IMG/VR virus record: IMGVR_UViG_3300030116_000761
Coordinates: 1-32,812 of that record
Length of the DNA: 32,812 bases
Strand: one strand, 5' to 3'
Origin: a virus
Positions 1-32,812 of the stretch are shown here, one piece after another; the first letter of the stretch is position 1, and each line of letters opens with the position of its first letter. The translations under genes were made by a program, and so were the position numbers. The notes below the pieces were generated by a model. It had not been told where the DNA came from. It searched no databases and saw nothing but the letters and a program-made list of their open reading frames with translations.

Positions 1-260
1 ATTTTATTACTTGATGATGCAGGTGTAATTGCAACAGATAAACCAGTTATATCAGCAGGATCTGAAGAATTAGCAGTAGATACAGTAAAGGTATCTGTTT
101 TAGTTGTAGAAACTACTTGTAAAACTTTACCACCTACGCCTGAAGCTAAATCACCACTAGCAATAGTTCCATCAGCAATTTTAGCAGACGTAACTGCACT
201 ATCCTCAATATCAGAGGTCTGCAATGCTTTATCTGCAGGTCTTGAACCTATATAAGCCAT
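1..260 (-). CDS. Tail fibre/tail protein, N-terminal part (cut by window edge)
   Basis: Open from an ATG at 258-260 to the left edge, 86 residues, no stop. It begins MAYIGSRPADKAL and continues with a TSDIEDSAVTSAKIADG-type stretch and a GGKVLQVV segment. These features recur at the N-terminus of marine podovirus tail-fibre or tail-tip proteins. An AGGA ribosome site lies 6-7 bases upstream of the start. It follows the 121-aa structural gene in the late operon. The rest of the protein lies outside the window. The virion role is inferred from the N-terminal pattern and position. Confidence 0.7.
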   Translation of the reverse strand, partial: MAYIGSRPADKALQTSDIEDSAVTSAKIADGTIASGDLASGVGGKVLQVVSTTKTDTFTVSTANSSDPADITGLSVAITPASSSNK

Positions 261-268
261 TTAATTTC

Positions 269-634
269 CTATGTTATTTCCATGACTGACAGTGTGCCTG
301 ATACTTTATCAGCAACTGAACAATCAATTTGAATTTTGTCTCCAGCTTCTAAAATTACTTTAGAACCAGATAAAATCTCTAATGAACTTCCTACTGGAAT
401 TTGTACATCTTTAACTAGCATAGATGTTCCATTTGCAACATTGTTTGCTCCACCTCTGTTTGCTGTTGTACTAACTAATTCTACTTCTACTGTTACAGAA
501 GCTGTATGAATATTAGCAAGTATCAAACCTAAAACAACAGTTGTTGTACTTCCCGCTGCTGTGTACATGACATAAGGTGTTCCTGCTGAAGCAGGTTCTG
601 CTGCGAAGTTGATTGCTTTAAATGTATTTGCCAT
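269..634 (-). CDS. Small structural protein (tail/neck-like), 121 aa
   Basis: 121 residues beginning MANTFKAINFAAEP. It is rich in Val, Thr, Ala and Ser, with no cysteine apart from one near the C-terminus, no membrane segment and an alternating pattern typical of an all-beta virion protein. It lies between the gp17-like fibre gene and a second fibre gene in the late operon, with a good purine-rich site upstream. Such proteins sit beside fibre genes in many marine phages and are usually called hypothetical structural proteins. I infer a fibre-associated or tail-decoration role; no catalytic motif is visible. Confidence 0.6.
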   Translation of the reverse strand: MANTFKAINFAAEPASAGTPYVMYTAAGSTTTVVLGLILANIHTASVTVEVELVSTTANRGGANNVANGTSMLVKDVQIPVGSSLEILSGSKVILEAGDKIQIDCSVADKVSGTLSVMEIT

Positions 635-659
635 TTTATCTCCTTGTCTCCTTCTATCT

Positions 660-1865
660 TTATCCTAATGCTATTGCAAGAGCTGTTGGATCATCCGTCA
701 CAGCTATTGTTACTGTATCTGTTGAACCACCAGTGGTCGTAATACCATCTCCTGCAGCAATCGTTAATGTGTTTCCATCTGAAATAGTTTGATTAGAACC
801 ACTTGAACCTGCTAGGGTAAAGCTCGTCATACCTGCATCAATTTCTACCCATGCACTTCCTGTGTAAACACGAAGTCTATTTGTAGATGTATTAAAATAT
901 AAATCACCTGCGGTTAGTGCATCTCCATCATTATCTACTGATGGATCAGAACTTTTTGCTCCAAGATAAGTATCATCAAAAGCATCTGCACTCGCTGCCG
1001 CTTCTGCTGCACTGGTTGCTGCTGCTGTAGCGGAGTTTGCTGCGTTAGTTGCTTGAGTAGATGCTGTAGAAGCAGAGGTAGATGCGTTACTTGCTTGAGT
1101 CGTAGCAGTGGATGCTGAACTCGCTGCTGCCGTAGCAGATGATGCTGCCGCAGTTGCCGAAGCTGCTGCATTGGTTGCAGAAGTTGTAGCACTTGCAGCG
1201 TCTACCAATAAATCCCATTTTGCTGAATCTGTGTTAGTGGTTAAAGGTTGTGAACCTGAAGAAGTGTGAGCAGTGTTTGCAATAAAAATATTATTCGTTG
1301 AAGTGTCTTTAACAATATCTCTTACATTATACGATGTTGATGCAGACCAGTTACCTTTGAAAGTTCCAAGTTCTTGTGTGACTGAAATTTCACCAGAAGA
1401 ATCAAAAGCTAAAATTTTATTTGCTCTATCAGTTGCACCAATAGCAAACTCTGTAGAAGTCATTGTATTTGTTCTTGATAACTTGATAGAACGATCAACC
1501 TCTTCTTGAACTTGTTGTAAGGTCATCATTGCACGATCCAAACCCTCTTCGTGTGATTCCGCAGGGAATGGATCATTAGCGATATAATCAATCGCTTGTG
1601 TTTGCGGAACAGCTCTTCTCAACACCACAGTTTCCGTAGATGCAGGAATATTACCAGAGGTAAATACAACAGTACCTCCATTAGCATTTCCAGCACCAGT
1701 AACAGTGTAGTGGGTCGTGATTGTTTTTACAGTCTCGGTTGCACTCGCATCCCTAATGATAACTTGTAAATCGCTGTTAGCAAAAATCTTAAATGTATAG
1801 TTAAATGTATCTGTAGATCCATCGCCTGAATATGAATTCTTAACTGTAGTAGATGATATGGTCAT
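660..1865 (-). CDS. T7 gp17-like tail fibre protein
   Basis: 401 residues. Residues 1-135 match the T7 tail-fibre N-terminal domain pattern: YSGDGSTDTFNYTF near the start, then a FPAESHEEGLDRAMMTLQQ helix that anchors the fibre to the tail. Residues about 222-295 are an extreme Ala/Ser/Thr-rich repeat expected to form a trimeric coiled shaft. A short domain follows (GDLYFNTSTNRLRVYTGSAWVEI) and then a beta-rich tip. T7 gp17 is 553 aa, so the tip is shorter. A strong site (TAGGAGA) lies 5-6 bases before the ATG. It directly follows the gp16-like gene, as in T7. Confidence 0.9.
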   Translation of the reverse strand: MTISSTTVKNSYSGDGSTDTFNYTFKIFANSDLQVIIRDASATETVKTITTHYTVTGAGNANGGTVVFTSGNIPASTETVVLRRAVPQTQAIDYIANDPFPAESHEEGLDRAMMTLQQVQEEVDRSIKLSRTNTMTSTEFAIGATDRANKILAFDSSGEISVTQELGTFKGNWSASTSYNVRDIVKDTSTNNIFIANTAHTSSGSQPLTTNTDSAKWDLLVDAASATTSATNAAASATAAASSATAAASSASTATTQASNASTSASTASTQATNAANSATAAATSAAEAAASADAFDDTYLGAKSSDPSVDNDGDALTAGDLYFNTSTNRLRVYTGSAWVEIDAGMTSFTLAGSSGSNQTISDGNTLTIAAGDGITTTGGSTDTVTIAVTDDPTALAIALG

Positions 1866-1885
1866 GGTTCTCCTATATATTTATT

Positions 1886-4800
1886 TTACTTTCTAGGCAA
1901 TATTTCTTTACCTTGTTTCTCCTGTATATCATAAGATGGTTCTCTTAAACCATATTTTTGTTCTCTTGCTTTTTCAATTTCTTCTGATAAGCCATATTCT
2001 TCTATCATATCTGATCTTGCTTGTCTTTTAAAAGCATTAAAAACACTGTCAATAATAATTTCTTTTCCTCCATTATTATTCTCATCACCTTCTTGAGCAG
2101 ATTGATACTCAAAAGATTCTATAGCATCTAGCAAAGTATTATATAAATTTTGACCATTAATTTGAGTTTTTCCAATTCTTTCTATCCAATAATTGTAAGC
2201 TGATTGACCATTTTTAGTAATTTGGGTTAAATCAATATTTTCAATTTTACGATTAGGTTGAGATAATCTTCTTTTTAATCTCATAATTTCAACACGAACT
2301 TTATCTTCTTTAATTTTAGATTTTCTTCCAACCATTAAAGGTCCTGTAGTTAATCCTATATATGAAACACCACCCTCTGGATTATAATAAATAGATGTTG
2401 GATTTCTAACAACTGGCTCTCCAGTTAATATATCTCTTCTTGGTTCTAAGTTTTCATCTTTAGATATAAAAGGAGCTTTTTTTATAATTTCATCTACAAA
2501 TCCTCTTGCTTCATAAGATTCTTGATCCGCTTCTGTAATACCTGGTATACCTTGATTGATGAATGCTTGATAAGGTATAGCGTTTCCTATAATTCTACCT
2601 AAATATCTTTCAATTTTACCAGCTTCTTCACTTGAAAGAACTTCATACGCATCAGCTAAACCTCTCATGTAAGCCTTGTTTAATAATCCTTTGGCAGCAG
2701 ATGTTACGGCAACAAAGGCAATATGTTCTTTATCAACATCATTTATGTTATCTTCGTTCTCAGCAATATCTGCCATAATTCCAAAAACATAAAAACGAGG
2801 ATCCATTCTATTATATTGTTTGTAAATAACTGATCCATCTTTTTGTTTTTCTGCAATAGAATAAGGTTGCCAACCATTTGCCTCCCATTGTTTTCTTATT
2901 TGATAGTCTTTTGGTCCAGCACCAGTTATTCTTCTGTAAATATTTCCATTTCTATCTTCAATATCTGACTTTGTTAGATGATAAGCATAAACCATTGCAG
3001 AAACACCAAAAATCTGTCTACCTATAACATCTGCTCTTGCTCTAGGATCTCCAGAGTTCCAAGCATCTCTCATAGGTTTTGTAAATGCTCCATAAACAGG
3101 AATACGATTTTCAAATTGTCTCCATAAATTTGTTGGTGTTCTAACAAAAGGAGTTAAAAATCTTAAATAAGGTTGTCCTTGAACAAATTTTTGCCAACCA
3201 TATCCAAGATTAAAATATCTTCCATCATTAAGACCATTAGTAAAAGTTGCTTCCCTTGCATTTTGTAATGCTCTTGCTGCAATATCATTATCAACAACAT
3301 TTGCTCTACCATTTTTATCAAAACCATTTTTAAATATTTTTTCTATGTTTGCTTTTCCTTCTTTTGATCCAACTTCAAAACCAAGCTCTAAAGTATTTCT
3401 AACAGCTTCAGAATACAATCTACCTCTATAATTAAATTGTTTAAATATTTCATCACCTGTCATTAATAATCTTACAGGAAGTTCAACAACTTTGCCTAGT
3501 AAGTCCACTGCATTACCCGCCATTCCAGATATTTCTAAAGCACTCCCACTAATAGGTCTTACCGCCTTTCCATTTATAATTTGTAAATTATCCTGTGTTC
3601 TTTGAAGAGGATCTAAAACTGCATCACCTTGAACAAGAGCTGTTCTAATGGCTCTAAAAGTATCTCCAATTTGAAATAACATTCCTTGATACTGTGCAAA
3701 ACCTAATCTAATAGTTCTAACATCTCTTCTAACTGTAGCACCTGCTATAACATCTAAAGGTTTTAAAAAAAGCTCATAAGAGTTTGCAAGAATGTTAATC
3801 ATGTGAGTATATGTTCCACCAAGCAAACCATTAATAAAAAACGAATTAAATGCTTCTACATATTTTGCAAATTTTGATTTGGTAACTTCATTTATAACAT
3901 CTTCTGGTTCCATGTTTTTAACTTTTTTTGCTAAAACCGCAGGATTCGCATTATAATTTTTAAAAATATTAACTAATTTATCTATTTCTAAAATTTTACC
4001 TCCTGACCTGGTGACTTTTATTCTTCCAGCTTGAGTAACTCGTGCTGCTCCTCTAATAATTTCTTTTGTTTTATAAAATGTTTCTGCAATCACTTGACCT
4101 CTAAGAGCCACTTCTTCTTTTGCAGATTTTGACCATTTTGAAACATCATCTCCAAATTCATCTACATATTTATTGGCTACTTTTACATAATCCATTGCTA
4201 AATCTTGCAAAACTTGTTTTGTTGCTAATATTTTAACAACACCCTCTTTTGAATCTTTTTCTTTAAATACAGTTTTTAAAACTTCGTCTTTATCTCTTGA
4301 TAAAAGTTTTGCTAAATCTTCTGCTAATTCATTTTTTAAAACATCGTTTTCTAAATATTCTTTTGTCACATCATCAAAAGCATTGTCTGCTACATTATCA
4401 ATAGTATGTAGAACCTCATCTCCATTTTTAAATGCACCTGTATTTATTACTCTACTAATCCAAAGTTCAGATGCCTGTTTAGCATTTTCTTTGCTTGACT
4501 TTATTCTTTTAACAGCTTCTTTTAAATTAATAGATGCGTGTCCTTCAAATGCCGCTTTTTTTCTTCTTTTAGTTTTTTTTCCTTTTTCTACATCATTAAT
4601 AACATCTGAGGTTTCTTTTTGAATTTTAGCTCTTTGAGCAAGGTCATTGGTAGCTTTCATTTTTTTATAACCTTTTATGCCATGATATATTTTTTCTGCT
4701 GTTTTAGGGGTTGTTCTTAATGCAGTTGCGGCTATATCTACAAGTCCTCCAAGAAATATACCCTCTAAAACATTTTTTAATCTTCCTTCCATTTCTGTAT

Positions 4801-5395
4801 CATGTTCATTGGTTGCTAAATATTGAGTCACTGCATTATTAAAAACAGGAGAATCAACTTCTATAAGCATATCAGATAAACGACCTTCATTTGGATCAAA
4901 CACAGTTAAATCAGCAATACCTCCAGCAATATAAGCTCTTGATCTTCCCAAACGATTATAACCTTTTAAAAATTTAGCAGGTCCTGCGAAACCAGTTACA
5001 AATCTTGTAATACCTTCTGTAACTTTTCCAGCTGTCGTTTCAGGTTGATGAAATAATGGTAGATTTCTTTTTTCTGAATATTTACCTTCTTTCCATTTCG
5101 TAGGAGTTATTACTCTTGGGATAAAATCTTTAAATGTAGTTTTTCCATCTCCATCTCCAAATTCAAGTCCTCCAAGAGGAACAATATTTTCATCTAAAAA
5201 ATCTCCTTGAGCTTCAACTGCATTTATAACTCCTTGAGGAACAGACAAAGCCATATCTCCTACTGTTTGCCAAAAATTAAAATCTTTTTCATCAGGTTTT
5301 TTATTTAAACCTGGTTGAACAGGTGTAATTTTTTTTACTTCATCTTCATTAATTTTTAAAATGTTAAGAAGCTCTGGTGAAAATTGAGTTGTCAT
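1886..5395 (-). CDS. Internal virion (ejection) protein, gp16-like
   Basis: 1169 residues, the largest gene in the window, in the position of T7 gene 16 (1318 aa) between gp15-like and gp17-like genes. It is predominantly helical and charged. A hydrophobic central part around residues 520-580 (FFINGLLGGTYTHMINILAN) and further amphipathic helices fit insertion into the host envelope during DNA ejection. I see no convincing lytic transglycosylase motif at the N-terminus, unlike T7 gp16. The start is 1 base beyond the gp15-like stop. The role rests on synteny, size and composition. Confidence 0.8.
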   Translation of the reverse strand: MTTQFSPELLNILKINEDEVKKITPVQPGLNKKPDEKDFNFWQTVGDMALSVPQGVINAVEAQGDFLDENIVPLGGLEFGDGDGKTTFKDFIPRVITPTKWKEGKYSEKRNLPLFHQPETTAGKVTEGITRFVTGFAGPAKFLKGYNRLGRSRAYIAGGIADLTVFDPNEGRLSDMLIEVDSPVFNNAVTQYLATNEHDTEMEGRLKNVLEGIFLGGLVDIAATALRTTPKTAEKIYHGIKGYKKMKATNDLAQRAKIQKETSDVINDVEKGKKTKRRKKAAFEGHASINLKEAVKRIKSSKENAKQASELWISRVINTGAFKNGDEVLHTIDNVADNAFDDVTKEYLENDVLKNELAEDLAKLLSRDKDEVLKTVFKEKDSKEGVVKILATKQVLQDLAMDYVKVANKYVDEFGDDVSKWSKSAKEEVALRGQVIAETFYKTKEIIRGAARVTQAGRIKVTRSGGKILEIDKLVNIFKNYNANPAVLAKKVKNMEPEDVINEVTKSKFAKYVEAFNSFFINGLLGGTYTHMINILANSYELFLKPLDVIAGATVRRDVRTIRLGFAQYQGMLFQIGDTFRAIRTALVQGDAVLDPLQRTQDNLQIINGKAVRPISGSALEISGMAGNAVDLLGKVVELPVRLLMTGDEIFKQFNYRGRLYSEAVRNTLELGFEVGSKEGKANIEKIFKNGFDKNGRANVVDNDIAARALQNAREATFTNGLNDGRYFNLGYGWQKFVQGQPYLRFLTPFVRTPTNLWRQFENRIPVYGAFTKPMRDAWNSGDPRARADVIGRQIFGVSAMVYAYHLTKSDIEDRNGNIYRRITGAGPKDYQIRKQWEANGWQPYSIAEKQKDGSVIYKQYNRMDPRFYVFGIMADIAENEDNINDVDKEHIAFVAVTSAAKGLLNKAYMRGLADAYEVLSSEEAGKIERYLGRIIGNAIPYQAFINQGIPGITEADQESYEARGFVDEIIKKAPFISKDENLEPRRDILTGEPVVRNPTSIYYNPEGGVSYIGLTTGPLMVGRKSKIKEDKVRVEIMRLKRRLSQPNRKIENIDLTQITKNGQSAYNYWIERIGKTQINGQNLYNTLLDAIESFEYQSAQEGDENNNGGKEIIIDSVFNAFKRQARSDMIEEYGLSEEIEKAREQKYGLREPSYDIQEKQGKEILPRK

Positions 5396-5396
5396 G

Positions 5397-6854
5397 TTAT
5401 TCTTTTAACTGAGTTTGTTTTACTTGCTTTTGTAAAATAGGTATATAGTCATTAAAAAAAGCACCAATATCTCCAACTGTTTTTGATTTTTTATCTTCAG
5501 TAATTGTTGTGAAATAACCATTCGCTTTAGCAATTTGTTGGTACCTTCTTATAGAAAGAGTATCTAGTTGTCCTTTTGCTAAAAGGGTAGCATCTCTTAC
5601 AACTCTATTTCTTTCAGCAACAATATCAAAAGTATCTTCTGTAAAAGATCTTGATTTTATTTTACTAATTTTTCTATCTAAATAAATATTATTTAAGGTG
5701 CTTGTTAAATTTCTTATAAATTGTTTTTTATCTTCTAATGTTGATTCTGGATTTGCATCTATATAATCATTTAGCATTTGGTCAAACTCACCCTCTATTT
5801 CATTCGCAATTAAACGATTTTCAAGTGTAGGAGGAATCCCAGATCTTGTGTCAGTAATAGTTTTTAATAAACTATTTTTAGCATCTTTTGCAAAATCAAA
5901 GAATCTTCTATTGTCTCCTATTTTTCTTTTTAAATTTTCATGTTGAACTTCTTGTTTGTTTATAGATTCTTTCAAAGATGAAATTTTATTTTTTAAAAAA
6001 TTAGATGGTTTAAAACCATTACTTCTTTCTAATTTTTCATAATTTTTAATTAAATCTCTTGCCTCATCAAAATCAGCATTATCTGAACCAACGACTGTTA
6101 ATTCAGAAACTCTTGTATTAATTGCATTAAATGATAAAGCTGTAAATTCTTCATTTGATGTATTTTTTTCTCCACCAAATTTATCATCTAATGATTTTAT
6201 TAAAGAAACATTTTCACTATTTTTTAAAATTCTTGTAAAATCACCTGATAATAAATTTTTTTTAAATTTTTTTATATGTTCTTCTTCTTTATTTGTGGGA
6301 AATTTAAAATCCTTTGAAAGTTCTTTAATAGAGTCAATACCTTGTTGTTCATATTTTTTTCTTTTTGTAGGATCTTTTTCAGTTGAGTATTTGCCAATAA
6401 TAACATTTAAACTATCATTAGTTACTTTTATTGTTTGTTTTTCTAAAGCATCATAAGAATTTTTTTTAACTGTGTTTACATATTCAGAATATTCAACATC
6501 AAGCAAATTTCTAACTGTTTGTTTTACTCTTCTATTTTTTATATTTGATAATTTTGAATTTATACTTGATTCATATGTTTTTTTAAGTTTATCTATTGCT
6601 TCATCTTCATTAATATTATCTTTATTTTGATATATCGATTTATCAATATCACCTTTAATATTATTAATTATTTGTAAACTTTCAGTTTTTTCTGCAATAT
6701 TTCTTTTTTGAAGAGCAAAATTTGCAAGTTCATTAGCAGCTGGTAATAAAGAACCAGCAACTCCCCCTGTTGGAGAAATTTGTAGTCTTGTTTGTGCAGC
6801 ACCTAATTCTGTAGTAGGTCTACCTTGTGCTGTATATGTAGGTATTTTAGGCAT
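5397..6854 (-). CDS. Internal virion protein, gp15-like
   Basis: 485 residues, very Lys/Glu/Asn-rich and almost wholly helical, with no membrane segment. It starts MPKIPTYTAQGRPTTELG, an N-terminal style common in gp15-type ejection proteins. T7 gp15 is 747 aa, so this is shorter. It sits between gp14-like and gp16-like genes with 1-5 base gaps and has a GGAT site about 8 bases before the ATG. It is probably part of the ejectosome that extends the short tail across the periplasm. The assignment rests mainly on gene order. Confidence 0.75.
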   Translation of the reverse strand: MPKIPTYTAQGRPTTELGAAQTRLQISPTGGVAGSLLPAANELANFALQKRNIAEKTESLQIINNIKGDIDKSIYQNKDNINEDEAIDKLKKTYESSINSKLSNIKNRRVKQTVRNLLDVEYSEYVNTVKKNSYDALEKQTIKVTNDSLNVIIGKYSTEKDPTKRKKYEQQGIDSIKELSKDFKFPTNKEEEHIKKFKKNLLSGDFTRILKNSENVSLIKSLDDKFGGEKNTSNEEFTALSFNAINTRVSELTVVGSDNADFDEARDLIKNYEKLERSNGFKPSNFLKNKISSLKESINKQEVQHENLKRKIGDNRRFFDFAKDAKNSLLKTITDTRSGIPPTLENRLIANEIEGEFDQMLNDYIDANPESTLEDKKQFIRNLTSTLNNIYLDRKISKIKSRSFTEDTFDIVAERNRVVRDATLLAKGQLDTLSIRRYQQIAKANGYFTTITEDKKSKTVGDIGAFFNDYIPILQKQVKQTQLKE

Positions 6855-6859
6855 AATAT

Positions 6860-7345
6860 TTATCCAAATGTTCTAAGTAAACTTGTTCCAGCTTTTGCAT
6901 AGTAACCAATCTCTTGTGCTTTAGCTTGATTTCTAGCAACTTGACCTTGAATACGAGCAAATTGAGCTTCTTCAAATTTTTTCTGTTTTCCAATTTTTGC
7001 ATTGTAATCAATAATATCTTTTTCTATTTCTGCTTGTTCTGCATTTTGTCTTAATATTCTTAAACCTGTTCCAGAAAGATCAGCACCAGAAAATAAAATT
7101 CTTGTTGTAGTTTGACCTTGTAATTGTCTAAATTGATTTTCAAATCTCGCAATATCAAATTCAGCTTGTTGTTCTATTCTTTCACCTTCTTTTTCTGCAA
7201 TAGTTGCATTTCTTTCTTGAACCTGTTGATTGTATTTACCCGCAGCACTTGCTTGTCTTGCAGCTGCAACTGACGTTGCTGCTGAAACTACTCCTGCTGC
7301 TGTGGCTACTTGACTAGCTGTAATTGCTGGTGCAATAAATGCCAT
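6860..7345 (-). CDS. Internal virion protein, gp14-like
   Basis: 161 residues. The N-terminus is an Ala/Val-rich hydrophobic helix (AITASQVATAAGVVSAATSV, about residues 7-26). It is followed by long Gln/Glu/Ala-rich helices and a motif around ILFSGADLSGTGLRILRQNAE. This layout is that of T7 gp14 (196 aa), which enters the outer membrane during ejection. The ATG overlaps the stop of the gp13-like gene by one base (TAATG), suggesting coupled translation. A GAGG site is present upstream. Confidence 0.85.
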   Translation of the reverse strand: MAFIAPAITASQVATAAGVVSAATSVAAARQASAAGKYNQQVQERNATIAEKEGERIEQQAEFDIARFENQFRQLQGQTTTRILFSGADLSGTGLRILRQNAEQAEIEKDIIDYNAKIGKQKKFEEAQFARIQGQVARNQAKAQEIGYYAKAGTSLLRTFG

Positions 7346-7800
7346 TAAAATATCCTCGCATATCTGTTGTGATCTGTTTTATCAAATCCATATTGTTTCA
7401 TTACTCCTTCATCTTTCAAACCTAACCACTTTGCAAATCTTAATCCTTCTGCAAAGTTAGATCTTACTGCAGTTTGTACTCTCCATAAACCATGTTCTTT
7501 GGCAACTCGTGCAAAATCTTTTTTGATTGCACGTGCAACAAGGAGAGGATGTTTCCAAACATTAGCGGTCGCTAACACCCAACCTTCTGCTACACCTTTC
7601 CAAAGCGGTTTCATTCCTGCAGCAAAGATAGGTTCATCATTCACCAATCCTGTAAATGCTAGACCTTGTTGTTCCAGTTCCATTGTCTCTCCATCAAACT
7701 TAGCATCCTTATCCATAAGAATGTGGTTCATTTGTTGTGATAGTATATATGTGCCATGCGATTTGGTGTAAGGCACAATATATAGTATCTGTTTAGTCAT
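7345..7800 (-). CDS. gp13-like internal core protein with GNAT-like fold
   Basis: 151 residues, matching T7 gene 13 in size and position between tail tubular B and gp14. The central segment (EGWVLATANVWKHPLLVARAIK, then VQTAVRSNFAEGLRFAKWLG) follows the beta-alpha pattern of N-acetyltransferase-like phage proteins (DUF2833/gp13 family). T7 gp13 is needed for assembly of the internal core; no acetyl-transfer activity is established for it. The start overlaps the tail tubular B end by 8 bases. The family call is good; activity is unknown. Confidence 0.8.
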   Translation of the reverse strand: MTKQILYIVPYTKSHGTYILSQQMNHILMDKDAKFDGETMELEQQGLAFTGLVNDEPIFAAGMKPLWKGVAEGWVLATANVWKHPLLVARAIKKDFARVAKEHGLWRVQTAVRSNFAEGLRFAKWLGLKDEGVMKQYGFDKTDHNRYARIF

Positions 7801-10051
7801 TGGTCTGTAGTTTAGGATATAACGATAAAATCGTTAAAGGTAAAGGTTGAGTTTGTCTTACAAACACAAAACCATCCGTTTCATAGTTACCCCTAAATTC
7901 TACTTCCTTATCTCCAGTAAATACGCCTAATCCTGAATCCATATCATCTGCTGATGATCTGAAAGGAATACGCTCCATATTACTTAAATCTGGTCCTACC
8001 TCTACACCAATAGATTCATACATTCTAATGGTTACATCAAATATTCTTTTTGTTCTTCCTTGCGAAGTTCCATCTTGTGAACCTGCATCTAATCTCATCG
8101 TTTGTAATAACGAAGTATAACTTAAACCTACCTTAACTTTTGTAGATGAACGATCTAAAGTAATAGATCCAGAACTTACAGTCTTATCAGGATGTGTTGC
8201 ACCATTGGCTAAGATAGATACTGATTGACCTTCTAAATGATCTAGTCCTGAAATCGTTGTGGTTGCACTTCCATCATAGTTGAGTTGTGAATCTAAAAAA
8301 TTAAATGTTGTGTCATCTGTTTCATCAAAATCAAAATTATTTAAGTATTCAACATATCGTCTTGTTACACTGTTAATCGTTCTTTTAATAATCACATACA
8401 CTTGATATTCGTTATCGTCAGTTGGTATGACAGAAACACTTTCGCATACTGCATTACCTGAACCAAACACACCACCGAAAATATGTCTATGCCATGCAGT
8501 GACTTGTTGATCTCGTTGATAAGTAAACCCTATTAACTGACCATCATTTCTCACCATCCATAAAATAGAATTTGGTTCTTGTTGATATGCCATTTGGGTT
8601 ACTCCACCTTCAGTAATGTGTTCTGCAAGGATCGTCATGTCAGGTGCAAGATAACCATCTACATCAAAGTTATATGCAAGTTCTCTAACTTTTCTTTTTG
8701 CACGTTGTACAAACAAAGTTGCATTACCTGCGGAGACTGCATCTAAATTTGCTGCACCATGGTTAGATTGTTTTTTAATTAAGATGTTTGTTGGTGTAAT
8801 GGCAACATCTGTTCCACCACCTGATACCGTAAACTCACCACCCGCTGTACCAATAATCAGTGTTCTGGTTGCGGTCATAAATCTTATGGCATTCACTTGG
8901 TTAGATGCAATCGTATAAATAATCGCATCATCATCCGCAATCGTACCACCTCTGTTTTCATTCATGTTTTCATAATCACCAGACTTTGAAAAGAAAACTG
9001 TTTGAGGTTGATCGGTTGTTCCAGCAAATACAAGTCTTTGTTCAAAAAAGGTTACGCAAGTTGGATGACCTGTGGTATCTGAAAATGATCCTAATGCAAA
9101 ATCTGTAGAGGCAGTTGATGAACCTAAATCTTCTATAATCTCCACTGTAATATTTGTTGTATCAGCTCTTGCGGTTACTTTCATATAACCATCTCTAAAA
9201 CGAATTAATCTTCCAACATCAGTTGCTAAAAAACCACTACCACCATTAATACCTGTCGTTGCACTGGCTACTACCGCAACACCTGTACCGACTGTGTGTG
9301 ATCCAGGATTTAAAGTTGTCGCTGTAATGTTGTTATCTAAATATGGTCCATCTGTAAAATCAACATCAGCTAAAGTCCATGATGTATGACCTGTTCTTGA
9401 AAGTTTTTCTACTTCGTGATTGGGGTGCGTAATATACATAACATCTGCAGACTGTGCAAACTTAAGATCAAATAATTCTGCTGTTAAATATGGAGTAGAT
9501 ATTTCATATACTCTATTTGCTACACCGCCAGAAGTATAAGCAGTAAAACCTGTACCATTGATATTTGTTCCATCTATATCTGTAATTTCAAATGTATTTG
9601 TTGTTTTGTTTGCAACTAAATATCTTTTACCATTAAGCTCAGTCATTCCAACTACACCTGAGATTTCTATTTCATCACCATTACTATAACTATGACCTGT
9701 TGCAGTGATGACAACTGGATTGGCTTGAGTTGCACCAGAGATGGTTACATTACCTTCTAAGATTGCACCATTGTCTTTATAGAAACGAATGTATTGATTT
9801 CCAAACTCCATCATATACGTTTGTGTTGTAGAAAATTCAAAAGGAATAAGTCTTGTCTTTGCAGCACTATCTTTAACTTCTGCAACAAATTGAGTACCTG
9901 ATCTTCTCGCTGCAGAACCATGAGGATAGATCACAAAGTTTTCTAAAGTTTTACAAGCTGAAGTATATTTAGATAAATCGTTACGACCTTCTAGTCTTGG
10001 TGAAAACTCTCCACCTGTAAAGTTTGTAAGTTGTGCGGCTACCCTTGCCAT
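7793..10051 (-). CDS. Tail tubular protein B (nozzle), gp12-like
   Basis: 752 residues (T7 gp12: 794). The N-terminus (LTNFTGGEFSPRLEGRNDLSKY, then FVIYPHGSAARRSGTQFVAEV) is the hallmark of podovirus nozzle proteins. Mid-protein motifs include HPTCVTFFEQRLVFAGTTDQPQ and HGAANLDAVSAGNATLFVQR, both typical of the family. It forms the hexameric tail nozzle below the gp11 gatekeeper. It lies 3 bases downstream of tail tubular A and overlaps gp13-like by 8 bases. This is among the most secure calls in the window. Confidence 0.95.
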   Translation of the reverse strand: MARVAAQLTNFTGGEFSPRLEGRNDLSKYTSACKTLENFVIYPHGSAARRSGTQFVAEVKDSAAKTRLIPFEFSTTQTYMMEFGNQYIRFYKDNGAILEGNVTISGATQANPVVITATGHSYSNGDEIEISGVVGMTELNGKRYLVANKTTNTFEITDIDGTNINGTGFTAYTSGGVANRVYEISTPYLTAELFDLKFAQSADVMYITHPNHEVEKLSRTGHTSWTLADVDFTDGPYLDNNITATTLNPGSHTVGTGVAVVASATTGINGGSGFLATDVGRLIRFRDGYMKVTARADTTNITVEIIEDLGSSTASTDFALGSFSDTTGHPTCVTFFEQRLVFAGTTDQPQTVFFSKSGDYENMNENRGGTIADDDAIIYTIASNQVNAIRFMTATRTLIIGTAGGEFTVSGGGTDVAITPTNILIKKQSNHGAANLDAVSAGNATLFVQRAKRKVRELAYNFDVDGYLAPDMTILAEHITEGGVTQMAYQQEPNSILWMVRNDGQLIGFTYQRDQQVTAWHRHIFGGVFGSGNAVCESVSVIPTDDNEYQVYVIIKRTINSVTRRYVEYLNNFDFDETDDTTFNFLDSQLNYDGSATTTISGLDHLEGQSVSILANGATHPDKTVSSGSITLDRSSTKVKVGLSYTSLLQTMRLDAGSQDGTSQGRTKRIFDVTIRMYESIGVEVGPDLSNMERIPFRSSADDMDSGLGVFTGDKEVEFRGNYETDGFVFVRQTQPLPLTILSLYPKLQTND

Positions 10052-10054
10052 GTG

Positions 10055-10636
10055 TTAGAACCTTGAATTAATAAATGTACTTGCATCCATTACATCTGCC
10101 ATACCTTTATCCCATTGAGTATTCTGACCTTCTGTACTGTCTACAAATCTTGCTTCTTTTAACTTGTCTCTAAATAAATTATACATATTAGCAGTCAAAG
10201 GATTAGATGATGTAATCGCATAAGCAATGTCTGCAGCGATAGCTGCTGATAATGTTTCTCTTAACAGCTCATCATATTCATTTGGATCTTCTATTCTACC
10301 AATATATAAAATTTTTACTGAAGAATTATCTGTTAATATTTTTCTACCTTCTACTTTGTAATCGGAGTCGTAATCAAGAATGGTGAGCAATCGTAAACAA
10401 TCTGCAGGGAGGGTATATTGTTTGGTAAATCCCCATGCAGGTGTGTCTGTATCTGCTGCAAGTTGAACTCGTTTTTGTAAACAATTCCAAGGGTGAGATC
10501 TGAATACTGAATCTCGTACTTGAGTATATCGTGCATTACATAATCTTGCATTCTTAGAATCTTCTGTCAATGAAAGGATTGTTGATGCACCCAGTTGGTT
10601 TAAAGCTCCATTACAAATATCTACTACTGATGCCAT
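10055..10636 (-). CDS. Tail tubular protein A (gatekeeper), gp11-like
   Basis: 193 residues, nearly the length of T7 gp11 (196). It begins MASVVDICNGALNQLGASTI and carries RYTQVRDSVFRSHPWNCLQKR and a YTLPADCLRLL segment, all signatures of the T7-like adaptor that sits between portal and nozzle. The start overlaps the upstream 74-aa gene by 26 bases. It is followed immediately by the nozzle gene, as in T7. The call rests on motifs and synteny together. Confidence 0.95.
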   Translation of the reverse strand: MASVVDICNGALNQLGASTILSLTEDSKNARLCNARYTQVRDSVFRSHPWNCLQKRVQLAADTDTPAWGFTKQYTLPADCLRLLTILDYDSDYKVEGRKILTDNSSVKILYIGRIEDPNEYDELLRETLSAAIAADIAYAITSSNPLTANMYNLFRDKLKEARFVDSTEGQNTQWDKGMADVMDASTFINSRF

Positions 10637-10835
10637 ATTGTTGCCATATCTCCTGTTGCGTTAGACCTTGTTCATTTGTCTTTTGCTTGGTTCTACTATT
10701 AATATCTTTTTCTTCAATAATTTCAACCAAAGCATATCTATAAACTCTAGTATCGTCTTGCCATTGAAAATGCAATAACTGTTTAGGTTCTTTATATAAA
10801 CCAAGATTTCTTGGATCAAAATCATTTTTCGTCAT
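10611..10835 (-). CDS. Small hypothetical protein, YRY/EIWQQ family (copy 2)
   Basis: 74 residues. It contains VYRYALVEIIEE in the middle and QEIWQQYG near the C-terminus. The upstream neighbour has the same YRYxLV and EIWQQ motifs at the same spacing, so the two look like paralogs from a tandem duplication. The ATG overlaps the neighbour's end by 14 bases, and the end overlaps tail tubular A by 26. It sits between capsid/decoration and tail tube genes. No known function; a small assembly or virion factor is possible. Confidence 0.65.
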   Translation of the reverse strand: MTKNDFDPRNLGLYKEPKQLLHFQWQDDTRVYRYALVEIIEEKDINSRTKQKTNEQGLTQQEIWQQYGISSRYL

Positions 10836-11034
10836 CTTTTAATATATATTTACGTCTTAATTTTCTAGGATGTGTAAGTTGTTGCCAGATTTCGTCTGTA
10901 GTTCTGCAAGGTTTTAGATTGAAACCATGATGATGTTTTGATGTATGTTCAAAACGATCTACAAGAACGTATCTGTAAATGTGATTGCCTTTTCTAAGAT
11001 GTATGAATGTTTCTAGTTTTTCTGTTTTCTTCAT
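10822..11034 (-). CDS. Small hypothetical protein, YRY/EIWQQ family (copy 1)
   Basis: 70 residues from the ATG at 11032-11034 (MKKTEKLETFIHL). A longer frame beginning at a GTG at 11061 would put the first codons inside the terminator hairpin, so I prefer the ATG. Motifs IYRYVLVDRFEH and TDEIWQQLT are shared with the downstream 74-aa gene. No good Shine-Dalgarno sequence precedes the ATG because the terminator T-run lies there, so expression may be low or depend on read-through. Function unknown. Confidence 0.6.
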   Translation of the reverse strand: MKKTEKLETFIHLRKGNHIYRYVLVDRFEHTSKHHHGFNLKPCRTTDEIWQQLTHPRKLRRKYILKDDEK

Positions 11035-11035
11035 A

Positions 11036-11062
11036 AGAAAAGTGGGGGATTGCTCCCCCACT
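11036..11062 (-). terminator. Rho-independent terminator behind capsid/decoration genes
   Basis: On the minus strand a perfect 9-bp stem (AGTGGGGGA / TCCCCCACT) closes a GCAA tetraloop and is followed by TTTTCTT. It lies 12 bases after the decoration gene stop. Its position matches the T7 T-phi terminator just after gene 10. It likely raises capsid transcript levels over tail genes while letting some polymerase through. Confidence 0.9.
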
Positions 11063-11073
11063 TCAAACTACTA

Positions 11074-11553
11074 TTAGTTTACTACGTATGAAATGTTCCA
11101 AGACATTGTTCCAGCAGTACCACCTTCAGCTGCCATTGTAGCAGCGATGTAGTAGTAACCACCTGGATCAGTAGTGTCTCCAGCTAATTCATACATTTTT
11201 TTACCAGCAGTGTCGATGTTAGCAGCTTCAAATCTAACGTCAGTCATTGCACCAGCATCAGCTACTGCAGTTGCAAAGACATCTTCATCTTTAACTGTTC
11301 CATCTGTAGTATATATTCCAACATTGAAAGTACACGATCCGCCTAATGTGTCTGAACCAATAAATAAACTTGGCACAGCAGCATTTGAAGGAATCGGTGC
11401 TAACATGACAATATCGTCATCATTACTATCACCAGCGGCTAATTCAACTGTTCCATGAGCTGTTCTAAGAACGCCATGTAATTCAGCAGAATTGTTTGCA
11501 ACTTGAGGGGATGCCTCAAAATTTGCAACTAGGTCTGTATTTTTAGTTCCCAT
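11074..11553 (-). CDS. Putative capsid decoration / minor structural protein
   Basis: 159 residues, acidic, Ala/Gly/Thr/Asp-rich, with no signal or membrane segment and a beta-rich pattern ending MSWNISYVVN. A very strong ribosome site (AGGAGG) lies about 7 bases before the ATG, as expected for an abundant virion protein. It is the next gene after the capsid, with 15 bases between, and is followed by a strong terminator, so the two form the most highly expressed block. Decoration or head-fibre function is inferred from context and composition; no family motif proves it. Confidence 0.65.
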   Translation of the reverse strand: MGTKNTDLVANFEASPQVANNSAELHGVLRTAHGTVELAAGDSNDDDIVMLAPIPSNAAVPSLFIGSDTLGGSCTFNVGIYTTDGTVKDEDVFATAVADAGAMTDVRFEAANIDTAGKKMYELAGDTTDPGGYYYIAATMAAEGGTAGTMSWNISYVVN

Positions 11554-11568
11554 AACTTTTTCCTCCTA

Positions 11569-12432
11569 TTACGCTTCGTGAGCTTGGATTTCAACTACCT
11601 TCTCTTCTTCCATTCTAGTAGCACCGAAAGACGCACAGTAGTAAACTTGAGTAGCATAACCTTTGTCAGCTCTCTCATCTATTCTTGCTGTTACATCTTT
11701 ACCGACACCCAAAGCGATTCCGTCTTGAGCGAATGCGATACAAGATCTTTTAGAAGATGCAATTGATAGTCTGTTTGATACAATAAAGTTAAAACCTAAG
11801 AATGAATTTACTTCACCATTAGCTAATGCTTTTACTGTATTGAAGTCACTTGAAGTCACTTCAGTTGTACCTAATAAGTCAGTGATCTGTCTTGGCGATA
11901 CAATGATGTGTCTTGGAATTGAAGGATCAACACTTTGTAAATCAAGTTTTTCTTTTGCAGTTCTTAATTTAGCAATTGTTAAACCATCTGTACCTGACTC
12001 AGTTATCTTCTGTGCAGAAGGTAACGCAGTTGATGTACTTCCAGTTTCACCAGTGAACGCTGTTCCAGTTGCAGCACTGATTATTTCGTCATCCATTGCT
12101 CTACCCATAGCGAAAGCTGCAGCTTGAGCATAAGATGATGTAGGATCAATTAAAAGTCTTACTTTGTCTTGATCGTCAATTAGGTCAGCGAATTCATAAT
12201 CCACAAGAGATACTCTTCTTCTTGCATGAGGAGTGTCAATTTGTGGAGTGTCTGAATGTCTGCTTGTTCTTTTCTGAGCTGTTACTGCTCCTACTTGGTC
12301 AAAGAACGCATTTTTACCTACGACACTTTCAAGACGAACTTTGTCTCTTAATAACGATCCCATTTGTTGAGATAGCATTTGAATGTTAGCAGAATACTGC
12401 TGTACAAATGCTGTTGTTACTTGTGTAGACAT
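11569..12432 (-). CDS. Major capsid protein
   Basis: 287 residues, a typical size for a compact HK97-fold capsid of small marine podoviruses. Recognisable parts are an N-terminal helix (FVQQYSANIQMLSQQMGSLL), a middle stretch RRVSLVDYEFADLIDDQDKVRLL, a PRHIIVSPRQITDLL strand-turn and a C-terminal GYATQVYYCASFGATRMEEEKVV. A strong AAGGAGA site lies upstream. It lies downstream of the scaffold gene, as in T7-like phages. I do not see a protease gene, consistent with T7-type assembly without proteolysis. Confidence 0.88.
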   Translation of the reverse strand: MSTQVTTAFVQQYSANIQMLSQQMGSLLRDKVRLESVVGKNAFFDQVGAVTAQKRTSRHSDTPQIDTPHARRRVSLVDYEFADLIDDQDKVRLLIDPTSSYAQAAAFAMGRAMDDEIISAATGTAFTGETGSTSTALPSAQKITESGTDGLTIAKLRTAKEKLDLQSVDPSIPRHIIVSPRQITDLLGTTEVTSSDFNTVKALANGEVNSFLGFNFIVSNRLSIASSKRSCIAFAQDGIALGVGKDVTARIDERADKGYATQVYYCASFGATRMEEEKVVEIQAHEA

Positions 12433-12536
12433 ATTTGTCTCTCCTTATTTGTTATCGTTTGTTTGAACAAAACAGAGAGGTTCTCCATCGGAATTGATAG
12501 GCATCTCTTGGATTTAAAGTCTTTTAGACTAGAAGT
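12433..12536 (-). promoter_or_regulatory. Capsid 5' leader with overlapping dyads
   Basis: The 104 bases before the capsid gene hold two alternative hairpins from one AGTCT-AGACT-AGTCT series (plus coordinates 12518-12539; the better one is TAGACT/AGTCTA, loop AGA). They also hold an imperfect dyad GTTTGTT/AACAAAAC at about 12449-12465. There is no T-run, so it is not a terminator. It could be an mRNA-processing or stabilising structure for the capsid message; I cannot identify a clear promoter. Confidence 0.35.
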
Positions 12537-12713
12537 CTATCCCTTCTTGCCAGTGGGGTTCTTGCGAGTTGTCCCACGCTTAGTTACCCATTTATAGTAT
12601 TCGTCTGCGATTGGCAAGGGGTTTTGTTTTTGATATTCTGTTCCACATTCCTTAACCAATCGCAAAACTTCTAATCTAAGTTCTGTATCGTTTAAATGAC
12701 TATTTTCCGCCAT
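12537..12713 (-). CDS. Small basic protein between scaffold and capsid, 58 aa
   Basis: 58 residues: starts MAENSHLNDTELRLEVLRL and ends in a Lys/Arg-rich KWVTKRGTTRKNPTGKKG. The ATG at 12711-12713 lies inside the last codons of the scaffold gene (14-base overlap, different frame), which is typical coupling in this genome. The N-terminal half is a predicted amphipathic helix; the tail is strongly basic. The intact frame, overlap and lack of any other gene in the gap support it as real. Function unknown; a small capsid-assembly or DNA-contact protein is possible. Confidence 0.6.
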   Translation of the reverse strand: MAENSHLNDTELRLEVLRLVKECGTEYQKQNPLPIADEYYKWVTKRGTTRKNPTGKKG

Positions 12714-13587
12714 TAATCATCTCTCTCATGGTGTAGACTTGTTGTACAAGTTTATCGTGATCTGGATGACCTTTATTCCAATAAGGTCCTGATCTATCAT
12801 TTACAATCTTAGATATTTCAGATTCTAAATCTCTACCTTGATCTACTGTTTCAGATTCAGTTGTAACCACTTTATCTTCAGATAAAAGTCCAGCAATCTT
12901 AGCAAAACCTTTAATGACATCTGGATGATCTCCAAGTCTTGTTCCATCTTTGAGTTGCATATCTAATACATCACCAGACATATTGGCTTTTGCAACTGAT
13001 GCAGCTTTGTTAATATTTGCTTCATACTGTTTACCCCACTCTTGTCTAAGCTGTTGTTCAGCTTGAGCTTGTGCAGTTTCAGTATCTACCTTTAATTGTT
13101 GCACAGTGTTTTCAGAATTTTGTTTATAAAAATCTAATATCGCTTGTGCTTGTTTTTCATTTAAACCTGTTTTGTGAGCTACCTCTGCAAATGCTTTCAT
13201 TGCATTTTCATCTACAGGTGCGACTTCAGATTTAAAATCAAGTTTATATTTTTCAGCAGATTCTGGTCTACCTAGTTTATCATAAACTTCATTCCACGCT
13301 TCTTCAGTAGAGTTATTGTTTGGAACAATCACTTTATCTGAACCAATCATTCGTGTTGCGTTAATATATGATTTTGCTAACGCATCTATTTCAGTAAACT
13401 TTGAAATGTTTGGATCGTTTCTATATTCTTCAGAAATCGTTTCTTTCCAAGATTTTGCGGTTTGTACTGTACTATCGGTTGTTGATGATACTAATGTATC
13501 TGTTGTTTTTGTCTCTGTAGATGTTTCGGGTTGTGGTGTTGTCTCTACAGGCGGAGTGTTACTCTCCGTTATCTGCTCGTTTGACAT
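12700..13587 (-). CDS. Scaffolding protein, gp9-like
   Basis: 295 residues from the ATG at 13585-13587 (MSNEQITESN). A further ATG two codons upstream is only 3 bases from the GG of its AAGGA site, while the chosen one is 9 bases away. The N-terminus is disordered and Thr/Pro/Ser/Glu-rich. The centre has LGRPESAEKYKLDF and long Gln/Glu/Ala helices (QAQAILDFYKQN, EQQLRQEWG). A charged C-terminus ends MREMINGGK. Acidic, helical and placed between portal and capsid, it matches T7 gp9 (307 aa), the internal assembly scaffold removed before DNA fills the head. Confidence 0.85.
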   Translation of the reverse strand: MSNEQITESNTPPVETTPQPETSTETKTTDTLVSSTTDSTVQTAKSWKETISEEYRNDPNISKFTEIDALAKSYINATRMIGSDKVIVPNNNSTEEAWNEVYDKLGRPESAEKYKLDFKSEVAPVDENAMKAFAEVAHKTGLNEKQAQAILDFYKQNSENTVQQLKVDTETAQAQAEQQLRQEWGKQYEANINKAASVAKANMSGDVLDMQLKDGTRLGDHPDVIKGFAKIAGLLSEDKVVTTESETVDQGRDLESEISKIVNDRSGPYWNKGHPDHDKLVQQVYTMREMINGGK

Positions 13588-13795
13588 TTTCATTTTCCTT
13601 TTGCAGCATTGATTTTATAAATAGAAGAACGCTGCGTTGTCCTTCCATATATGCACTTTCATGGCTATCGCCTTTGATATTGGTGGTAGACCAAAAGTGA
13701 CATCTTTTTTCAAGATCTTCCATGACACGTTTGCCTTGGTCAGATCCAAAAACTATTTTATATATTTCTCTTAGTTGTTTTATTTCTTTTATCAT
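13559..13795 (-). CDS. Bbp19-like small phage protein
   Basis: 78 residues. The pattern VFGSDQGKRVMEDLEKRCHF, then SAYMEGQRSVLLFIKSML matches the small Bbp19-like family found beside portal, scaffold or coat genes of podoviruses. It is helical, without a membrane segment. It overlaps the portal stop by one base (TAATG) and the scaffold start by about 30 bases, so it is embedded in the head-assembly operon. Its biochemical role is not known for the family as far as I know; an assembly role is inferred from position. Confidence 0.75.
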   Translation of the reverse strand: MIKEIKQLREIYKIVFGSDQGKRVMEDLEKRCHFWSTTNIKGDSHESAYMEGQRSVLLFIKSMLQKENENVKRADNGE

Positions 13796-15414
13796 TATTC
13801 AGTTTCTGCATTTGCTATTGCTTTGGCTTCATCAGGCAATGCTTTAGCGAGTGGTGCTATCTTTCCTCCTGCTTCTGCAACTTGTTGAAGTTGTTGCATT
13901 TGCATCATCTCTTGTTGCTGCTGTTCTTTTTGTTGTCTTTCAGCATTGACTTGAGATTGAGGTTTTAAAACTTTTTGTGGTACACCAACAATATCCATTA
14001 AATGTCTAACCAGTTTATCAAAGTTTACATAATCAAATACAGGTGCAACATTTGCAATAGATCCCATGATTTCAATACCACGCATGATGGCTTGTAACTC
14101 TGTAGACTTTTGAGCTTTGGCAAGAGGAGAAACATATTCAATCTCTACATCTCTTCCTGCTAAAAATTCTGGTGCAGGTCTAAACATATTTTTTCTAAGT
14201 AAAATATTAAACGCTCTATCAATTAATGGTTTAAGTAATTCTGATTGTAATCTTCCTAACACTGGTCCTAGTAATCTCATCTTCTCTTCGTTTCTTTGAA
14301 TGACTTCTGTTGCTGTCATTTGTGGACCTTGTTGCATCATTAACTGATTGACATAGAATACATTACGAATTGCATTTCGTCTTTGCTCTTCCATATTTAA
14401 TCCCAGTGGATTATTCGCACCGATATTTAAAGGCTCTATTCTGTCTCGTGTTCCTGATCTGTAGAAGTTTAGTCCGCCAGGAACTGTTCTTACAGGTAAA
14501 ATAAATCCGTCATCAGGAACAAGTAAAGGGGGATCTACTTGTTTCTGTGCGGCTTTAATTGTTGTCTTTGACATTTCATTTAACATCTTGACATCAGGTA
14601 AAGCTGTCATTGCTGGAGATCTTCCATAAATTTCATGCGATGCTTTTAAGTATCTTGGCACAACAAATGGAAACTCTCTAAATCCAGATACCGATAACTC
14701 TTCGCCTTTTCCTGTCATGTATACTGATTCAAAAGGCATATTCTTTTGATCTTGTTTTCTGACATCAAAGTCATCTCTTGGATAGATTGCGTGAATAATA
14801 TCTACTTCTTCGTATGGATTCTTTTTTTGTAAAACTTCAAAGTCAGGATTTGTTCCAAACTTTTGTATTGCTGCTCTTGCAGACATTTTAAATTTTCTAA
14901 AGACAGTATCTATTCTACCTTTATCATTTTCTGCAATATAGATTTCATTGATGTGTCGTGTTGAAAATTTTAATATATCATCTTCATCTTCTTCAATAAA
15001 CATTGCTGCCGTACCAAAGGTAATCAGGTCATGGTACAATTCAAAAATCTCTTGTTGAAAGTTTGATCTATTGAATGCAACATACATTTGTTCAGTTGCA
15101 GACTCTAACCATTCTTTTGCTTCATCTTCAAATTCCATTTCTTCTTCTTTAAATCTTAAAGAGAACCAAGGAGTAGATGGATTAGTTAGCATTCCATGAA
15201 GTGATGCTGCAAGTAATTCTACAGCTTGTAAAGGTGAACTGTCAAAAATAAGTTCAGTTCGTTTATCACCTCTTGATCTTGTTTTGGTAACATCTGCTTT
15301 TCTTGGCATCATGTAATCTGCAACTTCCTGCCAATGTGTTTCCCAATTTTGTCTTTGAGCTTTTAGACGATCATATCTTTTCAGTAATGCTTTTGTTAAA
15401 TCTGTTTGTGCCAT
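13795..15414 (-). CDS. Portal (head-tail connector) protein, gp8-like
   Basis: 539 residues, nearly identical in length to T7 gp8 (536). N-terminal WETHWQEVADYMMPRKADV and FDSSPLQAVELLAASLHGMLT are classic podovirus connector motifs, followed by TPWFSLRF and PFVVPRYLKA. The C-terminal part is a Gln/Met-rich helix (QQKEQQQQEMMQMQQLQQ), as in crown or barrel helices. It forms the dodecameric ring through which DNA enters and leaves. The start overlaps the preceding gene by one base (TAATG). Confidence 0.95.
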   Translation of the reverse strand: MAQTDLTKALLKRYDRLKAQRQNWETHWQEVADYMMPRKADVTKTRSRGDKRTELIFDSSPLQAVELLAASLHGMLTNPSTPWFSLRFKEEEMEFEDEAKEWLESATEQMYVAFNRSNFQQEIFELYHDLITFGTAAMFIEEDEDDILKFSTRHINEIYIAENDKGRIDTVFRKFKMSARAAIQKFGTNPDFEVLQKKNPYEEVDIIHAIYPRDDFDVRKQDQKNMPFESVYMTGKGEELSVSGFREFPFVVPRYLKASHEIYGRSPAMTALPDVKMLNEMSKTTIKAAQKQVDPPLLVPDDGFILPVRTVPGGLNFYRSGTRDRIEPLNIGANNPLGLNMEEQRRNAIRNVFYVNQLMMQQGPQMTATEVIQRNEEKMRLLGPVLGRLQSELLKPLIDRAFNILLRKNMFRPAPEFLAGRDVEIEYVSPLAKAQKSTELQAIMRGIEIMGSIANVAPVFDYVNFDKLVRHLMDIVGVPQKVLKPQSQVNAERQQKEQQQQEMMQMQQLQQVAEAGGKIAPLAKALPDEAKAIANAETE

Positions 15415-15641
15415 TATTGTCCTAATAAACTTCTACGACCTAGTGTTACTGTTTGTTCTTCTACACCTCCAGGTCCAGTTAGTATGGTTGCAGATCTTCC
15501 TCTACGTTTTGTTTTTCTATCTGTACCATATCCTGTTTGATCCATTGCAGTTGCTTGTGAAACTTCTGCTTGAGTTGGTGCAGGAGTCGGTGGAGCTGGT
15601 GGTGGGGATGGTGGTGATGGTCGTCTAATTACTCCTCCCAT
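15414..15641 (-). CDS. Proline-rich virion-associated protein, TILTGPxG family (copy 2)
   Basis: 75 residues. The N-terminal third is Pro-rich (RRPSPPSPPPAPPTPAP); the C-terminal third carries KRRGRSATILTGPGG, then LGRRSLLG. The upstream neighbour has the same arrangement. Proteins ending with this RRGR-TILTGP-LLG pattern occur beside the connector gene in many podoviruses and are thought to be small virion or tail-assembly proteins similar in position to T7 gp7.3. It overlaps the portal start by one base. Function is inferred from position only. Confidence 0.7.
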   Translation of the reverse strand: MGGVIRRPSPPSPPPAPPTPAPTQAEVSQATAMDQTGYGTDRKTKRRGRSATILTGPGGVEEQTVTLGRRSLLGQ

Positions 15642-15642
15642 A

Positions 15643-15864
15643 CTATTCTCCTAACAAAGTTTTTCTGCCAACTTCTGCTTCTTCTTCAATACCCATTGGT
15701 CCAGTTAATATTGTTGATCTTCTTCCTTTTCTTCTTCTTTCTACTGCCGCTTGTTCTTGTTGTATTCTTTCTTTTTCTTCAGCGGAAAGCTCTGCTGATG
15801 GTGGCTCTGGTGCGGGTTGCACTGGAGGTAGTGGTGGCATTTTTGGCGAAAAGATTGATCCCAT
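15643..15864 (-). CDS. Proline-rich virion-associated protein, TILTGPxG family (copy 1)
   Basis: 73 residues: start MGSIFSPKMPPLPPVQPAP, a short acidic helix (LSAEEKERIQQEQAAVERR), then KGRRSTILTGPMG and GRKTLLGE. Shares N-terminal Pro-richness and the C-terminal TILTGP...LLG signature with the next gene; the two are probably a duplicated pair. It lies between the large terminase and the portal. It is the same kind of small connector-adjacent protein as its paralog, with no enzyme motif. Confidence 0.7.
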   Translation of the reverse strand: MGSIFSPKMPPLPPVQPAPEPPSAELSAEEKERIQQEQAAVERRRKGRRSTILTGPMGIEEEAEVGRKTLLGE

Positions 15865-15867
15865 AAT

Positions 15868-17139
15868 TTATAAAATCCTGTATTCATTATCTGCTACACT
15901 TTGTGGAGCGGATTGTCTAGTATTTAGTTCTTGTAGTCCTACAGCAAGATACCTCATAGCATCACAAGCATGAGAACTCCAATCATGTACAGGCTTTGAT
16001 CTAAACATTCTGTTTTTATCAATATACTTCCTGTGATAATGTCTTAACGCATCTATAAGTTTTTTGCAATGATCTACGTCTATCCAGCAACGAGGCAGCA
16101 ACATACTGGTTGCGTGTATTCCATCTTCTAGTGGAAGTTTCGGTACGACTTTGAACCTAATTCCTAATTGATAAGCGACCTCTCTTCTGGTCTTACCATT
16201 GCCAAAATCAGTCACTTCTATATCATGGGGAGCATAATGATCTTGGTAAACATAATCCTTTTCTTTTACGAGCTGTACAAAAAAAGGTAAACCTTGACCA
16301 CGTTCTTCTATGTAATCTATGACATTAATGCTTCTTCCTAATTGCTGCCAAAAGATAATTGCAGTATGATCGGATACTCCTAGATCCCATGCAGTAAAGA
16401 CTGGCAAAGAAGGATCGTAAGGTACACGAGCAATCTGGCGTTTGTTTTCCATCTCTGCGATTTGTTTTCCGTAGATCGCACCCTCAATGTTTGCAATCCA
16501 ATCACATTCAAACTCTTGCTTGAACTTGTTATCTCCCATCACTTGCTTAGCCTTTTCTAGTTCATCTGGGTCTACAATGTTTGTATCTGATGCTTTGGCT
16601 TTGTACTGAAACCAATCCTCTGCACTTTGTGCATGAAGATAAAGTTCATAAAAATTATTATTCATGCCTTGGGGTGTACCAATAAATACGCAGTAACCCT
16701 TTCTGTCGGATAGTGCTGGTCTTATAATCTCTGGAAACAATCGTTCATTGACATTTGCATATTCGTCAATCACACAACCATCTAGGTATATACCTCTCAA
16801 GCCATCGCAGTTTTCTGATCCTAATAATGTAATCCTTGAGCCATTAGGTAAATCTGCACGTAGCTCTGTTTCGTTGAACTTTGTACCTACGATCTTTTCA
16901 CAAAACTGTTTCATGTAATCCCATGCAATAGATTTGGCTTGTTTGAAGGTTGGAGCTATATAAGCAAATCTTGGGTTCTTGTTCTTAGATGTCATCGCAG
17001 ATCGTATCAAATGATTAATCATACATACTGTTTTGCCAAATCGTCTATGGCAAACCAGCACTGACCATCTGTATTGATCTATTTTATGATGAATATACTT
17101 CTGATGTTTTCTAGGGGTGTAATCTATTTTAATCTGCAT
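15868..17139 (-). CDS. terL: Terminase large subunit
   Basis: 423 residues. The ATPase half has Walker A RRFGKT at residues 32-37, Walker B VIDEYA at 123-128 with the catalytic Glu, and a coupling motif GTPQG near 154. The nuclease half begins with FTAWDLGVSDHTA (first metal Asp at 252) and closes with SSHACDAMRY (last Asp at 393), the RNase H-like nuclease pattern. Its compact length resembles short podovirus or Sf6/P22-type terminases more than T7 gp19 (586 aa). It sits at the head of the late operon next to the G-rich intergenic region. TerS lies apart, at 19789-20262. Confidence 0.95.
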   Translation of the reverse strand: MQIKIDYTPRKHQKYIHHKIDQYRWSVLVCHRRFGKTVCMINHLIRSAMTSKNKNPRFAYIAPTFKQAKSIAWDYMKQFCEKIVGTKFNETELRADLPNGSRITLLGSENCDGLRGIYLDGCVIDEYANVNERLFPEIIRPALSDRKGYCVFIGTPQGMNNNFYELYLHAQSAEDWFQYKAKASDTNIVDPDELEKAKQVMGDNKFKQEFECDWIANIEGAIYGKQIAEMENKRQIARVPYDPSLPVFTAWDLGVSDHTAIIFWQQLGRSINVIDYIEERGQGLPFFVQLVKEKDYVYQDHYAPHDIEVTDFGNGKTRREVAYQLGIRFKVVPKLPLEDGIHATSMLLPRCWIDVDHCKKLIDALRHYHRKYIDKNRMFRSKPVHDWSSHACDAMRYLAVGLQELNTRQSAPQSVADNEYRIL

Positions 17140-17327
17140 TAGTGCATCGTGCTTGATATAGGTTCTTGATCTGGGTGATATTCAAATTCTAAACTTGACA
17201 TAATCCAATCCATGTAAAGCATAGACGCAAATCTATTAGGTAGACCTGTGATCTTTATCACTACATTGTTTGTTTTGGGGTCTACATAAACAACTGATTT
17301 AACATTTTTAGTATCAAACTCACTCAT
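17139..17327 (-). CDS. Small hypothetical protein upstream of terL
   Basis: 62 residues from the ATG at 17325-17327 (MSEFDTKNVKSVVYVDPKT). An extension to an upstream TTG is possible but unneeded. A beta-hairpin-like VVIKITGLPNRFASMLYMDWIMSSLEF follows, so it looks like a small alpha/beta protein. The ATG of terL overlaps its stop by one base (TAATG), so the two are translationally coupled. The first gene of the late operon in this window. I do not recognise the family beyond similar short genes before terL in marine phages; function unknown. Confidence 0.65.
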   Translation of the reverse strand: MSEFDTKNVKSVVYVDPKTNNVVIKITGLPNRFASMLYMDWIMSSLEFEYHPDQEPISSTMH

Positions 17328-17439
17328 CCTATACCAGATATAGTATTTAGGTAGGCTTGGCAAAGGGGAAAAGGTGTGGGTTGTTTTAGCGGGGTGGGGT
17401 ATGTGTGTCTGGCTAAAGGTGTCCTACAGTCCCATGATA

Positions 17440-17453
17440 TATATACGTATATA
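17440..17453. repeat. 14-bp perfect palindrome in the terL-proximal region
   Basis: TATATACGTATATA reads the same on both strands, in the middle of an otherwise G-rich block upstream of terL. It could be an operator for a dimeric regulator, part of an origin, or a packaging recognition site. Only one copy was noticed. Confidence 0.55.
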
Positions 17454-17664
17454 GTTGCGACCGCATTTTGGGGTATAGGGGGGTGTGCAATCTGTAAAAT
17501 GTAGCTGTTACATATCAATATATAAGACGTGATAAATAAAAGTTATCAAACCTAATAACATTTTATTTATATTTTCCGATGCTCATGTTGTGAGAATTGG
17601 TGGCGGGTCGTTGGATAAAAGAATTGTAACTTTATTACATTTAAAACTTTTTTTATTTTATGTA

Positions 17665-17692
17665 TTGACTTTTATATATATATCATTATTGT
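17665..17692 (+). promoter_or_regulatory. Sigma70-like promoter P1 of the small-gene cluster
   Basis: TTGACT at 17665-17670, a 16-base spacer and TATTGT at 17687-17692, preceded by TTTTATG. It gives a leader of about 30 bases to the 116-aa gene. The -10 is imperfect, but the -35 and its flank match the two further promoters of the cluster. Confidence 0.65.
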
Positions 17693-17731
17693 ATATGTTA
17701 TGTTTAAAACAACTAAAAGAAAGGCATCAAG

Positions 17732-18082
17732 ATGAATAATCTTAATGAACAAATAGAAGTAATAAAAAAAGGTGTTGAATATAGAAAAGCACATTTAAAT
17801 TTAATTAAATTTGCTCTTAACAAGAATTGTAAAATTTCTGTATTTGTTGAGGGTGAAACTGAATTAAGCAATTCTAATAAATTTAAAGAAATAAAAGATT
17901 GCGTTGAATGTGCTGACGAAACAGTTATTTCTATAAAAGATGAACAAGGAAACAGAAAAGGAAGCGCCTTAATTATTCCTTTTAATGATGATACGGATAC
18001 TGTTTCTGATTATCGTTGTACAGATTTTTTTAATGAATGGCAAAATCAATACGATAAAATTACTGAAAGTTTAGATTACTAA
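17732..18082 (+). CDS. Small hypothetical protein, 116 aa
   Basis: 116 residues, mixed alpha/beta, no membrane segment. The N-terminal half is basic and helical (IKKGVEYRKAHLNLIKFALN); the second half has a beta-rich stretch with GSALIIPFNDDTDTVSDY and ends DFFNEWQNQYDKITE. Its own promoter lies upstream and a strong terminator 15 bases after the stop, so it is a stand-alone transcription unit. The AAAGAAAGG site lies about 9 bases before the ATG. It resembles small marine-phage proteins of unknown function; an early host-takeover role is a guess from position. Confidence 0.75.
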   Translation: MNNLNEQIEVIKKGVEYRKAHLNLIKFALNKNCKISVFVEGETELSNSNKFKEIKDCVECADETVISIKDEQGNRKGSALIIPFNDDTDTVSDYRCTDFFNEWQNQYDKITESLDY

Positions 18083-18096
18083 ACAACTCCCTTTAA

Positions 18097-18132
18097 ACCC
18101 CTGTTAAATTAATTTTTAATGGGGGTTTTTTT
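18097..18132 (+). terminator. Rho-independent terminator T1
   Basis: A 12-bp stem (arms 18097-18108 and 18115-18126, two G-U pairs) with loop TTAATT, followed by seven T. It ends the 116-aa gene unit and abuts the next promoter. The stem base ACCCC/GGGGT and the loop are shared with T2. Confidence 0.92.
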
Positions 18133-18136
18133 ATGC

Positions 18137-18165
18137 TTGACTTTTATTTTATTGTATATTATATT
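18137..18165 (+). promoter_or_regulatory. Sigma70-like promoter P2
   Basis: TTGACT at 18137-18142, 17-base spacer, TATATT at 18160-18165. It starts 5 bases after the T-run of T1 and drives the two overlapping genes at 18194 and 18337. Confidence 0.85.
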
Positions 18166-18193
18166 GAGATAAACAATAATGAAAGGTTAAGTA

Positions 18194-18340
18194 ATGTCTG
18201 TAATGTCTTTAATATTGATTATGCTTTCACTTGGAGCATCAATTATAATTATGGGTATAGTTCTTGCAATCGCATCAATAGATGAATGCGATTATAGAAA
18301 CAAATTATATACACAATTAAGAAAGGATAAAACTAAATGA
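18194..18340 (+). CDS. Small membrane protein, 48 aa
   Basis: 48 residues: one hydrophobic helix covering about residues 4-28 (LILIMLSLGASIIIMGIVLA), then a charged tail (DECDYRNKLYTQLRKDKTK). A GAAAGG site lies about 8 bases before the ATG. Its stop overlaps the start of the next gene as ATGA, implying coupling. It is probably a single-pass inner-membrane protein with the basic tail in the cytoplasm. Function unknown; superinfection exclusion or host-envelope modulation are typical roles for such early genes but not shown here. Confidence 0.7.
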   Translation: MSVMSLILIMLSLGASIIIMGIVLAIASIDECDYRNKLYTQLRKDKTK

Positions 18341-18549
18341 TTACATACTCAACAACAACTTTCCACTTTCCAATTGAAAGATGTGAAATTGATTGGAATG
18401 GAAAAAATACTTTTAGATTATGGTCAATTGATAACTGTGATTTAAGAGATCATTCACCACTTTGGACAATAAAAGACTTTAAGGTCAAAACCTATGACCA
18501 AGCCAAACAATTTGCTATTGATTGGTTGAAAAAAATAGAAACAGAATAA
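18337..18549 (+). CDS. Small hypothetical protein, 70 aa
   Basis: 70 residues, soluble, rich in aromatic residues: TTTFHFPIERCEIDWNGKN, then FRLWSIDNCDLRDHSPLWTIKDF and a C-terminal helix AKQFAIDWLKKIETE. The pattern suggests a small beta-sheet packed by one helix. It is the second gene of the P2 unit, coupled to the membrane protein by ATGA, and followed after 11 bases by terminator T2. Two Cys do not form a metal motif. I do not recognise a family. Confidence 0.7.
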   Translation: MITYSTTTFHFPIERCEIDWNGKNTFRLWSIDNCDLRDHSPLWTIKDFKVKTYDQAKQFAIDWLKKIETE

Positions 18550-18560
18550 ATATCCTTTTA

Positions 18561-18593
18561 ACCCCTGATAATTAATTTTGTCAGGGGTTTTTT
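18561..18593 (+). terminator. Rho-independent terminator T2
   Basis: An 11-bp stem (ACCCCTGATAA / TTGTCAGGGGT, one G-T pair) with loop TTAATT and six T. Same stem base, same loop and same downstream ATG-TTGAC junction as T1. Confidence 0.93.
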
Positions 18594-18598
18594 ATGTG

Positions 18599-18626
18599 TT
18601 GACAATGTATCAAAATAATATATAAC
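18599..18626 (+). promoter_or_regulatory. Sigma70 promoter P3
   Basis: TTGACA at 18599-18604, 16-base spacer, TATAAC at 18621-18626: the best consensus match in the window. The predicted start, about 18633, coincides with the 5' arm of a hairpin in the leader. It probably drives all six genes from 18707 to 19784. Confidence 0.88.
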
Positions 18627-18632
18627 AATCAT

Positions 18633-18684
18633 TGTCTGGTGAATTACTCAAAGATGGTTTTTTAATCATAGTAGAAACCAGACA
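18633..18684 (+). promoter_or_regulatory. Structured 5' leader of the P3 transcript
   Basis: TGTCTGGT (18633-18640) pairs perfectly with ACCAGACA (18677-18684). The enclosed 36 bases can add TACT/AGTA and ATG/CAT helices in register. The stem begins at the predicted transcription start and ends about 10 bases before the Shine-Dalgarno sequence. It could protect the 5' end or regulate translation. Confidence 0.5.
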
Positions 18685-18706
18685 CAAAACAACGAAAGGA
18701 AATAAA

Positions 18707-18979
18707 ATGTTTATAAGAGAGGGAAGTTATTTTGAAGAGTTTTTAAATACTGTTCAAAAAAATACTGAGTTAAATAATCATACTGAAAATTGTATGTTGA
18801 TCGCTGTAAACTTTGGTGATGAAATACAAAAAGAGGAAATGAGAGCAATTCAAAAAGACCACGACCAAAAAAAAGAATTGACTTGTATTACTTCAATAGC
18901 AAGAAAATATTTAACGGATAGCATTTTAGCTAATATGGAAAATAAAAGATTAGCTAAGGCAATTAAAAACAGACTTTAA
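18707..18979 (+). CDS. Small hypothetical protein, 90 aa
   Basis: 90 residues from the ATG at 18707 (MFIREGSYFEEFLNTVQKN), chosen because GAAAGGAA lies 6-7 bases upstream. An upstream in-frame start would lie inside the hairpin leader. It reads as two helices, a strand (MLIAVNFGDE), then long charged helices ending KRLAKAIKNRL. Soluble; one Cys pair, no motif. First gene of the P3 operon. Family not recognised. Confidence 0.7.
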   Translation: MFIREGSYFEEFLNTVQKNTELNNHTENCMLIAVNFGDEIQKEEMRAIQKDHDQKKELTCITSIARKYLTDSILANMENKRLAKAIKNRL

Positions 18980-18997
18980 AAGAAAGGGTAAAAACAA

Positions 18998-19132
18998 ATG
19001 AAACTATATCAAGGTAAAAACAAAAACTTTAATATCATTAGATATTTAGGTTTAAAACATGGGATAATTGTCAGCAAACAAACGACAATTAAACAAATCA
19101 TAAAGTTATTAAAACAAAGAAAGGTAAACTAA
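18998..19132 (+). CDS. Small basic protein, 44 aa
   Basis: 44 residues starting MKLYQGKNKNFNIIRYLGL, with a second half TIKQIIKLLKQRKVN. About ten Lys/Arg and no Asp/Glu make it strongly basic, so nucleic-acid or membrane-surface binding is possible. An AAAGAAAGGG site lies 8-9 bases upstream. It sits between the 90-aa and 60-aa genes on the P3 transcript. Small size limits confidence, but the ribosome site and tight packing support it. Confidence 0.6.
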   Translation: MKLYQGKNKNFNIIRYLGLKHGIIVSKQTTIKQIIKLLKQRKVN

Positions 19133-19133
19133 A

Positions 19134-19316
19134 ATGAAAAAAACAGAAGATATAAAACAATTAAAAACACTGCTCAAAGATGTTTTTGAAATGTCTTTTA
19201 TTAGAGATGATATAGACGAAATGATTAAAGACGGATGTAAAACAGAAGATGATATTGAGCATTGTTATTATTTAATACAGCTTAAAAACGAAGTGGAAGA
19301 AGTATTAAAAAAATGA
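19134..19316 (+). CDS. Small acidic helical protein, 60 aa
   Basis: 60 residues, almost entirely helical and acidic: KKTEDIKQLKTLLKDVFEM, then DDIDEMIKDGCKTEDDIEHC and LKNEVEEVLKK. AAAGAAAGG lies upstream. The stop overlaps the next start as ATGA. The acidic surface could mimic DNA or bind a host protein, but nothing specific is visible. Function unknown. Confidence 0.65.
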   Translation: MKKTEDIKQLKTLLKDVFEMSFIRDDIDEMIKDGCKTEDDIEHCYYLIQLKNEVEEVLKK

Positions 19317-19471
19317 CACAACAATTAAAAGCTGAAACAATTATTAATCTATGGAGTGCCAAAGGTATTATGCGGATACAATTAGAAAGGTATTTGAAAA
19401 GAAATAATATATCTTTACATCAATATATTAATTTGATATGCTTTAATAAAAACAGAAAGGAAAAACAATGA
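19313..19471 (+). CDS. Small hypothetical protein, 52 aa
   Basis: 52 residues: MTQQLKAETIINLWSAKG, then MRIQLERYLKRNNISLHQYI. The helical, basic layout with a LKRNNIS-type turn suggests a tiny DNA-binding helix-turn-helix, though too short to assign. Coupled at both ends by ATGA overlaps (19313-19316 and 19468-19471), which argues that it is a real member of the operon. Confidence 0.6.
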   Translation: MTQQLKAETIINLWSAKGIMRIQLERYLKRNNISLHQYINLICFNKNRKEKQ

Positions 19472-19641
19472 AAAATAAAAAGCAAATTATACTTGGAGTA
19501 GGTTGTGAAGCTACCGAGGAAAATTTATATTATTGGTATCATTATGACAATAGAGGTAATGAAAATCAAAATTATGATGATGATCCAGAACATTTTGAAA
19601 ATTGGAAAAAAGAAAATATAGAGAGTAAAGAGGTAGCGTAA
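19468..19641 (+). CDS. Small acidic protein, 57 aa
   Basis: 57 residues. A short strand KKQIILGVGCEATEENL is followed by an aromatic patch YYWYHYDNRGN and an acidic tail (DDDPEHFENWKKENIES). AGAAAGG lies upstream and the start overlaps the previous stop by ATGA; the stop overlaps the next start by one base (TAATG). No family recognised. An acidic, aromatic small protein of an early phage region could be a host-enzyme inhibitor, but this is speculation. Confidence 0.6.
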   Translation: MKNKKQIILGVGCEATEENLYYWYHYDNRGNENQNYDDDPEHFENWKKENIESKEVA

Positions 19642-19784
19642 TGAAGTGTTTAGATTGTGGTTGTGATGAAGGTACTCTTTTAAAAGAGTTTCAAGAAAAC
19701 CCAGAACAAAGTTACAGTTGGTTTGAACTATCAGAAATGACTGAAGTTTGCGTAAGCTGTGGAAGTGAAAACATAAAAGAATAA
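19641..19784 (+). CDS. Small zinc-ribbon-like protein, 47 aa
   Basis: 47 residues with CLDCGC at positions 3-8 and CVSCGS at 37-42. The two CxxC knuckles about 30 residues apart make a plausible single zinc ribbon. The linker is acidic and aromatic (QSYSWFELSEM). Last gene of the plus-strand cluster; it ends 4 bases before the convergent small-terminase stop with no obvious terminator. Zinc binding is inferred from spacing only. Confidence 0.65.
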   Translation: MKCLDCGCDEGTLLKEFQENPEQSYSWFELSEMTEVCVSCGSENIKE

Positions 19785-19788
19785 ATAA

Positions 19789-20262
19789 TTAATCTTTGGG
19801 GGGTTGTTGCTCTATCTCATCAACAATCCCCTCAATCTCTTTGATATGACTACCATCCGACCATGAGATATTGAGTGATGTATCTTGCTTAATATTCTGA
19901 ACCTTATTATCTGAATAAATATCTGTAATCTTACCCGCAATCCATTTTAGGAATGATTGCTTGTCTCTCAAAAATAAAATAAGCGATTGATCTGGTACTT
20001 TATCACTATCATATATTCGGAGCATCTTATCAACCAAAGTCTGAACACCATGTTTTCTAGCTTCAGTTATTCTTTCTTCTAGTTCTGGGTTTTTTTTTAA
20101 GTATGCGTAAAACTTCATCAAGCTGAACGGATACTGCTTGTCCTCTAAAATCTCTACTAAAGTCAGTCCGTCTGTTAGTTTCTCGCAAATAATATCTGCT
20201 TGGTTGGTTGTTATCAATTCTTGGTTTGACTTTTTCTTGGTAATATTTTTTGAGTTCATCAT
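19789..20262 (-). CDS. terS: Terminase small subunit (Sf6-like)
   Basis: 157 residues. The N-terminal helix-turn-helix region is DIICEKLTDGLTLVEILEDK, then MKFYAYLKKNPELEERITEARKHG. The central oligomerisation helices include LFLRDKQSFLKWIAGKI, the RxxxxxxLAxK-type pattern of Sf6/P22-type small terminases. It recognises the packaging site and presents DNA to TerL. It lies 2.6 kb from terL, separated by oppositely oriented genes, which is unusual. Its first 200 bases overlap the HGG gene in another frame. Confidence 0.82.
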   Translation of the reverse strand: MMNSKNITKKKSNQELITTNQADIICEKLTDGLTLVEILEDKQYPFSLMKFYAYLKKNPELEERITEARKHGVQTLVDKMLRIYDSDKVPDQSLILFLRDKQSFLKWIAGKITDIYSDNKVQNIKQDTSLNISWSDGSHIKEIEGIVDEIEQQPPKD

Positions 20263-20476
20263 CAGTAAACTTTTTAAATTGTTTTAAACCTTTAAGTTTA
20301 TTAATTCTGGCTATATCAGAATAGTTATGTTTATTAAATGCAAATCTGTTTTGTCCACCATGATACTTACAAAGATATAATCCAGTCGCTGTTCTATAAC
20401 CTTTACATCTACAAGGTTTACCCGTTTGCCTAGACTTACCTTGACAATAGATTTTTTGCATGGGTCTACCGACCAT
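20063..20476 (-). CDS. Zinc-binding HGG-motif protein, 137 aa
   Basis: 137 residues. The N-terminal part has KIYCQGKSRQTGKPCRCKGY and YLCKYHGG (Cys 11, 22, 24, 36 and His 39), a small metal-knuckle family common next to phage terminase genes. The remainder is very basic. The last 66 codons overlap terS in a different frame. The N-terminal domain is clearly real; whether the overlapping tail is translated to the end, or the ribosome shifts into the terS frame, is open. It follows directly after the initiator gene. Confidence 0.7.
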   Translation of the reverse strand: MVGRPMQKIYCQGKSRQTGKPCRCKGYRTATGLYLCKYHGGQNRFAFNKHNYSDIARINKLKGLKQFKKFTDDELKKYYQEKVKPRIDNNQPSRYYLRETNRRTDFSRDFRGQAVSVQLDEVLRILKKKPRTRRKNN

Positions 20477-21166
20477 TTACTTTTCCCATGGCTTGATGTT
20501 GTTGCGAATATTATATTGTTTCTTCATGTGATATTGGGGGTTCTTTTCCTTGGCTAGTTTTTTCAACACCGAACCCGTATCAAATTCCACTTTGGGTTTT
20601 TCATTCTCTTTTTTCAAAGCGATTGCTAAATTACAATAATAGATATTTCTTTTATCTGATATAAGGTCTGGCAGTGCTACAGTATCGGCTAACTGTCTTA
20701 CAATACTGTCTTTATCATTACCATTAGCAATAATCTTATCTATTTTACTTAATGTATTAATGTTATTAATACTTCTATTAATACTGTCCAAATACGACCT
20801 ATCAGACTGTCCATTTAAGACCCCTAGACTGTCCAATTTAGACCTTTCACTTTTAATAAAGATAGGGTTAATTGTGTACTCATTAGCAGATCTCAGGCGT
20901 TTAATTGTAATCACATTCAGCTTGGCAAGGGATTGAATGGTACGTCTGGTTGTGCGGTGGCTCAATCCTGTATCAGTGGCAAGGGTTGAATACCTCACGC
21001 CACATCTATAACCCTTAGACTTCCACGCATACTTCATCAAAGCAAGATATACGTTGATTGCGTTTCCTTTTGCCTGACCTTTTAACTTAGATAGATGTCC
21101 ATATAACTTATAAGTGATAAGCAAAAACGATCTTGATCTGTCATAATTCTGACTATTTTTTGCCAT
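20477..21166 (-). CDS. Winged-helix replication initiator-like protein
   Basis: 229 residues from the ATG at 21164-21166 (MAKNSQNYDRSR). Residues about 15-95 form a winged helix: LSKLKGQAKGNAINVYLALM, then YSTLATDTGLSHRTTRRTI and LNVITIKR. This is the helix-turn-helix arrangement of lambda O-like and plasmid/phage initiators. The C-terminal half is Ser/Asn/Asp-rich with basic stretches, as in proteins that recruit host helicase. With no phage helicase or polymerase in the window, I infer that it loads the host replisome. The start overlaps the 127-aa gene by 14 bases. Confidence 0.7.
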   Translation of the reverse strand: MAKNSQNYDRSRSFLLITYKLYGHLSKLKGQAKGNAINVYLALMKYAWKSKGYRCGVRYSTLATDTGLSHRTTRRTIQSLAKLNVITIKRLRSANEYTINPIFIKSERSKLDSLGVLNGQSDRSYLDSINRSINNINTLSKIDKIIANGNDKDSIVRQLADTVALPDLISDKRNIYYCNLAIALKKENEKPKVEFDTGSVLKKLAKEKNPQYHMKKQYNIRNNIKPWEK

Positions 21167-21536
21167 GTTTACAGTAAGGTTGATGCTGTCTTTGTAGCTT
21201 ACGCAGATACTCAATCCAAACCCTCTCAGAAACGTCCCTTAAACGGCTTTTAAAGGGTGATATTTGCCTGATCTTGTAAAATAGACTACTGCCTAACCCT
21301 TTTTGATAAAACACTAAAAAAGCGGGTATATGGAGCTTATTAGCGATATACTCAGTAACAGTAGTATATTTGACATAATTACCTGTATCATACACAGTCT
21401 CTACCAATGCCAGTGGTTGCCAACAACCCTTGTTTAAACAGATTTCAACACTATCAATATCCACCATAGCAATCCCATCAAAGTCTCGGTGTCGTTTAGA
21501 ATATAAATCTTTATGAAAATGTTTTGCGTATCGCAT
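21153..21536 (-). CDS. Putative restriction-fold (PD-(D/E)XK-like) protein
   Basis: 127 residues. The core FDGIAMVDIDSVEICLNKG, WQPLALVETVYDTG, TTVTEYIANKLHIPAFLVFYQ has a D...E...E strand-turn order resembling small restriction-endonuclease-like phage proteins with the AL(V/I)E and PA(F/L)LVLY strands. A canonical E-x-K is not evident, so catalysis is uncertain. It precedes the initiator gene by an overlap of 14 bases. It may process DNA during replication or packaging; otherwise unknown. Confidence 0.5.
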   Translation of the reverse strand: MRYAKHFHKDLYSKRHRDFDGIAMVDIDSVEICLNKGCWQPLALVETVYDTGNYVKYTTVTEYIANKLHIPAFLVFYQKGLGSSLFYKIRQISPFKSRLRDVSERVWIEYLRKLQRQHQPYCKHGKK

Positions 21537-21738
21537 AGTCTCTCACGTTTCTTTGGTATTGGAGATCATGGATTTGTTTTTGCAATTCTAATTTTTCTTC
21601 TTGTAATTGTGATATGATAACTTTTAAGTTAGCATTCTCTTCATTCATAATCTCTAATGTTTTATTATATTGTTCTAGTCTGATACTTAGATCATCAATC
21701 TGTCTAGTTAAATCTAGTTCGCCTCTATCTTCGCTCAT
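21511..21738 (-). CDS. Coiled-coil protein, 75 aa
   Basis: 75 residues from the ATG at 21736-21738, which overlaps the preceding stop as ATGA; an upstream TTG would lengthen it by 8 residues. Residues about 10-65 are one long heptad helix (LTRQIDDLSIRLEQYNKTLE, then NLKVIISQLQEEKLELQKQ). It probably forms a dimer or trimer. The end overlaps the next gene by 26 bases. Role unknown. Confidence 0.65.
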   Translation of the reverse strand: MSEDRGELDLTRQIDDLSIRLEQYNKTLEIMNEENANLKVIISQLQEEKLELQKQIHDLQYQRNVRDYAIRKTFS

Positions 21739-21995
21739 AGTTTTGTAATCTTTCGTATGCAACCTGTAGGTATCGCTGTAATAAATCCATACTCCACTGA
21801 ACCATCATCGTGCAGGTTATAAGAAGAGAAAGTAATAACACGCTCGTCATTCTGGCTATAGATAAAACACAAGTCAATGCACTTTGCAGTTTGATGTTTT
21901 TTAATATCCTCTTCGCTGTGCCAACCCCCATCCGAAGCGTTGATGTCAAACCATTCAATGATAACAGGTGTCGGATTAAATCTTTCATTAAACAT
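21735..21995 (-). CDS. Small conserved marine-phage protein, 86 aa
   Basis: 86 residues with WFDINASDGGWHSEEDI, then AKCIDLCFIYSQNDERVITF and a C-terminal TAIPTGCIRKI. The GWH ... C...G/F-x-Y-S ... V-x-F-S-S ... P-x-G-C-I-K/R pattern recurs in short beta-rich proteins of many marine phages. It is probably a small beta-barrel; no enzymatic motif. It overlaps both neighbours by 4-8 bases. Function not known to me. Confidence 0.7.
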   Translation of the reverse strand: MFNERFNPTPVIIEWFDINASDGGWHSEEDIKKHQTAKCIDLCFIYSQNDERVITFSSYNLHDDGSVEYGFITAIPTGCIRKITKL

Positions 21996-22257
21996 TTTTA
22001 CCTTTCTTTTTTTTAACTTCTTTTTTCTTTCTGGCTAACTCTCTCACCATTTCTTCTATGGTGACTTTTCCATTTGTTACTTCATCCTGTATCTTAATTA
22101 GCATATCTTCATTAGGCAAAGTCCAGTATTTAGGATCACCCGTCAAGCACCATCGTTGGGTCATACAACCTGGGTTGATGGTTCTCATACCCAGATCTTC
22201 CGCACCAAATCTGTAGTATGATTTATCAATATGATTTCTGTATTCTTCAAGTGTCAT
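21988..22257 (-). CDS. Hypothetical protein, 89 aa, first gene of minus early operon
   Basis: 89 residues from the ATG at 22255-22257 (MTLEEYRNHIDKSYYRF), chosen for the AAAGGA site 6-7 bases upstream; an upstream start would lie over the divergent promoter. The middle holds GCMTQRWCLTGDPKYWTLPN (two Cys), and the C-terminus is a very basic lysine tail (KKKEVKKKKGK). It is first in the operon leading to the initiator and terS. Possibly a small DNA-binding regulator; not recognised. Confidence 0.65.
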   Translation of the reverse strand: MTLEEYRNHIDKSYYRFGAEDLGMRTINPGCMTQRWCLTGDPKYWTLPNEDMLIKIQDEVTNGKVTIEEMVRELARKKKEVKKKKGKNV

Positions 22258-22272
22258 TTTTATTCCTTTGGT

Positions 22273-22281
22273 TGTGTATAA
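22273..22281 (-). promoter_or_regulatory. DnaA-box-like site, TTATACACA
   Basis: Full match to TTATNCACA on the minus strand, covering the likely -10 of the minus early operon. The phage also encodes a protein with a DnaA DNA-binding domain. Confidence 0.5.
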
Positions 22282-22308
22282 TTTATTGAGATATATCAAA
22301 AAAAGAGA

Positions 22309-22337
22309 TTGACTTCAAGTCTTAATTCAATTATACA
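22309..22337 (+). promoter_or_regulatory. Sigma70-like promoter of the recombination operon
   Basis: TTGACT at 22309-22314, 17-base spacer, TATACA at 22332-22337. The predicted start at about 22344 leaves only about 10 bases before the nuclease ATG, with no Shine-Dalgarno sequence. Confidence 0.8.
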
Positions 22338-22339
22338 CT
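22331..22339 (+). promoter_or_regulatory. DnaA-box-like site, TTATACACT
   Basis: Eight of nine positions match TTATNCACA. It overlaps the -10 of the plus promoter and is inverted relative to the site at 22273-22281. Confidence 0.4.
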
Positions 22340-22353
22340 GTGGGAAAACAACT

Positions 22354-23238
22354 ATGAATGAAGCATTAGCAAACAAAATACGACAAGCCATGAATGGTGG
22401 TAAAGGTTATGACCATTTATCTCCGTCATCCCTTGCAATTCCTTTGCCAAAATTTTTTATTAATTATCTCATGTTTACACAAGAACAAAGAAGATTGCAG
22501 CTATCAGGGTATAAAGCACATTTTGGTAATGCGTGTAACAATCCAGTACAAAGACATCTTTGTAAATATATTTTTGATGCAGGTAAAAAGATAACGCCAT
22601 CATCAAAAAAACTGAAAGATAATATACTAAGAGAGATTGAAATCATAGATCAAATAGAACCAAGAGATGAACGAGATGCACTATGTAGAAAAGAAATGAA
22701 GCAGTACATAGAACCTACAGCAAATCAAATTGTAAACGCAGTCAAAGAAATATTTAATAAACAAGAAACAGTAGCAGAACGATATGTGTATGACACACCC
22801 AAAGGTTTGATCTTAGATATACTTGGCAGGATAGATTATGAAAGTGAAGATAAAATTATGGAACTGAAAACCAAACCTGTAAATTTTAGACAAACAAAAA
22901 ATGGTTTATCATGTTACAAACAAAAACTTCCAGAAGAACCAGATGAAGCACACTTGAAACAACTTGCATTCTATTGGCAGTGTACACAAAAGATACCTTA
23001 TCTGGTTTATGTAAACCATGAAGAGTATAAAATATTTAAACCAGAGATACCTCAACTACAATATTATTACGATCAAATGATTAACAAAGCATTCATTATA
23101 CAAAATCTGTTAGAGATAACAGAAGCAGATATGAACAAGATTAGTCAGTTAGTAGAACCACCTGACTTCAAGAGCTTCTACTACTCGGATATTATTCCGA
23201 GCCAATTAGAAGAAATAAAAAAAGTGTGGAGGATGTAG
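22354..23238 (+). CDS. PD-(D/E)XK exonuclease (Cas4/lambda-exo-like)
   Basis: 294 residues from the ATG at 22354; a frame extension upstream would run through the promoter and is rejected. The catalytic core is GLILDILGRIDYESEDKIMELKTK: Asp 161, Glu 170 and Lys 172 form the D-x8-E-x-K signature. An N-terminal segment around 50-75 (GYKAHFGNACNNPVQRHLC) fits the helical cap of RecB/Cas4-like phage nucleases, but I see no four-Cys iron-sulfur cluster. It is probably the 5'-3' exonuclease of a recombination set with the annealing and SSB-like proteins downstream. Confidence 0.85.
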   Translation: MNEALANKIRQAMNGGKGYDHLSPSSLAIPLPKFFINYLMFTQEQRRLQLSGYKAHFGNACNNPVQRHLCKYIFDAGKKITPSSKKLKDNILREIEIIDQIEPRDERDALCRKEMKQYIEPTANQIVNAVKEIFNKQETVAERYVYDTPKGLILDILGRIDYESEDKIMELKTKPVNFRQTKNGLSCYKQKLPEEPDEAHLKQLAFYWQCTQKIPYLVYVNHEEYKIFKPEIPQLQYYYDQMINKAFIIQNLLEITEADMNKISQLVEPPDFKSFYYSDIIPSQLEEIKKVWRM

Positions 23239-23239
23239 G

Positions 23240-23311
23240 ATGTTTTCGTATATCCTTTTGTTTAATGCCTATGTTCTCCACGCCAAAACAACATGGATGA
23301 ACCAACAATAA
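23240..23311 (+). CDS. Putative 23-aa hydrophobic peptide
   Basis: A 23-codon frame beginning MFSYILLFNAYVLHA, with GGAGG about 8 bases before its ATG (the site lies in the end of the nuclease gene). It ends where the Shine-Dalgarno sequence of the next gene begins. The hydrophobic N-terminus suggests a membrane or exported peptide. It could equally be only a leader that couples translation of its neighbours. Confidence 0.35.
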   Translation: MFSYILLFNAYVLHAKTTWMNQQ

Positions 23312-23319
23312 GGAGGGTT

Positions 23320-23553
23320 ATGCACCAGAAAAGAAAGGATGAACACAGCGTAGATGTGTTTCAATTAAAGCATGAATTAGTAAGACAAACTAAACTGGCA
23401 AAGTTTTTTAGAATTGTGAATTGGACTTTAATCGGTCTAATGTTAGCAACCTTTGTTACAATCTTAATCGTGCTAGAAAATGAAAGAATTACTGTGGGAG
23501 AAAGAGCATTACAATTATTACAAGAGAAAGGAGTAGTAGAAAATGAGAGATAA
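23320..23553 (+). CDS. Small membrane protein, 77 aa
   Basis: 77 residues from the ATG at 23320, which follows AAGGAGGG directly; an ATG nine codons upstream lacks such a site. The N-terminal 30 residues are charged, then one hydrophobic helix (FRIVNWTLIGLMLATFVTIL) spans about residues 29-50. A soluble tail ends LLQEKGVVENER. It overlaps the annealing-protein start by 11 bases. A single-pass membrane protein in a recombination operon; function unknown. Confidence 0.65.
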   Translation: MHQKRKDEHSVDVFQLKHELVRQTKLAKFFRIVNWTLIGLMLATFVTILIVLENERITVGERALQLLQEKGVVENER

Positions 23554-24163
23554 AATAAAACAAGTCATGGCTTTATGCAGAGATGATGGGGTGTATCTTA
23601 ATAAAAATGGTCAGCATACTGTATCTGCATGGTCAAAGATAAAATATTTTAGACAAGTCTTTGGATCAGACTATGGAGTACAATTTAAGATCATGGAGCA
23701 TTCTGATCGTGCTTTGATTATGAAGTGTATTATCAGCACCAAAGATCCAGAGTTTATTGTAAGCGAAGGTTATTCTAAACAATACCGAGATAAAGCAGGT
23801 TACTTTGATATTGCTACGACCTTTGCTTTCACACGAGCTTTGACATACTTAGGGATATTGGATGATGATCTAACATCAAAAGAAGAATATGATGAATTAG
23901 GTTTAGATATTCGTGAGATGTCCAAAGACACATCACAGCTTAATGATGATGTGGATGTTGAAGAAGTCAAAGATAGTTTTAAAAAAGCTATCCATCTACC
24001 AAGATTAAAATATCTAAAAGATGTCGTACATAAAGATACGATTGACTATCTTCTTAAAAATGAACCACGACTTTATAAAGAGGTTACAGATGTTATAGAG
24101 ACTCGTGAGTTCCAATTAGAACAGGAAGATAATTTTACAAATACACCTGTTCACAACAACTAA
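23543..24163 (+). CDS. Putative single-strand annealing protein (ERF/Rad52-like)
   Basis: 206 residues. The N-terminal 115 residues carry a strand-rich core (HTVSAWSKIKYFRQVFGSDY, VQFKIMEHSDRALIMKCII) and a helix GYFDIATTFAFTRALTYLGI followed by DDDLTSKEEYDELG. The (A/S)xTxAxxRALxxLGI helix is the pattern of ERF/Rad52-type annealing proteins and related phage proteins. The C-terminal 80 residues are charged and variable. Between an exonuclease and an SSB-like gene it fits the Red-beta role of pairing strands. Family assignment is tentative; position strengthens it. Confidence 0.6.
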   Translation: MRDKIKQVMALCRDDGVYLNKNGQHTVSAWSKIKYFRQVFGSDYGVQFKIMEHSDRALIMKCIISTKDPEFIVSEGYSKQYRDKAGYFDIATTFAFTRALTYLGILDDDLTSKEEYDELGLDIREMSKDTSQLNDDVDVEEVKDSFKKAIHLPRLKYLKDVVHKDTIDYLLKNEPRLYKEVTDVIETREFQLEQEDNFTNTPVHNN

Positions 24164-24171
24164 GGAGAAAC

Positions 24172-24510
24172 ATGGCAGATAAAATATATATTAATCTTAT
24201 GCCTAATCCAAAAAAACAAGCGGGTGATAATCAACCAGCTTTTGTTGCACCAAAAAATCCTAAGTATCCAGATAAAAACTGGACAATAGGAACAAAAATT
24301 GGTGAGACATGGTATAACCAAGCCGCCTTTGAGTCTGCAGATATGGAGACAGGTGAGCCTAACGGGGGGATCACAGTGATACTTACGCCGAATGAAGGTA
24401 GTGGTAAAGCTGCGGGTAATACCAGACCTAATTACCAACAAAAATCTTTTGGAGGAAACAACTTTCAAAAGAGAGGAAATTTTGGTAATAAACCAAACTA
24501 TAGATACTAA
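24172..24510 (+). CDS. SSB-like single-stranded DNA-binding protein
   Basis: 112 residues. The first 85 are beta-rich with aromatic residues (WTIGTKIGETWYNQAAFES, GGITVILTP), as in a small OB-fold. The C-terminal tail is Gly/Asn/Arg/Phe/Tyr-rich (SFGGNNFQKRGNFGNK) and ends NYRY, unlike the acidic tip of bacterial SSB. The gene starts 8 bases after the annealing-protein stop, with AAGGAGAA before the ATG. SSB function is inferred from composition and operon position. Confidence 0.55.
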   Translation: MADKIYINLMPNPKKQAGDNQPAFVAPKNPKYPDKNWTIGTKIGETWYNQAAFESADMETGEPNGGITVILTPNEGSGKAAGNTRPNYQQKSFGGNNFQKRGNFGNKPNYRY

Positions 24511-24534
24511 CCTAGTAATATAAGTATCTATAAT

Positions 24535-24620
24535 GAAACAGGCGGGGGATTTTAGTCATGGCTCACAAAGCCGTTCCTTTCGGACTAAACCTTTCTAGTT
24601 GTTTTGCTCCTGCCTGTTTC
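24535..24620 (+). ncRNA. Structured RNA element candidate
   Basis: The outer stem pairs 24535-24548 with 24607-24620: 14 bp with two G-U pairs that would be mismatches on the other strand, so it is plus-strand RNA. Inside, TTTAGTC (24551-24557) pairs with GACTAAA (24583-24589), and GGCT/AGCC (24560-24563 with 24569-24572) caps a CACAA loop. GACTA could instead pair with TAGTT downstream, an alternative fold. A perfect TATAAT at 24529-24534 lies just before it. There is no T-run. It lies 11 bases before a gene lacking a Shine-Dalgarno sequence, so a cis-regulator or small RNA fits. I do not recognise a known class. Confidence 0.65.
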
Positions 24621-24631
24621 GCTAAAACAAT

Positions 24632-24907
24632 ATGAATACAATAGATTTAGAAAAAGAAATTAAGAAGAAACTCCGAGAGCAAAAAGATAAGGAGTATGGG
24701 GATTACAAAGAGAATATGGGATTGATTGCTTTTCTTTGGTCCGTTATATTAAAAGATAAATTAAAATCAGATGTCAAACCTTACGAAGCAGCAAACATGA
24801 TGGTGATGTTAAAGATGTTAAGAACGACCCGAAAGTATAAAGCAGACACCTACCTAGATGCAAGTATTTATTTAGACATGGCAAGAGATTTACATAAAGA
24901 GGACTAG
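24632..24907 (+). CDS. DUF6378-like helical protein
   Basis: 91 residues, all helical. EYGDYKENMGLIAFLWSVIL near residue 22, then PYEAANMMVMLKMLRTTRKY and a C-terminal DTYLDASIYLDMARD reproduce the YGD-ENxxxxAxLW ... MxxLKxxR ... DxxxDxxxYxxxA pattern of DUF6378 phage proteins. The all-helical acidic design recalls MazG-type nucleotide pyrophosphatases, though activity is unproven. No ribosome site is visible; the RNA element ends 11 bases before the ATG. Confidence 0.75.
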   Translation: MNTIDLEKEIKKKLREQKDKEYGDYKENMGLIAFLWSVILKDKLKSDVKPYEAANMMVMLKMLRTTRKYKADTYLDASIYLDMARDLHKED

Positions 24908-24912
24908 ACATC

Positions 24913-25131
24913 ATGTCAAAATCATATATAAAAAGAGATAGCGGAAGTTGTAATTTTGTTAGAGAACAAAAGTTCAGTTCCGTAGAGAATGCTGCTGATA
25001 ATAAAGATCCTTTATCGGTAGAAGTAAAAGTCGGTGAAGTAAAGATTGACTTTACAACAGTGAGGAGAGAAGATGATAAAAGTCATACAGAAGATCCAAA
25101 AGCTGGAGGATCAAGCGAGGAAAAAATATGA
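24913..25131 (+). CDS. Small hypothetical protein, 72 aa
   Basis: 72 residues starting MSKSYIKRDSGSCNFVREQK, with a strand (LSVEVKVGEVKIDFTTV) and an acidic disordered C-terminus (DPKAGGSSEEKI). A GAGG sits 8-9 bases before the ATG and the start follows the DUF6378-like stop by 5 bases. Two candidate small genes overlap its end. No recognisable domain; possibly a partner of its neighbours. Confidence 0.6.
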   Translation: MSKSYIKRDSGSCNFVREQKFSSVENAADNKDPLSVEVKVGEVKIDFTTVRREDDKSHTEDPKAGGSSEEKI

Positions 25132-25231
25132 AAGACATATTCTGCATTTGCAAAAAAGCAGAGAAGATAAAGCAGAATATAAATCGCTTGTATTCAAAGC
25201 TCAAAGACTTCGTGAACAAGTTACTGCATAA
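25073..25231 (+). CDS. Putative coiled-coil protein, 52 aa (overlapping frame)
   Basis: 52 residues, MIKVIQKIQKLEDQARKKY then HLQKSREDKAEYKSLVFKAQ, one long charged helix with heptad spacing. It has GAGGAG 6 bases before the ATG, the best ribosome site in this stretch. It lies within the end of the 72-aa gene and runs over the 36-aa candidate in another frame. Either or both may be translated. Confidence 0.5.
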   Translation: MIKVIQKIQKLEDQARKKYERHILHLQKSREDKAEYKSLVFKAQRLREQVTA

Positions 25232-25238
25232 ACAGTAA
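25128..25238 (+). CDS. Putative small basic protein, 36 aa (overlapping frame)
   Basis: 36 residues: MKDIFCICKKAEKIKQNINR then LYSKLKDFVNKLLHKQ, basic and amphipathic. The ATG overlaps the stop of the 72-aa gene as ATGA, and GAGG lies 7-8 bases upstream. It shares 104 bases with the 52-aa frame, so only one may be genuine. Confidence 0.4.
   Translation: MKDIFCICKKAEKIKQNINRLYSKLKDFVNKLLHKQ
25221..25238. repeat. Inverted repeat before the DnaA-like gene
   Basis: TTACTG and CAGTAA form a perfect 6-bp inverted repeat around CATAAA. It lies just upstream of an ACATATAAA sequence that could be a -10 and of the leader motif shared with 17706. It may be an operator for the DnaA-like gene; no T-run follows. 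Confidence 0.4.
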
Positions 25239-25283
25239 TTACATATAAAACAACTAAAAGCTGTGCAAACAGAGAAGGGTTCT

Positions 25284-25829
25284 ATGTCTCAAAATACAAA
25301 TCAAAATTTATTAGATGAATATAATTATAAGATAAACATATCTGCTTATGAAAACTTAACTGAACGAGAACGACATATTCATCAGTCTGCATTTATGACT
25401 GGATATAAACTAGGTCAAGAACACACCATCAAATCTAAAACCATTACAAAGTTTGTTTATGTCGCTAAAGGTAAAACACCTAATCAACATACTAGAACAA
25501 CTGTTTACAAAACTGCAAACCGACAAGCCGATTATATTTATAACAAAGTGTTACGTTATTATAACCGAACTCATGAAGAGATTGTTTCACCAAGAAGATT
25601 AAAAGAATATGCAGAAGTTAGATCTGTAATTATTAATTTAATTAGAGAACTCACACCTTTGTCTTTACCTGAGATTGGTAGAATCCTTGGAGGTAGAGAT
25701 CACACCACAATCTTACATCATTTGAGAATGAAGTTTGACCGCAGAAGATTTTGGAGTGTACACAATGTGACTTGGCAGCACTATGAAAAGCTATACAAAG
25801 ATTTAGAAGTAGAACTGAAAGCTCTTTAA
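25284..25829 (+). CDS. DnaA domain IV-like DNA-binding protein
   Basis: 181 residues from the ATG at 25284 (MSQNTNQNLL), which follows GAAGGG. An upstream GTG is less likely. Residues about 90-155 match the complete DnaA DNA-binding domain: VLRYYNRTHEEIVSPRRLKE, then LSLPEIGRILGG and the DnaA signature GGRDHTTILHHLRM. There is no AAA+ domain or Walker motif; the N-terminal 85 residues are unrelated and basic. It may compete with or guide host DnaA at DnaA boxes, as a replication or transcription regulator. It is last in the recombination operon and converges with the 77-aa gene, overlapping it by 3 bases at the stops. Confidence 0.85.
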   Translation: MSQNTNQNLLDEYNYKINISAYENLTERERHIHQSAFMTGYKLGQEHTIKSKTITKFVYVAKGKTPNQHTRTTVYKTANRQADYIYNKVLRYYNRTHEEIVSPRRLKEYAEVRSVIINLIRELTPLSLPEIGRILGGRDHTTILHHLRMKFDRRRFWSVHNVTWQHYEKLYKDLEVELKAL

Positions 25830-26059
25830 ACAATCTCACCTCTGGCATTTACACACCAGATAATTAATTCTAATATTCTAATTTTGTTAGTGCTAAATTG
25901 TATCTTAAATTCATCACCAAGTTTAGTTGCTGCATCATAACACGCTTTAGGTGAGTTATAAATTTTGGTATCATTCTCTTGAAAGTCTATGCAGGTAATA
26001 CCACGAGGTGCTTCAGGATCAGCAAAGCAAATCATTGCGAATAAAAAAAACGATTTCAT
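25826..26059 (-). CDS. Small exported protein, 77 aa
   Basis: 77 residues with a short signal-like N-terminus (MKSFFLFAMICFADPEAP), then a soluble part with CIDF, SPKACYDAATKLGDEFK and ELIIWCVNARG. Three Cys after the likely cleavage site could form a disulfide. The 69-aa protein at 27213 has a similar (S)xxxC...C layout, so they may be distant relatives. No lipobox, so it does not look like an outer-membrane spanin. Periplasmic location inferred. Confidence 0.6.
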   Translation of the reverse strand: MKSFFLFAMICFADPEAPRGITCIDFQENDTKIYNSPKACYDAATKLGDEFKIQFSTNKIRILELIIWCVNARGEIV

Positions 26060-26078
26060 TCACAAATCTATATACTAA

Positions 26079-26324
26079 TTATGTTCTTGCGTAATTAGGT
26101 TTTTTACCTCTGCGTGTTTTTCTCTCTGCTGTTTTTTTTCTTCGTACTGCAGCAGCTCTTTGACTTGGAGACATCGCTCTAGCTTTGGCTAAAGGAACAC
26201 ACTTAGGATAGTTTCTTCTTTTCTCACCACTACTACGACCACACTTGGGAAAGCCACCACCTTTTTTTGGGTTAGCAATATCTACCCAGTTGGCTCTGAC
26301 CCATGATCGTAAACCTTTTGACAT
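26079..26324 (-). CDS. Basic conserved phage protein (DUF5872-like)
   Basis: 81 residues, highly basic. SKGLRSWVRANWVDIANPKK, CGRSSGEKRRNYPKC and AKARAMSPSQRAAAVRRKK correspond to a conserved marine-phage protein with the WVRxNWVDI ... CGR ... YPKC ... A..M..SQR pattern. Two Cys may bind metal. The start overlaps the previous stop by one base (TAATG). It may be packed with DNA in the virion or act on nucleic acid; no evidence decides this. Confidence 0.75.
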   Translation of the reverse strand: MSKGLRSWVRANWVDIANPKKGGGFPKCGRSSGEKRRNYPKCVPLAKARAMSPSQRAAAVRRKKTAERKTRRGKKPNYART

Positions 26325-26458
26325 TATTTTTTCTTTTTACGTTTTGGTTTTATTCTACCACTACATACCCCAGCAGCGTACATATTTGCATACGCACTGG
26401 GATAGACTTTAAATTTTCTTTTAGCAGCAGCTTTACCTTTTGCACAAAGTTTAGCCAT
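26324..26458 (-). CDS. Small basic protein, 44 aa
   Basis: 44 residues: MAKLCAKGKAAAKRKFKVYP, then SAYANMYAAGVCSGRIKP and a basic lysine-rich end. The KAAAKRKFKVYPSAYAN(M/A)YA...VC pattern is familiar from short marine-phage proteins. Two Cys, 14 Lys/Arg. Both ends use one-base TAATG overlaps with neighbours, strong support for a real gene despite its size. Nucleic-acid binding inferred from charge. Confidence 0.7.
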   Translation of the reverse strand: MAKLCAKGKAAAKRKFKVYPSAYANMYAAGVCSGRIKPKRKKKK

Positions 26459-26583
26459 TATCTTTTTTTACCTTGTCTTAGTTTAACAAAGTCTGCTCTT
26501 GTTATTTTATTTCTAGGTTCTGCAACACGAGCTATCTTCATCTGCTTTGCAGTATATTTTTTTTTACCTTTTTTCTTTGGCAT
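26458..26583 (-). CDS. Small basic protein, 41 aa
   Basis: 41 residues: MPKKKGKKKYTAKQMKIARV then AEPRNKITRADFVKLRQGKK. Sixteen Lys/Arg, two acidic residues in the body; one helix likely in the second half. Its start lies 20 bases inside the end of the 108-aa gene, and its stop overlaps the next start by one base. It belongs to the run of tiny basic genes here. Likely nucleic-acid binding by composition. Confidence 0.65.
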   Translation of the reverse strand: MPKKKGKKKYTAKQMKIARVAEPRNKITRADFVKLRQGKKR

Positions 26584-26890
26584 GATTTCCTTTCAAGTAA
26601 TCTAAGTATTGATCTAACTTAGAAATTACTTTTTGCCTTTCTTCTTTTTCTTTTTCATTGAAGATCCTTTTCCCATAGATCCTTTTCCTTTTTTCTTCAT
26701 TCCGTAATGTCCTGGCATTTTCTTCCTCCTTCTTTTGTTTCATATAAAGTGACCAACAATCTGGTTTTCTACAAAACCGATGACCACTTGCATAAATAAT
26801 ATAATCGCTACCGCAATTTATATTCTCATGTTTTGTACCACAATAATCACAACTGTATACAAATATTCTTTGTTGTTTTTTGCGTGGCAC
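26564..26890 (-). CDS. Putative zinc-finger protein with charged helix
   Basis: 108 residues. Residues 14-45 hold CDYCGTKHENINCGSDY and HRFCRKPDCW: Cys 14, 17, 40 and 45 make a CxxC...CxxxxC metal site, with His 37 also near. The rest is a long Lys/Glu-rich helix (KQKKEEENARTLRNEEKRKR, KEKEERQKVISKLDQYLDYL). It is a small zinc-knuckle nucleic-acid-binding or adaptor protein by appearance. No specific family recognised. Confidence 0.65.
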   Translation of the reverse strand: MPRKKQQRIFVYSCDYCGTKHENINCGSDYIIYASGHRFCRKPDCWSLYMKQKKEEENARTLRNEEKRKRIYGKRIFNEKEKEERQKVISKLDQYLDYLKGNHAKEKR

Positions 26891-27139
26891 TTACCACTTT
26901 TTACAAGACCAATATCTCGCAGTCAATTTATTCGTTGCAGTTGCACAGCGATGTCTTGCTCTAAATGATTTCCGTCTTGCAGGTGATGATTTTTTGATGG
27001 TCATATTAGCATCTCCATAACGAATAAGTTTGACTCGGTTTCCTACCTTTGCCAGAACCGCAAACTTTTTAGTCTTGGTTCTTGCGTTCTTAGGTTTGTT
27101 GTAACCTGAAAACTTTTCACCTCGGTATGTGATTGCCAT
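26891..27139 (-). CDS. Basic conserved phage protein (DUF6321-like)
   Basis: 82 residues, strongly basic: YNKPKNARTKTKKFAVLAK, VKLIRYGDANMTIKKSSPAR, then RKSFRARHRC and the end KLTARYWSCKKW. The RYGDxxMxIKKSxPxRRKSFRARHxC...YWSCKxW pattern is a widespread short phage protein of unknown function. Two Cys and a His could bind metal. Its ATG follows the 24-aa candidate gene by 2 bases. I infer a nucleic-acid-linked or virion-packaged role. Confidence 0.75.
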   Translation of the reverse strand: MAITYRGEKFSGYNKPKNARTKTKKFAVLAKVGNRVKLIRYGDANMTIKKSSPARRKSFRARHRCATATNKLTARYWSCKKW

Positions 27140-27141
27140 GA

Positions 27142-27216
27142 TTACTTTTCTTTATTGCATCTGCAAAATTTAAAAAGTAAACAAAACTTTTTAAATATTT
27201 TAAATATACATTTCAT
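27142..27216 (-). CDS. Putative 24-aa basic peptide
   Basis: A 24-codon frame, MKCIFKIFKKFCLLFKFCRC and a charged end. Its ATG overlaps the upstream stop as ATGA and its stop lies 2 bases before the next start, filling the gap exactly. Hydrophobic and basic with four Cys; it could insert in membranes. Short length keeps confidence low. Confidence 0.4.
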   Translation of the reverse strand: MKCIFKIFKKFCLLFKFCRCNKEK

Positions 27217-27422
27217 TTTATTTTTTCTATCCTTAATATTTTATTGTCTTTTGACAATTCAGCTTTTACTCTTGAACACATATATACCACCCTTGATCCA
27301 CTATTTCTAGTGGCTATTCTTTTCTTTTTCAAACACTCAGATACAGTTGGCATATAGGTCATTTCTTTAAGTTGTTGAGGTTCACCTATAAACATGAGTA
27401 ATGCCATGATCTCTACCATCAA
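27213..27422 (-). CDS. Small exported-type protein, 69 aa
   Basis: 69 residues: a weak signal-like start (MMVEIMALLMFIGEP), then VSECLKKKRIATRNSG and VVYMCSRVKAEL with a basic tail. Two Cys about 21 residues apart could pair in the periplasm. The start overlaps the upstream coiled-coil gene by 4 bases (ATGA). It lies with the small lysis-region genes and has a loose relative at 25826. Function unknown. Confidence 0.55.
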   Translation of the reverse strand: MMVEIMALLMFIGEPQQLKEMTYMPTVSECLKKKRIATRNSGSRVVYMCSRVKAELSKDNKILRIEKIK

Positions 27423-27769
27423 TGACCCCCATTCTTTCTTATTAACTTTTCCACATCTTCTTGTAGTTTATTTATTTTTTTATCAGCTTCCATAAGCAAC
27501 ACTTTAGTGTGGATATTTTCATCTAACTGTTTTTGATGCTTTTCTATTATCTTTGCATTCATTTCTATTAACATTAACATCTCTAAATTTTTAGGTGTTT
27601 GTTCTGCTTTCTTTAACAAATCAGCTTCCATTAACTGTTTAGATGTTTCAAGATTATTTAATCTTTCTACAATACCAAAATAACCCCACACCCCTACAGC
27701 AATAACAATAATAATGCTGATAAGATTTCGCATTGGCATAGCAATAGATGTCTGGTCACTTATCTTCAT
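27419..27769 (-). CDS. Membrane-anchored coiled-coil protein (i-spanin-like)
   Basis: 116 residues: a short cytoplasmic start (MKISDQTSIAMPMRN), one hydrophobic helix (LISIIIVIAVGVWGYFGIV, about residues 16-34), then about 80 residues of coiled coil (LNNLETSKQLMEADLLKKA, VEKLIRKNGGH). This topology, one inner-membrane helix with a periplasmic coil, is that of an inner-membrane spanin, and endolysin and holin-like genes lie 0.5-1.4 kb upstream in the same operon. It could also be a holin-associated protein common in marine phages. No o-spanin with a lipobox was found. Confidence 0.6.
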   Translation of the reverse strand: MKISDQTSIAMPMRNLISIIIVIAVGVWGYFGIVERLNNLETSKQLMEADLLKKAEQTPKNLEMLMLIEMNAKIIEKHQKQLDENIHTKVLLMEADKKINKLQEDVEKLIRKNGGH

Positions 27770-27917
27770 TAAAGAACTCCTCTTTTCTTTTATCAGCTTC
27801 TATCTCTCTTATCCATCGTTTTGTTTCTGGATCTTCTGGGTCTTTGGCAACAAATGATTTTTGCATATAATCTAAAAAGATAATCAAAGTCGCTAAAAAT
27901 AACAACATATCAATCAT
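27756..27917 (-). CDS. Small membrane protein, 53 aa
   Basis: 53 residues. The N-terminus is a hydrophobic helix (MIDMLLFLATLIIFLDYM), followed by a soluble charged part (KDPEDPETKRWIREIEADKR). It has the look of a one-helix membrane protein in a lysis cassette. It overlaps the upstream gene by ATGA and the coiled-coil gene by 14 bases. A holin-regulator or antiholin role is possible but not shown. Confidence 0.6.
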   Translation of the reverse strand: MIDMLLFLATLIIFLDYMQKSFVAKDPEDPETKRWIREIEADKRKEEFFNEDK

Positions 27918-28108
27918 TTAAACTGGTCCTTATTTGGAAAGTTGTTTTTAACATGATCTAAAAATTCTTTATCGGTAATACATTTACAATAACGTCTGGG
28001 TCTTTGATATAAAATTCTCCATAATTTATTCTCCCATTTTGAGACTCTGGGAAGTAATATTCTGGCTATAGCTTTTTTAACTTTGTGCATACAAATAATA
28101 CAATTCAT
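27914..28108 (-). CDS. Small Cys-containing basic protein, 64 aa
   Basis: 64 residues, MNCIICMHKVKKAIARILL then RRYCKCITDKEFLDHVKNNF. CIIC at 3-6 and CKC near residue 41 could bind zinc. Basic, helical, with overlaps by ATGA at both ends, so it is tightly coupled in the operon. No family recognised. Confidence 0.55.
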   Translation of the reverse strand: MNCIICMHKVKKAIARILLPRVSKWENKLWRILYQRPRRYCKCITDKEFLDHVKNNFPNKDQFK

Positions 28109-28236
28109 ACTCTACCTTGCTTGTTGTATTTTTTATTCTGTAATTTAAAGGATTTGTTTGGCGATTTACTATGTCGTCCTGGTCTTTTTATTCTTTTTCT
28201 TTCTAACGGTGCGTACTCTTTTACTTTTCGTGCCAT
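28105..28236 (-). CDS. Small very basic protein, 43 aa
   Basis: 43 residues, MARKVKEYAPLERKRIKRPG then RHSKSPNKSFKLQNKKYNKQ, about 19 basic residues and no hydrophobic core. The KRPGRHSKSPNKS motif resembles short basic phage proteins seen elsewhere. It overlaps the 48-aa gene by 68 bases in another frame and the next gene by ATGA. Likely binds nucleic acid. Confidence 0.6.
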   Translation of the reverse strand: MARKVKEYAPLERKRIKRPGRHSKSPNKSFKLQNKKYNKQGRV

Positions 28237-28315
28237 AACCTAATCCTTGCTGTGATTTTAAAGTAATCTTTGTACCAAATGTTTTACTAAACATTTTTGC
28301 GATTTGATTACTCAT
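28169..28315 (-). CDS. Small basic protein, 48 aa
   Basis: 48 residues, MSNQIAKMFSKTFGTKITLK then LGYGTKSKRVRTVRKKKNKK. The start overlaps the holin-like stop by one base (TAATG). The second half shares DNA with the 43-aa gene in another frame; both readings give strongly basic proteins. It is supported by coupling but has no family assignment. Confidence 0.5.
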   Translation of the reverse strand: MSNQIAKMFSKTFGTKITLKSQQGLGYGTKSKRVRTVRKKKNKKTRTT

Positions 28316-28692
28316 TACTTACGCTTTATCAGATCAGTAGCTTTCAGTCCATAGACAGATGCAATCACACCCACAAAAATGGTTTGGTACCAAAAGGGAA
28401 GCTGTGAAAAATACTCAAAAAACAATTTCATTTTCTCCATGTGTGTTGGGTCATCTGACCACACCGCAAAGCCTAGCATTACGATTGGCACTGAAAGTAA
28501 AATCAAGATGAACTCGTCTTTCCAGTCTGATTGTCTTGCTTCTAAAAGTTTACCTTGATACTCCGCCTCACCATTCGCCATTTTCTCAGCGTGTCTCATC
28601 TGAGCATCTGCCATAAGCATCTTTGTCTTTTGTCTATTCTTATAGATATGACTACCTGCTTGAGCTGCTAATTTTATTGCACTTAACCACAT
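28315..28692 (-). CDS. Holin-like membrane protein
   Basis: 125 residues. The N-terminal 50 are soluble and charged with a helix (AQMRHAEKMANGEAEYQGKL). Two hydrophobic helices follow, EFILILLSVPIVMLGFAVW (about 56-74) and WYQTIFVGVIASVYGLKA (about 97-114), and a basic end (TDLIKRK). This arrangement matches phage holin-type proteins beside M15 endolysins. It is 1 base downstream of the endolysin gene. Holin function is inferred from topology and location. Confidence 0.7.
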   Translation of the reverse strand: MWLSAIKLAAQAGSHIYKNRQKTKMLMADAQMRHAEKMANGEAEYQGKLLEARQSDWKDEFILILLSVPIVMLGFAVWSDDPTHMEKMKLFFEYFSQLPFWYQTIFVGVIASVYGLKATDLIKRK

Positions 28693-28693
28693 A

Positions 28694-29158
28694 TTACCAA
28701 GGTTTATAATTTACTTTCCCATTTTCGTCTCTAAATGCTCTGAGACTTTGTTTTCTGTTTTTCTTGCCGACATACGACACATGAATCCACCCACTATTGG
28801 GTTCATCTTCACCTTTCCAGAACTCTAAAATGAGTTGGTCAAAGTCAAGATTATTTTTAATCCATAATGCAGTATCATAATTGGAAACGCCAATAATTTC
28901 AAGGTCTGCTGCTTGACCCTTTGCGTGTTGTGATGTTAATCCATTTGATCCAATAGCCATACATAATTCTGCACTGCGATAACCTGAAGTAATAATGACT
29001 GGACTTTCATAGTGGTTACGCAAAGGTTGAAGTACAGACTCACATAATTTTTTTAACGCATCAATATGGTCACTGGATGGATTATTGGGTATTCCTTTTC
29101 TCTCGGCAACCTGAGATTTAGTGAGTTCATTTAAGTTAAAGTTTTCTGTAAGTTTCAT
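28694..29158 (-). CDS. Endolysin, M15-family D,D-peptidase
   Basis: 154 residues with the peptidase M15 (M15_3/VanY-like) zinc site: His 78 and Asp 85 in SQHAKGQAADLEI, and His 126 in SGWIHVSYV. The GYRSAELCMAIGSNG turn before it is typical. It cuts peptide cross-links in the murein sac. No signal peptide, so release needs the holin. The start overlaps the nuclease-like gene end by 4 bases (ATGA). A secure call. Confidence 0.93.
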   Translation of the reverse strand: MKLTENFNLNELTKSQVAERKGIPNNPSSDHIDALKKLCESVLQPLRNHYESPVIITSGYRSAELCMAIGSNGLTSQHAKGQAADLEIIGVSNYDTALWIKNNLDFDQLILEFWKGEDEPNSGWIHVSYVGKKNRKQSLRAFRDENGKVNYKPW

Positions 29159-29481
29159 TTGTTTTTAAATTTACGTTTTGGAACTTGGTAAATTTCTCCT
29201 TGTTCAGTTACATATAATATTTCTACATCTAAATCTTTTTGTTGTTGTGTAGGTGAGCGATTGATTCTTGTGCCAGGTCTACAGCGGTGTGATTGTTGCT
29301 GTCTAAGTGATACAGTTTTAACATCATATTTCCTATACTCCTTAGTTTTAATATTATAGGTAATAATGTCAATAGGACCTAACCCATCAAGGGGTGTAAA
29401 TACAATAATATCATCTTGTTTTGCCAGATAAGACTGTGCAAGAAGCTGAGATATAATACCTTTCCTGTGTTTTACATTCAT
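29155..29481 (-). CDS. PD-(D/E)XK-like small nuclease
   Basis: 108 residues. KHRKGIISQLLAQSYLAKQD begins as the helix of small PD-(D/E)XK enzymes, GPIDIITYN contains Asp 38 and YDVKTVSLR gives Asp 53 and Lys 55. The D...D-x-K order fits endonucleases of the restriction/resolvase-like kind; Asp replaces the usual Glu. The basic segment RCRPGTRINRSP may contact DNA. It sits unexpectedly between fibre-assembly and lysis genes, behind its own promoter. Could resolve junctions for packaging. Confidence 0.7.
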   Translation of the reverse strand: MNVKHRKGIISQLLAQSYLAKQDDIIVFTPLDGLGPIDIITYNIKTKEYRKYDVKTVSLRQQQSHRCRPGTRINRSPTQQQKDLDVEILYVTEQGEIYQVPKRKFKNK

Positions 29482-29513
29482 GTACTTATAGTTGTATAAC
29501 TATATTTAGTACA
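29481..29513. repeat. Operator-like dyad over the lysis/nuclease promoter
   Basis: TGTACT-TATAGTT and AACTATA-(TTT)-AGTACA form a 13-bp interrupted inverted repeat around GTAT. It spans the promoter and the first base of the nuclease ATG, so a bound dimer would block transcription. Confidence 0.55.
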
Positions 29514-29520
29514 ATGTAAA
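29493..29520 (-). promoter_or_regulatory. Sigma70-like promoter before nuclease/lysis genes
   Basis: On the minus strand TTTACA (29520-29515), 16-base spacer, TATACA (29498-29493). The predicted start at about 29486 is only 5 bases from the ATG, so the transcript would be nearly leaderless. It lies within the dyad. Confidence 0.65.
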
Positions 29521-29544
29521 TGTTAGCCTACTAGATGTGGATGT

Positions 29545-29715
29545 TTAATCAAAATACTGCAATACTGCAGTGATGATACCTGCAAGAAAGATAAGAATCC
29601 ATACTGCACCCTTACCTTTATTCAAATCCTCTTTGATTTTCTTTTGCTCTTCTTTAAGATCTCTGATCTCTCTGCAGATAAATTCTAGTTTTACTTCTAT
29701 TGCAGATTTATCCAT
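29545..29715 (-). CDS. Small membrane protein with coiled coil (holin-like), 56 aa
   Basis: 56 residues: a charged helix (LEFICREIRDLKEEQKKIKE), then one hydrophobic helix near the end (AVWILIFLAGIITAVLQYF, about 37-55). This reversed layout (coil then C-terminal membrane helix) is known from small haemolysin-XhlA-like phage proteins that assist holins. It lies between the tail-assembly chaperone and the nuclease gene. Function inferred from topology. Confidence 0.65.
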   Translation of the reverse strand: MDKSAIEVKLEFICREIRDLKEEQKKIKEDLNKGKGAVWILIFLAGIITAVLQYFD

Positions 29716-29717
29716 AA

Positions 29718-30005
29718 TTATTCAGGTTTAGTTGGGAATACCACAGCATTAACATCTTCAACTGTAGTTAATCCATTAGTTATATCTCTTAGCTCTTGTC
29801 TGTATGTTGTCATTTCAGCAGATAGTGTATTGTCAGATAAAGCTAGGTAATCTGTTTCAGCTAATAGTTGATTTCTACGTTGCCTTAAATCTGCCATAGC
29901 TCTATCAAAAGCACCATCATTCCATGCTTGTTCTTGTGCAGCTATCGCAGCAATCTCATCTGCTGTGAGTTCTACCTGTTGTCCATTTACTATTTTGTGT
30001 GCCAT
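29718..30005 (-). CDS. Tail fibre assembly chaperone-like protein
   Basis: 95 residues: AHKIVNGQQVELTADEIAA at the start, RQRRNQLLAETDYLALSDN and MTTYRQELRDITNGLTTVED near the end. The RRxxLLAxTDxxxLxDNxL...YRQxLRDI pattern is that of the Phage_tail_APC chaperone family, which helps fold fibres. It directly follows the three fibre-like paralogs. Good family match; the fibre served is unknown. Confidence 0.85.
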   Translation of the reverse strand: MAHKIVNGQQVELTADEIAAIAAQEQAWNDGAFDRAMADLRQRRNQLLAETDYLALSDNTLSAEMTTYRQELRDITNGLTTVEDVNAVVFPTKPE

Positions 30006-30022
30006 AATTTCTCCATGTTATA

Positions 30023-30625
30023 TTAGTTTAATCCGAACATCAATATCTTACCATTTGCAATATTTCCACTATCCATGCGAAATATTATATTGGTTAATGC
30101 ACTTGTTGTATTAGCATAACCTCCACAGCGTTCAGTTACACAAAAAGTTGGAGAAGTATCTCCGTTTGCTTGAACGCCAACTGTTAAAAAATGTTTTACA
30201 AACGTAGTATTTGAAGGATCAAACAATGACATCATTGCAGCACCAGCACCATCTGTATTACCAATTTGATCTGTAATTCTTTGGTCTGATGTACTTTGTG
30301 CAAGATCACCAGCAGTAACATATCTTAATACACCTCCTGCTCCATTTTCACCATGATAAGCATCAAAAAATGATGTTGTTTTTGTTACGTTATAATTTGA
30401 TCCATTATCTGTACTTAGATTAAACATCAATCTTGCATTGTTTGTAGCTGGATCAATATTAATAAAAAAAAATCTATATTCTTTGTATGTGCTTAAATCA
30501 AACTCTATACTAGCAGTATCTGATGCAGTGGCAGATGATATGAATACCATATCACCAAGACTAGCAGAACCAGTAAAGCTAGTTAAACCACTTAACGCAT
30601 TATTACTTAATTTTATAATACTCAT
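30023..30625 (-). CDS. Fibre/adhesin-like protein, paralog 3
   Basis: 200 residues, beta-rich, Ser/Thr/Asn/Ala-rich. IKLSNNALSGLTSF start, a MFNLSTDNGSNYNVTKTT middle, FDPSNTTFVKHFL near residue 140 and an end SGNIANGKILMFGLN. The same blocks occur in the two preceding genes. Start overlaps the previous stop as ATGA. By analogy with terminal fibre-tip proteins it may bind receptors, but that is inferred from repetition, composition and position near fibre and chaperone genes. Confidence 0.65.
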   Translation of the reverse strand: MSIIKLSNNALSGLTSFTGSASLGDMVFISSATASDTASIEFDLSTYKEYRFFFINIDPATNNARLMFNLSTDNGSNYNVTKTTSFFDAYHGENGAGGVLRYVTAGDLAQSTSDQRITDQIGNTDGAGAAMMSLFDPSNTTFVKHFLTVGVQANGDTSPTFCVTERCGGYANTTSALTNIIFRMDSGNIANGKILMFGLN

Positions 30626-31227
30626 GCACTTATCCCATACATTTTAATTGTTCCAGCATCTATATTACCTGATGAAAAAGAAAATTTTATTGCATCAACT
30701 GCACTTGTATTATTTATATATCCAGCAAAATGTTCATCTTGAGCATAACTACCATTATTAAGACTTGATCTTATTATATAATGTTTAACAAAGACTGTGC
30801 TTGATGGGTTGAATAAATAAAAAGAACCGCTAACATTTCCATCACTTGCATTACTTACATTCGTTGATAAATTTTGTGGACTTGTACTTTGTGCTAAATC
30901 TACACTGGTATTATATCCTACTGCTGCTTGTACAAAACTTTCGGCATTGTATGCAATAAAAGCAGTAGAAGTTTTTGTTAAACCATAACTTGAACCACCA
31001 TCTGTGCTTGCCGTAAATGTTAAAAGAGTTGAGTTTGTAGCTGGATGGCAATCAATAAATTCCCAATAGTAAATATCATAGGTACTATCAATTCCACTTG
31101 TAAACTCTATTGATGCTGAACTAGAAGCTGTAGCAGTTGATATTAATACAGGCTTACCAGTTGATACTGCACTTGGAAATGCAGTGATATTTGCTAGAGC
31201 ATTATTGCCATGTTTAATAATTGCCAT
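30622..31227 (-). CDS. Fibre/adhesin-like protein, paralog 2
   Basis: 201 residues. IKHGNNALANITAFPSA start, ASSSASIEFTSGIDSTYD, DCHPATNSTLLTFTASTDGG, FNPSSTVFVKHYI and SSGNIDAGTIKMYGI. It aligns with both neighbours along the whole length; the (A/D)PATN and FVKH blocks are the best conserved. The stop overlaps the next start by ATGA. Part of a tandem set of three; role as for paralog 3. Confidence 0.65.
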   Translation of the reverse strand: MAIIKHGNNALANITAFPSAVSTGKPVLISTATASSSASIEFTSGIDSTYDIYYWEFIDCHPATNSTLLTFTASTDGGSSYGLTKTSTAFIAYNAESFVQAAVGYNTSVDLAQSTSPQNLSTNVSNASDGNVSGSFYLFNPSSTVFVKHYIIRSSLNNGSYAQDEHFAGYINNTSAVDAIKFSFSSGNIDAGTIKMYGISA

Positions 31228-31832
31228 TATCCAACTCCATAAAGTTTGATGACACCGCTATCCATATTTCCTGATGAAAATTTAAACTGAACTCTTGTGA
31301 TAGCAGTAGTTGTATTAATATAACCAGCACAAAATAAATCTGTTGAATAATCACTACCATTATAACCATGTGATCTTGCTATAAAATGTTTGACAAATGA
31401 GGTATTTGCAGGGTTAAAGAATTGAATTGTTCCAGAGCAACTTTCATCATTACCATTTCCTACTGCATCTACTAAAGTTTGAAATCCTGTACCTTGTGAT
31501 TGATCTTGTGCAGTTACATATTGTAATGCTGCGGTAGATCCATCTTCAGTTTGATAAGCTGCAAAATATGATGATGTAATAGTTTGATTGTAATTTGTGT
31601 TTGTTCCTGTGTCTGCTTGAAAACTAAAATTAGCATTATCTGTTGCTGGATGCATATTAATAAATTTAAAAATATAACTATTATATGTGCTATCAAGTCC
31701 AGATGTAAAACTAATAGATGCACTGCTACTAGCTGTTTGTGTACTAAGCAATGTTAATGCACCAGTAGGTATTGCTGCAGGTAAAGATGAAATACTAGAT
31801 AAAGATTGATTAGATATTTTTGTCAAAGCCAT
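31227..31832 (-). CDS. Fibre/adhesin-like protein, paralog 1
   Basis: 201 residues. TKISNQSLSSISSLPAAIP, SASISFTSGLDSTYNSYIF, NMHPATDNANFSFQADTG, FNPANTSFVKHFIARS and SSGNMDSGVIKLYGVG. Closest in pattern to paralog 2 (ASSSASI-FTSG-DSTY). First of the three tandem copies and adjacent to the 99-aa gene. It may be a receptor-binding tip or a head/tail fibre knob. Confidence 0.65.
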   Translation of the reverse strand: MALTKISNQSLSSISSLPAAIPTGALTLLSTQTASSSASISFTSGLDSTYNSYIFKFINMHPATDNANFSFQADTGTNTNYNQTITSSYFAAYQTEDGSTAALQYVTAQDQSQGTGFQTLVDAVGNGNDESCSGTIQFFNPANTSFVKHFIARSHGYNGSDYSTDLFCAGYINTTTAITRVQFKFSSGNMDSGVIKLYGVG

Positions 31833-31836
31833 AGGA

Positions 31837-32136
31837 TTAAACTCCTATCAATGCTTTAACTTCTTCTTCGGTTAAACCCAAGTCTAATAGTTTTTGTTTA
31901 CCAGATGCTTTTTTAGTTTCTTTATTTGCTTCTTCAGTTTGTAAATTTGTTTCTTCAGTATTTGCAGCAGTTTCATACGATGTTAATTGTTCATCACTAG
32001 GTTTATCTAATCCAGTTACATTCCATGTTTTAATATAATCACCATCTCCATTATTTTCTAAAACAATATTATCATCATCCCAAGTCTTTGAGTTTGCTTC
32101 TAAATATAATTTAATTTTTGTATATAATGTTGCCAT
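31837..32136 (-). CDS. XkdW-like small tail protein, 99 aa
   Basis: 99 residues. The N-terminus LYTKIKLYLEANSKTWDDDN is followed by IKTWNVTGLDKPSDEQL and a charged helix. The end SGKQKLLDLGLTEEEVKALIG is a common C-terminal helical hairpin of XkdW-like and other tail-associated small proteins. It lies between the edge fibre gene and the three paralogs. A tail-fibre assembly role is likely. Confidence 0.65.
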   Translation of the reverse strand: MATLYTKIKLYLEANSKTWDDDNIVLENNGDGDYIKTWNVTGLDKPSDEQLTSYETAANTEETNLQTEEANKETKKASGKQKLLDLGLTEEEVKALIGV

Positions 32137-32140
32137 AATT

Positions 32141-32812
32141 TTATCCTAATTTACAACCCATAAAAAAAGTTGATCTGTTACTATCACCATCAATATTTCT
32201 TGCTGAACCACCATCTTGAAATTTATATACTTCAATAGTATCACTTGCTGATAAATCTAAAATTGCAGACATTGAGAATGTTCTTCTATTTGATCCATGC
32301 GTTGTATTTCTATGTTCAACAAATTGTGATCCATTTTTAAAGAAAAATATTTTAACTGTTTCACCAGATGTACAATCACTTAATAATTTAGTATAAAAAA
32401 AATATTTACCTGCAGAAGGTGCAGTATATGTGCTAGAAGCAAAATCACTTCCTGTATCAAAATCTTCGCTATCAAAAGTTACTTTAGTATTAGTATTATT
32501 TGAAATACTTTGAGCAGAAGTTTTAGCTGCTAAAAAGAAATCACTTGCTCCACCTTTAATTAATGAAAAATCTATTCTTTTAATTGTACCAGCATCACTA
32601 ATTAAAAACTCATCTGTATCTGCTGGAGCAGAACTTAATTCAGTTTGTGCTGAAATAATATCATTATTTAATTTTGCACCTGTTACAGCATTTGAAGATA
32701 TTTTAGCTGTAGAAACTGTATCATCAGCAGGGGTTGTAATAAGTCCTGTACCATAATGAAAAATAAAATCATTTGTAGAAGTTGATGCAACCGCAGTACC
32801 AAAGTCTATAGT
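32141..32812 (-). CDS. Tail fibre protein, C-terminal part (cut by window edge)
   Basis: Open from the right edge to a TAA at 32141-32143, 223 residues. The N-terminal visible part (FGTAVASTSTNDFIFHYGTG, LITTPADDTVSTAKISSNAV, KLNNDIISAQTELSSAPADT) is the tail of a fibre stem domain seen in marine phages. The C-terminal 130 residues are a jelly-roll-like domain with APSAGKYFFYTKLLSD and VKIFFFKNGSQF, resembling C1q/TNF-like fibre tips. The start is outside the window. Receptor binding inferred from domain type. Confidence 0.75.
   Translation of the reverse strand, partial: TIDFGTAVASTSTNDFIFHYGTGLITTPADDTVSTAKISSNAVTGAKLNNDIISAQTELSSAPADTDEFLISDAGTIKRIDFSLIKGGASDFFLAAKTSAQSISNNTNTKVTFDSEDFDTGSDFASSTYTAPSAGKYFFYTKLLSDCTSGETVKIFFFKNGSQFVEHRNTTHGSNRRTFSMSAILDLSASDTIEVYKFQDGGSARNIDGDSNRSTFFMGCKLG

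Follow-up and report, generated by a model that had tools for sequence, protein, structure and literature searches.

The window, by which we mean the whole 32,812-nt (32.8-kb) stretch of viral DNA analyzed here, is from an HTVC010P-type pelagiphage, its terminase sharing 84-85% identity with the HTVC010P and HTVC034P enzymes. The host of pelagiphages, SAR11, is the commonest bacterium of the ocean, and this virus group is abundant. On the plus strand of the window, a Cas4-like nuclease gene and a gene at the position of the single-strand-annealing gene of isolates are followed by an SSB-like gene, a structured RNA, a DUF6378 gene (Pfam, E = 2.6e-14), a pair of small genes, and a gene encoding a DnaA C-terminal domain, an order that is nearly the same in isolates. 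The SSB-like protein has no match in Pfam, PHROG, or PDB, and its AlphaFold model is unusable (pLDDT of 50). Its C terminus shows an aromatic Y-x-F/Y pattern at the end, without the acidic tip that is typical of bacterial SSBs. The DnaA-type gene (25263-25829), which encodes the bacterial DnaA-box-binding domain and has no space for the ATPase part, lies a few genes 3' of the RNA in all the isolates examined. From the SSB-like stop codon to the start of the next gene, sequence comparison identifies a conserved RNA element (24499-24631), whose parts are listed in Table 1.

Table 1. Features at the junction between the SSB-like and DUF6378 genes (positions in the window)
Feature	Position	Strand	Remarks
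SSB-like gene	24172-24510	+	112 aa; putative SSB; RNA directly 3' in 131/131 distinct relatives
P0 hairpin	24499-24532	+	24499-24508 with 24523-24532; encloses stop codon (24508-24510); predicted in the window
P1, 5' strand	24535-24548	+	14 bp, two G-U; fold and covariation
U-tract	24550-24553	+	UUUU directly after P1 5' strand; partly paired in P2 (window group)
P2 and P3	24551-24589	+	P2, 24551-24557 with 24583-24589; P3, 24558-24563 with 24569-24574
CCUUUC motif	24576-24581	+	Predicted unpaired in every group
Candidate pseudoknot, 5' strand	24598-24605	+	GUUGUUUU
P1, 3' strand	24607-24620	+	Fold and covariation
Candidate pseudoknot, 3' strand	24624-24631	+	AAAACAAU; directly 5' of the DUF6378 start codon (24632)
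DUF6378 gene	24632-24907	+	Neighbor 3' of the RNA, outside the conserved unit

The interval 24535-24620 has a minimum free energy of -32.3 kcal/mol, compared with -19.7 ± 3.0 for shuffled versions (z of -4.14, with 0/200 shuffles as good), while a longer interval including the upstream hairpin (24497-24634) reaches a z of -5.16. The folds of relatives have z values of -2.7 to -5.8. An earlier, sequence-only reading of this locus had described a 14-bp outer stem with two G-U pairs, a 7-bp inner stem, and a 4-bp hairpin. The first two, P1 and P2, are borne out by sequence and folding, and the hairpin, P3, actually has 6 bp. A competing helix (GACTA with TAGTT) that had been put forward as a switch can be drawn in the window but is broken in close relatives (CAGTTG in L003, GAAGTTG in L005). 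Three features had been missed, namely P0, the candidate pseudoknot, and the exposed CCUUUC motif. The 5' arm of P0 consists of the final SSB-like codons through the stop, and 55 distinct sequences display 36 different P0 helices, with a score of 20.7 vs. 14.9 when shuffled. P1 is an 11-15-bp stem, unusually GC-rich for an AT-rich genome, whereas P2 and P3 are variable inner stems, replaced or missing in other groups, with matching replacements in L009, L011, and L037.

In every P1 loop there is a U-tract, a CCUUUC-type motif that is predicted to be unpaired, and, directly before the 3' strand of P1, GUUUU. A check for the conserved ligand-binding core of a metabolite riboswitch showed no conservation outside the stems other than these three. 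The U-tract, shortened in the subgroup of the window, has 5-8 U in other groups. The pyrimidine motif, of the C-Y-UUUC type in 131/131 sequences, is kept though the surrounding scaffold changes, since it is predicted to lie in a bulge in the window group, in a hairpin loop in the HTVC010P group, and in a terminal loop in the HTVC204P group. HTVC010P-group loci (L051, L072, L105, and others) have an extra conserved unpaired CGAAUCAU between the U-tract and the inner hairpin.

Homologs were searched for in IMG/VR using the DUF6378 protein and then the SSB-like protein, and in isolates by tblastn; blastn of the phage collection gave no match, the isolates being recovered by protein search. This yielded 131 distinct sequences from IMG/VR and nine isolates (HTVC010P, HTVC034P, Greip, Skadi, Lederberg, and others), a count that represents samples (the best 80 loci, or the matches listed, per collection scan) rather than a census and includes many closely related sequences. 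In each of the 131 distinct readable sequences, the SSB-like gene is followed by an element with a P1 of 10 bp or more and a motif of the CCUUUC type, and 130 of these sequences also scored for the U-tract and the U-run before the 3' strand of P1. In the exception, L125, the script took a spurious longer helix, and GGTGTGGCGAGG/CCTTGCCATACC are present by eye. A covariance model built from the HTVC010P group alone (A4, without the window) finds the window at 24533-24634 (E = 1.8e-4 in 107 kb) and also matches other groups at the same place. A wider model has exactly one strong match in 27/27 HTVC010P-type records. HTVC019P, HTVC011P, and HTVC008M show no strong match. Among the matches listed, the minimal motif with a long P1 helix occurs only beside the SSB-like gene or at incomplete contig ends; one match in L254, a chance-like 10-bp A/U helix, was set aside by eye. 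No gathering-score match to Rfam 15 (4227 models, riboswitches and ribosomal leaders included) was found for the window and 14 relatives, and relaxed E-values gave only unrelated chance-level matches, in agreement with the sequence-only view of a structured phage RNA of no known class.

A lack of covarying pairs in homologous intervals had been named as grounds for refutation, and covariation is in fact strong. In the window group (7 sequences), four P1 pairs have changed on both sides, with a covariation score above all 500 shuffles, and the same is true of four P1 pairs in the HTVC010P group (17 sequences), again above all 500 shuffles. When all groups are considered (33 sequences), 13/13 P1 pairs show compensatory double changes, with pairing in 96.5% of cells. 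Covariation is 0.830, compared with 0.333 after shuffling (0/500) and no more than 0.21 after sliding, in an alignment that was fitted to P1 and is therefore biased in its favor. In an alignment-free check, P1 strands pair at 98.4% with their own partners vs. 64% with strands swapped between sequences, the former value also being favored since each P1 was picked as the best helix. G-U pairs greatly outnumber A-C mismatches in P1 (75 vs. 2), and therefore the selected molecule is the plus-strand RNA. We therefore rejected a minus-strand RNA or a DNA-level hairpin; the minus-strand fold is also weaker (z of -2.9). Since the shape is retained while the letters change, the RNA almost certainly has a job, and from these comparisons we consider the existence of a functional RNA element to be close to certain.

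What kind of element is it? The sequence-only reading had offered either a riboswitch-like controller or a phage small RNA, and had placed a start near 24541 from a TATAAT directly upstream. The TATAAT is there in the window (24529-24534), which, with the compact and stable fold that follows it, speaks for a small RNA. However, there is no -35-like site, and the TATAAT is explained by the 3' arm of P0, with which it overlaps, and is not kept in relatives. Because part of P0 is formed by the coding end of the SSB-like gene and relatives share no conserved promoter, a cis-acting element is favored, and a free-standing small RNA with its own promoter is very unlikely. We rejected, as having practically no chance, a small protein of 25 aa that would start at an ATG at 24559 and whose stop codon would overlap the next start codon. 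In the window this frame is open and its ATG is preceded, at a distance of 8 nt, by a G-rich stretch, but a 1-nt deletion shifts it in the close relatives L004-L008, other groups have no such frame, and changes track pairing rather than codons. No tRNA or tmRNA was found. An intrinsic terminator was also discarded, with P1 being followed by an A-rich strand (no U-run) and a scan showing no terminator-like site in the interval. The same scan bears on a transcriptional element, such as a put- or nut-like antitermination or RNA-processing site in the middle of the early operon. Two adjacent hairpins in single copy within an early-type operon would suit such an element, but it would have no terminator-like site in the interval to act on, it lies mid-operon and not near a promoter, and it matches no known motif, which makes this reading quite unlikely.

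The gene 3' of the RNA is most often DUF3310 (52) or DUF6378 (34), with single cases of Mom-like, C5-methylase, Dam, and unassigned genes. The site directly 3' of the RNA is thus a gene-exchange site (L003/L036, L009/L034, L037, L125, and L127), where Mom-like, C5-methylase, Dam, or unassigned methyltransferase-looking genes replace DUF6378/DUF3310 without loss of the RNA or its A-rich strand. No such RNA was found in front of DUF6378 genes located elsewhere (L001, L003, and L009). Since the SSB-like gene always comes with the RNA while the downstream gene is swapped, we assign the element, on comparative grounds, to the terminal part of the SSB-like cistron. A role at the SSB junction is thereby supported and a metabolite riboswitch for the next gene disfavored, so that of the two original proposals the riboswitch-like controller is weakened as well.

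The A-rich strand 3' of P1 is the partner in the candidate pseudoknot. In most groups, GUUUU can pair with it in an H-type arrangement beside the next start codon, with a mean score of 12.8 vs. 9.7 when shuffled and 11.6 when partners are swapped. The helix has 7-10 bp in most sequences of the window and HTVC010P groups; HTVC204P-group helices are mostly of 4-5 bp, and none was seen in the Skadi group. Because it is short or absent in some groups, and given the score with swapped partners, we consider the pseudoknot to be probable in the window but not universal. The A-rich strand is kept where the downstream gene has been exchanged (L003, L037, and L127) and is therefore tied to the RNA and not to that gene. 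In L074, L121, and L139, this strand is AAATAAATGA rather than AAAACAA, and no open frame of at least 40 aa starts within the first 45 nt after P1. In L054 2857 (HTVC100P_gp19), the annotated start is a TTG within the 3' arm of P1, and the ATG after the A-rich strand is likelier.

A translational gate operated by the pseudoknot alone, which would block the 30S subunit when GUUUU and the A-rich strand are closed and free it when they open, is a rather doubtful alternative, a small-molecule riboswitch being a special case of it. In the window, as in most groups, the A-rich strand does adjoin the start codon, and the distance from P1 to the start is 9-20 nt in 91/91 leaders measured, just 44/91 of which have a Shine-Dalgarno-like motif. 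The DUF6378 gene of the window has none (GCTAAAACAAT-ATG), as the sequence-only reading had noted. Nevertheless, short gaps are expected anyway in compact genomes, the pseudoknot is not universal, and the next gene family varies (DUF3310, DUF6378, Mom-like, and methyltransferases), so there is no common metabolite logic.

Association with the upstream gene is also what would be expected of a passive mRNA 3'-stability element, in which P0 and P1, alone or together with the pseudoknot, would block 3'-to-5' exonucleases so that the part of the message for the nuclease, annealing protein, and SSB-like protein outlasts the rest. REP hairpins stabilize the upstream message in this manner between some bacterial cistrons, and the GC-rich P1 stem, unusual in an AT-rich genome, also speaks for this reading. 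A plain roadblock, however, needs no conserved CCUUUC, U-tract, and GUUUU single strands, and we view this explanation as possible but less probable than the one that follows.

We propose that the RNA is most likely a cis-acting control element at the SSB junction, which probably controls the messages on both sides. As for its mechanism, our leading reading, to which we give a probability of roughly 40% from sequence and analogy, is a protein-binding site for post-transcriptional control at the junction between the SSB-like gene and the next. P1 would hold up pyrimidine- and U-rich single strands as a docking site, the most plausible docking protein being the SSB-like protein itself. Protein binding, or pseudoknot closure, would mask the A-rich leader in front of the following cistron and shield the SSB-like message at its 3' end, and the expression of the two neighbors would be set apart as the protein accumulates. 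Autogenous translational repression from an element 3' of a protein's own gene would be unusual, which counts against this mechanism. The SSB-like protein is nonetheless our first docking candidate because of the analogy with gp32 of T4 and RB69, which binds an mRNA pseudoknot and the adjacent A/U-rich leader (PMC535899). Repression can also reach another gene, as M13 gp5 represses the mRNA of a gene other than its own (PMC535899). Two base-pairing roles for CCUUUC were considered and dismissed: as an anti-Shine-Dalgarno for the next gene, it is kept even where that gene has no Shine-Dalgarno, and with the AAGGAG of the SSB-like gene itself, complementarity is partial and there is no conserved GAAAGG site nearby.

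Literature searches turned up no description of the pelagiphage RNA and no expression data for an HTVC010P-type phage; a published transcriptome study covers HTVC022P and HTVC027P, which are of other types (PMC12753301). Present once per genome examined and kept by compensatory evolution, the RNA is a noncoding signal of the kind that gene-based annotation of marine viruses misses. Functional data on this phage group are almost nonexistent, and the RNA offers an entry point to its post-transcriptional control. Because host-phage pairs are in culture, its function is directly testable.

How does this RNA compare to known systems? In ENE-type and telomerase-type elements, two U-rich strands and an A-rich strand form U-A-U triple helices. 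In the HTVC010P and HTVC204P groups, the pelagiphage RNA has two stem-held U-rich strands and then an A-rich strand, an order that would allow such triples, but its U-tract is partly in P2 in the window group and the A-strand is weak or missing in Skadi. A speculative and unlikely reading is that P1 holds two U-rich strands clamping the A-rich strand or an oligo(A) tail, which would lock the SSB-like message at its 3' end, with a protein being recruited by CCUUUC. If true, this would be, to our knowledge, the first ENE-type stability element described in viruses of bacteria. REP and other intercistronic stability hairpins are stable hairpins directly after a cistron within an operon, which is also the case of the pelagiphage RNA. 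Unlike these repeats, it has a single copy per genome, conserved unpaired motifs, and a stop-codon hairpin.

The gene 32 operator of T4 and RB69, a phage RNA pseudoknot by an A/U-rich leader and start codon and linked to an SSB gene (PMC535899), resembles the candidate arrangement at the pelagiphage junction. It precedes gene 32 itself, whereas the pelagiphage RNA is 3' of the SSB-like gene and before unrelated genes; the gp32 pseudoknot is ~28 nt, whereas the pelagiphage element has 60-110 nt, a long P1, and a conserved pyrimidine motif. We treat the two as analogous. The leader motif of rpsB (ribosomal protein S2) in SAR11 and other bacteria is also alike, with a long P1, variable or absent inner stems, and a pseudoknot, a candidate feature in the pelagiphage RNA, between the inner junction and the strand after P1, near the start codon (PMC2704228). 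That likeness is one of topology only: the rpsB motif is located before rpsB rather than before a phage gene, the two are not connected by any Rfam match, and, as far as tested, their conserved motifs are different. The survey of host RNAs in SAR11 from 2009 that includes this motif makes no mention of phages (PMC2704228). On the basis of these sequence comparisons, we consider the pelagiphage RNA to represent a new RNA family whose kind is familiar, namely a structured element that acts in cis in phage mRNA.
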